Assembly (NCBI RefSeq): GCF_018207095.1
Contig: NZ_QOCZ01000020.1
Coordinates: 1-64,000, forward strand
Reading direction: 5' to 3'
Source: Nocardiopsis sp. MG754419
GTDB lineage: Bacteria; Actinomycetota; Actinomycetes; Streptosporangiales; Streptosporangiaceae
DNA: 64,000 nucleotides
Shown here one piece after another: positions 1 through 64,000 of this stretch; the stretch's first letter is position 1, and each line of letters begins with the position of its first letter. Position numbers and translations under genes: made by a program. The notes under the pieces are model-generated. The model saw nothing but the letters and a program-made list of their open reading frames with translations, made no database searches and was not told the DNA's origin.

Positions 1-166
1 GTGGAGTGCACACCGAACAGGCCCATGGACCGGCTGTCAGTGGGGTGGGGCGACCCTGGGGGCCGCGAGGGGGCGGCGACACTTCGGGTCCGCACCACCG
101 AGGACCGGGGGCGTGGGGCGCCCCGCCGGCCGCGAGGCGCCCTCCGGACCCCGCGAACCCGAAGAC

Positions 167-307
167 CTAGCGGTCGCCGTAGTTGTAGAGGGTTTCGTTC
201 ACCGGTTCCGCGGTCGCGGTCGACTCGGTGGCGAGGTTGGTGGCCACCACGGTGGCACCGCCCGCCAGAGCCGCGCCGATCACACAGGCGGCGATTACCT
301 TGATCAC
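167..307 (-). CDS. DUF2613-like micro membrane protein
   Basis: 46-residue protein starting at GTG 307, which has an AGGAG ribosome site 8 nt upstream. One hydrophobic segment (about residues 3-22) is followed by a short polar tail ending LYNYGDR. This size, the single N-terminal anchor and the Tyr/Gly/Arg end match what I know of the actinobacterial DUF2613 family, which often sits beside DUF3367-type glycosyltransferase genes. That is the context here, because the GT-C-like gene lies upstream on the same strand. Function is unknown. A short exported or membrane peptide that works with the polytopic neighbour is inference. Codon use is typical of the genome. The gene is easily missed because of its length. 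Confidence 0.6.
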   Translation of the reverse strand: MIKVIAACVIGAALAGGATVVATNLATESTATAEPVNETLYNYGDR

Positions 308-817
308 TTGGGGATCTCCTTCCGCACGCCCCGGCCCGTTCTGGGTCGGGACGCTGGAACCCGAGACTAGAACCTGATCTAGCCATAGACCAGATGATTG
401 CCCCAACTGTAACTAACCCTCCAGTAACTTCCAACCCCGCAATGCGCCCTTTGACCGCATTGATGTGCTGGTCAGCGCCGATCGAACCCCTGGGACCTCC
501 TACTGGGACGAGGATCGGACACAAGATCAGAACCGGTTACAAAGTTCCGCCCGCAGGCGAGGCTCCCGGCCGCGCCACGCCCCCGCACGCGGGCCCGCCG
601 CCGTTCCCGCAGGTCGGGACCCGCGTCGGGAGGCGACGCCGCACGGCCACGGCACGGGGCGGGGTACGACGCTCGCCCCCTCGGGCCCGGAGGGTGCCGG
701 AAACGCCGGAGACGACGAGGGACGGGACCGTGAGGCACGCCGAACGGAAGGCGGGGTCGAACGGAGGCGGGAGCGACGCGCGCCGCCGGCACGCGGCGGG
801 CACCGGAGCCACCGGAA
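308..817. other. Non-coding gap between the DUF2613-like and GT-C-like genes
   Basis: About 510 bp without a convincing gene. The part at 360-470 is less GC-rich and must hold the promoter of the small gene at 167-307. It contains an inverted repeat, AATGCG at 441-446 and CGCATT at 456-461, and the CTAG-rich stretch AGACTAGAAC (364-373) followed by TAGACCAG (386-393). The part at 540-817 is very GC-rich. Open frames there have arginine/proline-rich shadow composition, so I call none of them. Confidence 0.5.
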
Positions 818-2653
818 TCAGCGGCCCTGGTCGCGGTCGGGGCGAAGCACACCGCGGGCGCGGGCGATGACGGCCCAGACGAGTGTTCCGAGGGTGAGCG
901 CACCACTGGCGACCACGACCCCGGCGACCCGCTCCGACTCCGCGTCGACGTGCCGGTCGTCGACCTCGAACAGCTCGATGTCGGCCCCCTCCACCACCGG
1001 GGACAGTTCGTCGACGTCGGAGAGGTCAAGGTCCACCGGCGCGGACACCACGACGTACCGCACACCGAGCGCCCCCAGCAGCCCGGGCAGCGCGTCCGGT
1101 GCGACGGTGGGCATCCCGGTGTCGGGATCAGGGTCGAGCAGCGCGGCGGCCTCACGCGCCCGCGTGTCCTCACCGGTCACCGACACGGTCTCGCCGTCGG
1201 GGGTCCCCACGCGCAGGTCGTCGTTCCACAGCGTGCGGCGGTCGAACAGTTTCGTCGCCGGATCCAGTACCACCACGGGCTCGCCGGACCAGTCCGGCCC
1301 GCGATACGCGCTCCACGGCAGCACCAGCACCGCGCCCGGACGCTCGTCGGCGGCGACCGCCGCCCGCGTCTCCCGCCAGTCCGGTGGGTAGGCGACCGGG
1401 GCCAGACCACCGCGCGCACCCCACAGCAACCCCGGCAGCACCACCACCGGCAGCAGTCCGAGGAACACCACCGCCCCCACACGACCCATCGCGGGGACCG
1501 CGGGCCTCGGTGGTCCCTCGGTGTCCACCGGGGCGTTCCGACCCCCGGTCGACCCACCACCGGAGGCGGGTGTCGGTGGAAGCGCGCCCAGCAACCACAG
1601 GACGGCCGCGCCGAGCCCCAGAGACTGGAGCAGAGCGAAGGGTGCCACGTAGAGCTGTCCGTCCCGCAGCGGACCGAAGCCGGGCCACAGGTCGATCAGG
1701 GCCACCAGGAACCCCGGGGCGACCACACCGGTCAGGGCCACCGCCAGACCCAGCAGCGCCGACACCGACAACCCCACGGCCACGGTGGAGCGCGCGCGCC
1801 ACGACCACCACGCCCAGCCCGCGAGCGCCACCAGAACGAGCAGCACCCGTAGGGCGACGGTCACCGGCTCGCCGTACCCGGGCGGCACCGCCCCCGCGTT
1901 CCACACGCCGCCGAGCAACAGCAGGGAACCCACCGTGCCGGCGGGGGTGTCGGCACGGGCGGCGAAGGCCGCCACCCCCGCCGGGTCGGTGGTGGCGCCG
2001 CCGGTGAGCGAGGGCACCAGCCAGGGCAGTGACACGAGGACGAGCGCCGCGAGCACCCAACCCGCGTCCCGCCATCGGCGCAGCGCGGTCGGCCCCACCG
2101 TCAGAGCGCTCAGGATCACGGAGGAGAACCCGCCCACGGCGGCGGGCAACAAGGCGCACACCACCCCGGCGCGCCCCCGGCCGGTCGGGAGCGACGCCAG
2201 GCGGGCCACCGCCGCGAGCAGCCAGGGCGACCCGGCGTACCCCAGAAGGAGCGCCCACTGGCCCAGGAGCAGGCGCTCGGCCACGAACGGGTTCCACACA
2301 TAGGCCAGCCCGGCGGCCGCGCCCGCGGCCAGGCCCGCCGCGGGGACGTCGCCCCACCCGTACAGCAGGCCGGTCGACAACCGGAACGCACCGGCCACGC
2401 CCAGGACGAACACGGTGCCCAGGGCCAGGCTCTGCACCACGTCCCCGGGCAACACCGCGGACAGCGCGGCCACCACCGCGTCGCTGGGGAGGGCGCGGGG
2501 AAACCCGTCCGCGCCGACCAGCACGGCCCGCAGGGACGGCTCGGGCACGAACACCATGTCGTACCGGAGCACGTAGCCGGAGCCCAGGGCGGGGCCCAGG
2601 GCCAGAACCGCGACGAGGACCCCGAGCGCCCAGGGCGCCCAGCGCACGGCCAT
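818..2653 (-). CDS. GT-C-like polytopic membrane protein
   Basis: 611 residues, starting at an ATG that overlaps the stop of the upstream gene (ATGA), so the pair is translationally coupled. The N-terminal two thirds are a series of roughly 11-12 hydrophobic helices. The first extracytoplasmic loop carries LRYDMVFVPEPS, and a later loop carries WNPFVAERLLLGQW. An NPF-x-ER-LL-GQW loop of this sort resembles actinobacterial GT-C transferases of the DUF3367/arabinofuranosyltransferase type. After about residue 400 come a soluble domain rich in Asp/Val and a final C-terminal helix. A role in moving or polymerising sugars on a lipid carrier is inferred from topology only. The donor is unknown, and an arabinan role is unlikely in this lineage. 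Its partner is the fibronectin/SGNH protein. Confidence 0.5.
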   Translation of the reverse strand: MAVRWAPWALGVLVAVLALGPALGSGYVLRYDMVFVPEPSLRAVLVGADGFPRALPSDAVVAALSAVLPGDVVQSLALGTVFVLGVAGAFRLSTGLLYGWGDVPAAGLAAGAAAGLAYVWNPFVAERLLLGQWALLLGYAGSPWLLAAVARLASLPTGRGRAGVVCALLPAAVGGFSSVILSALTVGPTALRRWRDAGWVLAALVLVSLPWLVPSLTGGATTDPAGVAAFAARADTPAGTVGSLLLLGGVWNAGAVPPGYGEPVTVALRVLLVLVALAGWAWWSWRARSTVAVGLSVSALLGLAVALTGVVAPGFLVALIDLWPGFGPLRDGQLYVAPFALLQSLGLGAAVLWLLGALPPTPASGGGSTGGRNAPVDTEGPPRPAVPAMGRVGAVVFLGLLPVVVLPGLLWGARGGLAPVAYPPDWRETRAAVAADERPGAVLVLPWSAYRGPDWSGEPVVVLDPATKLFDRRTLWNDDLRVGTPDGETVSVTGEDTRAREAAALLDPDPDTGMPTVAPDALPGLLGALGVRYVVVSAPVDLDLSDVDELSPVVEGADIELFEVDDRHVDAESERVAGVVVASGALTLGTLVWAVIARARGVLRPDRDQGR

Positions 2654-4557
2654 CAGCTCTCCACCAGGGGAAGGCTCGCGGAGTGACCCCCCGCCACGTA
2701 GTCGCGGTAGGAGCGCACCACGACCTCGTAGGGCCCCGACACCGTGACCCGCCAACGCGGTCGGTCACCCGCGGAACCGAGCGTGTGCCACCCGTCGCCG
2801 TCCTCCGGACCACGGTCGTCGACCGGCGCACAGGTCGTGCCGGGTTCGGGCCGCGGGCTCTGCGGGGTCTCGGAGGGGCTCGGCCGCGGTTCCTCCGGCA
2901 GCGCTCCCCCACCGGGTGGATCGTCGTCGATGGTCGAGCCGGAGTCCCTGCCCGTGAACGCGGTGTCCCGAGGCCGCTGGAAACGGTCGCCCGGGGTGCA
3001 CTCCAGGACACGGACCCACACCTCGTAGTGGCTCGCGTCGGCGACCTCGTCCCAGACGAGCCGGGCACCCTCCTCCTGGAGCCGCAGACCGGTCGGGGCC
3101 GACGGGGGATCGTCGGCCCACACCACCTGGAGCGGTGCGGACTCCTCCCCCTCGTCCCGTCCCTTGAACGGGTGGACGACGAACTCGTAGCGCGCACCGG
3201 CGAGCAGCGACTCGACGGTGACGGACCGTCGGGTGCCGTCGGCCTCCACCTCGCCGGGAAGCACGAAGGGCTCGTCCGGCTGCGGATCGACCCGGCGCTG
3301 CACCACCCGGTAGTCGGTCGCCCCGGGGACCTTCGGCCAGGACAGCAGCAGCCCGTCCTCGGTCTCCTCGTACTCGGGTTCGGGGGCGCCGAGCGGGCCG
3401 ACGGGGAGTTCGGGATAGGGGCGGGGGAAGGCCTCCCCCACACCGAGGGGTGCGGCGAGCGCGTCCGCGAAGGCCGCCGCGATCTTGAGTTCGCCCCGCG
3501 TGTTGGGGTGGGTGGCGTCCCAGTTGTCGAAGGCGGGCGCGTAGTCCCGGGCGGTCCGGGCGACGATCATCGGGGAGGTGCCGGAGGTGAGCTGTTCGGC
3601 CAGGTCGACCAGGCCCATGTTGAACAGCCCGATCTCCCGGTTGACCCGGGCGTCGTCATCGGTGCCGTCCACCTCCGGCAGTTCACCGACCACGAAGCGG
3701 GCGTCGTCGACGACCACCCGGACGGTCGAGACGATCTCGGCGACGCCGTCCAGGGCGTGGTCGGCGCCGCCGCCGTTGAGGATGTCCTCGGTCCCGGCGA
3801 GCAGCATGAGGTACTGGGGGTCGTGCTCGGCCGCGATCCGGGCGATGTCGGTGGACAACTCCTGTGCCGTGGCTCCCGAGCGCGCCGCGTGGTCGGTGTC
3901 GAAGTCGGGTTCGGCGTAGTCGTGGTCCCCGGCGTCCTCGTCGTGCAGGGAGTGGAGGTCGTCGTGGGGACCGACGAAGTCGAACTCGACCTCCTGCTCG
4001 GTCAGGTGGGACCACAGGTGGTAGCGCCAGGTGTGGTCGCCGCTGCTGCCCTGCGTGGCGGCGTCGCCCACGGGCATGATCCGCAGTTCGCCGTCGGGGG
4101 GTCCGGGCACGGGGTCCGGTGGCTCGGTCGGGCCCGCGCCGTCGGCTCCGAGCCCGCCCGAACCGGACTGCAGGATCAGCAGAGTGATCGCCATCGCGGC
4201 GAGCATGACGCCGAGGAGCCCGAGCGGGCCGGGTTCGAAGCGCGAGCCCTCCCGTCCCCGGGGGACGCGGAACCATCCGCTCCAGGGACCGGGGCGCAGG
4301 AGGTCGCGCCAGGTGGACCCCTGCCGGAACCCGGCGCCGGTCCACGCCGGGAGTCGATCGCGCAGGGTACTGCGGCGTGGGGGCCCGGGACGGGGCACCG
4401 AAGCCCGCTCGGCTCCACGCTCGACCGCGGGGTCGGTCTCGTTCGCGGGGTCCGCCTCGGGGTCGGGACCCTCCACGGGTGCGCGGCCCTCGGGGGCCTC
4501 GGCCGTGTCGGGAACGTCCTCTGATCGGGGGGTGGCGTCCTCGCCCGGGTCCTGCAC
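2653..4557 (-). CDS. SGNH-fold membrane protein with fibronectin III domains, catalytic residues lost
   Basis: 634 residues from GTG 4557. An acidic, Pro-rich cytoplasmic tail (1-100) leads to one transmembrane helix (about 111-130). A GDSL/SGNH domain (about 155-375) and two fibronectin type III-like repeats (about 380-480 and 485-620) follow, so the bulk should lie outside the cell. SGNH block V is intact (DATHPN, D347 and H350). Block I reads MPVGDAATQG, with Ala166 where the nucleophile Ser of GDS belongs. Block III reads AGTEDIL, with Glu257 where the oxyanion Asn of GTND belongs. I infer a non-catalytic carbohydrate- or wall-binding protein. It overlaps the GT-C-like gene (ATGA), which suggests joint work on a surface polymer. 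The fold call is confident; inactivity is inference. Confidence 0.7.
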   Translation of the reverse strand: MQDPGEDATPRSEDVPDTAEAPEGRAPVEGPDPEADPANETDPAVERGAERASVPRPGPPRRSTLRDRLPAWTGAGFRQGSTWRDLLRPGPWSGWFRVPRGREGSRFEPGPLGLLGVMLAAMAITLLILQSGSGGLGADGAGPTEPPDPVPGPPDGELRIMPVGDAATQGSSGDHTWRYHLWSHLTEQEVEFDFVGPHDDLHSLHDEDAGDHDYAEPDFDTDHAARSGATAQELSTDIARIAAEHDPQYLMLLAGTEDILNGGGADHALDGVAEIVSTVRVVVDDARFVVGELPEVDGTDDDARVNREIGLFNMGLVDLAEQLTSGTSPMIVARTARDYAPAFDNWDATHPNTRGELKIAAAFADALAAPLGVGEAFPRPYPELPVGPLGAPEPEYEETEDGLLLSWPKVPGATDYRVVQRRVDPQPDEPFVLPGEVEADGTRRSVTVESLLAGARYEFVVHPFKGRDEGEESAPLQVVWADDPPSAPTGLRLQEEGARLVWDEVADASHYEVWVRVLECTPGDRFQRPRDTAFTGRDSGSTIDDDPPGGGALPEEPRPSPSETPQSPRPEPGTTCAPVDDRGPEDGDGWHTLGSAGDRPRWRVTVSGPYEVVVRSYRDYVAGGHSASLPLVES

Positions 4558-4663
4558 CGTGCCCCATCTCTCGCTGCGGCGCCTTGCGGTAGTTACACGT
4601 TCTCTTTGGGCAGTCGAGTGCTATCGCCCCTGTTGGATCCGGGTTGATACCTTCACTCGCCAG

Positions 4664-4680
4664 ACCAGACTAGAACTGGT
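4664..4680. promoter_or_regulatory. Inverted repeat before the DMT transporter gene
   Basis: ACCAG (4664-4668), a CTAG-containing core and CTGGT (4676-4680) lie in the 190-bp region between the divergent genes at 4557 and 4749. The half-sites resemble those of GntR/HutC-type operators such as the DasR site. A TTGATA hexamer lies upstream at 4644-4649. No regulator can be assigned from sequence alone. Confidence 0.3.
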
Positions 4681-4748
4681 TATATGGAGGCCGTCAACCT
4701 CCGGTCCCGCCTGGGTCGCGGAGTGCCGACCCGAAAGGCCTCCCCCTC

Positions 4749-5669
4749 GTGATCGGACTCCTGATCGCGCTGTTCTCAGCGGTGGTCTACACGATCGGCC
4801 TGACCGTGGAGCAGCGCGCGTTGCACGGCTCGGAGTCGATCTCGATCAACCGTCCGCTTCACCTCGCCAGAGTACTGCTGGGTAACCCGCGATGGGTGCT
4901 CGGCTGCGTGTTCGCGGCCCTGGGGAGTGTCGGCCTCATCGTCTCCCTCGGGCTGGCCCCGGTGTCGGTGGCGCAGCCGGCCTTCGCCGCGGGCGTGGCC
5001 ACGATGCTGTTGGTCATCACCCTGGTGCGCGGAGAGCGGATCACCCGCGGCGAGTACCTGGCGCTCGGCCTGATGCCGGTGGCCCTGGGACTGCTCGGCC
5101 TGTCCACGGTGGACGGTGGGGAGACGGGCACGACCGCGGACACCCCTCTGCTGGTCATGGTGAGCGTGGGCACCGTGCTGGGCTGTGTGGCCGTGATGAG
5201 CGTGGTCGGCGGGCGGGGCAAGTACGTGTCGGCCGCCGCCATGGGCGCCGCCGCCGGGCTCGCGCAGGGCAGTGCCGGACTCCAGGGCAAGGGGCTCGGC
5301 GGCCTTCTCGCCGACCACGGGCTGTGGGCCGCGATCGGCCCGGCGCTGCTCTCCCCCTACCCCTACCTGTACGCGCTGGGGTGGGCCGTGGGCATCGTGC
5401 TCTTCCAGACCTCACTGCAGCGCTCCCGCGCCTCCATCACCGCTCCGGTGGCCAACGTGGTCGGCAACGTGTTCACGGTCGTGGCGGGCACGCTGCTGTT
5501 CGGGGAGAGCCTGCCGGAGGACCCGTTCACCCTGGCGCTGCGCGTGGGGGGATTCGCCCTGACCCTGGTCGTGGTGGTGCTGGTGCGCGGCAACGTCGCC
5601 CAGGCCGAGGCCGACACGAGCCGGCTCCGCGGCGAACCGACCCGCGGCGAACGGGCGGCCGGCGGCTAG
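4749..5669 (+). CDS. DMT (EamA-like) transporter
   Basis: 306 residues from GTG 4749 with about nine to ten hydrophobic helices spread evenly through the chain. The architecture is that of drug/metabolite transporter family permeases: two similar halves, a short loop near residue 115-130, and a second half with QGSAGLQGKGLGGLL. The N-terminus runs straight into the membrane, and the C-terminus is a short basic/acidic tail. The substrate cannot be read from the sequence. The gene stands alone on its strand and converges on the tetR gene, with a hairpin between them. The Shine-Dalgarno match is weak (AAAGG about 14 nt upstream). Confidence 0.7.
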   Translation: MIGLLIALFSAVVYTIGLTVEQRALHGSESISINRPLHLARVLLGNPRWVLGCVFAALGSVGLIVSLGLAPVSVAQPAFAAGVATMLLVITLVRGERITRGEYLALGLMPVALGLLGLSTVDGGETGTTADTPLLVMVSVGTVLGCVAVMSVVGGRGKYVSAAAMGAAAGLAQGSAGLQGKGLGGLLADHGLWAAIGPALLSPYPYLYALGWAVGIVLFQTSLQRSRASITAPVANVVGNVFTVVAGTLLFGESLPEDPFTLALRVGGFALTLVVVVLVRGNVAQAEADTSRLRGEPTRGERAAGG

Positions 5670-5774
5670 GTCGGGTTCCTCGGGCCCCGCCTGCGCGGAA
5701 CCGTCCCGCGGCCACCACGGGCGTCCGGTCGGCCACCGTGCGGGTCCGGTCGGCACGCGCGGCCGAAGGGTCCG

Positions 5775-5808
5775 GGCCCGGCACCAGCAGCGCCTTCGGC
5801 GCCGGGCC
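5775..5808. terminator. Convergent-gene hairpin
   Basis: GGCCCGGC (5775-5782) pairs perfectly with GCCGGGCC (5801-5808). It sits in the 217 bp between the ends of the converging DMT-transporter and TetR genes, where a shared terminator is expected. No T-run is present, as is common in actinobacteria. Confidence 0.45.
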
Positions 5809-5886
5809 TCGGTGGGAGCGTCGGCGCCATGGCGCACGGAGGCCGCCCTCGGCCGGAAGTGGGGACGGAACGGCCCTGTGCTCGTG

Positions 5887-6528
5887 TCAGGTCCGGTCGG
5901 AGCCGCCGGCACCCCCGGGGCGCGGCCCGCCCAGCGCTCCGATGAGGCTCGTGACCAGCAGCCGGACCCGCGCGCCCACATCCTCGGCCGGCGCGGTGTC
6001 GGCTCCGGACAACACGGGTGCGTGCGCGTCCAGTTCATGGACCTCGTGCAGGAGCGCGAGGTAGACCATGCGGCACCAGACCGGGTCGTCGACGGCGATC
6101 TCGCCGGCCGCGTACAGCCTGCCGAAGAGCCGTTCCAGCCCCTCACGGATCGTCGGGTCGGACGCCGGGGCGCCCTGACTCCGGGCGGTCGGCGTGAGGC
6201 CGATGACGAAGGGGTGGGCGGTCTTGAGTTCGAAGGCCCCCTCGGTGAGGCGGTACAGCGCGACCAACGGCGGCACCGACTCGACCCGCGCCTGCTGGAA
6301 CGCCTCCCGGTAGCGCGCGTTGAGGTCGCTCACCAGCGCGTCGAGCAGCGCCCGGCGGGACGAGAAGTGGCGGTGCACGGTCGCCCGTCCCACTCCGGCG
6401 GCTTCGGCCACCTGCTCCAGCGAGGCCTGCGGATCGTCGGTGAACACCGCGTTCGCGGCGTCGAGGATCCGGGTGATGCTCTGTCGCGCGTCGGCGCGCA
6501 CCTGTCGGCGCCTGGTGCCTTCGGTCAT
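5887..6528 (-). CDS. TetR/AcrR family transcriptional regulator
   Basis: 213 residues from ATG 6528 (GAGG 8 nt upstream). Residues about 16-62 form the TetR N-terminal helix-turn-helix, with LEQVAEAAGVGRATVHRHFS as its core. The C-terminal ligand domain is not diagnostic. The gene is divergent from the SDR oxidoreductase at 6682. The shared 150-bp gap carries a near-perfect 17-bp palindrome against a sigma-70-type -35 box. By family habit the protein would repress the SDR gene, probably also itself, and release on binding a small hydrophobic ligand. The specific ligand is unknown. Confidence 0.9.
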   Translation of the reverse strand: MTEGTRRRQVRADARQSITRILDAANAVFTDDPQASLEQVAEAAGVGRATVHRHFSSRRALLDALVSDLNARYREAFQQARVESVPPLVALYRLTEGAFELKTAHPFVIGLTPTARSQGAPASDPTIREGLERLFGRLYAAGEIAVDDPVWCRMVYLALLHEVHELDAHAPVLSGADTAPAEDVGARVRLLVTSLIGALGGPRPGGAGGSDRT

Positions 6529-6594
6529 CGGAACCGCCTCATGCGCCCATCGTAGCCGGCTCGCGGGTGTCTCCGCATCGTCATCAAATGAGAC

Positions 6595-6639
6595 ATAAAT
6601 GAATCACTTATTGACAGAAGCAAGACTTGGTTGTTTTAT
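6595..6639 (+). promoter_or_regulatory. SDR promoter with TetR-type palindrome
   Basis: A palindrome, ATAAATGA (6595-6602), A, TCACTTAT (6604-6611), has 7 of 8 paired positions. It abuts TTGACA (6611-6616). Seventeen bases later comes TTTTAT (6634-6639), a fair -10 box. Repressor bound here would block RNA polymerase. The adjacent divergent tetR gene is the obvious source of the repressor. A second small repeat, TCAT-CAA-ATGA (6581-6591), lies on the tetR side. Confidence 0.65.
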
Positions 6640-6681
6640 TTGAGCGGTCGGCACACGCTCTCACGACTGGAGGACCACGAC

Positions 6682-7473
6682 ATGGAACTCGACCTTGCAG
6701 GCAAGCGCGTCCTGGTGACCGGAGCGAGCAGAGGGATCGGGCTCGCCACGGTCCGGGCGTTCCTCGCGGAGGGCGCCGAGGTCACGGCCGTCTCCCGCAC
6801 GAGCACGCCCGACCTGGACGCCACAGGAGCGGCCTTCCTGCCCGCGGACCTGTCCACGCCCGACGGCCCCGGGCGCATGATCGAGGCGGCGTTGGCCGAC
6901 GATCCCCGCCTGGACGTGCTCGTCAACAACGCCGGTGGAGGCGTGGTGTCCGACGGGGTGCTCGCCGACCCCTTCGGGGGACGGGACGAGGACTGGGAGG
7001 AGGCGCTGGCACTGAACCTCTTCGCCGCGGTGCGCGCCACGCGTGCCGCGCTTCCCGCACTGACCCGGGCCCGGGGGGCGGTCGTCACCGTGGGGTCGGA
7101 CTCCACCGTGAAACCGCACACGGTGCCGTTGTCCTACGCGGCGGCCAAGGCGGCGCTCAACGCCTTCTCCCGCGGCCTGGCCGAGCACGTCGGCGGCTCG
7201 GGCGTGCGGATCAACGTCGTCACCCCGTCCGCGACCCGCACGCCCCTCATCACGGGCGAGGACGGCATGGCCGCGAAGATGGCGGCCGCCACGGGGTCGG
7301 AACGGTCCGCCGTCGTGGAGGGCTTCGCGAGACAGGGCGGCCTGCTCACCGGACGGTTGATCGACCCCTCCGAGATCGCCCGGGCCATCGTGCTCCTGGC
7401 CTCCCCCGAGATGCCGAGCGCTGTGGGGTCGAACTGGGCCGTCCACGCCGGGGCCGTGAAGTCGCCCGCCTGA
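6682..7473 (+). CDS. Short-chain dehydrogenase/reductase
   Basis: 263 residues. I chose ATG 6682 because GGAGG lies 8 nt before it; an in-frame ATG at 6631 would fall inside the promoter. The classical SDR signature is complete: GASRGIG near residue 14 for NAD(P) binding, NNAGGG in the middle, and a catalytic Ser in VTVGSDS followed by the YAAAK motif. It should be a soluble oxidoreductase of an alcohol/ketone pair; the substrate is unknown. It is probably controlled by the divergent TetR protein, so it may be an inducible detoxifying or degradative enzyme. Confidence 0.9.
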   Translation: MELDLAGKRVLVTGASRGIGLATVRAFLAEGAEVTAVSRTSTPDLDATGAAFLPADLSTPDGPGRMIEAALADDPRLDVLVNNAGGGVVSDGVLADPFGGRDEDWEEALALNLFAAVRATRAALPALTRARGAVVTVGSDSTVKPHTVPLSYAAAKAALNAFSRGLAEHVGGSGVRINVVTPSATRTPLITGEDGMAAKMAAATGSERSAVVEGFARQGGLLTGRLIDPSEIARAIVLLASPEMPSAVGSNWAVHAGAVKSPA

Positions 7474-7700
7474 CGACGGTCGCCCGTCCGGGCACCGCGG
7501 GACCGCGGAGCACGCCTCTGTCGACAGGGAGCCGGGAGCCCGGGGCGGCGGGTCTGGGGCCCCTCGGGCACACGGGCCGCGACCGCCGGCGCGTACGCGC
7601 CTCGGCGCACAGGCCCGGCGGACGACCGCGTGCGCGCCGCTCGGCCCCACCCCGGGGCCTCGCACTCACTCCGTCGAGGACCGACCACCCCGGACGCGCC

Positions 7701-7761
7701 GTGCTCGGGTGCGCGAGGCCGTCCGTGGGATCGCGACGGACGGCCTCGCGTGCCCGAGCAC
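7701..7761. terminator. Very long hairpin between convergent genes
   Basis: Two 26-base arms (7701-7726 and 7736-7761) match at 24 positions around a 9-base loop. They lie in the 323-bp gap (7474-7796) between the converging SDR and FMN-reductase genes. The stem is far longer than a usual intrinsic terminator and has no T-run. The rest of the gap (7474-7700) is GC-rich and shows no gene. Confidence 0.55.
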
Positions 7762-7796
7762 GCGGACAGGACCTCGGGGCCCGGTCGGATGGGTTC

Positions 7797-8312
7797 CTAG
7801 GCGGCGACGGAGACGGCCTGACGCAGACCCGGTGCGGCCACGTCGGCCCAGGCACGCAGGACGCGCTCGGGCTCGCCGATCTCGTCGGAGGACAGGATGA
7901 GGCCGGGCTCGGCGACCCAGGCGCCCAGGTCGGCCAGGAGGATACGCAGGTCCTCCTCGATGCCGTGGCTGTTGCGCAGGTCGTCGACGACGGCGAGCGG
8001 CACGGCGACGGTGTGGCCGAGTCCGAGTTCGGGCAGCCGGTCGAGGAAGACCTTGAGCAGACCGGTGTAGGTGCCGTGGGCCTGGGGCGAGGCCACCAAC
8101 AGCACGTCGCTGTCCCGGACCTTGGCCAGCGCGTCGGTGACCGACGCGGCGGAGTCGTCGAGCAGGGCGGCGCCCAGGTCGGCGAGGTCGATGACGTCGG
8201 GCGTGGTGGTGACACCGGCGCGGGCGGCGAGCTCGGTGGCGGCGCGCTGGGCGGCCGAGCGCACGGCGGAACGGGACTGGGGAGCGGCGACGAGCACGGT
8301 GAAGCGAGTCAT
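7797..8312 (-). CDS. NADPH-dependent FMN reductase
   Basis: 171 residues from ATG 8312 (AGGAG 8 nt upstream). The fold is that of flavodoxin-like NAD(P)H:FMN reductases: VLVAAPQSRS at the N-terminus for the FMN phosphate, SPQAHGTYTGLLKVFLD around residue 83 for the flavin ring, and a C-terminal helix. Such reductases feed reduced FMN to two-component monooxygenases, for example in sulfonate desulfonation (SsuE type). The 5' region supports a sulfur role: a cysteine-type leader peptide (8604-8681) with a hairpin after it lies about 290 nt upstream on the same strand. Whether it is SsuE itself cannot be told, and no monooxygenase gene is adjacent. Confidence 0.8.
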   Translation of the reverse strand: MTRFTVLVAAPQSRSAVRSAAQRAATELAARAGVTTTPDVIDLADLGAALLDDSAASVTDALAKVRDSDVLLVASPQAHGTYTGLLKVFLDRLPELGLGHTVAVPLAVVDDLRNSHGIEEDLRILLADLGAWVAEPGLILSSDEIGEPERVLRAWADVAAPGLRQAVSVAA

Positions 8313-8579
8313 GCGGAGAACTCCTGGGTTCGGTCTGAGCGAGCCGGGATCGACCGGAGGGAACGCGGGGGGCGGTGATCGGGAAGCGGGACACCGGAGA
8401 AGAACCGTGTTCCTCGCGAGTCGGCGCTCGGCGCGGGACCTCGTCGTCCGGCGTCGGTGAACAGCGTCGCTTCGCGCGGGGGTGCTCATTCGGACCGAGA
8501 AGGTCCGTCGACCCTGGAGTGGGAGCTGAGCGTCCGGTGTCTGCGTAGGGGCACTGAGGACACGGGGTTCACCCGTGGC

Positions 8580-8596
8580 GCGGGGCACGGCCCCGC
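8580..8596 (-). promoter_or_regulatory. Candidate attenuator hairpin after the leader peptide
   Basis: A 7-bp perfect stem, GCGGGGC and GCCCCGC around a 3-base loop, begins 7 nt after the leader-peptide stop codon on the minus strand. A ribosome paused on the leader's last codons would cover this stem. It could therefore act as an attenuator or anti-attenuator arm for the FMN reductase transcript. Mechanism is inferred from the layout. Confidence 0.5.
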
Positions 8597-8603
8597 AAAG
8601 GCG

Positions 8604-8681
8604 CTAGCTACGACAGAGCGCGCTCGCCTGCTGTCTGAGGTCGACATGCAGGCGCTGGACAAGCAGCTCACCGGCGGACAT
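8604..8681 (-). CDS. Actinobacterial HVDL-type leader peptide (25 aa)
   Basis: The frame from ATG 8681 to TAG 8604 encodes a 25-residue peptide containing LHVDLRQQASALCRS at its end, with GGAG just upstream of the ATG. Short peptides with the H-V-D-L-x-R-x-x-x-S-A-L-C-R pattern are known upstream of sulfur-assimilation genes in Streptomyces and relatives, and the near-terminal Cys codon is thought to sense charged tRNA-Cys. Here the peptide lies on the same strand as the FMN reductase, about 290 nt ahead of it, and is followed at once by a hairpin. It was recognised by pattern; expression is not proven. Confidence 0.75.
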   Translation of the reverse strand: MSAGELLVQRLHVDLRQQASALCRS

Positions 8682-8723
8682 GTCTCCATCATGAAGCGCC
8701 CCGGCCACTATCGTCAATGCGTG

Positions 8724-8750
8724 CCGACACCCCTCCTGAGGGGGTGTCGG
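8724..8750. repeat. 10-bp stem hairpin upstream of the leader peptide
   Basis: CCGACACCCC (8724-8733) pairs with GGGGTGTCGG (8741-8750), and the inner CTC/GAG bases extend the stem. It lies 43 nt before the leader-peptide start, in the gap to the divergent nagA gene (8682-8946). It could be a regulator site or block read-through between the two units. The rest of this gap shows only promoter-like AT-rich sequence near 8870-8895. Confidence 0.4.
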
Positions 8751-8946
8751 ACCCGCGGGGCCCGGTCCACCTCGCGGACAAGCGTCCCAGAGTTCGGAAT
8801 CACCCTGTCTTCCCTGGGAATACGTGACCGGGAGGGGGCGCGCACGACCCCCGGCCGACCGCCCGGTCACACGTATGTAATTTACGACACACAAGGCCCG
8901 CCACCCCTGACACGGCGGACCCCACACGCGAGGAGAGGCCCGACCC

Positions 8947-10080
8947 ATGGCCCACGTACCCCTGACCCTCACCGGCGCGCGCGTAGTGACGGCCGACGGC
9001 ACCCACGACGGTTGGGTCCGCATCGAGAACGGCCGGGTGGCGGAGCTCGGCACCGGCGACCCCGGTCCGGGTGAGCGCCACGACGTCGGCGGACGTCTGG
9101 TCGCACCCGGCCTGGTCGACACGCACATCCACGGCGGTGCCGGTCGGTCCTTTCCCGAGGCCGACCCGGAGGGGGTCCGCGAGATCGTGGCGTTCAACCG
9201 CCGGTCGGGGGTGACCTCGCTCGTGGGCGGTCTGGTGGCGGCCTCGCCGGAGGACACGCTGCGGCAAGTGTCGGTGCTGGCCGAACTGTGCGAGGAGGGC
9301 GCGCTGTCCGGGATCTACCTGGAGGGTCCGTTCATCGCGACGTCGCGGTGCGGCGCGCACGACCCCGCGCTGTTGCGCGACCCCGACACCGCGGAGTTCG
9401 ACGCCTGGCTGAGGGCGGGGCGCGGCCACGTCCGGATGGTCACGGTCGCCCCGGAGCTCCCCGGGGCCCTGGACCTGATCCGCGCGGCGGTGTCGTCGGG
9501 CGTGGTGGCGGCGGTGGGCCACACCGAGGCCACCTACGAGCAGACGCGGGCGGCGATCGACGCGGGCGCGACGGTGGCCACGCACGTCTACAACGCGATG
9601 CGGCCGCTCAACCACCGCGACCCGGGGCCGATCGCGGCCGTTCTGGGCGACGACCGGGTGACGGTGGAGCTGATCCTGGACAACGTGCACGTCCACCCGG
9701 GCGCCGCCCGACTGGTGTTCGACGCGGCCGGTCCGGGCCGGGTGTCCCTGGTGACGGACGCGATGTCGGCGACCGGGCTGGGCGACGGCGAGTACACCCT
9801 GGGCGATCTGCGAGTGCGGGTGCGGGACGGCCGCGCGCACGTGATCGAGACGGGGGCGATCGCCTCCAGCACCATCGTGCTGCCCCAGGCGGTGAGCAAC
9901 ACCGTGGCCCTGGGGGTATCGGTGGAGGACGCGGTGCGCTCGGCGTCCTCGGTGCCGGCCGCCGCCCTGGGGCTGACGGGGGTCGGCAGGATCGAGGTCG
10001 GTGGACACGCCGACCTCGCGGTGATCAATAAGGACCTTTCGGTCGCCGACGTGATGTATCAGGGCAGGTGGGTGGCCTAA
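8947..10080 (+). CDS. nagA: N-acetylglucosamine-6-phosphate deacetylase
   Basis: 377 residues from ATG 8947 (GGAGAGG upstream). The enzyme converts GlcNAc-6-phosphate to glucosamine-6-phosphate plus acetate in the cytosol. Amidohydrolase hallmarks are in order: DTHIHGG near residue 58, LEGPF near 128, metal-binding His in GHTEATYEQ and ATHVYNAM, and the catalytic Asp in TDAMSATG. The length is the family norm. Its partners, a GlcNAc-type PTS, DasR and a SIS-domain deaminase, are encoded 21-25 kb downstream, so the pathway is split over two loci. I see no clear DasR site in its promoter. Confidence 0.93.
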   Translation: MAHVPLTLTGARVVTADGTHDGWVRIENGRVAELGTGDPGPGERHDVGGRLVAPGLVDTHIHGGAGRSFPEADPEGVREIVAFNRRSGVTSLVGGLVAASPEDTLRQVSVLAELCEEGALSGIYLEGPFIATSRCGAHDPALLRDPDTAEFDAWLRAGRGHVRMVTVAPELPGALDLIRAAVSSGVVAAVGHTEATYEQTRAAIDAGATVATHVYNAMRPLNHRDPGPIAAVLGDDRVTVELILDNVHVHPGAARLVFDAAGPGRVSLVTDAMSATGLGDGEYTLGDLRVRVRDGRAHVIETGAIASSTIVLPQAVSNTVALGVSVEDAVRSASSVPAAALGLTGVGRIEVGGHADLAVINKDLSVADVMYQGRWVA

Positions 10081-10182
10081 CGGCGTGTCGTGGGCACGGT
10101 ACGGATCAGTAACATCTCTCTGCGCAACAATCGTGATCAGGGCATCGAGGAAAGCACCGTGCTCGTCACGAAAGGATCCGTC

Positions 10183-10491
10183 ATGGCCCAGTCGAGACAG
10201 GCGAACGACCAGCCGCCGACCCACGTGCCCTCCGAGGAACAGGGGCACCTCGGCAAGCTCGCCGGCGAACTGTCCCGCTACGACGTCCGGGCGGAGGTGG
10301 TGGAGGAGCCTGGGCTGTGCCTGCGTGTCAGGAACCCGGACTCCGTCCACGCGGTCGAGGACGTGATCTGCGAGCGTCGCGAACACGACTACGCGTTCAT
10401 CGCCTCGTTCGGGGTCCACTTGGGCAACAGCGGCAGCCTGTCACTCACGGCCCACAAGGTCGCGTGGCTGGTGGGAGCCACCGAGCAATAA
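10183..10491 (+). CDS. Small hypothetical protein
   Basis: 102 residues, taking ATG 10183, which follows AAAGGA at a proper distance; a longer start at 10090 is open but has no ribosome site. The polar N-terminus (Gln/Pro/Glu-rich) leads to a compact alpha/beta region with LCLRVRNPDS and a C-terminal SFGVHLGNSGSLSLTAHKVA. There is no signal peptide or helix that would cross the membrane. I do not recognise the family. It follows nagA by about 100 bp and is closed by a strong hairpin, so it may share the nagA transcript. Confidence 0.6.
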   Translation: MAQSRQANDQPPTHVPSEEQGHLGKLAGELSRYDVRAEVVEEPGLCLRVRNPDSVHAVEDVICERREHDYAFIASFGVHLGNSGSLSLTAHKVAWLVGATEQ

Positions 10492-10503
10492 CGAACCCGC
10501 GTA

Positions 10504-10538
10504 CGACGGGGGCGGCGCCGGCGGCACCGCCCCCGTCG
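10504..10538 (+). terminator. Strong GC hairpin
   Basis: CGACGGGGGCGG (10504-10515) pairs perfectly over 12 bp with CCGCCCCCGTCG (10527-10538). It starts 13 nt after the stop of the small hypothetical gene. It reads as the terminator of the nagA/small-gene unit. Confidence 0.65.
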
Positions 10539-10598
10539 GGTCGTCCACGGAGCCTTGGTACCTTCGCCGGAGGAACCCCGGACGAAGAAGGATGCCCC

Positions 10599-11105
10599 GT
10601 GAGCGCCTTGCGTTACGAGCTCGAACCCGTCGACGAGAGCTACTTCGACACCGCCCCGATGCACTGGCGGGTCGGACTGGAGCTGGCCGCGGGGCCCGAC
10701 GAGGTCTGGGCCGAGCTCACCTCGCCGCGCCCTCTGTCCTGGTGTCGCGCCTTGGGAGACGTGCACTTCACCTCCGAGGCCCCCTACGGCGTGGGCGCCA
10801 CCCGTGAGGCCCGCGTGCTCGGCGCGTACCGGATGCGCGCGCACTTCTTCCGTTGGGAGGAGGACGAGCGCCGCATGTCCTTCCACGTCACCGAGGGCAC
10901 GCTTCCGCTCTTCAGCTCCTTCGCCGAGGACTACCACGTGCTCCCCTTCGCCGGCGGCAGCAAGCTCGTGTGGTCGTTCGCCTTCACCCCCTGGCAGGGG
11001 TTGGACAGCGCCCTGCAGTTGGGCCGCCCGCTCACCGAGAGCATGCTCGCCTCACTGGTCAAGGACACCCGCGCGCACTTCGGCCCGCTCACCGAGGTGC
11101 ACTGA
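10599..11105 (+). CDS. SRPBCC-superfamily protein
   Basis: 168 residues from GTG 10599 (AAGGA 8 nt upstream). The sequence has the polyketide-cyclase/START-like pattern: an N-terminal strand with MHWRVGLELAAGPDEVWAEL, central strands around FTSEAPYGVGATREARVL and MSFHVTEG, and a long C-terminal helix (LTESMLASLVKDTRAHF). Such proteins bind hydrophobic ligands in a helix-grip pocket. No catalytic motif allows a function to be named. It lies 83 bp upstream of the aldo/keto reductase on the same strand, and co-transcription is possible. Confidence 0.7.
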   Translation: MSALRYELEPVDESYFDTAPMHWRVGLELAAGPDEVWAELTSPRPLSWCRALGDVHFTSEAPYGVGATREARVLGAYRMRAHFFRWEEDERRMSFHVTEGTLPLFSSFAEDYHVLPFAGGSKLVWSFAFTPWQGLDSALQLGRPLTESMLASLVKDTRAHFGPLTEVH

Positions 11106-11188
11106 GCGGCCCTCACCCCTCGACCGTCCGTCACCCGAGGGGCTAGGGTCGGTCCCGGTCGGTCGACCCCTCGGCGAAGGCGGGACGC

Positions 11189-12157
11189 ATGGAGTACGTG
11201 AAGCTGGGCCGGACCGGGCTGGACGTCTCGCGCGTCACCCTGGGATGCATGAGCTACGGCGCCCCGGACCGGGGACGCCACGACTGGACCCTGGACGAGG
11301 AGTCCGCCCGGCCGTTCATCCGCCAGGCGCTGGAGGCGGGCGTCACCTTCTTCGACACCGCCAACACGTACTCCGACGGGCACAGCGAGGAGATCATCGG
11401 CCGTGCCCTGGCCGACCACGCCGACCGCGACGCGATCGTGCTGGCCACCAAGGTCTTCTCCCCGATGCGCCCGGGGCCCAACGGCGGCGGGCTGTCCCGC
11501 AAGAACATCCTCGCCGAGATCGACCACAGTCTGCGGCGCCTGGGCACCGACTACGTCGACCTCTACCAGATCCACCGCTTCGACCCGCGCACCCCGTTGG
11601 AGGAGACGGTCGAGGCCCTGCACGACGTGGTCAAGGCGGGTAAGGCCCGCTACGTGGGCGCCTCCTCCATGTACGCCTGGCAGTTCGCCAAGGCACTGCG
11701 GGTCGCCGACGTCCACGGATGGACCCGGTTCACCACCATGCAGAACCACTACAACCTCCTCTACCGCGAGGAGGAACGGGAGATGCTCCCGCTGTGCGCC
11801 GACGAGGGCATCGGTGTGATCCCGTGGAGTCCGCTCGCCCGCGGCTTCCTGACCCGGGACTGGGGCACCGACACCGCCCGGTCGCGCGGCGACCGGGTCA
11901 CCGGCGCCCTGTACCGGGAGGAGGACCGGGCGATCGTCGACGCGGTCGGCCGGGTCGCGGAGCGCCGCGGAGTGCCGCGCGCCCGCATCGCCCTCGCGTG
12001 GGTGTCCCGCCACCCGGCGGTGACCTCGCCCATCGTCGGCGCGACCAAGCCCCACCACCTGACGGACGCGGTGGCGTCGTTGGACATCGAGCTGACCGAC
12101 GCGGAGGTCGACGAGCTGGAGCGGTACTACACGCCGCGCCCCGTCGTCGGATTGTGA
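11189..12157 (+). CDS. Aldo/keto reductase
   Basis: 322 residues from ATG 11189. A TIM-barrel NADPH-dependent oxidoreductase. The catalytic tetrad is readable: Asp and Tyr in FFDTANTYSDG, Lys in LATKVF, and His in YQIHRFD. The cofactor-binding end has SPIVGATKPHHL near residue 285. The closest type by feel is the AKR group of YajO/YakC-like proteins; the substrate is unknown. Its stop overlaps the GTG of the next gene (GTGA), so the two are translationally coupled. Confidence 0.9.
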   Translation: MEYVKLGRTGLDVSRVTLGCMSYGAPDRGRHDWTLDEESARPFIRQALEAGVTFFDTANTYSDGHSEEIIGRALADHADRDAIVLATKVFSPMRPGPNGGGLSRKNILAEIDHSLRRLGTDYVDLYQIHRFDPRTPLEETVEALHDVVKAGKARYVGASSMYAWQFAKALRVADVHGWTRFTTMQNHYNLLYREEEREMLPLCADEGIGVIPWSPLARGFLTRDWGTDTARSRGDRVTGALYREEDRAIVDAVGRVAERRGVPRARIALAWVSRHPAVTSPIVGATKPHHLTDAVASLDIELTDAEVDELERYYTPRPVVGL

Positions 12158-12948
12158 GGCCCGCCGGAACGTCGCCCCCGAAGGACGACCTGGGGCATCC
12201 ACTGCCGTCGGACGGGCTGCCCCGGCGGGTCGTGTCGCTGGTGCCGTCGCTCACCGAGGCCATCGCCCACACCGCCCCCGAGGTCCTGGTCGGCGCCACG
12301 GTGTGGTGCACCCACCCGGCCGACCTCACGGTGGAACGGCTGCGCGGCACCAAGAACCCGCACGTGCGGCGGATCATCGAGCTGGCCCCCGACCTCGTCG
12401 TGGCCAACCGGGAGGAGAACCGGGAACGGCACGTCCTCCGACTCCGGGAGGCGGGGATCCCGGTCTGGGTGACCGACATCCGTACCGTGTCCGGAGCCCT
12501 GGCCTCACTGCGCCGGCTGGTGGACCTGGTGGCCCCGGGCACCTCCCCCGCGTGGTTGGGTGAGGCGGAGTCGGTGTGGGCCGCTCCTCCCCCGGCGGAG
12601 CGTCTGCGGGTGGCGGTGCCGATCTGGCGGGACCCGTGGATGTTCGTGGGCGCCGACACCTTCGCCCACGACCTGCTCTCGCGGTCGGGCGCGGACAACG
12701 TGTGCGCCGACCGCCCGGGGCGCTACCCGGCCATCGGCCCGGAGGAGACCACCGGCGCGGACCTGGTCGTCCTGCCCGACGAGCCCTACGCGTTCGGCCC
12801 CGAGGACGGCCCGGAGGCCTTCGACGCCCCCACGGTGTGCGTGTCCGGCCGCGACCTGACCTGGTACGGACCCTCCCTGGTGGAGGCCCGCGCCCGCCTG
12901 TCCACGGCGCTGGACGCGCACCGACCGCGGCGATCCGGCGACCGGTAG
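12154..12948 (+). CDS. Cytoplasmic helical-backbone metal receptor (BtuF-like)
   Basis: 264 residues from GTG 12154, overlapping the aldo/keto reductase stop. VVSLVPSLTEAI near the start is the typical opening of class-III periplasmic receptors (BtuF/TroA type). A second lobe contains YPAIGPEETTGADLVVLPDEPY. Unlike transport receptors it has no signal peptide or lipobox, and no ABC permease lies nearby, so it is probably a cytosolic binding protein for cobalamin, haem or iron-siderophore. That ligand list is family knowledge, not a reading of the site. Coupling to an aldo/keto reductase is unusual and unexplained. Confidence 0.75.
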   Translation: MRPAGTSPPKDDLGHPLPSDGLPRRVVSLVPSLTEAIAHTAPEVLVGATVWCTHPADLTVERLRGTKNPHVRRIIELAPDLVVANREENRERHVLRLREAGIPVWVTDIRTVSGALASLRRLVDLVAPGTSPAWLGEAESVWAAPPPAERLRVAVPIWRDPWMFVGADTFAHDLLSRSGADNVCADRPGRYPAIGPEETTGADLVVLPDEPYAFGPEDGPEAFDAPTVCVSGRDLTWYGPSLVEARARLSTALDAHRPRRSGDR

Positions 12949-12949
12949 G

Positions 12950-13669
12950 TCACCGGGCGCGCAGCCGAGCGACCACCCAGAACAGGCCCAAGACCACCCC
13001 CACGCTCAGGAGTCCTCCGACCACGGCGCCCGCCAGAGTGGACACCCGATCGGCGGCATCGCCCTCCCACAGCGTTCCCGCCAGGCTGTACAGAGCCATC
13101 GTCAGGACGACCAGGGAGACACCCATCAGCACCAGCCCCCGCAGGCTCCAGAAGTAGCGTCGCGGCCCGGGTTCACGCCGTTCTTCCCCCAACTCCGCGG
13201 CCGGACCGACCACGGCCGCCCGAGCGCGTTTGAAGTAGGCGAAGGTGAAGTAGTGGCCGCAGGGCTCCCAGCCCTCCGGCGCGATGCGGTCGGCCAGGCG
13301 TGCACGCTCGCGTCGGCCCGGGGCGATCTCCTGGCGGTACTCCCAGCTCTGCGGGTCCTCGGCGCGATGTCCGACGAAGCGGCCGAGACGGTCCACCCGG
13401 TCGATCTCCCACCCCTCGGCGCCCTTCTCGTTGAGCCGATCCGTCGCGACGAAGGAGTCCGCCGCCCAGACCAGGCTCTCCGGTTCGGGCTCGGGCCCCT
13501 CCTCGCCCACGAGCTCGTCGGCGAACCGGTCCACCGGGCCGAACTCCTCCTCCGGGTCGAGGTCGCCCTCCGCGAGGAAGGCCGCCAGATCATCGGTGGT
13601 ACCGCGCACCCTCTCCTCGGGAACACCGTGCTCACGCAACAGCCCCGCCAAGGCGTCGAGATAGTTCAT
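12950..13669 (-). CDS. DUF1700/DUF2812-like membrane protein, PadR partner
   Basis: 239 residues starting at an ATG that overlaps the padR stop (ATGA). The N-terminal helical part (1-60, YLDALAGLLREHGVP) resembles the HAAS/DUF1700 helix bundle. Residues 65-150, with EKGAEGWEIDRVD and EGWEPCGHYFTFAYFKR, look like a DUF2812 segment. Two transmembrane helices fill the C-terminus (about 173-195 and 210-235). PadR-coupled genes with this layout are common in Gram-positives and usually encode membrane proteins under PadR control. The biochemical role is unknown. Confidence 0.65.
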   Translation of the reverse strand: MNYLDALAGLLREHGVPEERVRGTTDDLAAFLAEGDLDPEEEFGPVDRFADELVGEEGPEPEPESLVWAADSFVATDRLNEKGAEGWEIDRVDRLGRFVGHRAEDPQSWEYRQEIAPGRRERARLADRIAPEGWEPCGHYFTFAYFKRARAAVVGPAAELGEERREPGPRRYFWSLRGLVLMGVSLVVLTMALYSLAGTLWEGDAADRVSTLAGAVVGGLLSVGVVLGLFWVVARLRAR

Positions 13670-13998
13670 CGGACCCCTCCCTTCCTCAGTACCTCGCGTA
13701 CCGACGCGTCGAATTCCAGCCAGGCGCCGCCCTGCTCGGCCAGGACCTCACGGCCCTGGTCGGTGAGGTGGTAGTAACGCCTCCCGGGCCCCTTGGCCGC
13801 CGCGCGGAACTCCGCCGCGACCAGACCCGCCTCCTCCAACCGGTTGAGCACCGGGTAGAGGGTGCCGCCCTTGATCCGCCCGAACCCGGCCTCGTCCAGG
13901 CGTGCGGCCAGGGCGTAGCCGTAGCTCTCGCCCTCGGTCAGTCCGGACAGGACCAGAAGGTCGAGGACCCCCTTCAACCAGCTCGATCGTCGATCCAT
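13666..13998 (-). CDS. PadR-family transcriptional regulator
   Basis: 110 residues from ATG 13998 (AAGGAGAG upstream). This is the compact PadR type, a winged helix with GESYGYALAARLDE, the recognition region IKGGTLYPVLNRLEEAGLV, the wing GPGRRYYHLTDQG, and a short C-terminal dimer helix. It is translationally coupled to the membrane protein at 12950-13669. Direct repeats about 260 bp upstream (14257-14285) are the best candidate operator. PadR repressors of this kind usually answer to membrane-active compounds; that is inference here. Confidence 0.9.
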   Translation of the reverse strand: MDRRSSWLKGVLDLLVLSGLTEGESYGYALAARLDEAGFGRIKGGTLYPVLNRLEEAGLVAAEFRAAAKGPGRRYYHLTDQGREVLAEQGGAWLEFDASVREVLRKGGVR

Positions 13999-14256
13999 CC
14001 GGCTCTCCTTCGGTCGATGGGGGTCGCGCGCCCCGTGGTGTCGGCGCCGGACCAGGGTGGCGACCGCGGGTCGGCGCCGCGGCGGAGGCCGCCCGGCGGC
14101 CCCTCGGCCGCGCGCGGGCACTGCGGGGATCCGGCCGGGTGTGGGCGCACGGCGATCGGCGCGCCGACCGCGGAGGGCGTGTCGAGCCGCGTCGGGACGG
14201 GGCACGTGGGGTGTCATACGTGTCACCTCACGAGGTCGGGCTTCTCGTTAGACCGT

Positions 14257-14285
14257 AATGCAACCTAGTTAGGAATACAACCTAG
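14257..14285 (-). promoter_or_regulatory. Direct repeat, candidate PadR operator
   Basis: AATGCAACCTAG (14257-14268) and AATACAACCTAG (14274-14285) match at 11 of 12 positions with a 17-bp period. They lie in the only AT-rich part of the 500-bp gap (13999-14500) between padR and the tmRNA gene. On the minus strand they read CTAGGTTG-type half-sites ahead of padR. The rest of 13999-14250 is GC-rich, without a gene. Confidence 0.5.
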
Positions 14286-14364
14286 ATCGCGAAGCGACTA
14301 TCCCGCCACGAGGCGCCTCGCCGGTTGCGAACGGCAGCGGTGCGCCGGTTGTGGGCATGACGAA

Positions 14365-14401
14365 GGCCCCCGGTCCGCGCGGTGTACGCGGCCCGGGGGC
14401 C
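14365..14401 (-). terminator. Second hairpin downstream of tmRNA
   Basis: On plus coordinates GGCCCCCGG near 14365-14373 pairs with CCCGGGGGCC at 14392-14401, and a second GC-rich inner stem sits between them. It lies about 45 bp beyond the main tmRNA terminator and may act as a back-up stop. Confidence 0.45.
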
Positions 14402-14445
14402 TGAGATGAGACAGGGTCCCTCCGTCGGGGACGACGGGGAGACAA

Positions 14446-14492
14446 CGAAACGACCCCGCCCGTGAGCTGGGCTCACGCGCCGGGTCGTTTCG
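14446..14492 (-). terminator. tmRNA terminator with nested stem
   Basis: CGAAACGACCC (14446-14456) pairs perfectly with GGGTCGTTTCG (14482-14492). Inside it CGTGAGC (14461-14467) pairs with GCTCACG (14471-14477). Read on the minus strand, it begins 8 nt after the tmRNA 3' end, and the outer stem ends in a short T-rich run (TTTCGTTGT). This is a convincing intrinsic terminator. Confidence 0.8.
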
Positions 14493-14500
14493 GAGAGGAG

Positions 14501-14869
14501 TGGAGGTGGCGGGAATCGAACCCGCGTCCTTCAGCAACGAGCCAGGGCTTCTCCGGGTGCAGTCCGTGGTGTCGTTCTACTCGGCCCCAGCGCTTGCACA
14601 GACACATCGCTGACGGGCCCAGCCACGAAAATGTCCCACTCAGGCCCCGTGGCCTGATCTGAGCGGTGAGTCATCTAGCTGGTGCCGGATCCCGAGCCGA
14701 TGACGAGCCCGGGCCGACAGAGTCACTAACGCTTAAGCAGCGAGAGCGAACTCAGTGCGCTTAGAATTGGCACTTGAATTTATGCGAATGCAGGATTTAC
14801 GAGGTCACAGACGCAACCCTCGACCCGCTTCCCCTGGAACGACTACCGAAGTCGAAACCGATCACCCCC
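14501..14869 (-). ncRNA. ssrA: Transfer-messenger RNA (tmRNA)
   Basis: 369-nt gene. The 5' end (from 14869) reads GGGGGTGATCGGTTTCGAC and the 3' end has the T-arm GCGGGTTCGATTCCCGC followed by CACCTCC. The 7-bp acceptor stem closes with one G-U pair. The tag frame runs from the resume codon GCC (14769-14771) to TAA (14733-14735) and encodes ANSKRTEFALAA, a standard actinobacterial degradation tag ending in ALAA. The 3' CCA is not encoded (bases after the discriminator A are CTCC), so it must be added post-transcriptionally. Its protein partner SmpB is encoded 2.4 kb upstream on the same strand. A -10-like GACAAT (14876-14881) lies 6 nt before the inferred start. Confidence 0.95.
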
Positions 14870-15271
14870 TGTGAAATTGTCAAAGCCATCCGCACCCGTG
14901 GGTGCCGCGACGGCCGACAGGCGAGCGGCGCACCACTCGCGTGTTCGCCACTCTACCGGGTCAACGCCGAAGGAACCAAGCTGATTCCCGGCCGGGGCGA
15001 AGATGTGTCCGAACAGGGAGAAACCCCCGTGAGGCGGACTCAAGATCTGGTCGACGCGGCTCACGGGGGCGGTCGGCAGGGTCGGGCCGACCTGTGGAAC
15101 CGGCAGGGTCTCCCCCGAGATGAGGTCCTGCCGTATCGAGCTGGTCCGCTACCCCCTGTGGCGGTCCCAGCTACCCATGAAGACGCCGCCGGAGCACCCT
15201 GGGGTTGCTCCGGCGGCGCCGGCGATTCGTGACCGGGATGCGACCGCCCGCACGGGGGCCACGGCCGCGCC
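14870..15271. other. Gap between tmRNA and the PBP-like gene
   Basis: 402 bp with no convincing gene. It holds the tmRNA promoter near 14876-14910. A widely spaced inverted repeat (CCCCCGTGAG at 15024-15033 and CTCACGGGGG at 15060-15069) lies in the middle. A terminator is described separately at 15185-15217. Confidence 0.5.
15185..15217 (-). terminator. Terminator of the PBP-like gene
   Basis: GCCGCCGGAGCA (15185-15196) pairs perfectly with TGCTCCGGCGGC (15206-15217), loop 9 nt. On the minus strand it begins 55 nt after the stop of the PBP-like lipoprotein gene. Confidence 0.65.
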
Positions 15272-17275
15272 CTAGTTGTTGTTGAGGTCGGCCTCGGCGT
15301 CCGGCACGGCCTCGGTGAGCGGCTGGTCGTCGACGAGCGGCTGCTCGGGCTGCTCGCCGGGGAACCCCTCCCCGAGCGGCTGCTGACCGTCCGCGGGGAC
15401 GCCGTTGGCCACACCCGAGAGGAAGCTCGTCGCGGCGGTGACCGCGTACTGCTGCCACATGCTCATCTCGGGGTCGACCTCGGCGAGCACGGCGAAGGCG
15501 ACGTCGCCCTGGTAACCGACGAACCAGTGCAGCGAGGTGTCGCCCTGCTCGGCACGGGCGGCCTGGCCGTGCACCGGCTCCTCACCACTGTCGACCTCGG
15601 GGAACCGGTTGACGACCGCTTCGCGCATGCCCTCGCGGATCGCCTCCAGGTGCGCCTCGTCGAGGTCACCGGAACCGGCCGGGTTCGGTCCCTCCTCCCG
15701 GACCAGGGTGGGAGGGTTCCACGTGCCGTCGGCGACCGCGGCGGCGGCGAGGGCCATGGAGAGCGGGCTCACCTCGACCCCGTGCTCACCGACCATGGCG
15801 GCGGCCAGGTCGCCCTCGTCCTCACCGATCTCGACGGTGCCGGAGGTGGCGGGCAGCGACAGCTGCCAGTCGGCCCCCAGACCCAGACGGGCCGCGGAGG
15901 CGGTGAGTTCGTCGGCGCCGACCTCCGACGCGATGTCGACGAAGCCGACGTTGCACAGGAAGGCCAGGTTGCGGGTCACGTCCGGTTCGCCGGCGAGGAA
16001 ACCGCCACTGGGGTTGGTGAAGGTGCGGTCACCGATCTCGGACTGGTAGCCACAGGGCATCGGGCTACCGGGGCCGACCGCGCCGGACTCCATGGCCGCC
16101 AGGGACGACACCATCGTGAAGGCGCCACCGGGCGTGTAGGAACCGGTGAACGCGCCGTCGTCGGAGGCCTGCCCGGAGGCGTTGGCCGCGGCCAGGACCT
16201 CACCGCTGCCGGTGTCGACGGCCACGATGTAGCCGTCCCCCGGCAGGTTCTCCAGGGACGCCTCGGCGGCGTTCTGCACGTCCAGGTCCAGGGTGGTCTC
16301 GACGCCGCCGCTGCGCACGCCCTCCCAGGACTCCAGGACGGCGGTCTGCTGCCCGTCCGAGCCGAGCGTGACCACCTGCGTGGTGGCGCTCCCGGCGAGT
16401 TCGTTCTGGAAGATGTTCTGCAGCCCGCTCAGGCCCACGGTGTCACCGGCCTGGTAGGCGCCGGCGACCCGCGAGGAGACCCGGTGCTCGGCGGTTCCGG
16501 CGACCTCTCCCAGCAGGAACGGCGCCACCCGCGGCGACAGGTTGATCTCGACCTCTTCGGTCTGCACCCCGGAGATCCGTCCGGCCTCGCTCAGCAGAGC
16601 GCTGTCCACGCTGCCGTCGCGCATCAGCACCAGCGGCTGGAACTGCTCGGGCGGGGCGGAGCGCACCCGGTTGAGCAGGGGGTCGGGGTCCTCGTCGAGG
16701 AGTTCGGCGAGTTCGGTGACCCCGGCCTCCTTGTCGTCCATCTCGGCCGGCAGGACACCGAAGGCGGTGACGCTGTCCCCCGAGACCAGGGGCTCGCCCT
16801 CGCGGTCGAGGATCTGCCCCCGTTCCTGGATCTCGTAGCTGACGGCGAGCCGCTCGTCCTCTTCGAGTTCGGGGTGGATGACACCGGGAGACCAGTCGAT
16901 CTGCCAACCCTGAGGGCCATCCGTGAGCGGCATGCGCCCGGTGTAGGTCCACACCGGGTCACCGATACCGAGGTCGGCGGAGGCCTCGAACTCGGCCACG
17001 GCCTGGTCACCGTCCTGGGAGATGGCCCCCAGGTTGAACCGGACCGAGGCCAGGTCGAGTTGGTCGTGCACGTCGGCGAGCGCCGCCTCCACCTCGGCCG
17101 GGTCACCGGTGGTGAACCTTGCGGCCTCGGCGTGGTTCCCGTCCTGCCACGAGAGCAGGAAGGATCTGACGGCCACCTCCGGGCTGGGGTGGGTCGTACA
17201 CGCCGCGAGGGTCAGGGCGACGACCATGCCGCTACTGGCGGCCGCGATCCTGCGGCCCAGGGGACGGGGGGACAC
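15272..17275 (-). CDS. Penicillin-binding-protein-like lipoprotein lacking all transpeptidase motifs
   Basis: 667 residues from GTG 17275 (AAAGGA 9 nt upstream). A basic signal leads to a lipobox ending LAAC, so it should be a lipoprotein on the outer face of the membrane. The order is an NTF2-like MecA-N-type domain (about 30-145), a dimerisation domain (about 150-340) and a transpeptidase fold (about 350-620). All three catalytic motifs are degenerate. SxxK is Gly384-Ala-Phe-Thr387 in TPGGAFTMV, SxN is Leu440-Cys-Asn442, and KTG is Gln571-Ala-Ala573. It should not acylate substrate or beta-lactam. The C-terminal tail is acidic and Gln/Pro-rich. It follows smpB by 39 bp in the ftsEX-smpB block. 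I infer a structural or regulatory wall protein. Confidence 0.85.
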   Translation of the reverse strand: MSPRPLGRRIAAASSGMVVALTLAACTTHPSPEVAVRSFLLSWQDGNHAEAARFTTGDPAEVEAALADVHDQLDLASVRFNLGAISQDGDQAVAEFEASADLGIGDPVWTYTGRMPLTDGPQGWQIDWSPGVIHPELEEDERLAVSYEIQERGQILDREGEPLVSGDSVTAFGVLPAEMDDKEAGVTELAELLDEDPDPLLNRVRSAPPEQFQPLVLMRDGSVDSALLSEAGRISGVQTEEVEINLSPRVAPFLLGEVAGTAEHRVSSRVAGAYQAGDTVGLSGLQNIFQNELAGSATTQVVTLGSDGQQTAVLESWEGVRSGGVETTLDLDVQNAAEASLENLPGDGYIVAVDTGSGEVLAAANASGQASDDGAFTGSYTPGGAFTMVSSLAAMESGAVGPGSPMPCGYQSEIGDRTFTNPSGGFLAGEPDVTRNLAFLCNVGFVDIASEVGADELTASAARLGLGADWQLSLPATSGTVEIGEDEGDLAAAMVGEHGVEVSPLSMALAAAAVADGTWNPPTLVREEGPNPAGSGDLDEAHLEAIREGMREAVVNRFPEVDSGEEPVHGQAARAEQGDTSLHWFVGYQGDVAFAVLAEVDPEMSMWQQYAVTAATSFLSGVANGVPADGQQPLGEGFPGEQPEQPLVDDQPLTEAVPDAEADLNNN

Positions 17276-17314
17276 CTTGTGTGTTCCTTTCAGGCGCCTC
17301 AACGGAAAAGTCCG

Positions 17315-17779
17315 CTACCGCCGACGGCGAAGCGCGCGCTCCATGTCGCGCTTGGCCTCACGTTCGGCGATGGCGTGGCGCTTGTCGTACTCACGCTTAC
17401 CGCGCGCCAGAGCGATCTCGACCTTGGCCCGACCGTCGCTGAAGTACAGGGACAGCGGGACCAGCGTGCGCCCGGGCTCCCGGGTCTTGCCGATCAGTCG
17501 GGAGATCTGCTCGCGGTGCAGGAGTAGCTTACGTGATCTGCGGGCAGAGTGGTTGGTCCAGGTCCCTTGGGAGTACTCCGGGATGTGCACGGCCTCGAGC
17601 CACACCTCGTTGTCGTGGATGTGCGCGAAGCCGTCCACGAGTGAGGCGCGCCCCTCACGGAGGGACTTGACCTCGGTCCCGGTGAGGACCAGACCCGCCT
17701 CGTAGGTCTCATCGATGTGGTAGTCGTGTCGCGCCCGACGGTTCTGGGCGATCATCTTCTGGCCGGTTTCCTTGGCCAC
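17315..17779 (-). CDS. smpB: SsrA-binding protein SmpB
   Basis: 154 residues from GTG 17779 (AAGGGA 7 nt upstream). It binds tmRNA and brings it to stalled ribosomes for trans-translation. The OB-fold sequence is typical: [11 protein letters not shown], the conserved [14 protein letters not shown] and [13 protein letters not shown], then the basic C-terminal tail ending ALRRRR that reaches into the decoding site. The length is standard for the family. It lies between ftsX and the PBP-like gene, 2.4 kb from ssrA on the same strand. A 23-bp hairpin separates it from ftsX. Confidence 0.97.
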
Positions 17780-17799
17780 GGATGTATCCCTTCATGAGT

Positions 17800-17822
17800 C
17801 CGGGGGGCCAGTGGCCCCCCGG
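17800..17822 (-). terminator. Hairpin between ftsX and smpB
   Basis: CCGGGGGGCCA (17800-17810) pairs over 11 bp with TGGCCCCCCGG (17812-17822). It lies 34 bp after the ftsX stop and 21 bp before the smpB start. It may end the ftsEX transcript or tune read-through into smpB. Confidence 0.6.
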
Positions 17823-17855
17823 TGTCCCGCGCCCGCCCGTCCGGCGGTGGAGCCG

Positions 17856-18767
17856 TCAGACCTTCAGGTAACGGCGCAGGGTGAGGAACGAGGTCACGGT
17901 GCACAAGAGCACACCGAGGATCATCGAGACTCCGATGACGTACAACAGTGAACCGGTACCCAGCGCCACGTCGAACTGGAACCATTCCTCGATCTGGGTG
18001 AGCAGCGTGAACCTGGTGGCCACGATGAACCCGGAGGCGATCACACCACCGATGAAACCGGCGATGGCGCCCTCCAAGAGGAACGGCAACTGAATGTAGA
18101 AGTTCGACGCACCGACCAGACGCATGATCCCGGTCTCCCGACGCCGGCTGTAGGCCGACAACCGGATCGTGTTACCGATCAGCAGCGCGGCCGCGGCCAA
18201 CTGCACACCCGCGACGACCAGGGCCGCCCACTTGAGACCGTCGAGCAGCCCGAAGAACTGCTCGAGGACGCGCTGGTCGTTGGAGACGGAGTCGACGCCG
18301 TCGGCCCCGTCGACGGCCGCGCGCACCGTGTCGTAGTTGTCAGGGTTGGTCAGCTGCACCCGGTAGTTGTCCGGGATGTCACCTTCCTGGGCCGCCTCGG
18401 CGAGCGCCTCGTTGGAGGAGCCGATGCGTTCCTGGAAGTCCTGCCAGGCCTCCGCGGCGGTCAGGTACCGGAAGCTTTCCACCTCGGAGAGCGAGTCCAA
18501 CTGCTGCTCCAGGGCTGCGCGGTCCTCCTCGGTCGCGGCGCCGTTCTCCTGACACGCCGTGGTCGGCGAGATGTCGTTGCACATGTAGATGGTCAGCGTG
18601 ATCCGCTGGTCCCAGTAATTGCGCATCTCGGAGACCTGCTGGTTGACCAGCAGACCGGCACCGAACAAGGCGAGGGAGATGGCCACCGTCGTGATGACGG
18701 CGATGGTCATCGTCAGGTTGCGACGCAGGCCGATCCACGTCTCGGAGAGAACGAATTGTGCTCGCAT
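17856..18767 (-). CDS. ftsX: Cell-division protein FtsX
   Basis: 303 residues from ATG 18767. Membrane subunit of the FtsEX complex, which controls peptidoglycan hydrolases at the septum. The topology is the usual four helices: one near residues 20-42, an extracellular domain (about 43-175) with a pair of Cys, and three helices in the last 130 residues. In the FtsX family the large loop binds the hydrolase or its adaptor. It is preceded by ftsE with a 88-bp spacer on the same strand. Confidence 0.95.
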   Translation of the reverse strand: MRAQFVLSETWIGLRRNLTMTIAVITTVAISLALFGAGLLVNQQVSEMRNYWDQRITLTIYMCNDISPTTACQENGAATEEDRAALEQQLDSLSEVESFRYLTAAEAWQDFQERIGSSNEALAEAAQEGDIPDNYRVQLTNPDNYDTVRAAVDGADGVDSVSNDQRVLEQFFGLLDGLKWAALVVAGVQLAAAALLIGNTIRLSAYSRRRETGIMRLVGASNFYIQLPFLLEGAIAGFIGGVIASGFIVATRFTLLTQIEEWFQFDVALGTGSLLYVIGVSMILGVLLCTVTSFLTLRRYLKV

Positions 18768-18855
18768 GATCTGTTAAAGGTCCATCCTTCGGGGCTTCGC
18801 CGTGCCGGTGGTCTCGCGGTCGTCGACCGAGGCCCGGCGACGAACGTGCCAGGGG

Positions 18856-19545
18856 TCAGTACGCCTGGCCGTAGACGCCACTCATCTGGTCGCGCACTAC
18901 CAAGCCCTCTTCAAGCTCGATCACACGCTTGCGCATCGAGTCGACGATGGCGGCGTCGTGCGTCGCCATGACGACGGTCGTGCCCGTGCGGTTGATTCGG
19001 TCCAGCACCTTCATGATGCCGATGGAGGTCGCCGGGTCGATGTTTCCGGTGGGCTCGTCGGCCAGCAGGATCTGCGGGCGGTTGACGAAGGCGCGGGCGA
19101 TGGCCACACGCTGCTGCTCACCACCGGAGAGTTCACCGGGCATCCGGCCGGCCTTGCCCTCGAGGCCGACGAGCTCGACGACCTCCGGCACGACCTTCTT
19201 GATGAACCGCCGAGGCTTACCGATGACCTCCAGGGCGAAGGCGACGTTCTCGAAGACGTTCTTGTTCGGCAGCAGACGGAAGTCCTGGAAGACACAGCCG
19301 ATACGGCGGCGCAGGTGCGGGACCTTCCAGTTGGACAGGCGGGCCAGGTCCTTGCCGGCCACGTGCACGCGCCCCTTGTCGGGCTTCTCTTCCTTGAGCA
19401 CCAGGCGCAAGAACGTCGACTTACCCGAGCCGGAGGGCCCGACCAGGAAGACGAACTCGCTCTTGTCCACGTCGATGGAAACACCGTCGAGCGCGGGGCG
19501 CTTCTGAGTCGGGTACTGCTTGGTGACGTTATCGAAGTGGATCAC
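18856..19545 (-). CDS. ftsE: Cell-division ATP-binding protein FtsE
   Basis: 229 residues from GTG 19545. ABC ATPase partner of FtsX. Walker A is GPSGSGKST (about residues 35-43), the signature is [15 protein letters not shown], and Walker B is [12 protein letters not shown], followed by the switch His in MATHD. The length matches FtsE. ATP hydrolysis drives conformational signalling through FtsX to a cell-wall hydrolase. It is the first gene of the ftsEX-smpB-PBP-like run. Confidence 0.96.
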
Positions 19546-20093
19546 AGGCGCATCACAAGGCTCTCGAAGGTATGGGCACCCGGCGGAGGTGCTCCGCGTG
19601 GGATCGTACCGGCCGCATGGCCAACCGACAGTTTAGAGGGGACAGGGGCCCGGATTGTCCAGGTCCCGTCACGCCCAGGAGATCTGTGGAGATCAGTGCA
19701 CTATCGGACAACAGCCATGATCATATCGGAGGTGTCAACCGATGATAACGTTCACATATAGCAGTTTCGGTAAAACTGCGGAGACGTGGACATCACCTTT
19801 GGGATACAACACCCGGTCTCGCCCGCTTCGGCGACCCGCGGTGAGGGTTGCGCGACCGGGCGTGTCACCGGACAGTATGCGGCACCGCGGGGCGTGGATC
19901 CAGTCCGTGTGCTCCGGGGCCTCCACCGCGCTTCGGCCCGTCTCCGAGGGCCCGACCGCCGGGCGGGCGCCGTCGGCGCCTTCGGTGGGACGGCTCGTAC
20001 GCCGCGGTCCCACCTCCGGCACCTCCCCGGGATCCGGCGGGCCGTGCCCGCCGGTGCCCGAACCGCGGACTCCCGCGGTTCGGTGACCGGGCT
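19546..20093. other. Gap between ftsE and prfB
   Basis: 548 bp without a gene I can support. The stretch 19690-19790 is clearly less GC-rich than its surroundings. It holds two nested-looking repeats, ATCATATCGG (19720-19729) with CCGATGAT (19739-19746), and GCAGTTT (19761-19767) with AAACTGC (19773-19779). A GGAGG at 19728-19732 precedes an ATG at 19742 that opens a 114-codon plus-strand frame, but the codon use there is not coding-like. The minus side should hold the ftsE promoter. Confidence 0.45.
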
Positions 20094-21206
<1,113 letters not shown>

Positions 21207-21233
21207 GCCCCCAGTGTAGGACCCCACAGAGTG

Positions 21234-21263
21234 CGGGCCCCACACCGGACGGTGCGGGGCCCG
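21234..21263 (-). terminator. Hairpin between gdh and prfB
   Basis: CGGGCCCC (21234-21241) pairs perfectly with GGGGCCCG (21256-21263), and inner ACACCG/CGGTG bases add to it. It lies 27 bp upstream of the prfB start. Confidence 0.45.
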
Positions 21264-21368
21264 TCATCGACCGTTCGATCGCAGGGCGTGTTCCGTTCGT
21301 GGGACGGTGGCCCGCCGGGGCGCGGGCACCGCCCGCCCCGACCGGCGCTCGGAGCGCGGCCGGGGCCA

Positions 21369-21393
21369 GGACCACGAACACCGCTCGTGGTCC
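21369..21393 (-). terminator. Terminator of the NAD-GDH gene
   Basis: GGACCACGA (21369-21377) pairs perfectly with TCGTGGTCC (21385-21393), loop 7 nt. On the minus strand it begins 12 nt after the GDH stop codon. Confidence 0.65.
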
Positions 21394-21405
21394 GACGCAC
21401 GGGAC

Positions 21406-24400
21406 CTAGTCGATCAGGGCCCGGATCGACCGCAGCGCGACGGACAACGTGGCGAGGTCGAAACGCTCGTTCTCCTGGATCTCGGACAACGTGATCCCGG
21501 CCCGTTGCACGGCGGCCTCGTTGTCCTCGGCCCACCCGGCGATGAGTTCGCTGTGCGAGTCGGAGTCGCCCGACTCCAGGACCCGACCGGTCAGGTCGGC
21601 GTGCGCGGCGTACAGGTCGTCGCGCAGGGCCGCACGGGCCATGGTCCCCCACCGGTCGTCCCGGGGAAGGTCGATGATCCGCTCACGCCACCAGCTGATG
21701 TTGAACCGGTCGGCCAGCTCGAAGTAGAGCGCGGCCACCTCCCCCACCGGACGACCGGTGCGGTGGGCGATCTCCACCAGGTCCAACGTGGAGTAGGCGG
21801 GCACCATGACCGCGATGCGCTCGGCGAGCGCGGCGGGCACCCCCAGGGAGACGTACCGGTCGCGGCGCTCCTCGAACGCCTCCCGGTCCCGGCCGCGCAG
21901 CAGGTCGACGAGCTGCGGCAGCACCTCTCCCACCCCCTGCGCGAAGAAGCCGATCTCGGTGCTGAGGTCGAACGGGAAGCTGCGGTTGCGCAGCAGCCAC
22001 CGCGCGGAACGCTCGGCGAGCTTGCGGATCTCCAGCAACAGCACGAGCTGGCTGTCGACGGAGATCTTGTGGTCGAGCTCCTCGATCTCGCCCCACAGAC
22101 CGCGCAACCCGAGGACCTCCTGGACCACCAGGTAGGCGCGGGCGATGTCGGCGGCGCTGGAACCCAGCTCCTCGTTGAGGCGGAACGCGAAGGTGATGCC
22201 GGACCGGTTGACCATCTGGTTGGTCACCTGGTTGACGACGACCTCACGACGCAGCGGGTGCGAGGCCACCTCGGAGGCGAAGCGGTCCGAGCGCAGCGGC
22301 GTCGGGAAGTAGTCGGTCAGGGTCGAGGCCAGGTAGGGGTCGTCGGCGAGGTCGGACAGGCCGATCTGGTCCTTGAGGCTGATCTTGGTGTAGGAGAGCA
22401 GCGTGGCGAACTCGGGGCCGGTGAGGCCCTTGCCCGCCGCCCGACGCTCGGCGATGGTCTTGTCGGAGGGCAGGTCCTCCTGCTTGCGCTTGAGGACCTT
22501 GGTGCGCTCCAGGTGGCGCATGTAGCGACCGTGGACGTGCAGCATCGAGTGGGACTGCCGACGGGCCGCGGCCAGCACCGTGTTCTGGGCGTAGTTGTTG
22601 TCCAGGACCAGCGAGGCGACCTCGTCGGTCATGTCGATGAACAGCTGGTCGCGGTCGTCCTGGTCGAGCTTGCCGGCGCGGACCTCGCGATCCAGCATGA
22701 TCTTGATGTTGACCTCGTGGTCGGAGGTGTCCACACCGGCGGAGTTGTCGATGAAGTCACTGTTGACCCGGCCGCCCTCGCGGGCGAACTCGATCCGGGC
22801 GGGCTGGGTCAGACCCAGGTTGCCGCCCTCGCCCACGACCTGGACGCGCAGGTCGGTGGCGTCGACGCGCACCTGGTCGTTGGCCTTGTCCCCGACGTCG
22901 GCGTGCGTCTGGGAGCTCGCCTTGACGTAGGTGCCGATGCCGCCGTTCCAGAGCAGGTCCACCGGGGCGGTGAGCACGCGGCGGATGAGTTCGTCCGGCG
23001 TGAGCGCGGTGACCTCGGGGTCGATGCCCAGGGCCTCCCGGACCTGCGGGGTGATCGGGACCGACTTGGCCGAGCGCGGGTGGACGCCGCCGCCCTCCGA
23101 GATCAGGTCGGTGGAGTAGTCCTCCCAGGTGCTGCGCGGCAGCCGGAACACGCGCTCGCGCTCGACCCAGGAGGTGTGCGGGTCGGGGTCGGGGTCGAGG
23201 AACACGTGCCGGTGGTCGAAGGCGGCCACCAGCCTGGTCTGCTTCGACAACAGCATGCCGTTGCCGAACACGTCACCGGACATGTCGCCGACGCCGACGG
23301 CGGTGAACGGCTCCTCCTGGACGTTCACGCCCATCTCGCGGAAGTGGTACTTGACCGACTCCCAGGCGCCGCGGGCGGTGATGCCCATGGCCTTGTGGTC
23401 GTAGCCGACCGAGCCACCGCTGGCGAAGGCGTCGCCGAGCCAGAAGCCGCGCTCCTTGGAGATGCCGTTGGCGATGTCGGAGAAGGTCGCCGTGCCCTTG
23501 TCGGCCGCCACCACCAGGTAGTAGTCGTCGGCGTCGTGCAGAACGGTGCGCTCGGGGTGCACGACCCGTCCGTCGACGAGGTTGTCGGTGACGTCCAGCA
23601 GGGCGCTGATGAACTGCTTGTAGCAGGAGACGACCTCGGCCATCACCTCCTCGCGACCGCCGCCGGCGGGCAGGCGCTTGCAGACGAACCCGCCCTTGGC
23701 GCCGCTGGGCACGATGACGGAGTTCTTCACCATCTGCGCCTTGACCAGGCCGAGGATCTCGGTGCGGAAGTCCTCGAACCGGTCGGACCAGCGCAGGCCG
23801 CCGCGGGCCACGGAGCCGAAGCGCAGGTGGACGCCCTCCACGCGCGGCGAGTAGACGTACATCTCGAACCGGGGCCGCGGGTGGGGCAGGTCCGGGATCT
23901 CCTGCGGGTTGAGCTTGAGCGCCAGCCGACCGTCGGATTCGTGCTGGTAGTGGTTGGTGCGCAGGGTGGCGTTGATGACGGCCAGGAACGACCGCAGGAT
24001 GCGGTCGTGGTCCAGGCTGGCCACGCCCTCCAGCTCGCCCTCGATCTTGCCGACGACGGTGGCGGCGCGCTCGTCGCGTCCCTCGTCGGGCAGGTCGGGG
24101 TCGAAGCGGGTCTCGAAGAGCTCCACCAGCAGGTTGGCGATGCCGACGTTGGCGACGAGGACGTCGGCGAAGTAGTCGGGTGTGAAGGTCGAGCCGGTCT
24201 GGCGCAGGTACTTGGCGTAGGCCCGCAGGACCGTGAGCTGGCGCCAGTCGAGGCCGGCGCGGACCACGAGCGCGTTGAACCGGTCGGACTCGGCCAGGTG
24301 ACGCCAGGAGGCGTCGAAGGCCTCCTCGAAGAGCGCGCGCAGGCGGGGGGCCGGCAGTTCGGAGGCCGGGATCTCCCCGAGACCGAACTCGTACACCCAG

Positions 24401-26277
24401 ACCCGTCCCACGTCCTCGGGGTCGAGGGAGTAGGGGCGTTCGTCGACGACCTCGACGCCCAGGTGCTCCAGCACCGGCAGGACCCGGGAGAGCGAGATGG
24501 GCTCGCCGATGCTGACCAGGCGGAACCGCCAGCCGGCGTCGTCACCGCCGACCTGACGGAGCGAGGCGGAGAACGCGCCGCCGCGTGCCTCGACCGGGGT
24601 GCGCTGGACGAGCTCCTCGATGCGGGCGATGTCCTTGGCGGCGGTGGCGGGGCTGTTGTCGACCTTGTAGGCCTCCGGCAGGCCGACGCCGTACCGCTCC
24701 TTGAGCGTGGTGGCCCGGGTCGGGCCGAACTCGTCGACGAGCGCGTCGTCGAAGTCGACGTCCCAGGAGCGGGCCGCCCGGCGGACCTTCTCCTCCAGGG
24801 CGACCTGGTCGATGTCGGCGAGGGTGTGCCCGTGTCGGGCGCGGGCGACCAGGTACAGACGGGCCAGCGGGGCGGCGCCGATCATCACGTTGTGGTCCAT
24901 CGTGGCGCCCTGGAAGGCGTCGGCGAGGACGTCCTGGATGTCGAGACGCACCCGGGTGCTGTACTGGTCGCGCGGCATGTACACGAAGCAGGACATGTAC
25001 CGGCCGCCGTAGGGGTCGCGGCGCATGAACAGCTTGGTGCCGCGGCGTTCCCGCAGGCGCAGGACGCCCCGCACGATGCTGTAGAGCTCACCGACGGGGA
25101 TCTGCAGGAGCTCCTCGCGCGGGAAGGTCTCCAGGAGCTCGATGAGGTCCTTGCCGTCGTAGCTGTCGACTTCGAACCCGGCGTGGGCGAGCACCTCGGC
25201 CTGCTTGCGGCGCAGGATCGGGATCTGGCCGATGCTGGTGGTGTTGGCCTGGGAGGTGAACAGACCGAGGAAGCGGCGCTCGCCGACGATGTTGCCCTGG
25301 TCGTCGAACTTCTTGACGCCGATGTAGTCGAGGTACTTCGGGCGGTGCACGGTGGCCCGGGAGTTGGCCTTGGTGAGCACGAGGATGTACGGCTCGCGGG
25401 CCTTGGCGCGGATCTCCGGGGGCAGGGCCGAGAAGCTGGTGGAGGCCGGCGAGTCCATGCGCAGGATGCCCAGACCGGTGCCGGGGTCGGGGCGCAGGGA
25501 GTCGTCGCCGTTCTCGTCGGTGACCAGGCTGTACTCGCGGTACCCCATGAAGGTGAAGTGACGGCCGGCGATCCAGCGCAGGAAGTCGATGCTCTCCCCG
25601 ACCTCGCGGGGGTCGACGCCGCCGGCGACCAGGCGGTCCGGGTGGGCGGAGAGTTCGTCGGCGATCCGGACGACCCGGTCGCTCATCTTGGCGGAGTCCT
25701 CGTCCACGTGGCGCACGTCGCCGAGGACGGACTCCAGGACGGTGGTGATCTCCTTGACCCGCTCGGGGTCGCTCTGCCGGTCGATCTCGATGTGCATCCA
25801 GGACTCGTCGATGGGCAGCAGGCCCTCGCCGCCGATCTCCGGGTCGATGGCGATCAGGCGGCCGGAGAGGTCACGGCCGACGGTCATCTGGGGGTGGATG
25901 ATGACGCGCACGCCCGCGCCGAGCTCGGCCAGGGCCATGGTCACGGACGACACGAGGAAGGGCGCGTTGTCGGTGACGATCTCGACGACGCTGGTCTGCT
26001 GTTCCCATCCGTCGCGTTCGAGTTCGGGGGTGTGGACGCGGACCTTGGCCCGACCGGGGGCGCGCTCGGAACCGAAGGTCCGGTGGGACTCGGCGGCACC
26101 GCAGATCTGGTCGGGGCTGCGGCCGCTGATCTCCTCCGGGTCCGTGTGACGGTAGTAGAGGGGCAGGAAGCGCCGGACGGCGTCGGCGGCCTCGGGACCG
26201 AGTCGGTCCCCGGGGTTCCATCGCGAGGCCGCGCTGTCGAGAAGCTTGTGGAGAATGACGTCGGATTGCCCGGACAT
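21406..26277 (-). CDS. gdh: NAD-specific glutamate dehydrogenase, 180-kDa class
   Basis: 1623 residues from ATG 26277, the largest gene here. It converts glutamate and NAD to 2-oxoglutarate, ammonia and NADH. The GDH_180 architecture is visible: a long N-terminal regulatory region (1-700) with ACT-like segments, then the catalytic core. The substrate Lys region VIVPSGAKGGFVCKRLP and the preceding GGLRWSDRFEDFRTEILGL fall near residue 850. A Rossmann NAD domain with VVGEGGNLGLTQPARIEFA and a long helical C-terminus follow. The length equals the Streptomyces clavuligerus-type enzyme. It stands alone with its own promoter gap and terminator, which suggests separate catabolic control. Confidence 0.95.
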   Translation of the reverse strand: MSGQSDVILHKLLDSAASRWNPGDRLGPEAADAVRRFLPLYYRHTDPEEISGRSPDQICGAAESHRTFGSERAPGRAKVRVHTPELERDGWEQQTSVVEIVTDNAPFLVSSVTMALAELGAGVRVIIHPQMTVGRDLSGRLIAIDPEIGGEGLLPIDESWMHIEIDRQSDPERVKEITTVLESVLGDVRHVDEDSAKMSDRVVRIADELSAHPDRLVAGGVDPREVGESIDFLRWIAGRHFTFMGYREYSLVTDENGDDSLRPDPGTGLGILRMDSPASTSFSALPPEIRAKAREPYILVLTKANSRATVHRPKYLDYIGVKKFDDQGNIVGERRFLGLFTSQANTTSIGQIPILRRKQAEVLAHAGFEVDSYDGKDLIELLETFPREELLQIPVGELYSIVRGVLRLRERRGTKLFMRRDPYGGRYMSCFVYMPRDQYSTRVRLDIQDVLADAFQGATMDHNVMIGAAPLARLYLVARARHGHTLADIDQVALEEKVRRAARSWDVDFDDALVDEFGPTRATTLKERYGVGLPEAYKVDNSPATAAKDIARIEELVQRTPVEARGGAFSASLRQVGGDDAGWRFRLVSIGEPISLSRVLPVLEHLGVEVVDERPYSLDPEDVGRVWVYEFGLGEIPASELPAPRLRALFEEAFDASWRHLAESDRFNALVVRAGLDWRQLTVLRAYAKYLRQTGSTFTPDYFADVLVANVGIANLLVELFETRFDPDLPDEGRDERAATVVGKIEGELEGVASLDHDRILRSFLAVINATLRTNHYQHESDGRLALKLNPQEIPDLPHPRPRFEMYVYSPRVEGVHLRFGSVARGGLRWSDRFEDFRTEILGLVKAQMVKNSVIVPSGAKGGFVCKRLPAGGGREEVMAEVVSCYKQFISALLDVTDNLVDGRVVHPERTVLHDADDYYLVVAADKGTATFSDIANGISKERGFWLGDAFASGGSVGYDHKAMGITARGAWESVKYHFREMGVNVQEEPFTAVGVGDMSGDVFGNGMLLSKQTRLVAAFDHRHVFLDPDPDPHTSWVERERVFRLPRSTWEDYSTDLISEGGGVHPRSAKSVPITPQVREALGIDPEVTALTPDELIRRVLTAPVDLLWNGGIGTYVKASSQTHADVGDKANDQVRVDATDLRVQVVGEGGNLGLTQPARIEFAREGGRVNSDFIDNSAGVDTSDHEVNIKIMLDREVRAGKLDQDDRDQLFIDMTDEVASLVLDNNYAQNTVLAAARRQSHSMLHVHGRYMRHLERTKVLKRKQEDLPSDKTIAERRAAGKGLTGPEFATLLSYTKISLKDQIGLSDLADDPYLASTLTDYFPTPLRSDRFASEVASHPLRREVVVNQVTNQMVNRSGITFAFRLNEELGSSAADIARAYLVVQEVLGLRGLWGEIEELDHKISVDSQLVLLLEIRKLAERSARWLLRNRSFPFDLSTEIGFFAQGVGEVLPQLVDLLRGRDREAFEERRDRYVSLGVPAALAERIAVMVPAYSTLDLVEIAHRTGRPVGEVAALYFELADRFNISWWRERIIDLPRDDRWGTMARAALRDDLYAAHADLTGRVLESGDSDSHSELIAGWAEDNEAAVQRAGITLSEIQENERFDLATLSVALRSIRALID

Positions 26278-26804
26278 AGGGATCTCTCACTCCTTTGTGA
26301 GCAACGTCGTGCGTACACCGTGAAGAACACCCGGTCATATGACGTGTCCGCCGGACGGACGGCCGGCACGTCGCGGACGTGAACTTCCGTGCTGGGTTGT
26401 GACTTCTCGTGAACCCCTCGGACCGCAAGGGATCCACGATCGTGGGTGGTCGGATCGGTACCTGTGCGCACAGGCGAGGTGACGCGAGGCCAGGGAACTC
26501 CGTTGTTCCCACCTCAAGGGCACACCGCGGACGGGGCCCGGCCCCACCGTGGTGGGAACCCTGACCAGGCTACTGGTTTTCGTACCTGAGAACAGAACCG
26601 ACACCGTTACACGGTGGTTACCGCTCATGTGGATCGTATTGCGGGGGTTCGTACCGGCACACGGACAGGGCAAGATCCTTCCGCAGACGGTACCCGCTGT
26701 CGTTATGGGGACGTGACACCGGGTCGGCCTCGGAGCGTTCCGAACACGGGCCGAAGCCGAGCGGAGGTTCGAAGAAGCACGGCGGAGCCCCCGAGCGAGC
26801 ACTC
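26278..26804. other. Gap upstream of the NAD-GDH gene
   Basis: 527 bp without a gene. It should hold the gdh promoter close to 26280-26400. CACCGT (26608-26613) and ACGGTG (26617-26622) form a perfect small palindrome in an AT-richer stretch (26570-26660). The end nearest the HAD gene (26740-26803) is a GAGCGA/CGAAGC-rich stretch similar to one at 63848-63920; see findings. Confidence 0.45.
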
Positions 26805-27500
26805 CTAGCCCGTCGTCGCCCGGTGGACGGCGGTCATCACGGCGCGGGGGTCGCTCAGGTCGGGCAGGATGATCTGCGCGCCCGCGTCCCGCAGACGGCT
26901 CTCGGTGGCGGAGTCGTTGAGCACCGCGATGGGGGTCGCCCCACCGATCAGCGCGGCGCGCACGTCCGGTTCGGAGCCGGTGATGAACACCGTCTCCTCC
27001 TCCGTGTAGGCACGCCCGCCCTCGCCGGCGGCGTGCAGCCGGATGGACTGGATCAGGCTCGCCTTGGGGTAGTTCACCGAGCCGAACCCGCCGACGGCCA
27101 GGTTGAGGTAGGTGTCCAGACCGAAGGCCACCAGCTTGGCCGTGGCGTTGGCCCGGGTGCTGCCGCTGACCACCGACTGCACGGTGTCGGGCATGGAGGC
27201 CACCGCCGCCAGGGAGGCCGAGGCCCCCGGCATGACCCGCCCCTTGGCCAGCAACTGGTCGCCGCGCGCGGCGAACGTCGCCTCCAGGGTCGCCAGGAAG
27301 TCGGCGAGGGTCTCGTTGTCGGGGTCGAAGTCGACGTAGTTGCGGGCGCAGAACTCGAAGAACATCTCCGAGTCGGTGCGGCCCGCCGCCGACGTCAGGT
27401 AGACCAGCGGCTCACCGGTGACCTTCTCGAAGGCCTCCGCGTAGGCGGCCCGCATGACCTGACCGACGTCGAGGAGGGTGAGGTCGATGTTCCATAGCAC
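26805..27500 (-). CDS. HAD-superfamily protein with altered catalytic motifs
   Basis: 231 residues from GTG 27500. The helical cap and Rossmann core of a phosphoglycolate-phosphatase-like HAD protein are recognisable: motif II in SVVSGSTRANA and motif III Lys in NYPKASL. Motif I, however, reads LWNIDLTLL, with Asn where the nucleophile Asp of DxDxT should be (codon AAC). Motif IV reads FITGSEPDV, without the usual GD. Phosphatase activity is therefore doubtful. GAGGAG lies about 18 nt before the GTG and only 6-7 nt before an in-frame ATC at about 27515, so the true start may be a little upstream. Confidence 0.75.
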   Translation of the reverse strand: MLWNIDLTLLDVGQVMRAAYAEAFEKVTGEPLVYLTSAAGRTDSEMFFEFCARNYVDFDPDNETLADFLATLEATFAARGDQLLAKGRVMPGASASLAAVASMPDTVQSVVSGSTRANATAKLVAFGLDTYLNLAVGGFGSVNYPKASLIQSIRLHAAGEGGRAYTEEETVFITGSEPDVRAALIGGATPIAVLNDSATESRLRDAGAQIILPDLSDPRAVMTAVHRATTG

Positions 27501-27715
27501 CAGGCGGCTGATGGCTGACTCCTCGGCGTTCGGGGGTTCGGGACGCCTCTATTGTGCCGGATGCGCCGTTCGCGGTGGAAACCGCCGTCCACGGGACCGG
27601 CCGGTGCCCGGCGCGCCACCGTGCGGGGGTCGGCCGGGGCCGGGACGGCCGCGACGCCCCCGTGGCCGGCCCTCCTCCCGTCCCGACGGGAGGACGGCAC
27701 CGCCGGGCCCCGCCC

Positions 27716-28174
27716 TCACGGGCGGGCGTCCTCGATCAGGTAGCGGATCTCCTGGACGGCGAACCACAGCAGTTCGTGGTCCCCGGCGGCCTCGGACGCG
27801 GGGTCGTCCGCCGCCTCGGCGATGTCGGCCGCGGCCCCCTCGTCGTCCACGTGCGCCGACTTCAGCTTCTTGTACGGGATGGCCGCCCGAACGCTCACCC
27901 GGGCCACACCGTCACCCTGACGGGCCTCGTGGTCGACGACGTGATCGGGCATCTCCGCGGTCAGGACCACACGCCGACGCGGGGCCCCGGGGTCGGTCCT
28001 CAACAGACGCAGGGACTCCTCCGCGGCCGCGTACATGGCGTCGTACTCGGCCTCCTCGGCGTCGTCGCCGGGCCCCGGGTCGGCCGTGAACGCGATCAGG
28101 GGTTCGCCCTCCAGGCGCCCCTCGTCGAGGAGGGTCGCGAGTGCGGGGACGGTACTGGGCAGGAAGACGTACAT
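27716..28174 (-). CDS. DUF6912-like hypothetical protein
   Basis: 152 residues from ATG 28174. The opening MYVFLPSTVPALATLLDEG and the C-terminal HELLWFAVQEIRYLI match what I recall of a conserved actinobacterial family (DUF6912) of unknown function. It is soluble and strongly acidic in the loops (GDDAEEAEYDAM, DDEGAAADIAEAADD). It sits between two HAD-type genes on the same strand with gaps of 78 and 215 bp, so a shared transcript with the upstream HAD gene is possible. Confidence 0.6.
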   Translation of the reverse strand: MYVFLPSTVPALATLLDEGRLEGEPLIAFTADPGPGDDAEEAEYDAMYAAAEESLRLLRTDPGAPRRRVVLTAEMPDHVVDHEARQGDGVARVSVRAAIPYKKLKSAHVDDEGAAADIAEAADDPASEAAGDHELLWFAVQEIRYLIEDARP

Positions 28175-28252
28175 CGAGGCTCCAGGGCGCGGTCGGTTTC
28201 CCTACGAGTCTGGCAAAGAACCCGAGGTGACCGGACCCGCGCCCCGTCGGGG

Positions 28253-28912
28253 TCAGACCGGCTGGCGTTCCTGGTCGGTCTCCGGGGCCCCCAGGAAGTG
28301 CGCGAGCGCCGCGCGGGTGCTCGCCACGTCCCGGTGCAGGATGCCCGTCATACCCAGGGATTCCGCCGTGGTGACGTTGTGTTCGAGGTCGTCGATGAAG
28401 ACGCACTCCTCGGGGGCCAGCCCGAGTCGTTCACAGGTGTGCAGGTAGATGCGTTCCTCGGGTTTGCGCATCCCCACCTCGCCGGAGATGACCACGGTGT
28501 CGAAGGTGGCCGCGAAGCGCTCGCGCGGGTAGCCGTTGCCCCAGGAGTTGGACAGAAGCGCGGTGGCGTGCCCGCCCGCGCGCGCGGAGCCGAGCGCGTC
28601 GTACATGTCGTGGATCGGCTCGAAACGGGAGAACATCCGCTGGATCAGTCCGACGGCCTCGATCGGTCCACCGTGTGTGGAGCGCAACAGGGCGGCCAGG
28701 TCGCGTTCGAACTCGGCCGTGTCGAGTTCGCCGCGTTCCAGGGCGTGCACCGGGTTGTCGACCAGGCGCCCGTCGAAGAAGCCGCTCATGACCTCGTAAT
28801 AGTGGTCGACGTCGATCCTGTCGTGGCGGAGCCACGCCTGGATGCCGTCGACGAGGGGCGGCGTGAGCACACCGCCCCAGTCGGAGATGACCCCTCGTCG
28901 GGTGCCGTTCAT
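28253..28912 (-). CDS. HAD-IA family hydrolase
   Basis: 219 residues from ATG 28912. Motif I is ISDWGGVLT: the nucleophile Asp is present, but the second acid is Gly, as is common in actinobacterial DWGGVL proteins. Motif II is LLSNSWGN, motif III Lys is in EVGMRKPEERIY, and motif IV is FIDDLEHNV. It is likely a soluble phosphatase or dehalogenase-like hydrolase with a small helical cap (about 20-90). The replaced general acid means classical phosphatase chemistry may not apply. The substrate is unknown. It lies downstream of nagZ on the same strand, after a strong hairpin. Confidence 0.8.
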   Translation of the reverse strand: MNGTRRGVISDWGGVLTPPLVDGIQAWLRHDRIDVDHYYEVMSGFFDGRLVDNPVHALERGELDTAEFERDLAALLRSTHGGPIEAVGLIQRMFSRFEPIHDMYDALGSARAGGHATALLSNSWGNGYPRERFAATFDTVVISGEVGMRKPEERIYLHTCERLGLAPEECVFIDDLEHNVTTAESLGMTGILHRDVASTRAALAHFLGAPETDQERQPV

Positions 28913-28978
28913 CCGATCGCCTCCTCAGGTGAGCCATGGGGTGCACACCCACCCGGTTCCTCGGCGGCCCGAGAGGTC

Positions 28979-29010
28979 GGGCGGGGAACGGTTCTTCCCG
29001 TTCCCCGCCC
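28979..29010 (-). terminator. Terminator of nagZ
   Basis: A 13-bp perfect stem, GGGCGGGGAACGG (28979-28991) with CCGTTCCCCGCCC (28998-29010), loop 6 nt. It begins about 50 nt after the nagZ stop on the minus strand. Confidence 0.7.
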
Positions 29011-29061
29011 GCTTCAATCCCGGGCCGGGGAGGAATCACCCGACCGCGTCGCACCGTGGAC

Positions 29062-30729
29062 TCAGTAGCCCAGACCCGTTCCCGATCGGACGTCGGCACC
29101 GGGGATGTCCACCGGAAGCTCACCCGACGGGGAGACCTCGCCGGCGATGACCCTGGCCGCGGCCGTACGGGAGACCTCCACGGCCGAGTACAGGGCGAGG
29201 TAACCCTCGACCTCGGGGAAGGCCTCCAGGTCGTAGGGGCCGCCCTGGGCCACCACCACGACCGGGGTGCCGGCGCTCTCCCCCGCGTCGACCAGCCCCT
29301 GCTGTTCGGTGGAGCCACGGGCCCCCTCGGTGCCCACGACGAGGACCTCCTCGCCGTCGTCCACGACCTCCAGGCCCGCGTCCGTGAGGGCCGGGGCCAG
29401 GCCGTCGGCGCCCACCCCCACGACCCGCACCCGGGTGCCCTCGGCGAGCGGCAGGAGTTCGCCCACGTTCTGCACGAGGGTCACCGACGCCTCGGCCACC
29501 CTCCGGGCGGCCTCGGCGTGCTCGGGGTCGTCCATGACCGCCGCGGCCGCCGTCGAGTCGACCGGTTCGGCCTCCAGGACACCGCGCTTCTCCTTGAGCG
29601 TCAGCACCCGGAGCACCGACGCGTCGATGCGCTCCTCACTGATGCGCCCGTCCTCGACCGCCGCGCGGATCGCGGAGACCGCCGCGCCCGGGTCCGGGGG
29701 CATGAGCAACTGGTCGACGCCCGCCTCGATCACGCGGACCGCGATCTCCCCGTCGTCGTGGCGCTGGCGCACGCCCTCCATGTTGAGGGCGTCGGTGGTG
29801 ACCACACCGTCGTAGCCGAGCTCGTCCCGCAGGATCCCGTCGATGATCACCGGGGAGAGCGTGGCCGGGTCCTCGGAGTCGTCCAGCTGCGGCATGAGCA
29901 CGTGAGCGGTCATGATCGCGTCGACCCCGGCCTCCACCGCCGCGCGGAACGGCGGCAGGTGCTCGGCCTCCCAGCGGTCCCGCGGCAGGTCGATGACGGG
30001 CAGCCCGGTGTGGCTGTCCACGTCGGTGTCGCCGTGTCCGGGGAAGTGTTTGGCCACCGGCACGACACCGTTCTCGGCGTAGGCCGCGGCCTCGGCCAGC
30101 ACCATGTCCGACACACGGTCCGGATCGGATCCGAAGGAGCGGATACCGATCACCGGGTTGTTCGGATCGGTGTTGACGTCGGCGTCGGGCGCGTAGTTCA
30201 GGTTGACGCCCACGGCGGCCAGTTCCGTGGCGGTGGTGGCCGCGCGCAGGGCCGCGAGGTCGGTGTCACCGGTGGCTCCGACCGCCATCGCGTCGGGGAA
30301 GTGCGTGCCCACCGGCATGCGCACGACCCGGCCCTGCTCCTGGTCGATACCGAGGAACAGCGGCACCCCCTGGGCCTGTTCGCCCGCCAGTTCCTGGACA
30401 CCCGCCGACAGCTCGGCGATCTGTTCGGCGTCCTCCAGGTTCGCGTCGAAGTAGATGAGCCCGCCGGGGTGGTAGGCCTCGATCTGGGCGGCGTTGTCCG
30501 CCGCCGTGGTGCCCTGGGCCGTGAGCACCATGAGCTGACCGATCTTGTCGTCCAGGTCCATCCCGGCCAGGAGCTCGGGTGCCAGGACGGGCTCGAAGGG
30601 CTCGGCCGAGGCGTCCGGTCGCTGTTCGTTCTCTCCGGGCGAGGTACCCACCTCCTCGGGGTTCGTGGTGCATGCGGTGATCACCAGGGCGAGGCCTACG
30701 CAGACCGGGGCCAGGGCGTGCGGTTTCAT
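29062..30729 (-). CDS. nagZ: Secreted beta-N-acetylhexosaminidase, GH3 (NagZ-like lipoprotein)
   Basis: 555 residues. I chose ATG 30729 because GAGG lies just upstream; a second in-frame ATG is at 30741. A signal peptide ends in a lipobox (LVITAC), so it should be a surface lipoprotein. The GH3 core shows KHFPGHGDTDVDSHTGLP, the NagZ loop with the catalytic His, and TDALNMEGV with the nucleophile Asp. A second alpha/beta domain runs to the C-terminus. It removes terminal GlcNAc from chitin or wall fragments. It lies directly downstream of the PTS genes, so released GlcNAc could be imported at once. Confidence 0.9.
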   Translation of the reverse strand: MKPHALAPVCVGLALVITACTTNPEEVGTSPGENEQRPDASAEPFEPVLAPELLAGMDLDDKIGQLMVLTAQGTTAADNAAQIEAYHPGGLIYFDANLEDAEQIAELSAGVQELAGEQAQGVPLFLGIDQEQGRVVRMPVGTHFPDAMAVGATGDTDLAALRAATTATELAAVGVNLNYAPDADVNTDPNNPVIGIRSFGSDPDRVSDMVLAEAAAYAENGVVPVAKHFPGHGDTDVDSHTGLPVIDLPRDRWEAEHLPPFRAAVEAGVDAIMTAHVLMPQLDDSEDPATLSPVIIDGILRDELGYDGVVTTDALNMEGVRQRHDDGEIAVRVIEAGVDQLLMPPDPGAAVSAIRAAVEDGRISEERIDASVLRVLTLKEKRGVLEAEPVDSTAAAAVMDDPEHAEAARRVAEASVTLVQNVGELLPLAEGTRVRVVGVGADGLAPALTDAGLEVVDDGEEVLVVGTEGARGSTEQQGLVDAGESAGTPVVVVAQGGPYDLEAFPEVEGYLALYSAVEVSRTAAARVIAGEVSPSGELPVDIPGADVRSGTGLGY

Positions 30730-30851
30730 GTGGGGCCTCATCTCCGGCCGATCGCTGGGTGCGGCCGGAGAATACCCTGTCCCGGGGGGTGAGCGTCCTC
30801 ACCCCACCGTGCGGTGGGCGGGATCGGGCACCGTCGGAACGCGAGGCGAGG

Positions 30852-31352
30852 TCAGGAACCGACCGGGGCCCAGACGAAGAGCTCGTCCCCGACGGTGACC
30901 GCACCGGCGGCGCGGGTGCCCAGGTCGCCGGCGGCCGCGTCGAGCGCCACGACCGGCACCACGGAGGGTTTGCCGAGGGCGGCGACCGACCCCGGCGACC
31001 AGTCGATCACCGGGGTGCCCGCCGTGACCTCGGACCCCTCCGCGACGAGGAGGACGAACCCCTCCCCCGCGAGCTGCACGGTGTCGATGCCCAGGTGGAC
31101 CAGGACACCGCGCCGCTCGTCCGGGGCCATGACCACGAAGGCGTGGGGGTGCAGCTTCACCAGGGTCCCGTCGATGGGGGCGACCGCCTCCTGCCGGGAC
31201 TCCTGGCCGCCCTCCTGACCGGGCTCGGGGTGCACGGCGACCCCGGGGCCGACCATGCTCTGGGAGAAGACCGGATCGGGCACGGTCTCCAGAGACATCG
31301 CCGTTCCGGGGACGGGGGAGAGCACGCGCAGCGCACTGGTGAGGACTGACAT
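30852..31352 (-). CDS. crr: PTS glucose-family EIIA component
   Basis: 166 residues from ATG 31352; an in-frame GTG at 31379 is an alternative, and neither has a clean ribosome site. Single-domain glucose-type IIA. The phosphoacceptor His is in GVLVHLGIDTVQL, and HPHAFVVMAPDERRG holds the second active-site His. Gly/Gln-rich HPEPGQEGGQESRQE is a loop insertion near residue 45. It receives phosphate from HPr and passes it to the EIIB encoded 97 bp upstream. A small hairpin with a T-run separates the two genes. It probably serves GlcNAc uptake, judged from context. Confidence 0.9.
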   Translation of the reverse strand: MSVLTSALRVLSPVPGTAMSLETVPDPVFSQSMVGPGVAVHPEPGQEGGQESRQEAVAPIDGTLVKLHPHAFVVMAPDERRGVLVHLGIDTVQLAGEGFVLLVAEGSEVTAGTPVIDWSPGSVAALGKPSVVPVVALDAAAGDLGTRAAGAVTVGDELFVWAPVGS

Positions 31353-31405
31353 GCAGGAGATCTTCCCTGAGGGCGGCACTTAATCCGGAATCACGCCGAC
31401 CAAAA

Positions 31406-31419
31406 GGGCCGAAGGGCCC
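31406..31419 (-). terminator. Small intrinsic terminator after ptsB
   Basis: On the minus strand GGGCC, a 4-base loop and GGCCC are followed immediately by TTTT (plus 31402-31405), the classical arrangement. It lies 31 nt after the EIIB stop. crr may thus need read-through or its own promoter. Confidence 0.55.
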
Positions 31420-31449
31420 GACTTTCTCGCCGGTCCTCTCGGATCCGCC

Positions 31450-31686
31450 CTACTCCAGGAGATCCTGGATGTCGTCGGTGAGACTGTCGGCCTCGGGTCC
31501 GACCACGACCTGCACGACACGGCCCGAGACCAGTACCCCGTGCGCGCCGGCCGCCTTGAGCGCGTCCTCCCGGACGAGCCCCGGGTCGGCCACCTCCGTG
31601 CGCAACCGGGTGATGCACGCCTCGATGTCCTCGATGTTGGCCGCGCCGCCCAATCCGGCGACGATCGCCTCTGCCTTGTCGGCCAT
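31450..31686 (-). CDS. ptsB: PTS EIIB component, GlcNAc/glucose family
   Basis: 78 residues from ATG 31686 (GGAGGG 5-6 nt upstream). Phosphotransfer domain with the active-site Cys in NIEDIEACITRLRTEV. The separate short B domain is the arrangement known for the GlcNAc permease of Streptomyces (PtsB/NagF). It passes phosphate from EIIA to the sugar held by EIIC. An AT-richer start region with TAAGCT (about 31745-31750) suggests a local promoter. A half-matching DasR-type site (ACTGG...CCAC with a 5-base core) lies near 31718. Confidence 0.88.
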   Translation of the reverse strand: MADKAEAIVAGLGGAANIEDIEACITRLRTEVADPGLVREDALKAAGAHGVLVSGRVVQVVVGPEADSLTDDIQDLLE

Positions 31687-31784
31687 GTGCCCTCCGCGCT
31701 CTGTTCTCGCGTGCCTCACTGGCACGTCCACGAATCTCAGCCGAGCTTAGAAGGTGGCGCACCGCACACGCCAGGGTCGGAGCC

Positions 31785-31820
31785 GGGCCGGTGTCTCCGG
31801 ATGATCCGGGGCACCGGCCC
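31785..31820 (-). terminator. Nested hairpin after the EIIC gene
   Basis: GGGCCGGTG (31785-31793) pairs with CACCGGCCC (31812-31820), and inside it CCGGAT pairs with ATCCGG. It begins 7 nt after the EIIC stop codon on the minus strand, so it should end or limit the dasR-ptsC transcript. Confidence 0.65.
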
Positions 31821-31827
31821 GCGTGGG

Positions 31828-33309
31828 TCAGTCCGCCGGGTCACGGTCCCTCACGGTGGTCCCGTCGCCCCTGCCCACACCGTCGGAGCGGTCCTCCGCC
31901 CCCGCGGCGGCGGGTTCGGCGGCGGGGACGTTCTCCTCGGGATCGCTCTCGCGGCCCGGCGTGGGGAGGTTCAGCCTCGTGATGAGCAGGTAGAAGATCG
32001 CGAAGTAGACCACGAAGTACATCAGGCCGAACAACAGCAGGATTCCCAGACCCTGGGTGTTGTCCTTGGTGGCGTTGAGCAACAGGTCGATGAGGCCCGC
32101 GGAGAATCCGAAGCCCAATTGCACGTCCAGCGCGTTCAACACCGCCATGGACACACCCGTGAGCACGATGTGCACACCGAACAGCAGCGGGGCCACGAAG
32201 ATGAACGCGAACTCCACCGGTTCGGTGATACCCGTGACGAACGCGGTCAGCGCCGCCGGGATCATGATGGAACCGATCTGCGCGCGGCGCGCCGGGGAGG
32301 CGGCCAGCCACATGGCCAGGGCGGCGCCGGGGAGGCCGAACATCAGCACGGGGAAGAAGCCGGACAGCATGCCCCCGGCGTCGGGGTCCCCGGCGAAGTA
32401 GCGGGTGATCTCACCGTTCGAGACGGTACCGTCGTCCGCGGTGTAACCGCCGGAGACGAACCAGATGAACGAGTTGACCACGTGGTGCAGACCCAGCGGC
32501 AGCAGGATGCGGTTGATGAGCCCGTAGAGTCCGGCCCCGAGCGCACCGGCACCGATGATGGCCTCGCCGAGGTTCTGGATCCACATGCCGACGATCGGCC
32601 AGATCAGACCGAGGGCCACACCCATGACCAGGCCGGCCAGCGCGGTGACGATCGGCACGAAACGACGCCCGCCGAAGAAGCCGAGCCAGGTGGGCAGCTT
32701 GATCCGGTGGTAGCGCTGCCACAGCAACGCCGCGATCAGACCCATGGCGATGCCGCCGAGGACGTCGGTGGGGTTCTTGATCGCGTGGTCGATGGCCGGG
32801 GCCACCGCGTTGACCGTCGCGGGGTCGGTGAGGGGCTCCCGGGTCACCGGATCGACCGCGAGCGGATAGGACGTGATCTGCGATCCCAGATCGCCCTGGG
32901 GGCCGTCGAACGTGAACATCGTCCACGTGGCGACCCGGTCGAAGACCAGGTAGCCGACGACCGCCGCCAGCGCGGTGGAACCGTCGGCGCGTTTGGCGAA
33001 GCCGATCGCCACACCGATCGCGAAGAGCAACGGCAGTGCCTGGAAGATCGCGTCGCCAGCGGTGCCCACGGCCCCGGAGACGGGATCCATCCAGGCCATG
33101 CCCGGCAACCCGGCCAGACCGTCGGCGCCGAGCAGGTCCGGCTGTCCCAGACGGAGCAGGATCGCGGCGGCCGGCAGGACCGCGATCGGCATCATCAGAC
33201 TGCGGCCGAGTCGCTGCAGCACGGCCAGCGTGGCGGAACCGCGACCACCCCCGCCGGCGCTGCCGCCGGACGGTGTCGGTGTGGTGCGGGCGGCTGTGGG
33301 GTCCGACAT
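31828..33309 (-). CDS. ptsC: PTS EIIC permease, N-acetylglucosamine type
   Basis: 493 residues from ATG 33309 (AAGGAAGG upstream). About ten hydrophobic segments; the N-terminal cytoplasmic tail (1-30) is Gly/Ser-rich and low in complexity. GlcNAc/glucose EIIC features include LPAAAILLRLGQPD, the long loop with PTDVLGGIAMGLIAALLW, and the substrate-loop ITEPVEFAFIFVAPLLF. It transports and phosphorylates the sugar with EIIB and EIIA. I assign GlcNAc rather than glucose from the adjoining dasR, nagZ and SIS-deaminase genes. Confidence 0.88.
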   Translation of the reverse strand: MSDPTAARTTPTPSGGSAGGGGRGSATLAVLQRLGRSLMMPIAVLPAAAILLRLGQPDLLGADGLAGLPGMAWMDPVSGAVGTAGDAIFQALPLLFAIGVAIGFAKRADGSTALAAVVGYLVFDRVATWTMFTFDGPQGDLGSQITSYPLAVDPVTREPLTDPATVNAVAPAIDHAIKNPTDVLGGIAMGLIAALLWQRYHRIKLPTWLGFFGGRRFVPIVTALAGLVMGVALGLIWPIVGMWIQNLGEAIIGAGALGAGLYGLINRILLPLGLHHVVNSFIWFVSGGYTADDGTVSNGEITRYFAGDPDAGGMLSGFFPVLMFGLPGAALAMWLAASPARRAQIGSIMIPAALTAFVTGITEPVEFAFIFVAPLLFGVHIVLTGVSMAVLNALDVQLGFGFSAGLIDLLLNATKDNTQGLGILLLFGLMYFVVYFAIFYLLITRLNLPTPGRESDPEENVPAAEPAAAGAEDRSDGVGRGDGTTVRDRDPAD

Positions 33310-33356
33310 GGCGGGGGGCCTTCCTTTACGGACGCGCGCCGAGCGGGCGCGGGACG

Positions 33357-34094
33357 TCAGTCGCCGTGCCGGCGCGGATCCAACCGGGAGTGCAGCTGGT
33401 AGCGGTCGGCACGGTAGGTGGACAGCGCCAGTTCCACGCACTGTCCCTTGGCGAAGCTGCGGCGCTGCATCACCAGCACCGGGCTCCCGGCGGGCAGACC
33501 GAGGAGACGGGAGTCGGCCGAGTCGCAGATCCCGGCCTCGATGGTCTGCTCCCCGGAATCCAACAGGATGTCGTACTCGTTTTCCAGGACCTCATAGAGA
33601 GATCTCTCGGCGAGGTCGTAGTCCTCCAGGCCCGGCACCATCGCGGCCGGGATGTTGGACCGCTCCACCGCCATCGGTTCGTCGTCGGCGGTGCGCATGC
33701 GTTCGATGTGGTGGACGAGGGTGCCGGGGGCGATGTCGAGCATGCGCGCGGTGTGGCCACTGGCCGGGATGACCTGACGGATGAGCTCGCGGGCGCCCGG
33801 TTCGAACCCGCGGGCGCGCATGTCCTCGCTGTAGGAGGCCAGGACCAGGGACATCTCGATCTTGGGGCGCGCCACGAAGGTGCCCTTGCCGGGCACACGA
33901 TAGAGCTTGCCCTCGGCCACCAGCAGATCGATGGTCTGCCGCACCGTCATCCGGGACAACCCGTAGTCGGTGCTGAGCTCACGCTCGGAGGCGATCATGT
34001 CGTCCACACTCAGCCCGGTCGAGGTGATCCGGTCCAGCAGCAGGTCACGGAGTTGGACGTACTTGGGGAGCGGGTTGGTGGGGTCGATCGACAT
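33357..34094 (-). CDS. dasR: GntR/HutC-family regulator, DasR-like
   Basis: 245 residues from ATG 34094. The N-terminal winged helix (about 8-75) has SERELSTDYGLSRMTVRQTI and the wing YRVPGKGTFVARP. The C-terminal UTRA ligand domain (about 90-235) contains PAAMVPGLEDYDLAERSLYEVLE. In Streptomyces DasR binds glucosamine-6-phosphate and controls chitin and GlcNAc genes. It is located between ptsC and a divergent SIS deaminase gene. A composite DasR-like operator (34190-34215) lies in that gap, so autoregulation and control of the neighbours are likely. Confidence 0.88.
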   Translation of the reverse strand: MSIDPTNPLPKYVQLRDLLLDRITSTGLSVDDMIASERELSTDYGLSRMTVRQTIDLLVAEGKLYRVPGKGTFVARPKIEMSLVLASYSEDMRARGFEPGARELIRQVIPASGHTARMLDIAPGTLVHHIERMRTADDEPMAVERSNIPAAMVPGLEDYDLAERSLYEVLENEYDILLDSGEQTIEAGICDSADSRLLGLPAGSPVLVMQRRSFAKGQCVELALSTYRADRYQLHSRLDPRRHGD

Positions 34095-34189
34095 GGACGG
34101 CCTTCTGTTGGGCGGACGGATCGGCGTGGGAAGACCCTAGCGCGCGGCCGGCCTCGCCATTCGGATTTCTCCTGGCATATCGGATTCCA

Positions 34190-34215
34190 ACTGGTATAGT
34201 CCGGACTAGACCACA
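34190..34215. promoter_or_regulatory. Composite DasR-like operator (dre)
   Basis: The known dre consensus is ACTGGTCTAGACCACT. Two overlapping matches lie here: ACTGGTATAGTCCGGA (34190-34205, 11 of 16) and TCCGGACTAGACCACA (34200-34215, 12 of 16). Together they keep an outer ACTGG half-site and an outer GACCAC half-site. A TATAGT box (34195-34200) lies inside, and an extra CTGGCATAT half-site is at 34172-34180. The location, between dasR and the divergent SIS gene, is where autoregulation is expected. Confidence 0.65.
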
Positions 34216-34343
34216 GCATCGATCCCCTGTCAACGCCCCGCCGGCGATGTCGTGACCGGCGCGGAACCACCGTTTCCCCGGTCTTCGGCGCGGCGCCCGG
34301 TGCCCGTTCGGGGCCGCCCGTGCACACCCTGGGAAGGTTGCCC

Positions 34344-35387
34344 ATGACCACCACGACGAGCGTGATGCGAGCGGAGATCGCCGAGCAGCCCGAGGCTCTG
34401 CGCCGCACCTTCGCCGAACTCCTCCCCCTGCGCGGGGAGATCGAGGCGCTGGGCCGCAGCACCAGACACGTCCTGTTCATCGCGCGCGGATCCTCCGACA
34501 ACGCGGCCGTCTACGGCTCCTACCTGCTCCAGGCGCACGCGGGTCGCCTGGCCACCCTCGGTTCGCCGTCCATCGCGACCGCCTACGGCGCCAGGATGGA
34601 CCTGTCCGACGTGCTGGCGGTGGCCATCTCCCAGTCCGGCAGGACCGAGGAGATCGTCGAGACGATGCGCTGGGCGGCCGACTGCGGGGCCCGGACCGTG
34701 GCCGTCACCAACGGCGCCGACTCCCCCCTGGCCACGGAGGCGGACGTCGCCCTGGTGACCCGGGCCGGGAACGAGGTGGCGGTGCCCGCCACCAAGACCT
34801 ACAACACCCAGTTGGCCGCGCTCGCGGTGCTGGCTCTGGGGCTGGGCGCGAACCTGGACGCCGGGGAGTTGGACTTGGTGCCCCAGGGCATCGAGGAGAC
34901 CCTCGCCGCGCCCGGTGACGCGCTGGAGGAGATCGTCGAACGGATGGTCGCGGTGCAGGGCGCCGTGATCTCCGGCCGCGGGATGGCCTTCTCCACCGCG
35001 TTGGAGACCGCCCTGAAGCTCAAGGAGGCCTGCTACCTGCACGCCATGGGGCTGTCCTACGCCGACCTGCTGCACGGCCCCATCGCCGTCGTGGACCCGC
35101 GCACCCCGGCTCTGCTGGTGGCCTCCCCCACCGGCCCGACGGTGCAGGGCACCGTCGCCCTCGCCGAACGCGCCCGGTCCGCCGGCGCCCCGGTGTTCGG
35201 GTTCGGCGGTGGTGCGGCCCTGGCCGAGGCGAGCGACCTGTCGGTGCCGGCCCCGAACGTGCCCGAGTGGGTCTCTCCGATGAACCTCATCGTCCCGGCG
35301 CAGCTGCTCACCGAGCGCCTCGCCCGCCGTCTGGGCTACGACCCCGACGTCCCACGGGGCCTCAACAAGGTCACACAGACCTCCTGA
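34344..35387 (+). CDS. SIS-domain glucosamine-6-phosphate deaminase/isomerase-like protein
   Basis: 347 residues, taking ATG 34344, which has GGGAAGG 6-7 nt before it; an in-frame GTG at 34320 is less likely. Two sugar-isomerase domains are present, as in the C-terminal half of GlmS but without the glutaminase domain. The sugar-phosphate loops are ARGSSDNAA (near residue 50) and SQSGRTEE (near 98), and the GlmS-like end is YDPDVPRGLNKVTQT. Stand-alone proteins of this type act as NagB-II deaminases converting glucosamine-6-phosphate to fructose-6-phosphate. This would complete GlcNAc catabolism with NagA and the PTS. It is divergent from dasR across the operator. Confidence 0.82.
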   Translation: MTTTTSVMRAEIAEQPEALRRTFAELLPLRGEIEALGRSTRHVLFIARGSSDNAAVYGSYLLQAHAGRLATLGSPSIATAYGARMDLSDVLAVAISQSGRTEEIVETMRWAADCGARTVAVTNGADSPLATEADVALVTRAGNEVAVPATKTYNTQLAALAVLALGLGANLDAGELDLVPQGIEETLAAPGDALEEIVERMVAVQGAVISGRGMAFSTALETALKLKEACYLHAMGLSYADLLHGPIAVVDPRTPALLVASPTGPTVQGTVALAERARSAGAPVFGFGGGAALAEASDLSVPAPNVPEWVSPMNLIVPAQLLTERLARRLGYDPDVPRGLNKVTQTS

Positions 35388-35511
35388 CCCGACCCGGCGG
35401 GCTCGCCCCCACGGAACGGCCCGGTGCGCGCCCGTCGCCACCGGGCCGCCGCGTGTTCGGGAACCCACCGCGCAGGGTCCTCGCCCACCGACGGGGCGAC
35501 GCACATCCATG

Positions 35512-35557
35512 GACGCGCGTGGGCGCGGCCCCCTCGGGAGCCGCGCCCACGCGCGTC
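35512..35557. terminator. 18-bp perfect bidirectional terminator stem
   Basis: Arms 35512-35529 and 35540-35557 are perfectly complementary over 18 bp around a 10-base loop. They lie between the converging ends of the SIS gene and secA, 21 nt from the secA stop. Confidence 0.75.
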
Positions 35558-35578
35558 GGTGTCACTCGGACCGTACGG

Positions 35579-38419
35579 CTACTTGGCCGAGGGGTCCCCG
35601 TGGCACTTCTTGAACTTCTTCCCGGAGCCGCACGGGCAGGGCGCGTTGCGCGCGGTGCCGGCGAACTCGTCGTTGGCCTCGCTGTGCCGCTCGACCGTGC
35701 CGTCCTCGCTGGGCGCCGAGTACTGGAGCCGGCTCGGCCGGTCCTCGCCGAAGCCCGGCACCACGACGTCCTCGGCCGGGGCCTCGGTGTCGGGGGCCGC
35801 CGCGTCGGCGGCGTCCTCGTCCTCCTCGACCGCGGTCGCGACGGCGGTCGCGCCCGTGGCGCCGCCGACCGTCGCGGCGGTCTGCGCGGCGGCGGTGGCG
35901 GTGAGGCTCGGCTCGGCCTTCTTCTGCACCTGGACCTCGACGTTGAAGAGGAAGCCGACCGACTCCTCCTTGATGGCCTCCAGCATCTGCTGGAACATGT
36001 CGAAGCCCTCGCGCTGGAACTCGATCAGCGGGTTGCGCTGAGCCATCGCGCGCAGGCCGATGCCCTCCTGGAGATAGTCCATCTCGTAGAGGTGCTCACG
36101 CCACTTGCGGTCCATCACCTGGAGGATGACCCGGCGCTCGACCTCGCGCATGGCCTCCTCGCCCAGCTCCGCCTCGCGGGTCTCGTAGGCGCTCTTGGCG
36201 TCCTCCACGATGCTGTCGGCGATGAGTTCGGAGGTCAGCGTGTGGACGTCGCCGTTCTGCTCGATGAACTCGTCGACGGTGAAGCTGATCGGGTAGACCT
36301 GCTTGGACGCCCGCCAGAGCTTGTCGAGGTCCCAGTCGTCGGCCTCGCCGCGGGCGGTCTCCTCGGTGACGTAGCCGCGGAGCACCTCCTCCAGCATCTC
36401 GATGACCTGCTCGCGCAGGTCCTGGCCCTCCAGGACCTTGCGGCGCTCGGAGTAGATCACCTTGCGCTGGCGGTTGAGGACCTCGTCGTACTTGAGGACG
36501 TTCTTACGGATCTCGAAGTTCTGCGTCTCGACCTGGCCCTGGGCGGAGGCGATCGCCTTGCTCACCATGCCGGACTCGATCGGCTGGTCGTCCGGGATGT
36601 TCAGCTGGTTCATGAACACCTCCAGACGGCTGGAGTTGAACAGACGCAGCAGGTCGTCCTGGAGCGACAGGTAGAAGCGGGACACACCCGGGTCACCCTG
36701 ACGGCCGGAACGACCGCGGAGCTGGTTGTCGATCCGGCGCGACTCGTGGCGCTCGGTACCGAGCACGTACAGACCGCCGGCCTCGACGACCTTCTCGTGC
36801 TCGGCCTCGAACTCGGCCTTGGCCTTCTCCAGCGCGTCGGGCCAGGCGGCCTCGTACTCCTCCGGGGTCTCCAGCGGGCTCAGGCCGCGGTTCTGGAGCT
36901 CCTCGTCGGCGAGGAAGTCGGGGTTGCCGCCGAGCATGATGTCGGTACCGCGACCGGCCATGTTGGTGGCGACGGTGACGCCGGCGAGCTTGCCGGCCCG
37001 AGCGATGATCGACGCCTCACGCGCGTGGTTCTTGGCGTTGAGGACCTCGTGCGGGACACCCTCGCGCTTGAGCATCCGGGACAGCAGCTCGGACTTCTCG
37101 ACGCTGGTCGTACCGACCAGGACGGGCTGACCGGCCTCGTGACGCTCGGCGATGTCCTCGGCCAGGGCCTGGAACTTGGCGTCCTCGTGCTTGTAGACGA
37201 CGTCCTTGACGTCCTCGCGGACCATCGGCTTGTTGGTGGGGATGGGCACCACACCGACGTTGTAGGTCTGGGTGAACTCCGCCGCCTCGGTCTGGGCGGT
37301 ACCGGTCATGCCGGCGAGCTTCTCGTAGAGGCGGAAGTAGTTCTGGAGCGTGACCTTGGCGAGAGTCTGGTTCTCGTCCTTGATCTTGACGCGCTCCTTG
37401 GCCTCGATGGCCTGGTGCATGCCCTCGTTGTAGCGGCGACCGGCGAGGACGCGTCCGGTGAACTCGTCGACGATGAGGACCTCACCGTCCTTGACGATGT
37501 ACTCCTTGTCCTTGCGGTACAGCTCCTTGGCCTTGAGGGAGTTGTTGAGGAAGCTGATCAGCGGGGTGTTGACGGCCTCGTAGAGGTTGTCGATCCCCAG
37601 CCAGTCCTCGACCTTGGCCACACCGGACTCGGTGATGCCGACGGTGCGCTTCTTCTCGTCGACCTCGTAGTCCTCGTCCTTCTTCAGACGAGGGGCGATC
37701 TTCGCGAACTCGGCGTACCACCGGGAGTTCTGCTCGGAGGGTCCGCTGATGATGAGCGGGGTGCGCGCCTCGTCGATGAGGATGGAGTCGACCTCGTCGA
37801 CCAGGGCGAAGTAGTGCTCCCGCTGGACGGTGTCCTTGAGGGACAGCGCCATGTTGTCGCGCAGGTAGTCGAAACCGAACTCGTTGTTGGTCCCGTAGGT
37901 GATGTCGGCCTGGTAGGCCTGACGCCGCGCGGCGGCGCTCATGTTGGGACCCACCACGTCGACCTCGAGGCCGAGGAACTGGTAGACGCGGCCCATGTTC
38001 TGGGCGTCGCGTCGGGCCAGGTAGTCGTTGGTGGTGATGACGTGCACGCCCTTGCCCGCGAGGGCGTTGAGGTACACCGCGAGGGTCCCGGTCAGGGTCT
38101 TGCCCTCACCGGTCTTCATCTCGGCGATGTTGCCCAGGTGCAGTGCCGCACCACCCATGAGCTGTACGTCGAAGTGGCGCTGTCCCAGGGTGCGCTTGGC
38201 CGCCTCGCGGACGGTCGCGAAGGCCTCCGGGAGGAGGTCGTCCAGGGATTCGCCGTCTTGGTGGCGTTCCTTGTACTCCTGGGTCAGGGCGCGCAGCTCA
38301 TCGTCGGTCAGATCGACGAAGTCGTCCTCGAGAAGGTTGACCTGTTCCTTGTACTTCTTGAGCCGGCGCAGGATCTTACCTTCACCCGCGCGCAGGAGCT
38401 TGTCGAGTATGCCTGGCAC
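35579..38419 (-). CDS. secA: Preprotein translocase ATPase SecA
   Basis: 946 residues from GTG 38419. Motor of the Sec export pathway. DEAD-type motifs are in place: MKTGEGKT (Walker A, near residue 102), [16 protein letters not shown] (Walker B), [17 protein letters not shown] (helicase motif) and [10 protein letters not shown]. The preprotein-binding and helical-scaffold regions are of normal length. The C-terminus has an Ala/Val/Glu-rich linker, then a zinc-binding SEC-C tail, [15 protein letters not shown]. Only one secA is in this window. It converges with the SIS gene at a strong terminator. Confidence 0.97.
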
Positions 38420-38749
38420 TTCCTATGCGCTCCTCGCAGATCGCGGTCGGCTCCACCCGCGGTGGAGAGTCAGATCTAGGCCCGCTGACCGCACGTGTTC
38501 GTGTCTGAGGTCAGGGGGAGAATCCTGGGTCCTCGGGCCTACATCCTAGAGGACCACGGCCGACTTCCCGTCCTCCCGACAAACGCACGGCACGGGGGTG
38601 AATGTTCCCGCCCTTTTCATACTGTTCGTGAAGACTTGCGCATTTCTTCGGGTAGTGCAATGGGTGAGGGACGTTTCCGACGGTGATCGGCGCGAACGCG
38701 AACTCCGCGGCGGCGTCCGTATCCGGCGCAACACGACCAGGGGGCCACC
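38420..38749. other. secA / small membrane protein divergent promoter region
   Basis: 330 bp without a gene. The part 38600-38680 is the least GC-rich stretch and probably holds promoters for both divergent genes. No regulator site stands out. Confidence 0.45.
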
Positions 38750-39268
38750 ATGGGTTGGCACAGAGGACGTGACCGGGCCTCGACCGAGGCGACCGACGAG
38801 GAGAGCCGCCCGCTGTCACCGCACACACCCGCAGAGGTGATCGAGTCGGCGGTGGAAAGGGTGCACAGGACGTTCCCCCGTCCCGCCGAGGAGATGGACC
38901 CGGCGTTGGCCTGGGAACGGCATCATCCGAGTTCCGAAGAACAGAATCGCCTCGGGCGTATTCGGGGATTCCAACGCCAGGGCGGCACCCTGGCGCCCAG
39001 CAAAGGCCACCGGGGCAGCGCGGCCTCCTGGGTGAGCGTCGCCCTGGCCGTCGCGGGGTTCGCCCTGGGCGGCCTGGGGATCGCCCTGGGCGGGGCCCTG
39101 TGGCCGCTGGTGGTCGGCGGGGTCCTGATGCTCGCGGCCGTCGTCGTGGGGGTGTACTGCGACATCCTCAGCGACGTGGTGCTCGACCCGCCGCGGACCG
39201 AGCCCGAGGAACCGCACCAGACACCGTTGCACCGCATCAAGCAGGCGCGTGAGGCCGGGGAGACCTGA
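38750..39268 (+). CDS. Small two-helix membrane protein of unknown function
   Basis: 172 residues from ATG 38750, with AGGGGG about 5 nt upstream. A polar, acidic N-terminal half (1-92) contains SPHTPAEVIESAVERVH and RIRGFQRQGGTLAPSKGHRG. Two close, Gly-rich membrane helices follow (about 94-113 and 117-140), and the tail has DVVLDPPRTEPEEP. I do not recognise the family. The two-helix hairpin with a long cytoplasmic N-terminus suggests a small inner-membrane accessory. It stands between secA and hpf as a lone plus-strand gene. Confidence 0.6.
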   Translation: MGWHRGRDRASTEATDEESRPLSPHTPAEVIESAVERVHRTFPRPAEEMDPALAWERHHPSSEEQNRLGRIRGFQRQGGTLAPSKGHRGSAASWVSVALAVAGFALGGLGIALGGALWPLVVGGVLMLAAVVVGVYCDILSDVVLDPPRTEPEEPHQTPLHRIKQAREAGET

Positions 39269-39386
39269 CCGAAGCCGCGGGCCCGCCCGGGAGCGGCGTC
39301 GGGCGGGCCGGGAACACGGCGGTCGGGGCGGACCCGATCGCCGCCGGGAACAGCGAGACGGCGGGCCCGGTCGGGTGTGACTCTCT

Positions 39387-39413
39387 CCCGACGCCCCGAC
39401 CCGGGGCGTCGGG
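39387..39413. terminator. Convergent terminator before hpf end
   Basis: CCCGACGCCCC (39387-39397) pairs perfectly with GGGGCGTCGGG (39403-39413). It lies between the convergent ends of the small membrane protein gene and hpf, 12 nt from the hpf stop. Confidence 0.65.
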
Positions 39414-39424
39414 ATGGGGAACCT

Positions 39425-40096
39425 CTAGTCGACCAGCCTGAGGACGCCGTAGTCGAAGCCCTTACGGCGGTAGACGACGCTCGGGGTGTCCTTGACCTCG
39501 TCGTGGAAGAGGTAGAAGTCGTGGCCGACGAGTTCCATCTCCATCAGCGCCTGGTCGATGCTCATCGGCTTGGCCCGGTGGAACTTCTCCCGCACGATGA
39601 CGGGAACCTCCCCCTGGGTGTCGAGTTCGACGAACTCGTCGGAGAAACGACCGTCGAGCTCGACGCCGTCGATCTCCTCGTCCCCACTGCGTTGCGCGGG
39701 GGGTGCCGCGTTGTCGGTCGGGGTGGGTGAGGGCAGGTCTCCGGGGAGGTCGGCGGTGGCTGCCGCCACGGAGACGGGAGTGCGGTTGCCGCGGTGCACC
39801 TTGCGTCGGTCCGCGGACTTGCGGAGACGCGCTTCGATCTTGTCGATGGCCAGGTCGAGGGCGCCGTGCCGGTCCACCGACGCGGCCTCGCTCCTGATCA
39901 CCGGTCCGTCCGAGTGGATGGTCAGTTCAACCCGCTCGCGGACGTCGGCGAGCTTGGGGTTGCGCTCCTGGGACACCTCCACATCGACGCTCATGCCCTT
40001 GCGCTCCCACTTGGAGAGCCGGTCGAGCTTCGTCTCGACGTGTTCCCGGAACTTCTCACTCACACCGGTGCGTCGACCCTTGACGATGATGTCCAT
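39425..40096 (-). CDS. hpf: Ribosome hibernation-promoting factor, long form
   Basis: 223 residues from ATG 40096. The N-terminal domain (1-105, MDIIVKGRRTGVSEKFREHV) is the RaiA/YfiA ribosome-binding fold. A Pro/Ala-rich linker (110-150) leads to the C-terminal dimerisation domain (about 160-223), with MSIDQALMEMELVGHDFYLF and VVYRRKGFDYGVLRL. Long HPF alone dimerises 70S ribosomes into 100S particles in resting cells. The neighbouring secA-hpf-comF order recalls other Gram-positives. The long upstream gap may carry stress promoters. Confidence 0.95.
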   Translation of the reverse strand: MDIIVKGRRTGVSEKFREHVETKLDRLSKWERKGMSVDVEVSQERNPKLADVRERVELTIHSDGPVIRSEAASVDRHGALDLAIDKIEARLRKSADRRKVHRGNRTPVSVAAATADLPGDLPSPTPTDNAAPPAQRSGDEEIDGVELDGRFSDEFVELDTQGEVPVIVREKFHRAKPMSIDQALMEMELVGHDFYLFHDEVKDTPSVVYRRKGFDYGVLRLVD

Positions 40097-40973
40097 AGGA
40101 CCCCCTTCATCGCGTGGCCGTCGTGAAGGCGACGGCCAGGCTGGCTCTGCTCCCTCCCTGGGCGGGGAGGGGTGTGGCGCGTTCGCCCCCTTCCGTCGGT
40201 GGCGCGAACCGGAGTCCGGCCCGCTTGGAAGTGCGTATACCCATCCGGGAGGGTGTCATCACCCGACCCGTACACATGATTGCCCAGGGCAGGTGAACTG
40301 CGAATAAGGGCTTTCTCCCGATTTGGGACAAGTCAGGGCAAGATCGCCGAGAGCGGGCAGGAAGACCCGCCGGGAGCAGGGGGGCGCGACGTTCGCGAAG
40401 GTGGTCTCGTGGGGACGACGGGCGCGGGCACGGGCGAGAACGCCATGGCGGGCGGCGCCGTGAGCGTCGGGGTCGTGGCAGGGTGCGGGCGCGGCGCCGT
40501 GGAGGTGGGCACCCGGCCCGGGAAGGGAACGGCGAGGGATCCGCGTCCACGGGGTGTCCACCCCGGAAACGTCGGACCCCCGCGCGTCGGCATGCCACCC
40601 GTCCGGCCGACCTGGTCTTCGTCCCCACATCCGCCTGCTGAGAGTGTCGCCGCTCTTGAACGCGACTACTGCTCTTCTCCCTGTCATGAGGGACATCGGG
40701 ACCCTCCGCGGGGCAGGACTTACCTCTAAGGCGCACCGTGATCGGTCGACGAAAAGTCGCCTTACGTGGGCCGTTTCGCCTGCGCCTGGCATCGGCTTGC
40801 CGGTGGAGCTCTCCGGTGTTCCCGGAGGCTTCGATGTTCCGGCGCAACCACGGACCCGGACGGGTGCCATACCTGGACCGTAACCTGTCCGGGGCCGTAT
40901 GTCAGGTGGGGAACCGGCCCACGAGCCGCCGAACGATCCCGCAAAGCCTTACAGAAAGGCATCTTTCGCCTGT
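40097..40973. other. Large gap upstream of hpf
   Basis: 877 bp with no gene I can support. The frames open here have shadow composition. It must carry the hpf promoter. AAGGCG (about 40728) and CGCCTT (about 40760) frame a possible stem. GCCTT (40946-40950) and AAGGC (40956-40960) form a small hairpin which, on the minus strand, is followed by TTTG and may end comF. An unannotated small RNA or leader is possible but cannot be shown. Confidence 0.45.
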
Positions 40974-41771
40974 TCAGGGGCGTTTGTAAAACCTTCTCCG
41001 CGGGGTGACACCGATGCCCGAAGTCGTCGTCGGCCGACCCCGTTCCGCCACCACCACCGCGCCGACGACCCGGGCCCCCTCCGCGCGCAGCGCACGGGCG
41101 GCCTCGGCGAGTGTCGCCCCGGTCGTGAGCACGTCGTCCACGATCACCACCGGACGTCCGGCCGGGTCGACGGGCCCGGCGTGGCCGGCGTGGCTCCGGG
41201 GCCACGCCAGGAACACCCCCGCCCGATTGTCCAGACGCGACGCCCGGTCCAGCCCCACCTGGCGCGCGGCCGGGCGCCGGTAGCGCAGGACCGGTGCCGT
41301 GCCGGCCGTGCCCGCGGGGCCCAGGTACCGGGCGCACTCACGCGCCAGCCGCGCCACCCGCCCCCGTCCCGGCGCGGTGCCCCACCGTCCGGGGACCGGC
41401 ACCAACAGGACGTCGTGTCCGGCCCGCCCCGACGCGCGCACGGTTCTCGCCAACCGCTCGCCCAGGGCGGCGGCCAGCCGACCGTCCCCGTGTTCCTTGT
41501 AGGCGAGCAGGACCCGACGTTCGCGGCCGGCGTGTCCACCCGCCGCCCAGGTCGGTGGGCAGCCCCTCCGTGGCGCGCAGGGGCGCGGACCACGGTCCAG
41601 GAGCGTCCGGCAGGCGGCGCAGAGCGGCCCGTGAGGGCCCTCGCAGCCCGCGCAGCGCTGCGGCAGCAGGAGGTCGAGGACGGCGGTGAGAAGGGCCGAC
41701 AGAGCACGTGCGAGCACGAGTGTCCGCCCCTGGAGCCGCCGCCCCGGCGAGGGCGTGGTGCTCTGGTCCAT
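40974..41771 (-). CDS. comF: ComF-family phosphoribosyltransferase-like protein
   Basis: 265 residues from ATG 41771; a GTG at 41717 with AGGGGCGG before it is an equally good start (247 residues). The N-terminal zinc knuckle has CAGCEGPHGPLCAAC. The C-terminal PRTase domain has the PRPP loop VVIVDDVLTTGATL. ComF proteins are linked to DNA uptake or recombination in competent bacteria; in actinobacteria the role is unproven. It lies 125 bp downstream of lpqB on the same strand and may be the last gene of the mtrAB-lpqB unit. Confidence 0.88.
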   Translation of the reverse strand: MDQSTTPSPGRRLQGRTLVLARALSALLTAVLDLLLPQRCAGCEGPHGPLCAACRTLLDRGPRPCAPRRGCPPTWAAGGHAGRERRVLLAYKEHGDGRLAAALGERLARTVRASGRAGHDVLLVPVPGRWGTAPGRGRVARLARECARYLGPAGTAGTAPVLRYRRPAARQVGLDRASRLDNRAGVFLAWPRSHAGHAGPVDPAGRPVVIVDDVLTTGATLAEAARALRAEGARVVGAVVVAERGRPTTTSGIGVTPRRRFYKRP

Positions 41772-41896
41772 CTCCCCAGGATCCGGGAGCGGAGGCGGGC
41801 CCGCCAGAGCCGATCGCGCGCCTGTGGACGGCCGACGCGGGCCCCGCACCCGCGACCGGTCGGGCGACCGGAGGGCGCGGGGCCGATGCGTCCGTG

Positions 41897-43831
41897 TCAG
41901 CCCGGGAAGGCCGGCGCTCCGCCCTCCACCACGTTCTGCCAGTTCAACGGGTCGTTGGAGGCCCAGATGTTGCCGTCGTCGGAACCCGCGAGCAGAGGCT
42001 GGCCCGGCGCACCGGAGATGGTGACCATGCCCGCCGCGGGGGTGCCCGCGCTGGCCGCCGGAGTGCCGCCGTCCAGGGCCACGAGCAGCGCCTGGTGGGT
42101 GCCACCGTCCCGGCTGCCGAGCACGACCAGTTGGTCGCTGGAGCGCCACGCGACCGCGGTGACCTCCTCCACCCCCTGGGCGAGGGTGATGAAGTCGCCG
42201 ACCGCGACCTGGCCGTCCTCGTCCTCGACCACCCGGCCGACCTTGAGCTCGCGCTCCCCGTCCTGCTCGGTGATGACCGCGGCGCGCGTGCCGTCCCGGG
42301 AGATCCGGAAACTCACCAGGGAGTGGTCGCGCAACCCGCCGACCTGGGCGCGGACCACCGCGTCACCGTCGCGGAGCAGCCACAGGGTGCTGTCCCCGGG
42401 GTCGGGCGGATCCTCGTCGCCCGACCCGCTGAGGTTGGGGTCGCCCTCGGCCTCGCGGCCGTCGTCCTCGTCGTCGTCCCCGTTCTCGTCGTCCTCGTCC
42501 CGGGTCTCCTCCACCACCCACAGGTTGTTGTCGATGTCCCAGGACAGGTCGGTGAACAGACCGTCGTCGAGGACCTCCCGGGTGTGCGCACCCGCGGCCA
42601 TCAGGCTGGTGACGACCTCGCCCCCGCCGAGCGTGATGCCGGCGATGGTGGTCTGGTCGAGTGAGACCGCGAACCGGTCCAGGGGCACGTCGCCGCGGCC
42701 GAGCGGTCCGGGGACCGGTTCGGCGTCGCCGAAGCTCTCGGCGCTCCAGTCGGAGGCGGCCCACAACTGGCCCTCGTGGGTGTAGTACCCGCGGATGTCG
42801 GCGGAGGTGGCTCCGGGGCTGACCCGCGACCAGAGGTCGCTGCCGGGGCGGGGCCGGTCGGCGCTCTCCCCGTCGGAGTCGGGGAAGGCGACCTCCTCAC
42901 CGTTGATCTTGAGGGTGAACTCCTGGACCTCGGGCAGCTGACGGAGCGTCCAGGCGATCTGCGCCGCGATGTCGTACTCGTCGGCCTCGGCGACCCCACC
43001 GACATTGATCACGGCGTGCTGGGAGTCGACTTCCAGGTTGGTGGCGGCGTTCCGGGGGAACGCGGAGTTCACGGCGGGCGCGAGCCAGTCGGTGGGCCCG
43101 GCGATGAGCTTGCGGAGCAGGCGTTCGGCCAGCTGGTCCGGGCTCACGGGCAGGTAGACCGGGTCGGGGACCAGGGCGGTGCGCTCCTGGTTGAAGTAGT
43201 AGAGGTTGAACGGGCGGTGGGTGCGCTCGATGTCGAGTGTGCTCAGGAGCAGCTCGTCGGGCAGGTCCTCGATCCGCCACTCGCCCTCGGGATCGCCGTC
43301 CTCCCTCGCCAGGGTGAACGTCTCCTCCAGGAGGGTGGCCGCGGACTGCGTGGGGACGTACTTGCCGCTCTCGTCGATGTCGGCCACGAGGTTGCTGCGG
43401 ACCAGGACGGTGGCGGTGAGCCCGTCGTTGCTGATCTCGGCGTCGAAGTCGGCGGCGTCGAGGTCGTCGATCACGCGCACGCCGGCGTCGGGGGACCACG
43501 CGTCGGCGGTCTCGGGCAGCATGTAGCTGCGGGCCGCCTTGTGGTCCTCCTCGAAACTGCCCATGTCCTTGAGAAAGCCGTCGACCAGCCCCTCGGGGGC
43601 CACCCCGGGTTGCGGGCCCGCGGGCAGGAGCCGCACGTAGCCGTCGTAGGGGTCACCGGAGACGTCCCCGCCCTCGCCGGGGACGACCGGTCCGGTCATG
43701 GGAACGGTGGCGCAGGCCGCGAGGGACACGCAGGCGAGCGCGGCCGCGGCGACGGTCCGCGCGCCCCGGGCCCAGGTGCGCGGCGAGCGCGTGGACCGCG
43801 GCGCCGCGACCGACCATGGCTTCTGGATCAC
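41897..43831 (-). CDS. lpqB: MtrAB-associated lipoprotein LpqB
   Basis: 644 residues from an ATG overlapping the mtrB stop (ATGA). A signal peptide with lipobox (CVSLAACATVP) gives a surface lipoprotein. A GerMN-like domain (about 200-300) with FPRNAATNLEVDSQ comes first, followed by a beta-propeller C-terminal half, here with an extra Asp/Glu-rich insertion (EETRDEDDENGDDDEDDG, near residue 440). In mycobacteria LpqB interacts with MtrB and affects signalling. Gene order mtrA-mtrB-lpqB is the conserved actinobacterial one. Confidence 0.94.
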   Translation of the reverse strand: MIQKPWSVAAPRSTRSPRTWARGARTVAAAALACVSLAACATVPMTGPVVPGEGGDVSGDPYDGYVRLLPAGPQPGVAPEGLVDGFLKDMGSFEEDHKAARSYMLPETADAWSPDAGVRVIDDLDAADFDAEISNDGLTATVLVRSNLVADIDESGKYVPTQSAATLLEETFTLAREDGDPEGEWRIEDLPDELLLSTLDIERTHRPFNLYYFNQERTALVPDPVYLPVSPDQLAERLLRKLIAGPTDWLAPAVNSAFPRNAATNLEVDSQHAVINVGGVAEADEYDIAAQIAWTLRQLPEVQEFTLKINGEEVAFPDSDGESADRPRPGSDLWSRVSPGATSADIRGYYTHEGQLWAASDWSAESFGDAEPVPGPLGRGDVPLDRFAVSLDQTTIAGITLGGGEVVTSLMAAGAHTREVLDDGLFTDLSWDIDNNLWVVEETRDEDDENGDDDEDDGREAEGDPNLSGSGDEDPPDPGDSTLWLLRDGDAVVRAQVGGLRDHSLVSFRISRDGTRAAVITEQDGERELKVGRVVEDEDGQVAVGDFITLAQGVEEVTAVAWRSSDQLVVLGSRDGGTHQALLVALDGGTPAASAGTPAAGMVTISGAPGQPLLAGSDDGNIWASNDPLNWQNVVEGGAPAFPG

Positions 43832-45591
43832 GAGGCCTCCTCGTCATCGGTACCACCGCGCGCCTTGACGGTCGGCTCGCCCAGGGAGGTGAAGTTACGC
43901 CCCAGGGCGATCTCCGGCGGAACCAGCGGCAGCGGTGAACCGCGCAGCTCGGCTCCGGCGCGTCGGGGCAGGGACAACCGGAACTGGGAGCCCTGACCGG
44001 GCAGGCCCCACGCCTGGAGCCAACCACCGTGCAGGGTGGCGTCCTCCTTGGCGATGGACAGCCCGAGGCCGGTGCCCCCGGTGGTGCGCACCCTGGAGTA
44101 GTCGGCCCGCCAGAAGCGGTCGAAGCACAGGTGCTCCTCCCCCTCCTTGAGGCCCACCCCGTAGTCGCGCACGGCCACGGCGATGGCGTCGCGGTCGCCG
44201 GCGGCGGCGACCACGACGTCCCGTCCCTCGCTGTGCTCGATGGCGTTGACCACCAGGTTGCGCAGGATGCGGTTGATGCGTCGGGTGTCGAACTCGGCCA
44301 TGCAGGGTTCGGCGGGCAGCCGCAGGACCACCTTGATGCCGCGCCGTTCGGCGATCTGTTCGGCGTCGCCGACCGCCTTCATCACCGAGTCCCGGATGTC
44401 GGCGGACTCGGTGCCGAGCGTGGCCGCCCCCGCGTCGTGGCGGCTGATCTCCAGCAGGTCGGCGAGCAGTTCCTCGAAGCGTTCCACCTGGCTCTGGAGC
44501 AGCTCCACGGAGCGCCGGTGCGAGGCGTCGAGTTCCTCACGGTCGTCGAAGAGCAGGTCTCCGGCCATGCGGATGGTGGTGAGCGGGGTGCGCAGCTCGT
44601 GGGAGACGTCGGAGACGAACTGGCGCTGGAGTTTGGACAGCTCCTCCAGCTCCTGGATCTTCTCCTGGAGGTTGCCCGCCATGTCGTTGAAGGACACCGC
44701 GAGCCGGGCCAGGTCGTCCTCACCCTGCACGGTCATGCGTTCGGCGAGGTCGCCGGAGGCCAGCCGTTCCGCGGACTGGGCGGCGGAGCGGACCGGGGTG
44801 ACCACCATGCGGGTGATCATGAACGCGATGAGTCCGAGGAGGATCACCAACAGCACGGCGACGAGCGCGACGGTGTTCTGGACCAGGTCCAGGATCTCCT
44901 GCTCGTGCTGGAGCGGGAACACGTAGTAGAGCTCGTAGGCGTGGGTCAGTTGGGCGCCCACGACCAGGGCGGGCTCGACGGTCCCGTCCTCGGTCTCGAT
45001 CCGGGTGTAGGTGTGGTACTGCTGGTCGGGCGCCTCGGTGTGGCGGACCTGTTCCACCAGTCGCTCGGGCACGCTCTCGTTGACGGTGTCCTCGTCGACG
45101 GTCGCCCAACCGCGCTCGTCGCTGACCGAGGGCAGCACGACCACGCCGTACAGCCCGGTCTCGCCGCTGCGGCTGGTCAGCTCCCGCGCGATGTTGTTGA
45201 GCAGTCGGTCCCGGTCGCTGGACTCGTTCTCCTGGAGCTCCGCGAGGGCGTAGCTGAGCCCCGCCCTGTGGTCGTTGACCGCGGCGTTGACCTTGGCCTC
45301 CAGCAGACCGCCCCGCACCTCGGAGATGAGCACGTAGCCCAGTCCGGCCATCACCAGCAACGACAGGACCAGGGTCGTGCTGATGACGCGCAGGTACAGC
45401 GAACGACGCCAGTTGGTGTGCACACCGCGCACCAGGGCGCGCGCGGCGCGCTGGGCGAGGAGGTAGGCACGGCTCAGACCGGTGTTGTGGTCGGGTCGAC
45501 CGTCGTCGGAGGCGGGCAGCCCTGAGGAGGGGACCGACCGCTCCCCTTCGGGCTCGATCCGCCGTCCCTCCTCGGGTTCGGACAGGGTCAT
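43828..45591 (-). CDS. mtrB: Sensor histidine kinase MtrB
   Basis: 587 residues, taking ATG 45591 with AGGA 5 nt upstream; an in-frame ATG at 45636 would overlap mtrA. Two helices (about 60-80 and 240-262) flank an extracellular sensor domain, then a HAMP domain. The H-box is SDVSHELRTPLTTIR, the N-box NLVVNAIEHSEG, the G1 box DYGVGL and the G2 box GTGLGLSI. The tail after the kinase core is long. It phosphorylates MtrA and controls division and wall genes. The stop overlaps lpqB. Confidence 0.95.
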   Translation of the reverse strand: MTLSEPEEGRRIEPEGERSVPSSGLPASDDGRPDHNTGLSRAYLLAQRAARALVRGVHTNWRRSLYLRVISTTLVLSLLVMAGLGYVLISEVRGGLLEAKVNAAVNDHRAGLSYALAELQENESSDRDRLLNNIARELTSRSGETGLYGVVVLPSVSDERGWATVDEDTVNESVPERLVEQVRHTEAPDQQYHTYTRIETEDGTVEPALVVGAQLTHAYELYYVFPLQHEQEILDLVQNTVALVAVLLVILLGLIAFMITRMVVTPVRSAAQSAERLASGDLAERMTVQGEDDLARLAVSFNDMAGNLQEKIQELEELSKLQRQFVSDVSHELRTPLTTIRMAGDLLFDDREELDASHRRSVELLQSQVERFEELLADLLEISRHDAGAATLGTESADIRDSVMKAVGDAEQIAERRGIKVVLRLPAEPCMAEFDTRRINRILRNLVVNAIEHSEGRDVVVAAAGDRDAIAVAVRDYGVGLKEGEEHLCFDRFWRADYSRVRTTGGTGLGLSIAKEDATLHGGWLQAWGLPGQGSQFRLSLPRRAGAELRGSPLPLVPPEIALGRNFTSLGEPTVKARGGTDDEEAS

Positions 45592-45607
45592 GAGGATCCT
45601 GGACGGA

Positions 45608-46285
45608 TCAGGCGGTACCGGCCTTGTAGCCGACACCGCGAACGGTCACGACGACCTCGGGGTGCTCCGGGTCCTTCTCGATCTTGGCGCGCAGCCGCTG
45701 CACGTGCACGTTGACCAGGCGCGTGTCGGCGGCGTGGCGGTAGCCCCAGACCTGCTCCAGCAGCACCTCGCGGGTGAACACCTGGCGCGGCTTGCGGGCC
45801 AGGGCGACCAGCAGGTCGAACTCCAGCGGGGTGAGGCTGATCTGCTCGCCGTCACGCCGGACGGCGTGGCCGGCGACGTCGATGGTGATGTCGCCGATCT
45901 GCAGGACCTCGGGGGCCGGCTCCTCGGTGCGACGCAGGCGGACCCGCACGCGGGCCACCAACTCCTTGGGCTTGAAGGGCTTGACGATGTAGTCGTCGGC
46001 CCCCGACTCCAGCCCCAGGACGACGTCGACGGTGTCGCTCTTGGCGGTGAGCATGACGATGGGAACCCCGGACTCGGTCCGGATCTGACGGCACACGTCG
46101 ATGCCGTCGGCCCCGGGAAGCATCAGGTCGAGGAGGACCAGGTCGGGCTTGGTCTCGCGGAAGGCCTCCAGGGCCTTGTCCCCGTCGTGGACGAACGAGG
46201 GCTCGAACCCCTCACCCCGCAGCACGATACCCAGCATCTCGGCGAGGGCGAGGTCATCGTCGACAACCAGTACACGTCCCTTCAT
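45608..46285 (-). CDS. mtrA: Response regulator MtrA
   Basis: 225 residues from ATG 46285, the family length. The receiver domain (1-115) has VLVVDDD and the phosphoacceptor Asp in LVLLDLMLPGADG, with a conserved Lys in VKPFKPKEL. A winged-helix OmpR-type DNA-binding domain (about 130-225) has LLEQVWGYRHAADTRLVNVHV. MtrA is essential or near-essential in many actinobacteria and controls division, wall and development genes. The mtrA and mtrB genes are 16 bp apart. Confidence 0.96.
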   Translation of the reverse strand: MKGRVLVVDDDLALAEMLGIVLRGEGFEPSFVHDGDKALEAFRETKPDLVLLDLMLPGADGIDVCRQIRTESGVPIVMLTAKSDTVDVVLGLESGADDYIVKPFKPKELVARVRVRLRRTEEPAPEVLQIGDITIDVAGHAVRRDGEQISLTPLEFDLLVALARKPRQVFTREVLLEQVWGYRHAADTRLVNVHVQRLRAKIEKDPEHPEVVVTVRGVGYKAGTA

Positions 46286-46734
46286 CGGTGTGTCCGGCAC
46301 CGGTAGGCCGTCCCCGCCGTGTGGGCGGTGAAGCGGTCCGGCACCTACTCCTCTCTCCTGGAACACTCAAGCGGCGTCAGTGATTCGGTGCCCGTGGTCC
46401 CCGATCCTGGGATCCGGGGAACCGCGATTCGATCTTCTCCAACCTTGCCGGCTCCGGGCCCGGCGGGAAGAGCGGTCAACGGTGTTGGGCCCTTTTGGAC
46501 CATTTTCGGCCACCGGCGATGTCGTCCCTGGCCAGGCGGACCTGGAAAGCCACGTGACTTGGCCGGTTGGTAACAGAAAGCATACAAAAGGAATGAAGTG
46601 CGTGGGTTGTACTGCGACACAGGACAACACCACTGAGGAGCGGTGGAACCGGCCGGTAGGTTGGTTTCCGACAGTTCAGTATTGGCGCGAATACGCTCGC
46701 GCAGAGTAACCGAACCTCACGGAGGGCGGGGCGG
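46286..46734. other. mtrA / membrane-operon divergent promoter region
   Basis: 449 bp without a gene. It must promote mtrA leftward and the 46735-52445 operon rightward. The stretch 46560-46690 is AT-richer and includes GGTAAC (46566-46571), a half-site of the kind MtrA binds. I cannot fix promoter boxes with confidence. Confidence 0.45.
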
Positions 46735-48249
46735 ATGAGCCAGGAGGACGACCACCGGGACACGTCCGGGGCGGACCCGAACGGCACCGAGGAGGAACGG
46801 TCGCCCGACTCTGGGAACCCCGGTGGGCCCGCCGGCCCACCCCCCGGGCCCGCGGATCCGTACTCCGGCTGGGCGGCGCCCGGCCAGGGTGCGCCGCATC
46901 CCCCGCAGAGCACGCCCTCTCCGGCCGAGGGGCCCACCGGGCACCCCGGCTTCGCCCCTCCCGAGCAGCCCGGACACGGCGCGCAGGGATACGGGCCCCC
47001 CGGGCAGCAGGGGTACGCGCCTGCGGGCCAGGGACACCAGGGATACGAGCAGCAGGGGTACGGACACCAGGGGTACGGGCAGCAGCCACAGGCCTACCCC
47101 GGATCCGCCTACGGGCCCGCCCCGGGAGGTGCGCCCACCGGTGCGCCGGGGTACGGCGCTCCCCCCGGAGGCCCGCCCGGCCACGGCACCCAGGGATGGT
47201 CCGGGTACGGCCCCGGACGGCCCCAGGCGCCCAAGCCCGGGGTGGTGGCGCTCCGGCCCATGACCCTCGGCGACGTCTTCAACGGAGCGTTCAGCTACGT
47301 CCGCAACAACCCGAAGACCACCATGGGTCTGGCCCTCGTCGTCATGGCGCTGGCCTCCGTCCTCAGCAGCGTCGCGTCGACGCTGTTCCTGGACGACTAC
47401 ACGACGTTCATGGACGAGGTGTTCGCCGACCCCACCGCGCTCGACCCCGAGGCTCCCCTCTTCCCGTTCTCACCGCTGGTCATGGGGCTGATGTACCTGG
47501 GTGAGCTCATCGTCTACCTGGGCGGCGCGATCCTCCTGGGGCTGCTGGCGGCGGTCGCGGGCATGGCCGTCCTCGGACACCGGCTCACCGCCGGGCAGGC
47601 CTGGGCGGCCGCACGCGGACGGATCGGCGCGATCCTCGGGCTGGCCGTGCTGAAGCTGGTCATCGGCTTCGTCATCGGCGTCGTGTTCGCCCTCGCCCTG
47701 ATCCTCGCGGTCTTCGTCGGCGTCATGGTCGGCTACGCCTCCGGAGGCGGGGCCGGCATCGCGATCGGCCTGCTGATCGCCCTGGTGGGCGCCCTGGCGG
47801 TCGCCGCCCCCGCGCTCTGGATCTGGATTCGCCTGTACTACGCCATGCCGCTGGTGGTCCTGGAGCGGGTGGGCCCCTTCCAGGCCATGGCCCGCTCCTG
47901 GCGCCTGTCCCAGGGCAGCTGGTGGCGCACCCTGGGCTACTGGCTGTTGGCCCTCGTCATCGTCTTCGCGGTGCAGATGATCCTCAGCACCCCCGTGAGC
48001 ATGATCGCCGCGTTCATCGGTCTGGCCGCGCCCGGCGCCCTCTGGGCCACAGTGGCCGCCGGGGCGATCACCTACGTGCTCACCGTGCTGATCTACGCGA
48101 TCACCCAGCCGTTCGTGGCCGGGGTCAACACCCTGCTCTACGTCGACCTGCGGATGCGCCGTGAGGGTCTGGACCTGAAGCTGCACCAGGTCGCGCAGCG
48201 CGGCGACACGGTCGGTCCGGAGATCTACCTGCCGGAGCGGCCCGCGTGA
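46735..48249 (+). CDS. Membrane protein with long Tyr/Gly/Gln-rich N-terminal tail
   Basis: 504 residues from ATG 46735. Residues 1-165 are low complexity: Pro/Gly-rich, then repeated GY-G-Q units (QGYGPPGQQGYAP, HQGYGQQPQ). From about 190 onward come some six to seven hydrophobic segments with VALRPMTLGDVFNGAFSYVRNN, the start of a glycerophosphoryl-diester-phosphodiesterase-type membrane domain found in actinobacteria. No catalytic domain is attached. It is first in a five-gene operon, and its end overlaps the next GTG. It may scaffold membrane assemblies; that is inference. Confidence 0.7.
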   Translation: MSQEDDHRDTSGADPNGTEEERSPDSGNPGGPAGPPPGPADPYSGWAAPGQGAPHPPQSTPSPAEGPTGHPGFAPPEQPGHGAQGYGPPGQQGYAPAGQGHQGYEQQGYGHQGYGQQPQAYPGSAYGPAPGGAPTGAPGYGAPPGGPPGHGTQGWSGYGPGRPQAPKPGVVALRPMTLGDVFNGAFSYVRNNPKTTMGLALVVMALASVLSSVASTLFLDDYTTFMDEVFADPTALDPEAPLFPFSPLVMGLMYLGELIVYLGGAILLGLLAAVAGMAVLGHRLTAGQAWAAARGRIGAILGLAVLKLVIGFVIGVVFALALILAVFVGVMVGYASGGGAGIAIGLLIALVGALAVAAPALWIWIRLYYAMPLVVLERVGPFQAMARSWRLSQGSWWRTLGYWLLALVIVFAVQMILSTPVSMIAAFIGLAAPGALWATVAAGAITYVLTVLIYAITQPFVAGVNTLLYVDLRMRREGLDLKLHQVAQRGDTVGPEIYLPERPA

Positions 48250-48896
48250 GACCCCCGACGACCCTGCCCGCGGAGGTGACCCGCGACGAGGGGCGCCGCC
48301 GTGCCATCGAGGAGCTCTCCGACCCCCTGTACGGAGAGCACGAGCCCTCGATCATCGACCGTTTCCTCGACTGGTTGGACTCCTGGCTGGGCTCCCTGCT
48401 GTCGGCCGGTGAGGGGTTCCTTCCGGGCGAGGTGTGGGCGGCCGGTCTCCTCCTGATCCTGGCGATCGGGGCGGTCGTGCTGATCGTGTACCTGCGCCCG
48501 TCGCGCAACCGCCGGTCCGGCGCCCTCGTCCATGAGGGGACCGTGCGCTCGGCGGCCGAACACCGTGCGGCGGCCGACCGTCACGAGGCCGACGGCGAGT
48601 ACGCCGCGGCCGTCACCGAACGTCTGCGCGCCATCAGCGTGGACCTGGAGGACCGGACCATCATCACCCCCCGGGCCGGACGCACCGCCACCGAACTGTC
48701 CACCGAGGCCGCCGCCGTGCTGCCCGGTGAGGCGGAGGGCCTGCGCGAGGGTGCCCGCATCTTCAACGACGTGGCCTACGGCGACCGCGCGGCCACCGCC
48801 GACGCCGCGCGCACCCTGCGGGAACTGGACACGCGTCTTCGCGCCGCGCGTCCGGCGGTCGACGGGACCGCGACCGGGCGGGAGGGTGTCCGATGA
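48246..48896 (+). CDS. DUF4129 membrane protein
   Basis: 216 residues from GTG 48246, overlapping the previous stop. One transmembrane helix (about 63-85, FLPGEVWAAGLLLILAIGAVVLIVYL) separates a short N-terminal part containing DRFLDWLDSWLGSLL from a cytoplasmic domain with AAEHRAAADRHEADGEYAAAVTERLRAI, which fits the DUF4129 transglutaminase-linked region. It is co-encoded with DUF4350, MoxR and DUF58, a set seen across actinobacteria. Function unknown; envelope or protein-quality complex suspected. Confidence 0.8.
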   Translation: MRPPTTLPAEVTRDEGRRRAIEELSDPLYGEHEPSIIDRFLDWLDSWLGSLLSAGEGFLPGEVWAAGLLLILAIGAVVLIVYLRPSRNRRSGALVHEGTVRSAAEHRAAADRHEADGEYAAAVTERLRAISVDLEDRTIITPRAGRTATELSTEAAAVLPGEAEGLREGARIFNDVAYGDRAATADAARTLRELDTRLRAARPAVDGTATGREGVR

Positions 48897-50089
48897 CGAC
48901 GGCCCCCGCTGACACCGTCGTTCGGGACGACCCCCGACCGGCGTCGGAACCCACGTCCGAGGCCCGGCGTCTGTGGCGCGCGGTCCGTGTCCCCGTCGCA
49001 CTGTTCTCCGCCCTGCTCCTGGTGGGGGTTCTGCTGTCCCTGGGCGGTGAACGGTTCCCGTCCGGCCATCTGGAGCCGGAGAACCCCGAACCCACGGGTG
49101 CGCGGGCCTTCGCCCGACTGCTCCAGGAGGACGCCGACGTCACCGTCGCGCGCGACTCCGCGTCGGCGGTCGAGGCCGTCGAACGCGCGGGCGAGGACAC
49201 CGTGCTGCTGGTCTTCCTCGACCACCGGCTGTTGCCCGAAGAGTTGGACGCCCTGGCCGAGCTCGGCACCGACACCGTGCTCGTACAACCGTCGCTGCGC
49301 GCGTTGCGGACCTTCGCGCCGGGCACCGACATGACCGGACGCGTCGAGGACGAGGGCGCGCTCGACCCCGAGTGCACCCTGTCCGCGGCCACCGCCGCCG
49401 GTTCGGCCGACGTCGCCGGCGAGCTGTACACGGCCGACGACGACGTGACCGCGCGCTCCTGCTACCCGGCCGACGGCGGCGCCGCCCTGATCGGTGTCGA
49501 CTCGCCTCAGGGCGCCACCACCACGGTGGTCGGCACCGGGACGTTCCTGAGCAACCGCGACCTGGCCTCCGACGGCAACGCCGCGCTGGCGCTCAACCTG
49601 GCGTCGGCGGAGCACGTGGTGTGGCTGCGCCCGGACGCTCCCGAGGAGGTGGGCGGATCCGAGATCTGGGAGCTGCTCCCCACCGGGATGCTCTGGGCCG
49701 TGGGGCCTCTGGCCCTGACCTTGCTGCTGCTCGCCCTCTGGCGCGGACGCCGGATGGGCGCCCTGGTCCACGAGTCGCTGCCCGTCGTGGTGCGCGCCGC
49801 GGAGACGACCGAGGGACGCGCCCGGTTGTACCGGTCGCGCAACGCCCGGGACCGCGTGGCCGCGTCGTTGCGGGCCGGATTCCTGGAGCGGTCGGTGCCC
49901 CGGCTGGGGCTGAACACCGACACCGCTCCGGAGACCGTGGTGGCCACGATGGCCGCGCGCACCGGCGACGACCCGCACCACCTGGGGCGCCTGCTGTACC
50001 CGGAGGCGGACGACTCCTACGCCGCCGACGACGACGCCATGCTCCGACTCGGTGAGGAACTGGACGAACTCGCCCGGAGGCTGCGATGA
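48893..50089 (+). CDS. DUF4350 membrane protein
   Basis: 398 residues from ATG 48893 (ATGA overlap). A helix near residues 35-52 and another near 260-285 flank an extracytoplasmic alpha/beta domain (about 55-255, with EPTGARAFARLLQEDADVTVA) that resembles a GATase-like DUF4350 fold. A cytoplasmic tail after 285 contains ARLYRSRNARDRVAASLRAGF. It lacks an obvious catalytic Cys triad. It belongs to the same overlapping operon as the MoxR ATPase. Confidence 0.8.
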   Translation: MTTAPADTVVRDDPRPASEPTSEARRLWRAVRVPVALFSALLLVGVLLSLGGERFPSGHLEPENPEPTGARAFARLLQEDADVTVARDSASAVEAVERAGEDTVLLVFLDHRLLPEELDALAELGTDTVLVQPSLRALRTFAPGTDMTGRVEDEGALDPECTLSAATAAGSADVAGELYTADDDVTARSCYPADGGAALIGVDSPQGATTTVVGTGTFLSNRDLASDGNAALALNLASAEHVVWLRPDAPEEVGGSEIWELLPTGMLWAVGPLALTLLLLALWRGRRMGALVHESLPVVVRAAETTEGRARLYRSRNARDRVAASLRAGFLERSVPRLGLNTDTAPETVVATMAARTGDDPHHLGRLLYPEADDSYAADDDAMLRLGEELDELARRLR

Positions 50090-51147
50090 ACCCGAACGGA
50101 CGGACCTCGTCCTCCTCCCCCACAGACCAGAACCGACAAGGGATCGAAAGAGGTACACGGCACGTGAGCGCCTTCACACCCGAGGCACTGCCCTCCGCCG
50201 ACGAGGCGCGGGCGTCCCTGACCGCTCTGCGCCGAGAGGTGGCCAAGGCGGTCGTGGGCCAGGACGAGACGGTGACCGGACTGGTGGTGGCACTGCTGTG
50301 CCGTGGCCACGTTCTGTTGGAGGGTGTGCCCGGTGTCGCCAAGACACTGCTGGTGCGCACGGTCTCGGCGGCCCTGTCCCTGGACCACAAGCGGGTCCAG
50401 TTCACCCCCGACCTGATGCCCGGCGACGTGACCGGGTCGCTCGTCTACGACCAGCACACGGCGAAGTTCGAGTTCATGAAGGGCCCGGTCTTCACCAACC
50501 TCCTGCTGGCCGACGAGATCAACCGGACCCCGCCGAAGACCCAGGCCTCCCTGCTGGAGGCCATGGAGGAGCGGCAGGTCACCGTCGAGGGCGCCCCGGT
50601 GGCGCTGCCCGACCCCTTCATGGTGGCGGCCACCCAGAACCCGGTCGAGTACGAGGGCACCTACCCGCTGCCCGAGGCCCAGTTGGACCGGTTCCTGCTC
50701 AAGGTGACGATCCCACTGCCCGAGCGCGACTCGGAGATCGACATGCTGGGCCGGCACGCCGCCGGTTTCGACCCGGGCGACCTGGCCGCGGCCGGTGTGA
50801 CCGCCGTGGCGGGCGCGGCCGAGCTACAGGCCGCCCGCAACGCCGTGGCCGGGGTGCGTGTGGCGCCGGAGGTCCTCGGCTACATCGTGGACCTGTGCCG
50901 GGCCACCCGTCTCTCGCCGTCCCTGCAGCTCGGCGCGTCCCCCCGAGGCGCCACGGCGCTGCTGCGCACCAGCCGGGCGTGGGCGTGGCTGTCCGGCCGT
51001 GACTACGTGACCCCGGACGACGTGAAGGCGCTGGCCAAGGGCACGCTGCGCCACCGGATCGGGCTGCGGCCGGAGGCCGAGCTGGAGGGTGCCACCACGG
51101 ACGGGATCCTCGACGGCGTCCTGGCCTCCGTCCCGGTGCCGCGCTGA
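50086..51147 (+). CDS. MoxR-family AAA ATPase
   Basis: 353 residues from ATG 50086 (overlaps DUF4350 stop); an in-frame GTG at 50164 is an alternative that would drop a polar tail. Walker A is GVPGVAKTLL, Walker B is LLADEINRTPPKTQ, and sensor 1 is ATQNPVEYEGTYPLPEAQLDRF. The C-terminal lid is standard. MoxR ATPases work as chaperones with von Willebrand-type partners, here the DUF58 protein encoded next. The whole set may assemble or remodel membrane proteins. Confidence 0.93.
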   Translation: MNPNGRTSSSSPTDQNRQGIERGTRHVSAFTPEALPSADEARASLTALRREVAKAVVGQDETVTGLVVALLCRGHVLLEGVPGVAKTLLVRTVSAALSLDHKRVQFTPDLMPGDVTGSLVYDQHTAKFEFMKGPVFTNLLLADEINRTPPKTQASLLEAMEERQVTVEGAPVALPDPFMVAATQNPVEYEGTYPLPEAQLDRFLLKVTIPLPERDSEIDMLGRHAAGFDPGDLAAAGVTAVAGAAELQAARNAVAGVRVAPEVLGYIVDLCRATRLSPSLQLGASPRGATALLRTSRAWAWLSGRDYVTPDDVKALAKGTLRHRIGLRPEAELEGATTDGILDGVLASVPVPR

Positions 51148-52445
51148 TGGTGGTCACCGGCCGGGCCGCGCTCCTGGCGCTGCTCGCGACGGGCGCCGTG
51201 GCGATCTCCGGGCAGATCGGGGGGACCGTCACCGGTATCGCCGTGGGTCTGGTCGTGCTGCTCGTCGTGGTGGACGTGGCCTTGGCGGCCTCGCCACGGC
51301 GGCTCGTGCTGTCCCGTGAGGGCGAGACCTCGTTGCGGTTGGGCGGCTCCGCGTCGGTGTCGGTGTTGGTGGCCAACCCGACCGGGCGTCGCCTGCAGGG
51401 TTCGGTGCGGGACGCCTGGCCGCCGAGTTCGCACGGCGCGCCCAAGGCGCACCGGGTGCGCGTGGAGGCGGGTGAGCGCCGTCGGGTCACGACCACGCTC
51501 ACCCCGACCCGTCGGGGGGACGCGCGTTCCGCCGGGGTCACCGTGCGCAGTATCGGCCCGTTGGGCATCGCCGGTCGCCAGCGCACCCTCCAGACGCCCT
51601 GGACCGTGCGGACGCTGCCCCCGTTCCACAGCCGCAGGCACCTGCCCGGCAAGTTGTCCCGCCTGCGGGAGCTGGAGGGTCGGCACACCGCGATGGTGCG
51701 CGGCCAGGGAAGCGAGTTCGACTCCCTGCGCGACTACGTGCCCGGCGACGACGTCCGGTCGATCGACTGGCGCGCCACCGCCCGCAACGACAGCGTGGTG
51801 GTGCGGACCTGGCGTCCCGAACGCGACCGGCGCATCCTCATCGTGCTGGACACCGGCCGCACCTCGGCCGGACGGGTGGGCGACACCCCGCGCCTGGACC
51901 ACGCCATGGACGCCGCCCTGCTGCTGACCGCCTTGGCGGGGAAGGCCGGCGACCGGGTGGACTTCATGGCCTATGACCGGACCGTCCGCGCCCAGGTGAA
52001 GGCCTCCGGCAAGGGCAGTCAGGTGCATCGGGTCGTGGAGGCCATGGCGCCGTTGGAGGCCACCCTGGTGGAGTCCGACCCCGCCGGGATGGTGGGCACG
52101 GTGCTCGCCCAGGGCCGTAGCCGCAAGTTGGTCGTGCTGCTGACCGACCTCAACGCGACCGCCCTGGAGGAGGGGTTGCTGCCGCGACTGCCGCTGTTGT
52201 CCTCGCACCACCTGTTGCTCGTGGCGGGCATCAAGGACCCGAAGGTGGAGGAGATGGCGGCCGAGCGCGGCAGCGCCGACGCCCTGTACCGGGCGGCCTC
52301 GGCCGAACGCACCCTCAGCGAGCGGCACCGGATCAGCGCCGAGTTGCGCCGGATGGGCGCCGAGGTGGTCGACGCCGGGCCGGAGCACATCGCCCCGGCC
52401 CTGGCCGACGCCTACATCAACCTCAAGGCGCAGGGGCGGCTGTAG
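51147..52445 (+). CDS. DUF58 (vWA-like) protein
   Basis: 432 residues from ATG 51147, overlapping the MoxR stop by one base (TGATG). Two N-terminal hydrophobic helices (about 5-45) are followed by a beta domain and the DUF58 signature GSEFDSLRDYVPGDDVRSIDWRATA near residue 195. A von Willebrand A-like domain with ILIVLDTGRTS follows. The MoxR-DUF58 pair is a widespread chaperone-like system. The operon closes with a strong terminator. Confidence 0.92.
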   Translation: MVVTGRAALLALLATGAVAISGQIGGTVTGIAVGLVVLLVVVDVALAASPRRLVLSREGETSLRLGGSASVSVLVANPTGRRLQGSVRDAWPPSSHGAPKAHRVRVEAGERRRVTTTLTPTRRGDARSAGVTVRSIGPLGIAGRQRTLQTPWTVRTLPPFHSRRHLPGKLSRLRELEGRHTAMVRGQGSEFDSLRDYVPGDDVRSIDWRATARNDSVVVRTWRPERDRRILIVLDTGRTSAGRVGDTPRLDHAMDAALLLTALAGKAGDRVDFMAYDRTVRAQVKASGKGSQVHRVVEAMAPLEATLVESDPAGMVGTVLAQGRSRKLVVLLTDLNATALEEGLLPRLPLLSSHHLLLVAGIKDPKVEEMAAERGSADALYRAASAERTLSERHRISAELRRMGAEVVDAGPEHIAPALADAYINLKAQGRL

Positions 52446-52460
52446 CGCCCCGGGACCGCA

Positions 52461-52497
52461 GGGGCGGGACGGGCCGAACGGTGCTCCGTCCCGCCCC
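52461..52497 (+). terminator. Terminator of the MoxR/DUF58 operon
   Basis: GGGGCGGGACGG (52461-52472) pairs perfectly with CCGTCCCGCCCC (52486-52497), followed by TTCCTT. It begins 16 nt after the DUF58 stop. Confidence 0.75.
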
Positions 52498-52641
52498 TTC
52501 CTTCGACCCTGAGTCGGTCGGCGCGGGCGGGACCACGTCACCGCCTCCGAGGGCGGAGGTGTCCCCTCGACGGATCGAGACCGTACGCCCGTCCCTCGTG
52601 CCGGCCACGCGCACGCGGCAGGTGACGATACGGCTCGGTGC

Positions 52642-53637
52642 CTAGCCGGCCACCGGGACCGCGGCGGGGGCGTCCTCGATGTCACCGGTCTCGCCCGCCT
52701 CGTGGGCGCGCTTGCCGACCGTGTACACGTACACGAAGAACAGGACCTCGGCGACCACACCGATACCGATGGCCACCCACGTGTTGGTGATCCAGCCGGT
52801 CACCAGACCCTCGATGAGCCCCGAGATGAACAGCACCAGCACCAGGCCCAGCGCCACACCGATGGCGGCGCGCCCCTCCTCGCCCAGGGCACGCAACCGG
52901 GTCCTGTCCCCGGGGGAGATCAGCGACCACCCGAGTTTGAGTCCCACGCCGCCGGCGACGAACACCGCCGTGAGTTCCAGGAGGCCGTGCGGGAGGATCA
53001 ACGCGAAGAACACGTCGCCGCGCCCGTAGGCGAACATCATGCCGCCGGCCATGCCCACGTTGACCGCGTTGAACAACAGCACCGCGATGGTCGGGAGGCC
53101 GAAGGCCACACCGAAGATGATCGCCTGCGCGGCCACCCACGCGTTGTTGGTCCACACCTGGGCGGCGAACGATCCCGCCGGGTTCTCGGTGTAATAGTTG
53201 GCGAAGTCGTACTCGACGTAGCGGGCGATGGACTCGGGGGTGCCGAGCGACGCGAGCACCGCGGGGTCGTTGGCGACCCACCACCCCGTGACGGTGGCGA
53301 TGGCCAGGGTGCCGGCGGTGACGCCCAGCCACCACCAACGCAGCCGGTACAGGGTCGCCGGGAACACGCGGGTGAAGAACCCGCCGAGGTCGGCCCACCC
53401 GGAGGAGTGCGCGCCCGTCACCGCCGAGCGAGCCCGCGCCACCAGGGACGAGAGCCGTCCCGAGAGCGCCGGGTCCTGCCCCGAGCTGCGCACCACCGAC
53501 AAGTGGGTGGAGACCCGTTGGTAGAGCTCGACGAGTTCGTCGATCTCCTCACCCGTGAGCGAACGGCGCCTGCGCACCAGTTCGTTCAACCGTTCCCACT
53601 CCTGGGCGTGCACAGCCGCGAACACGTCGATATCCAC
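52642..53637 (-). CDS. Stage II sporulation protein M-like (SpoIIM) membrane protein
   Basis: 331 residues from GTG 53637, read as leaderless because TAGTGT lies 7 nt before it and no ribosome site is seen. The N-terminal 110 residues are a helical cytosolic domain (FAAVHAQEWERLNELVRRRRSLT). Then about five membrane helices contain NNAWVAAQAIIFGVAFGLPT and ILPHGLLELTAVFVAGGVGL, the SpoIIM signature. SpoIIM proteins remodel wall and membrane during engulfment in Bacillus; non-endospore actinobacteria carry it beside RDD proteins with unknown role. Here it is divergent from the RDD gene. Confidence 0.88.
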   Translation of the reverse strand: MDIDVFAAVHAQEWERLNELVRRRRSLTGEEIDELVELYQRVSTHLSVVRSSGQDPALSGRLSSLVARARSAVTGAHSSGWADLGGFFTRVFPATLYRLRWWWLGVTAGTLAIATVTGWWVANDPAVLASLGTPESIARYVEYDFANYYTENPAGSFAAQVWTNNAWVAAQAIIFGVAFGLPTIAVLLFNAVNVGMAGGMMFAYGRGDVFFALILPHGLLELTAVFVAGGVGLKLGWSLISPGDRTRLRALGEEGRAAIGVALGLVLVLFISGLIEGLVTGWITNTWVAIGIGVVAEVLFFVYVYTVGKRAHEAGETGDIEDAPAAVPVAG

Positions 53638-53644
53638 GCATGGG

Positions 53645-53711
53645 ACACTACTGGATCGTGACCCGACCACCGTGCTCGGTGCGACCATGGCGGGCCCGAT
53701 CCGGGTAGTGT
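53645..53711. promoter_or_regulatory. Divergent promoters with identical -10 boxes
   Basis: TAGTGT occurs on the minus strand (53645-53650), 7 nt from the SpoIIM GTG, and on the plus strand (53706-53711), upstream of the RDD gene. Both fit the actinobacterial TAnnnT rule. The pair likely shares regulation. Confidence 0.5.
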
Positions 53712-53753
53712 CGGTGGGACGGCTCAGAACATCCGGTGAGGGAGCGTGTACAG

Positions 53754-54614
53754 GTGTCCTACCCCGGCGGCGAGACCCGCGGCGACGTCTACGGCGTGAC
53801 GCCGTTGGTCACGGGGGACGCGGTCGTGCTGGAACTACGCCCCGCGGGGTTCGCGACGCGCGCCGCCGCCCTGGCCATCGACGTCATCCTCCAGGTCGTC
53901 GCGCTGCTCGCGCTGGCCGTCGTGGTGATGTGGATCGGCGTCACCGTGGATCCCGCAGCGACCTCGGCCCTCTACCTGGGACTGTCGATCCTCATCCTGG
54001 TCGGTTACCCGACCGTGTTCGAGTCGCTCTCACGCGGGCGTTCGCTGGGCAAGATGGCCTTGGGCCTGCGGGTGGTCGGCACCGACGGTTCGCCGGAACG
54101 GTTTCGTCAGGCCCTGGCCCGCGCGCTCGCCGCGGTCGTGGAGATCTGGATGACCTCCGGCGTGGTCGCGCTGATCACCTCGATGATCAACCGTGAGGGC
54201 CGCCGCGTCGGCGACTTCGTGGCCGGGACCATGGTGGTCGAGGAGCGGGCCGGCGGACGCCGTCAGCAGGAGATCCCGATGCCGCCGCAGCTGGCCGGCT
54301 GGGCCGCCCAGGCCGAACTGTCCCGGCTCTCCCCGGAGTCCGCGGACGCCGCCCGCCAGTACGTGCTCCGCTACGGCGAGCTGGCCGAGCACACCCGGCA
54401 CGAGATGGGCACGCAGTTGGCCGACACGGTCGCCGCCCAGGTCAGCCCGCCCCCGCCGCCCGGCACCACGCCCCCGGTCTTCCTCGCCGCCGTCCTGGCC
54501 GAGCGCCGTCGCCGCAGCATGCGGACGATGACCGGCACGGACCCCGACGCGGCCCACGGGCAGCAGTCGGCCCAGCCGCACGCGGGGCCCCGGTGGCCCG
54601 AACCCCCGCGCTGA
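53754..54614 (+). CDS. RDD-domain membrane protein
   Basis: 286 residues from GTG 53754 (GAGGGAG 9 nt upstream); an upstream in-frame GTG at 53736 overlaps that site. The RDD domain (about 25-170) has FATRAAALAIDVILQ (the R and D of RDD), GYPTVFESLSRGRSLGKMALGLRVV and three membrane helices. A cytoplasmic tail of about 115 residues with QLAGWAAQAELSRLSPESADAAR follows. RDD proteins are proposed transporters or accessory proteins. Its stop is 1 bp from the convergent end of the second SAHH gene. Confidence 0.88.
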   Translation: MSYPGGETRGDVYGVTPLVTGDAVVLELRPAGFATRAAALAIDVILQVVALLALAVVVMWIGVTVDPAATSALYLGLSILILVGYPTVFESLSRGRSLGKMALGLRVVGTDGSPERFRQALARALAAVVEIWMTSGVVALITSMINREGRRVGDFVAGTMVVEERAGGRRQQEIPMPPQLAGWAAQAELSRLSPESADAARQYVLRYGELAEHTRHEMGTQLADTVAAQVSPPPPPGTTPPVFLAAVLAERRRRSMRTMTGTDPDAAHGQQSAQPHAGPRWPEPPR

Positions 54615-54615
54615 C

Positions 54616-55878
54616 TCAGGGGCGCCAGGAACTGAGGTAGGCCTCCTGTTCGGGGGTGAGGACGTCGATGCCCACCCCGAGCGCGGCCAGTTCCAGACGG
54701 GCGACCTCGTGGTCGATCTCCTCGGGGACCTCCACGACACCCGGTGCCGTGTCCTCGTGGGCGCCGGCCAGCCACGCGGTGGTCAGGGCCTGCACGGCGA
54801 AGGACATGTCCATCACCGCGGCCGGATGCCCCTCGGCGGCTCCGAGGTTGACCAGACGGCCCTCGGACAGCAGCAGGATCGCCCGACCGTCCTCGAACAC
54901 GTACTCGTCGGCCTGTTCCCGCACTCCGCGGTCGATCCGCGCCGCCAGCGACTCCAGGGCCGGCAGGTCGATCTCCAGGTCGAAGTGGCCCGAGTTGGCC
55001 AGGATCGCGCCGTCGCGCATCACCGCGAGGTGTTCGCGGCGGATCACGTCCCGGTTGCCGGTGGCGGTGACGAACACGTCGCCGACCGGGGCCGCGACCT
55101 CCATGGAGGCGACCGTGTACCCCTGCATGACGGCGTCCAGGGCCTTGACCGGGTCCACCTCGGTGACGACCACGTTCGCGCCCATGCCACGGAAGCGTTC
55201 GGCCAGGCCACTGCCGCAGTAGCCGTATCCGGCGACCACCACGGTCCGGCCGGCCAACAGGGTGTTGGTGGCCCGCAGGATCCCGTCCACGGTGGACTGC
55301 CCGGTGCCGTAGCGGTTGTCGAACATCCGCTTGGTCCGGGTGTCGTTGACCGCCACCATGGGCAGGCGCAGCTCACCGGCGGCGCTCATCCGACGCAGTC
55401 GGATCACACCGGTGGTGGTCTGCTCACAACCGCCGAGCACGCCCTCGAGCAGGTCGGGGCGGTACGTGTGCGCGGTGTTGACCAGGTCGCAGCCGTCGTC
55501 CAGGAGCAGGTGCGGTCGGGACTCCAGGACGGTGACCAGGTTGCGGTCGTAGGCGGCGGTGTCCATCCCCGCCCAGGCGTGCACGGCCACCCCGTACTCG
55601 GCGACCAGCGCCGCCGCGGTGTCGTCCTGGGTGGACAACGGGTTGGAGGCGGCCAGCCAGACCTCGGCGCCGCCGGCCCGCAGGGCGCGCAGGAGGTTGG
55701 CGGTCTCCGCCGTCACGTGCAGGCACGCCGCCACCCGGAGCCCGTCGAGGGGACGTTCGGCGGCGAAGTTCTCGCGCACGCTGCGCAGCACGGGCATGGA
55801 GCGTTCGGCCCACGCCACACGGCGGACCCCGGCCTCGGCGAGGCCGAGGTCCGCCACCTCGTGTGAGGGAGACGTCAT
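54616..55878 (-). CDS. Second, short adenosylhomocysteinase-like protein
   Basis: 420 residues from an ATG overlapping the stop of ahcY (ATGA). Residues that hold substrate in the SAHH family are kept: [19 protein letters not shown] and [15 protein letters not shown] (Lys and Asp). The NAD loop is [13 protein letters not shown]. It is about 60 residues shorter than its neighbour and lacks the C-terminal KPDHYRY that supplies Lys/Tyr contacts to NAD in the adjacent subunit; it ends SSWRP. Short forms without this insert and tail are known in archaea, where some act on S-inosylhomocysteine. That specificity is speculation here. Confidence 0.85.
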
Positions 55879-57314
55879 CAGTAGCGGTAGTGGTCCGGCT
55901 TGAACGGCCCGGCCACGTCCACGCCGATGTAGGCGGCCTGCTCCTTGGTGAGCTCGGTCAGCTTGACACCGAGCGCGTCCAGGTGGAGGCGGGCGACCTT
56001 CTCGTCGAGGATCTTCGGCAGGGTGTACACGCCCGTCGGGTACTGGTCGGTCTTGGCGAACAGCTCGATCTGCGCGATGACCTGGTTGGTGAAGCTGTTG
56101 GACATCACGAAGCTCGGGTGACCGGTGGCGTTGCCCAGGTTGAGCAGACGGCCCTCGGAGAGCACCAGGACGGACTTGCCGCTCTCCAGGGTCCACTCGT
56201 GGACCTGGGGCTTGATCTCCTTCTTGCGGATGCCGGGGATCTTCGCCAGACCGGCCATGTCGATCTCGTTGTCGAAGTGACCGACGTTGCCGACGATCGC
56301 CTGGTGCTTCATGCGGGTGATCTGGTCGGCCATGATCACGTTGAAGTTGCCGGTGGTGGTGATGAAGATGTCACCGGTCTCCAGCACGTCCTCCAGGGTG
56401 CTCACCTGGAACCCGTCCATGGCGGCCTGAAGGGCGTTGATCGGGTCGATCTCGGTGACGATGACGCGGGCGCCCTGGCCGCGCAGCGCCTCGGCCGAAC
56501 CCTTACCGACGTCGCCGTAGCCACAGACCACGGCCACCTTGCCGCCGATGAGGACGTCGGTGGCGCGCATGATGCCGTCCGGCAGCGAGTGGCGGATGCC
56601 GTACTTGTTGTCGAACTTGCTCTTGGTGACGGAGTCGTTGACGTTGATCGCCGGGAAGGACAGAACGCCGTCACGCTGCATCTCGTACAGACGCAGGACA
56701 CCGGTGGTGGTCTCCTCGGTGACGCCCTTGATGCCCTCGGCGATGGTCGTCCACTTGCCGGCGTCCTTCTTCAGGCTCTCGCCCAGGAGACCCAGGACGA
56801 CCGCGAACTCCTCGCTGTCGGCGGTGGAGGGGTCCGGGGCGACACCGGCCTTCTCGAACTCGGCGCCCTTGTGGACGAGCATGGTGGCGTCGCCGCCGTC
56901 GTCCAGGATCATGTTGGGGCCCTCGGCGCCCGGCCAGGTGAGCGCCTGCTCGGTGCACCACCAGTACTCCTCCAGGGTCTCGCCCTTCCAGGCGAAGACC
57001 GGGACACCCTTGGGGTCGTCGACGGTGCCGTCGGGGCCGACGACGACGGCCGCGGCCGCGTGGTCCTGGGTCGAGAAGATGTTGCAGCTGACCCAACGGA
57101 CCTCGGCGCCCAGGGCGACGAGGGTCTCGATGAGCACCGCGGTCTGGACGGTCATGTGCAGCGAGCCCATGATGCGGGCGCCCTGGAGGGGCTTGCTGTC
57201 CCCGTACTCGGCGCGGGTCGCCATGAGGCCGGGCATCTCGTGCTCGGCGAGACGGATCTCGTCGCGGCCGAACTCGGCCAGGGAGAGATCGGCGACCTTG
57301 AAGTCGAATGCCAT
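55878..57314 (-). CDS. ahcY: S-adenosylhomocysteine hydrolase
   Basis: 478 residues from ATG 57314 (GAGG 6 nt upstream). It splits S-adenosylhomocysteine to adenosine and homocysteine and keeps methylation going. Motifs: [39 protein letters not shown] with catalytic Lys and Asp, the NAD loop [16 protein letters not shown], and the canonical C-terminus PDHYRY. Length and insert near residue 150-190 are bacterial-type. It is translationally coupled to the shorter paralogue and divergent from a MerR regulator, across a gap containing a TAGAAT -10 box (57351-57356). Confidence 0.95.
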
Positions 57315-57384
57315 GCGTTCCTCACTCGTCAAGTCGTGGTGGCGACCTCGATTCTAGGCCCGCCTTCCACCCCTGGTCACAAAG

Positions 57385-57437
57385 CTGACTTTGGATTGTC
57401 AGATTTGCTCCGTACACAGGTCGCTGTGGGTTACAGT
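57385..57437 (+). promoter_or_regulatory. ahcY/merR intergenic: inverted repeat and merR -10
   Basis: CTGAC (57385-57389) and GTCAG (57398-57402) form a small repeat in the 130-bp divergent gap. TACAGT (57432-57437) ends 7 nt before the merR ATG. A MerR-type repeat CACAG...CTGTG (57415-57428) lies between them. The MerR product may bind here and affect both genes. Confidence 0.45.
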
Positions 57438-57444
57438 CGCGTGC

Positions 57445-57909
57445 ATGGCCGCCCGTCACGACCTTCCCACCGAGCCCAGCGATCCCATCGATCCCGTCCC
57501 GGTGCCGATCTCGGTGGCCGCCGAACGGGTCGGCGGCACGGCCCGCATGCTCCGCTATCGGGAGGCGCTCGGGCTGCTTCCCCGTACCCAGGACCCGCCG
57601 ACCGGGCGCGGGCACCGCCATCGCCGGTTCACCGAGGAGGACCTGCGCACCATTCGCGCGGGTCTGGAGCTGGAGCGCGAGTTCGACATCCCCCCGGCCG
57701 CCCTGTCCTTCGCCCTGCGGGTCCTGGCCGAGCCCGAGGTCCTGGCACGGGTCCGCGCGCACGGCGAGCGGCTGGGACGGCTCGCCCCGGCGCCCACCCG
57801 CGCTCTGGACTTCGAGAAGGAGAAGGCGATGCGTCTGCTACACGCGCGTCGGCCTTCCACATCAGTCCCCTCAGAACCTTCTTCATCGCAGGCCCCACCG
57901 ACCACATGA
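57445..57909 (+). CDS. MerR-family transcriptional regulator
   Basis: 154 residues from ATG 57445, apparently leaderless. The N-terminal winged helix is short: ISVAAERVGGTARMLRYREALGLLP is the MerR helix-turn-helix and wing, and GHRHRRFTEEDLRTI is the second. The C-terminal part (about 75-130) is a helical effector region without Cys for metals, so a metal role is unlikely. The last 20 residues are Ser/Pro-rich. It is divergent from ahcY, and a link to S-adenosylmethionine metabolism is possible but unproven. Confidence 0.85.
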   Translation: MAARHDLPTEPSDPIDPVPVPISVAAERVGGTARMLRYREALGLLPRTQDPPTGRGHRHRRFTEEDLRTIRAGLELEREFDIPPAALSFALRVLAEPEVLARVRAHGERLGRLAPAPTRALDFEKEKAMRLLHARRPSTSVPSEPSSSQAPPTT

Positions 57910-58015
57910 CGCACTTGGATCACTTTGGTTGACCGGAGGCCACGGCCGTCACCGGACACCCAGACCAACCACCCGGCATGTTTTGGCAAAGTGCCCACGG
58001 GCTACGTCAAGACTC

Positions 58016-59143
58016 GTGGACAGCCAACTCGGCGCCCCGGTCTGGGAGTCTCTTCCGGACCGCGTGCGCGATGAACTCACGGACGTTGACCGCCTGCGGG
58101 CGATCTGGGCACAACACCGCCGGTGCCGGACCCCGGAGGACCGGTCGGCGGCCCGACGCGCCCTCACACACGAACGTGTCCGGGCGTGGGGGGATGATCC
58201 CGCGCTCGCGGAGCTGTTGCTGTTCGACGCCGACGAGACGGAGCCGCCCCTGACCGGGGACCGGATCGTCGAACTCTGCGCCCCGGCCGTACGGTCGTCC
58301 GCGGCGGAGGGCGCCCTGGGAACCCCTCCGTCACCCGAGGAGGCCGGCGCCCTCGCGGAGGCGGCGATCGTGCCCGCGCACCCGGTGGTGCGCGCCGCCC
58401 ACGTCTACGCCGCGTGCGCCCGCGGGACGGCCGACGAACACGTGCTCCCCGACACCGACGGCTCCCTGCCGCTGCTCCCCTGGATCCTGGCCTCCCACGT
58501 GCTCCAGCGCGCCGACCACCCGCCGCTGTTCCTGGACCCGCGCAGCCCCCCGCCCCGCCTGCGTTCCCGGCAGGACGAGGCCGAGCACTTCGCGGAGCTG
58601 GTCGTGCACTTCGCCCGGTCGGTCCGGGGCGCGTTGCGCGCGGAGATCGGGTGGAGTCCGGGGTCGGTTCCGGTGCCCGACGGCCCGGTGTCCCCACTGG
58701 CGGCGGTCACCCGCAGGCGCGTTCTGGACTACGTGCGTTCGCGCAGTGCCCCGGTCGCGCTCATCCTGCGCGCCCTCGACCCCGAGGCCCGCGCCACCGT
58801 CACCTCAGGGGACGGGCGCGTCACCGAGGGCACCGCCCCGCGGGCGCCGCTCACCCCCGGTGCCGCGTACTGGTGGGCGCGTCTGGAGCTGGAGGTGGGC
58901 GAGGCCTCCCTGTCCCTCCACGTGGTGGTGCAGGACGTGGGGAGCCCGCCGTCGGGGGTGCTGGCGGTGACCGCGGACGCCCGACTGATCACCCCGGACG
59001 GGGTGCAGGAGGCCCTGCGGATGTCGGACGGCGACAGCGTCACGGTGATGCCGAGCGACTGTGTCGACGACCGGTGGCCTCAGGTGCGCGACCTGGTGGA
59101 CGAGGCGGTGTCGCGCTCGATGAACGAGCTCACCCGGGTCTGA
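58016..59143 (+). CDS. Hypothetical protein, ~375 aa
   Basis: 375 residues if GTG 58016 is used; longer in-frame starts exist to 57929, and none has a strong ribosome site. The protein is soluble and rich in Arg/Ala. An N-terminal helical part (LPDRVRDELTDVDRLRAIW) is followed by a middle section with HPVVRAAHVYAACARG and EAEHFAELVVHFARSVRGAL, and the C-terminus is a beta-rich region with WWARLELEVGEASLSLHVVVQD. I do not recognise a family. Codon bias is coding-like. It faces the kinase gene tail to tail. Confidence 0.7.
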   Translation: MDSQLGAPVWESLPDRVRDELTDVDRLRAIWAQHRRCRTPEDRSAARRALTHERVRAWGDDPALAELLLFDADETEPPLTGDRIVELCAPAVRSSAAEGALGTPPSPEEAGALAEAAIVPAHPVVRAAHVYAACARGTADEHVLPDTDGSLPLLPWILASHVLQRADHPPLFLDPRSPPPRLRSRQDEAEHFAELVVHFARSVRGALRAEIGWSPGSVPVPDGPVSPLAAVTRRRVLDYVRSRSAPVALILRALDPEARATVTSGDGRVTEGTAPRAPLTPGAAYWWARLELEVGEASLSLHVVVQDVGSPPSGVLAVTADARLITPDGVQEALRMSDGDSVTVMPSDCVDDRWPQVRDLVDEAVSRSMNELTRV

Positions 59144-59168
59144 CCGTCGCGCCCCGCGTTCCGCGGGA

Positions 59169-60494
59169 TCAGCCGCTGATCGCCAGGATGAGCAGGAGCA
59201 GCAGCAGGATGACGATGGTGATGAGCACGAGCGGGATGACCCAGCCCTGCTGCAACACCGAGTCCTTCTGCTGCTGCGGGTACCGGGCGAAGGTCTGGTT
59301 GGGATTGGGCCCGCCGGTCATCCTGGGGTTCACGCCGTGCTGCTGCGGCGCGTGGGGCTGCAGACCGGGCCGCGGGTCGGACGTGCCCGGGTGCATGGCG
59401 TAGCCGCCGTGGCGCGGGTCCGAGATCATGGGGTGGCCGGGCATCCCGGGGCGCGGGTTGGACGTGCCCGGGTTCATCAGGCCGGGGTCGGGGTTGGACA
59501 CCGCGGGGTTCTGGCCCAGGCGGGGGTCGGAGACCCCCGGCGGGTAACCCATCCCGGGGTGGGGTCCGGTCGACGGGTACTGACCCTGGTGGGGCTGGAC
59601 CGGCGGCAGCGGCGTCCCATTGAGCAGACCCGTCTGGGCCACTTCCTGGCCCTTCTCGAAGGCCTCGGAGGTGTCGGCCTCGTCGGACTCGTGACCGAGC
59701 AGACGCATGAGGAGTCGCTGTGCGTTGGGGCGCTTGGAGGGGTCCTTGTCCAGGCAGGACTCGACGACGGGGCGCAGCGCCTCGTCGAGGCCGTCCAGGT
59801 CCGGCGGGGCGCTGACCACGCGGTGCACCACGGCGGGGACGGTGTCGGAGCCGAAGGGCGCCTTCCCGGTGGAGGCGAACGCGATCACGCTGCCCCACGC
59901 GAAGATGTCGCACTTGTCGGTGATCTCGCGCCCCTCGATCTGCTCCGGCGCCATGTAGGAGGGCGTGCCGACGATCGAGTTGGTCATGGTGGCGGTGCCG
60001 TCGTCGACCCGGGCGATACCGAAGTCGATGACCCGTGGCCCGTCGGGCCCCAGCAGCACGTTCCCGGGCTTGAAGTCGCGGTGGACGATGCCCGCCTTGT
60101 GGATGGCCACCAGCGCCGTCGCGGTGGACACGGCCAGGCGCTGGAGCGCGGCCCCGCGCACCGCGCGCCCCTTGGCGACGGACTCCTGGAGGTCCTTGCC
60201 GGGCACGAACTCACTGACCACGTAGGGCGGGTCGTGGTCGAGCCGGGCGTCGATGATCGCCGCGGTGCAGAAGGACGCGACCCGCTGTGCGGCCCGCACC
60301 TCCTTCTCGAACCGTTTACGCAGGTCGGTGTCCTGCGACCACTGGTCGTTGAGAACCTTGACCGCGACCTTCTCGCCCGTGGGGTCCTCCGCGAGGTAGA
60401 CGACGCCCTGACCCCCCTTGCCCAGACGCCCGGTCACGCCGTATTCACCGAACGCGGAGGGGTCGCTCGGCAGTAGCGATTCGGAACCGGGCAT
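59169..60494 (-). CDS. Tail-anchored Ser/Thr protein kinase with nonamer repeats
   Basis: 441 residues from ATG 60494. A Hanks-type kinase domain (about 15-270) has the Gly loop GRLGKGGQGVVYLA, HRDFKPGNVLL and IDFGIARV (DFG), with activation-loop Thr. Residues 319-377 hold five copies of a P-x-[VTI]-S-[DN]-P-[RD]-x-G nonamer. A single helix (about 418-437) anchors the C-terminus with only AISG outside, so there is no extracellular sensor (unlike PASTA kinases). The Ser of each repeat may be phosphorylated. Partners unknown. Confidence 0.92.
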   Translation of the reverse strand: MPGSESLLPSDPSAFGEYGVTGRLGKGGQGVVYLAEDPTGEKVAVKVLNDQWSQDTDLRKRFEKEVRAAQRVASFCTAAIIDARLDHDPPYVVSEFVPGKDLQESVAKGRAVRGAALQRLAVSTATALVAIHKAGIVHRDFKPGNVLLGPDGPRVIDFGIARVDDGTATMTNSIVGTPSYMAPEQIEGREITDKCDIFAWGSVIAFASTGKAPFGSDTVPAVVHRVVSAPPDLDGLDEALRPVVESCLDKDPSKRPNAQRLLMRLLGHESDEADTSEAFEKGQEVAQTGLLNGTPLPPVQPHQGQYPSTGPHPGMGYPPGVSDPRLGQNPAVSNPDPGLMNPGTSNPRPGMPGHPMISDPRHGGYAMHPGTSDPRPGLQPHAPQQHGVNPRMTGGPNPNQTFARYPQQQKDSVLQQGWVIPLVLITIVILLLLLLILAISG

Positions 60495-60709
60495 CGGTCT
60501 CCTCCTGGGAGGTCGTCTCGTGCGGGGCGCACAGGACCAGGGTACGGGCAGGGTACGCCGGTGCCGTCACCTTTGCCCTGAGGGGTCCGTTAGGCCGCCG
60601 ACCGACCGGCGTACCCCCTATGACTGCCGCAACCGTGAGATCGTTCCGCTTCGACCCGTACCTTTTTCGATCCCGTCACAGGCGCCCCGCGCGGAGCCCG
60701 ACCGTCGCC

Positions 60710-60886
60710 CTAGGAGACCTTGCGCGCCTCGTCGACGAGGAGCACCGGGATGCCGTCCCGGATGGGGTAGGCCAGACCGCTCTCGTCGCAGACCAACTCG
60801 TCGGTCTCGGGGTCGTGGCGCAGCGGGGCCTGGCTCTGCGGGCAGGCCAGGATCTCCAGCAGCCAGCCGTCGATCTTCGTGCTCAT
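60710..60886 (-). CDS. Trm112-family zinc protein
   Basis: 58 residues, MSTKIDGWLLEILACPQSQ at the start, then ELVCDESGLAYPIRDGIPVLL. ATG 60886 and TAG 60710. Trm112-like proteins activate methyltransferases; here the N-terminal CPxS and later Cys are the remains of a zinc knuckle. It lies 40 bp downstream of manB on the same strand, the normal actinobacterial arrangement. Confidence 0.9.
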   Translation of the reverse strand: MSTKIDGWLLEILACPQSQAPLRHDPETDELVCDESGLAYPIRDGIPVLLVDEARKVS

Positions 60887-60926
60887 GGTTCTCGTTCCTC
60901 GTGTGCTGGCCTCGTGTGAGGCTGGT

Positions 60927-62294
60927 TCAGGCGCGGACGATGGCCAGGACGTCGTCCCGCAGACGCGTCACTCCGGTGTCGTCGGCGGCCTCCACGTTGA
61001 GCCGCAGGAGCGGTTCGGTGTTGGAGGCACGCAGGTTGAACCAGGACCCGTCGGGCAGGGTGACGCTGAGGCCGTCGAGTTCGTCGACGGTGACACCGTC
61101 ACGGCCGGCGAACGCCTCGCGTACCGCCGCCATGCGCCCGGAGGCGTCCTCGACCTCGGAGTTGATCTCACCCGAGGCCGCGTAGCGGGAGTACTCCTCC
61201 GTGATCTGCGAGAGCGACCGTTGGTCCGCCCCGAGGACACGGAGGACGTGCATCGCCGCGAGCATACCCGTGTCGGCCCGCCAGAAGTCCCGGAAGTAGT
61301 AGTGGGCGGAGTGCTCACCACCGAAGACGGCCTCGGTCTCGGCCATGGTCGCCTTGATGAAGGAGTGGCCGACCCGGGTGCGCACGGGCGCGCCGCCGTT
61401 CTCGGTGACGATCTCGGGGACGGCGGCGGAGGTGATGAGGTTGTGGATGATGGTGGCGCCCGGTTCGCGCCGGAGTTCCTGGACGGCGACCAACGCGGTG
61501 ACGGCGGACGGGGGGACCGGCTCGCCCCGCTCGTCGACGACGAAGCAGCGGTCGGCGTCACCGTCGAAGGCCAGGCCGATGTCGGCACCGGTCTCGCGCA
61601 CCTTGGCCTGGAGGTCGACCAGGTTGTCGGGGTCCAGCGGGTTGGCCGGGTGGTTGGGGAAGGTGCCGTCCAGCTCGAAGTACAGGGGCACGACGTCCAG
61701 CGGGAGGCCCTGTTCGAGGACGGCGGGGACGGTGTGGCCGCCCATGCCGTTGCCGGCGTCCACCACGACCTTGAGCGGGCGGGAGCCGGACAGGTCGACC
61801 AGACCGCGCAGGTACTCGGCGTAGCCCGGCAGCAGGTCCTTCTCGGTGACGGTGCCCTTCGGGCCCTCGTGCTCGGGCACACCCGCACCGTTCAGGCTCT
61901 CCTCGGCGAGCCGACGGATGTCGTCCAGGCCGGTCTCACCGCTGATCGGCGCGGCCCCGGCGCGGCACATCTTGATGCCGTTGTACTCGGCCGGGTTGTG
62001 GCTGGCGGTGAACATGGCGCCCGGCATGTCGAGGGACCCGGAGCCGTAGTAGAGGAGGTCGGTGGAGCCGAGTCCGGCGAACACCACGTCCACGCCCTGG
62101 GAGGTGGCCCCGTCCGCGAAGGCGTGGGCGAGTTCGGGCGAGGAGGGGCGCATGTCGTGGGCGACCACGACGGAGGGCGCGTCGACCACACGGGCGAAGG
62201 CGGCGCCGACCGCCCGGGCGATGTCCACGTTGAAGGTGTCCGGAATCACACCGCGCACGTCGTATGCCTTGAAGATGCTTCCGAGGTCAGCCAC
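60927..62294 (-). CDS. manB: Phosphomannomutase/phosphoglucomutase
   Basis: 455 residues from ATG 62294. Converts mannose-6-phosphate and mannose-1-phosphate for GDP-mannose supply. It has the four alpha-PGM domains: VVAHDMRPSSP, the catalytic Ser loop FTASHNPAEYNGIKM (near residue 107), the metal loop DGDADRCFVV (near 245) and the sugar-specificity GGEHSAHYYF (near 325). The C-terminal phosphate loop is SNTEPLLRLNVEA. Neighbours are Trm112 and DUF3499, as in Streptomyces. Confidence 0.95.
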   Translation of the reverse strand: MADLGSIFKAYDVRGVIPDTFNVDIARAVGAAFARVVDAPSVVVAHDMRPSSPELAHAFADGATSQGVDVVFAGLGSTDLLYYGSGSLDMPGAMFTASHNPAEYNGIKMCRAGAAPISGETGLDDIRRLAEESLNGAGVPEHEGPKGTVTEKDLLPGYAEYLRGLVDLSGSRPLKVVVDAGNGMGGHTVPAVLEQGLPLDVVPLYFELDGTFPNHPANPLDPDNLVDLQAKVRETGADIGLAFDGDADRCFVVDERGEPVPPSAVTALVAVQELRREPGATIIHNLITSAAVPEIVTENGGAPVRTRVGHSFIKATMAETEAVFGGEHSAHYYFRDFWRADTGMLAAMHVLRVLGADQRSLSQITEEYSRYAASGEINSEVEDASGRMAAVREAFAGRDGVTVDELDGLSVTLPDGSWFNLRASNTEPLLRLNVEAADDTGVTRLRDDVLAIVRA

Positions 62295-62485
62295 GTCTGC
62301 TCCGGCCAGGTCGGTTCTGCCACGAGTTCGGTCCCGCGCCCGGACTCCGGGCGCCCGTCAAAACTAGCAAGGGACCGGGCGAGAACCCCATGGGCACCGC
62401 CAGAAGTATCGTGCCGCGAACGTCACGCCCGGCCCACGGTGTGCCCGGGCCGGAACCGGCCACCGCCCCGCACCGGAGCGCGCGG

Positions 62486-62887
62486 TCAAGCGTGCGGGCG
62501 GCGGGGGTCGCGTTGGTCGGTCCGATCGGACTTGACCACGCGCAGGTGACCGCGGCGCAGGATCTCCTGACCCTCGCCCACGGGCTCCCCCGGGTACGGC
62601 TCGGAACGCGCCGGCGGGCGCGCCGCCTCACGTACGGCGTCGGCGAGCGCCTCCAGGTCGTCGCTGCCGGGACCACCGCCCGACGTCTCGACCGGCAGAC
62701 GGACCACCTCCCAGCCACGGGGCGCCGTCAGGCGTTCGGCGTGGACGGCGCACAGGTCGTAGCAGTGCGGTTCCACGTAGGCGGCGAGCGGGCCGAGGAC
62801 GGCGGTGGAGTCGGCGTAGACGTACGTGAGCGTGAAAACGGCGGGCTGCCTGCACGCAGTGCGGGAACAGCGTCGAACATGGCTCAC
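62486..62887 (-). CDS. DUF3499 zinc-ribbon-like protein
   Basis: 133 residues from GTG 62887, read as leaderless (TACAGT ends 8 nt before). N-terminal CSRTACRQPAVFTLTYVYAD and PHCYDLCAVHAERLT form a two-CxxxC zinc-ribbon-like core typical of DUF3499. The C-terminal half is polar with Arg-rich patches. Function unknown; it is widely conserved in actinobacteria next to manB and the metallopeptidase-family gene. Confidence 0.88.
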   Translation of the reverse strand: MSHVRRCSRTACRQPAVFTLTYVYADSTAVLGPLAAYVEPHCYDLCAVHAERLTAPRGWEVVRLPVETSGGGPGSDDLEALADAVREAARPPARSEPYPGEPVGEGQEILRRGHLRVVKSDRTDQRDPRRPHA

Positions 62888-63068
62888 AGCGTTCGACTGT
62901 ATGCCTTTACCGAGGGACACGCCAGCATCGTTCCATGACCTACGGGGTATTTGGTGCCGCTTCTTTACCTCGGTCCGGGTCACGGGAACCCCGCCCCCGT
63001 ACCCGTTCGCGCGATCGGGACGAGAAGGGGGACTACGCGGGCGGCCCGTGATGGCTTAGTCTCGAAGT

Positions 63069-63503
63069 GTGCGACGAGTGCGTCTTTCCAGTGGCCAACC
63101 AGACCGAGTCCGCCGCCGGGACCGCCGCGGCCGAGGCATCCGCGGCCCTCTCGTGCCCTCTGACCTGCCCGTGTTCCGGAGTCGAGCGCAGGCCTTCGAC
63201 GACCTCGTCCTGGACGCGGTCGAACGCCTCGAGCGTTTGTGGGCACGGGAGTTGGCGAATGTCGACTTCCTCGTCGAGGACGTCCCCCCGCTCCCGCCCC
63301 ACGGCCGGCCGACCGAGACGATCCCCTTCTCCCGCCTGGAGACCGACCCCGAGGGTCGGGCGCGGATCATCGTCTACCGCCGTCCGGTGGAGATCCGGAC
63401 CAAGGACCCCGACGAGATGGCCCTCCTGGTCCACGAGACCGTGGTCGAGGAGGTCGCCAACCTGCTCGGGGTGGAACCGGAGTCCGTCGACCCGGAAGGG
63501 TAG
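63069..63503 (+). CDS. Metallopeptidase-family (zincin-like) protein with degenerate zinc motif
   Basis: 144 residues from GTG 63069, read as leaderless (TAGTCT ends 6 nt before). A basic N-terminus of Arg-rich RRRDRRGRGIRGPL leads to the zincin-1-type domain: QAFDDLVLDAVERLERLW, TIPFSRLETD and IVYRRPVEI. The position of the HExxH-like metal site reads HETVVEEVANLLG, so the second His is Glu and metal binding is doubtful. It is divergent from DUF3499, the standard actinobacterial order. Confidence 0.8.
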   Translation: MRRVRLSSGQPDRVRRRDRRGRGIRGPLVPSDLPVFRSRAQAFDDLVLDAVERLERLWARELANVDFLVEDVPPLPPHGRPTETIPFSRLETDPEGRARIIVYRRPVEIRTKDPDEMALLVHETVVEEVANLLGVEPESVDPEG

Positions 63504-63918
63504 ATCGCGGGACCGTTCGGCCCGAGCCCCCACCGGTCGTGCCCACCCGCACGGCCGGTCGTGCACCGTGCGCGCGAACGGACACCTCCCGGTACCCGGG
63601 ACCACCAACGCCGACCGGTGCCCCTTCGGGTGAGCCGACGACCGCCGGTCACGGCGGTGCCGGAGCCTGCGCACCGCACCTACGCCACAGGGGTGTTCTG
63701 TGAACGCACAGACCCCCTGACCCAAGGGGGGTATCGGTTCGGGCGCCGGCGGGCCCTGCTCTCTGAGAACCCGTGGAGGGTGCGTAGGTGGGATCGCGAG
63801 GAACGATCCCTCCCACCGCAGAACCCGAAGGTTCCCGCCGTGCCGTGGGGCGCCCGAACACCGGCCGAAGCGCAGCGGGGGTCCAAGGGGAACACAGCGG
63901 GGCCCGAGCGAACACCAC
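63504..63918. other. Gap after the metallopeptidase-family gene
   Basis: 415 bp without a gene. Two hairpins lie here: CCCCCT/AGGGGG (63713-63718 with 63725-63730) and GGGATCG/CGATCCC (63790-63796 with 63804-63810). They sit between the ends of two converging genes and are probably their terminators. The end next to the last gene (63848-63918) is a GC-rich stretch resembling 26740-26803. Confidence 0.45.
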
Positions 63919-64000
63919 TCAGGGAACCACTCCCGTCACGCTGTCCCGGACCACGGGCAGGCGGATCTCCGTGGGCGCCGGCCGCACCGGCAGGACGCTG
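63919..64000 (-). CDS. C-terminal fragment of a further minus-strand gene
   Basis: The window cuts this gene; only the last 26 codons and TGA (63919-63921) are visible. They read VLPVRPAPTEIRLPVVRD and similar, with high GC at third positions, so they are coding. Neighbourhood suggests a DUF5719-type exported protein, common next to the metallopeptidase-family gene, but that is a guess. Confidence 0.5.
   Translation of the reverse strand, partial: SVLPVRPAPTEIRLPVVRDSVTGVVP

Follow-up and report, generated by a model that had tools for sequence, protein, structure and literature searches.

Ahead of an FMN reductase gene on the minus strand of Nocardiopsis sp. MG754419 lies a short open reading frame (ORF) whose peptide ends in a cysteine motif. 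This arrangement has the potential to tie expression of the reductase to the supply of cysteine, and raises the question of whether the leader senses this amino acid and, if so, how the signal reaches the gene. The original prediction, made from the window (the whole 64,000-nucleotide stretch of DNA analysed here), was ribosome-mediated attenuation by charged tRNA-Cys. By comparing the locus with its relatives, we arrive at a related answer, to which we give a probability of about 0.7: the region attenuates a stand-alone, SsuE-like FMN reductase through ribosome stalling in response to cysteine, with Rho as the most likely output. The features involved are collected in Table 1.

Table 1. Features of the leader-reductase locus, in window coordinates
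Feature	Position	Strand	Basis
-35 element TTGACG	8712..8717	-	TTGAC 35-37 nt before leader ATG in 55/55 orthologous loci
-10-like element CATGAT (CATNAT in most relatives)	8688..8693	-	Transcription predicted to begin at the A of the leader ATG
Leader peptide ORF MSAGELLVQRLHVDLRQQASALCRS	8604..8681	-	Sequence (ATG 8681-8679, TAG 8606-8604); 55/55 orthologous loci; NF042934 23.9 bits (cut-off 27)
P1 hairpin within leader ORF, CGCCTGC-A-TGTC...GACA-GCAGGCG	8625..8654	-	Exceeds synonymous versions in stability
Regulatory cysteine codon TGT (codon 23)	8613..8615	-	Invariant in FMN-reductase, named-genome and class-wide leaders
P2 7-bp hairpin, GCGGGGC (8596-8590)-CGT-GCCCCGC (8586-8580)	8580..8596	-	Stem scores against shuffles; no U-tract after
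C-rich, G-poor untranslated spacer, candidate Rho-loading region	8313..8579	-	C>G in 55/55 spacers
Reductase Shine-Dalgarno AGGAG	8321..8325	-	Sequence reading
Stand-alone NADPH-dependent FMN reductase, SsuE-like flavodoxin fold, putative regulated gene	7797..8312	-	PF03358, 1.2e-17

The leader is conserved ahead of orthologous reductases

The leader ORF has 25 codons, and 291 nt separate its stop from the reductase ATG at 8312, in agreement with the frame and the distance of about 290 nt given originally. A near-invariant leader stands ahead of 55 of 55 orthologous reductases from about 25 genera (30/30 loci of the same genus and 25/25 of other genera in the family, where the reductases are 51-68% identical over the aligned part), a count that, like the other comparative counts given here, comes from related loci lacking phylogenetic independence and overstates the number of independent events. 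It is also present in 53/53 named Nocardiopsidaceae-type genomes (Nocardiopsis, Streptomonospora, Thermobifida, Marinactinospora, Marinitenerispora, Allosalinactinospora, Actinorugispora, Murinocardiopsis, Allonocardiopsis and others), a set that overlaps with the 55 loci. Outside the family, the leader is missing at 23 of 27 loci of paralogs with less than 50% identity, and the immediate upstream regions of paralog loci L120-L126 and L132 hold no leader. The reductase stands alone, with nagA divergent upstream and an SDR gene beyond its end. The divergent nagA (window 8947-10080) adjoins the leader-reductase unit in 54/55 loci across genera; the downstream neighbourhood is not conserved, and TetR and SDR genes (window 5887-7473) adjoin the reductase solely in this species among the 55 loci.

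Across these orthologs, GELLVQRLHVDLRQQASALC scarcely changes, and variation is confined to the end of the leader (CRS, CCS, CRR or CP). Over 20 core codons compared between genera, pN/pS is 0.05 (pS 0.35, pN 0.018). To judge from the leaders of the wider class described below, the leader peptide is selected as a peptide, because the third bases of the motif vary while its residues do not, and its Cys codon is selected as a codon.

Transcription probably starts at the leader AUG

In the window, TTGACG is followed by 18 nt, CATGAT, 6 nt and the leader ATG. The distance from TTGAC to the start codon is 36 nt in 45 of the orthologous loci; in the other ten it is one nucleotide shorter or longer (35 or 37 nt). 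Because this distance is fixed in 55/55 and a CATNAT -10-like element is present, the leader mRNA is probably leaderless, beginning on the AUG or right next to it; the -10 hexamer is poor, so that the mRNA may instead have a short 5′ UTR. The leader had originally been credited with a ribosome-binding site of its own, a GGAG. Immediately 5′ of the leader ATG the sequence reads GATGGAGAC, with GGAG merely 2 nt away, and several other genera lack it (for example TTATGGACATC-ATG), so we rejected GGAG as the leader Shine-Dalgarno. As GGAG is not conserved and the promoter-ATG spacing is fixed, it is probably part of the promoter-start region instead. An Rfam search gave no match at the leader locus; elsewhere on the minus strand of the window lie a raiA RNA (RF03072, 145 bits; 40598-40864) and the tmRNA gene (RF00023; 14498-14869).

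Related leaders precede sulfur genes

Two further leaders of this kind occur in the same genome, one before a sulfite reductase-cysH operon and one before a sulfurtransferase. A search of 148 genomes of the class with the NCBIfam profile NF042934 gave matches in 116. The first genes after 99 class leaders were mostly sulfur genes, as the original prediction had held for H-V-D-L leaders: rhodanese (31), sulfite reductase (14), PAPS reductase (6), luciferase-like monooxygenase (6), ThiS (6), TauD, sulfatase and FMN reductase (3), the last of these being loci picked for adjoining leader and reductase matches, so that the count is not a frequency. Those three FMN reductases belong to Streptomyces-like genomes and follow HVDLARVSS leaders; at the one locus read through (L127), SfnB-like and SsuD-like genes come next. 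Sphaerisporangium reductases, 46-49% identical to the one studied here, likewise follow HVD[LF] leaders of their own, in which the cysteine codon is TGT too. The suggestion that the reductase represents a new target class is weakened by these Streptomyces-like ssuE-sfnB-ssuD operons and Sphaerisporangium loci. In the open-licence papers searched, we found no report of the leader motif or of an FMN reductase target.

SsuE-type FMN reductases already belong to sulfur scavenging. The best NCBIfam match of the reductase is SsuE (TIGR03567, 47.1 bits, far below the equivalog cut-off of 164). A 44% paralog in the same genome lies in an operon with an SfnB-like gene and the gene of an SsuD-like monooxygenase (1e-139). 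Because its paralog and related FMN reductases sit with such genes, a role of the reductase in sulfur scavenging is plausible.

The core cysteine codon is always UGU

The core cysteine is encoded by TGT in 55/55 FMN-reductase leaders and in 53/53 named genomes. Most FMN-reductase leaders have a single Cys codon, and 12/55 have two adjacent ones. From the loci of the class-wide search, 101 leaders were tallied by a codon-blind pattern: the core Cys was TGT in 101/101, whereas the other Cys codons in these leaders were TGC 100 times and TGT 22 times (100/122 TGC; Fisher 4e-42). TGC makes up 79% of Cys codons in the window. Among leaders missed by the pattern, three read TGT, as do 12 more, including an HMDL type, bringing the total to 116/116 class leaders resolved. 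This distinct HMDL leader, VRLWRRVHMDLVRYAGCVCRPSC, is found at L158, L159, L162-L164 and L166-L168, in one Streptomyces-like genus, with TGT at its core Cys. The tRNA-Cys (GCA) reads UGU by wobble, which may be the reason why UGU is invariant.

Conservation is not confined to the cysteine. The Arg codons 13 and 6 positions before it and the Asp codon 9 before it are (nearly) invariant class-wide in their residues despite variable third bases. In known arrest peptides, residues at such a distance line the exit tunnel. The nascent HVDL-x-R...SALC peptide could therefore itself be the sensor or arrest sequence that pauses the ribosome at UGU, for which one Cys codon would be enough. The low pN/pS in the FMN-reductase subfamily fits this idea, which is compatible with the attenuator and which we regard as a tentative addition to it; the conserved residues could, however, serve another role.

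Two hairpins flank the cysteine codon

P1 surpasses its synonymous alternatives in stability (weighted mean z -2.3, 27 distinct segments). Many members can pair CGCCTGC-A-TGTCG with CGACA-GCAGGCG; those with AGA as the Arg codon, the window among them, lack the innermost pair. The excess is restricted to the P1 segment: the minimum free energy of the whole leader shows none against synonymous shuffles (z -0.5 with leader codons, +0.7 with genome codons). P1 is built from codons that are rare in this genome (CAT, CGA and AGA). Other rare leader codons (window 8607-8681) are also kept across genera, namely GAT for Asp (48/55, against a background of 3.6% in the window) and GGT for Gly (55/55); P1 accounts for the rare CAT and CGA/AGA, not for GAT and GGT.

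P2 begins 7 nt past the leader stop, where the original prediction had placed it, and its stem score exceeds shuffles both within the genus (21.3 versus 14.5±0.6) and in other genera (17.2 versus 13.7±0.6), while a control 60 nt further on gives no excess. It is found across genera with differing stem sequences, and is not general to class leaders (12.4 versus 12.0). Given typical ribosome footprints, stalling at UGU would place the ribosome over the 3′ arm of P1 and bring it to a halt directly ahead of P2. An alternative P1-P2 pairing, judged by eye, was too weak in the window's genus and was set aside. So was a long-range pairing of GACACCGGA with TCCGGTGTC: it is visible by eye in the genus alignment, but most other genera show no evident counterpart of these blocks.

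A C-rich spacer and a probable Rho-dependent output

A simple terminator hairpin is not supported: no U-tract terminator follows the leader, and TTTTT occurs in 1/55 spacers. The spacer is rich in C (43%) relative to G (29%), and C exceeds G in all 55 orthologous loci, compared with 27/55 for DNA upstream of the promoter and 12/24 upstream of other genes in the window. Class-wide, C exceeds G in 100/101 regions after the leader stop versus 49/101 upstream. Because the spacer is C-rich over G, no U-tract terminator is present and the genome contains a Rho gene, the regulatory output is most likely Rho-dependent; a C-rich spacer is compatible with Rho and not a proof of it.

Alternatively, the stalled ribosome could act on translation, by blocking a structure that otherwise hides the reductase ribosome-binding site, as in mycobacterial polycysteine leaders; translation attenuation has been described for several cysteine genes of M. 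smegmatis (PMC13236596). Spacers of 67-87 nt in some orthologs and a low overall predicted accessibility of the reductase Shine-Dalgarno (0.26) would suit this route. Yet blocking the leader raised the predicted accessibility in just 17/55 loci and lowered it in 5, moving the mean from 0.26 to 0.29, which is weak evidence because folding of 300 GC-rich nucleotides is unreliable. Folding gave no consistent mechanism connecting the stall to the reductase Shine-Dalgarno; its pairing partner varies between species, which counts against sequestration by the leader. A hairpin just before the Shine-Dalgarno, though visible in many species, was rejected, with z about 0 over the 55 loci. Overall, we consider this route doubtful here. 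In one genus (L110:1549-1700, minus strand), where the spacer measures just 67 nt, the reductase Shine-Dalgarno region and the leader start TCTCCTGGT are complementary; this may be a direct masking version.

A model for cysteine-responsive control of the reductase

The attenuator model builds on the conserved peptide, the invariant UGU, the fixed promoter-ATG spacing, the two hairpins, the C>G spacer, the lack of an intrinsic terminator and the sulfur context, all read from sequence; from these we infer the transcript start, stalling, Rho output, induction on cysteine starvation and the role of the reductase. Transcription would start at or next to the leader AUG, and 70S ribosomes would initiate on the leaderless end. 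With Cys-tRNA plentiful, the 25 codons would be read through and the ribosome would depart, leaving the C-rich spacer naked, so that most transcripts would end early, most likely by Rho. With Cys-tRNA in short supply, the ribosome would stall with UGU in its A site, melting P1 and coming to rest directly ahead of P2, and reductase expression would rise. The FMNH2 produced could then feed FMNH2-dependent desulfonation, for example by the SsuD-like operon elsewhere in the genome.

Cysteine sensing by the leader appears well supported by comparison. Of the original proposal, attenuation by charged tRNA-Cys gains strong comparative support from the invariant peptide, TGT and the leaders of sulfur genes, while a Shine-Dalgarno-led leader and a simple terminator are not supported. 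Several observations count against the attenuator: there is mostly one Cys codon, the reductase lies outside a sulfur operon here with divergent nagA as its conserved neighbour, and the model does not account for the shielding of a long spacer by a ribosome halted as early as codon 23. The extreme amino-acid conservation might instead reflect a functional 25-residue protein acting in trans, placed before the reductase for co-expression; this is very unlikely, as it explains neither the invariant TGT, nor P1 within the ORF, nor the related peptides before many sulfur genes. A chance ORF and hairpin between divergent genes, conceivable in GC-rich DNA with its many short ORFs and stems and given the modest z-scores of individual hairpins, is refuted by the 55/55 conservation across about 25 genera.

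If the attenuator model is correct, cysteine-responsive leader control extends to a stand-alone flavin reductase and couples the supply of FMNH2 to sulfur status, throughout a bacterial family to which Thermobifida belongs. Being invariant across the class, UGU would pick out the sensor codon from sequence, apart from other Cys codons in the same leaders. Amino acid and tRNA are the same for UGU and UGC, and a change from UGU to UGC would be expected to affect regulation if selection acts on the codon as such. The conserved non-Cys residues also raise the question of whether some attenuators double as arrest peptides. More speculatively, HVDL-type actinobacterial leaders may form a class of cysteine sensors in which the nascent peptide and a single obligatory UGU, read by G-U wobble, combine into a sharp stall; the Nocardiopsidaceae FMN-reductase leader, flanked by hairpins and with Rho as output, would be the most rigid form of this class.

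Comparison with known leaders

How does this leader relate to systems already described? In classical terminator/antiterminator attenuators, a hairpin with a U-tract ends transcription; P2 lacks the U-tract and so is no intrinsic terminator. The locus shares with Rho-dependent attenuators a C-rich, G-poor untranslated stretch after the leader. The uORFC-8-2 leader of cysS in alphaproteobacteria (PMC8632094) is likewise an attenuator with Cys codons in an upstream ORF, but has tandem Cys codons, mostly UGC, and an intrinsic terminator, where the present leader has one UGU and no terminator. Cys leader peptides lacking terminators were predicted earlier by Seliverstov et al. 2005 (PMC1262725), before cys genes and with Rho suggested; those have runs of Cys codons and occur in other lineages with other targets.

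Similar too are the mycobacterial polycysteine attenuators (Canestrari et al. 2020, doi 10.1111/mmi.14498, as related in PMC13236596 and PMC9094748). Those are leaderless, as ours is predicted to be, and both are short ORFs with Cys near the stop and sulfur targets; ours differs in having one Cys codon and not a run, in its invariant UGU and in lending no support to Shine-Dalgarno masking. With NF042934 (cis_reg_atten, "putative leader peptide", actinobacteria), the leader shares a short ORF that carries H-V-D-L-x-(R)-x-x-(A/S)-S-A-(L/I)-C-R close to its end, a core Cys encoded by TGT and a position upstream of sulfur genes (here an SsuE-like FMN reductase with a putative sulfur role). It scores 23.9 bits against a cut-off of 27 (orthologs mostly 22.4, one 31.4), has RQQAS in place of RV-S and a near-frozen N-terminal half, GELLVQRL, and is flanked by P1 and P2 ahead of one monocistronic gene, whereas class leaders show no P2 excess. 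Because it scores below the NF042934 cut-off and lacks the polycysteine feature, the leader is a formal member of neither class, yet probably works like both.
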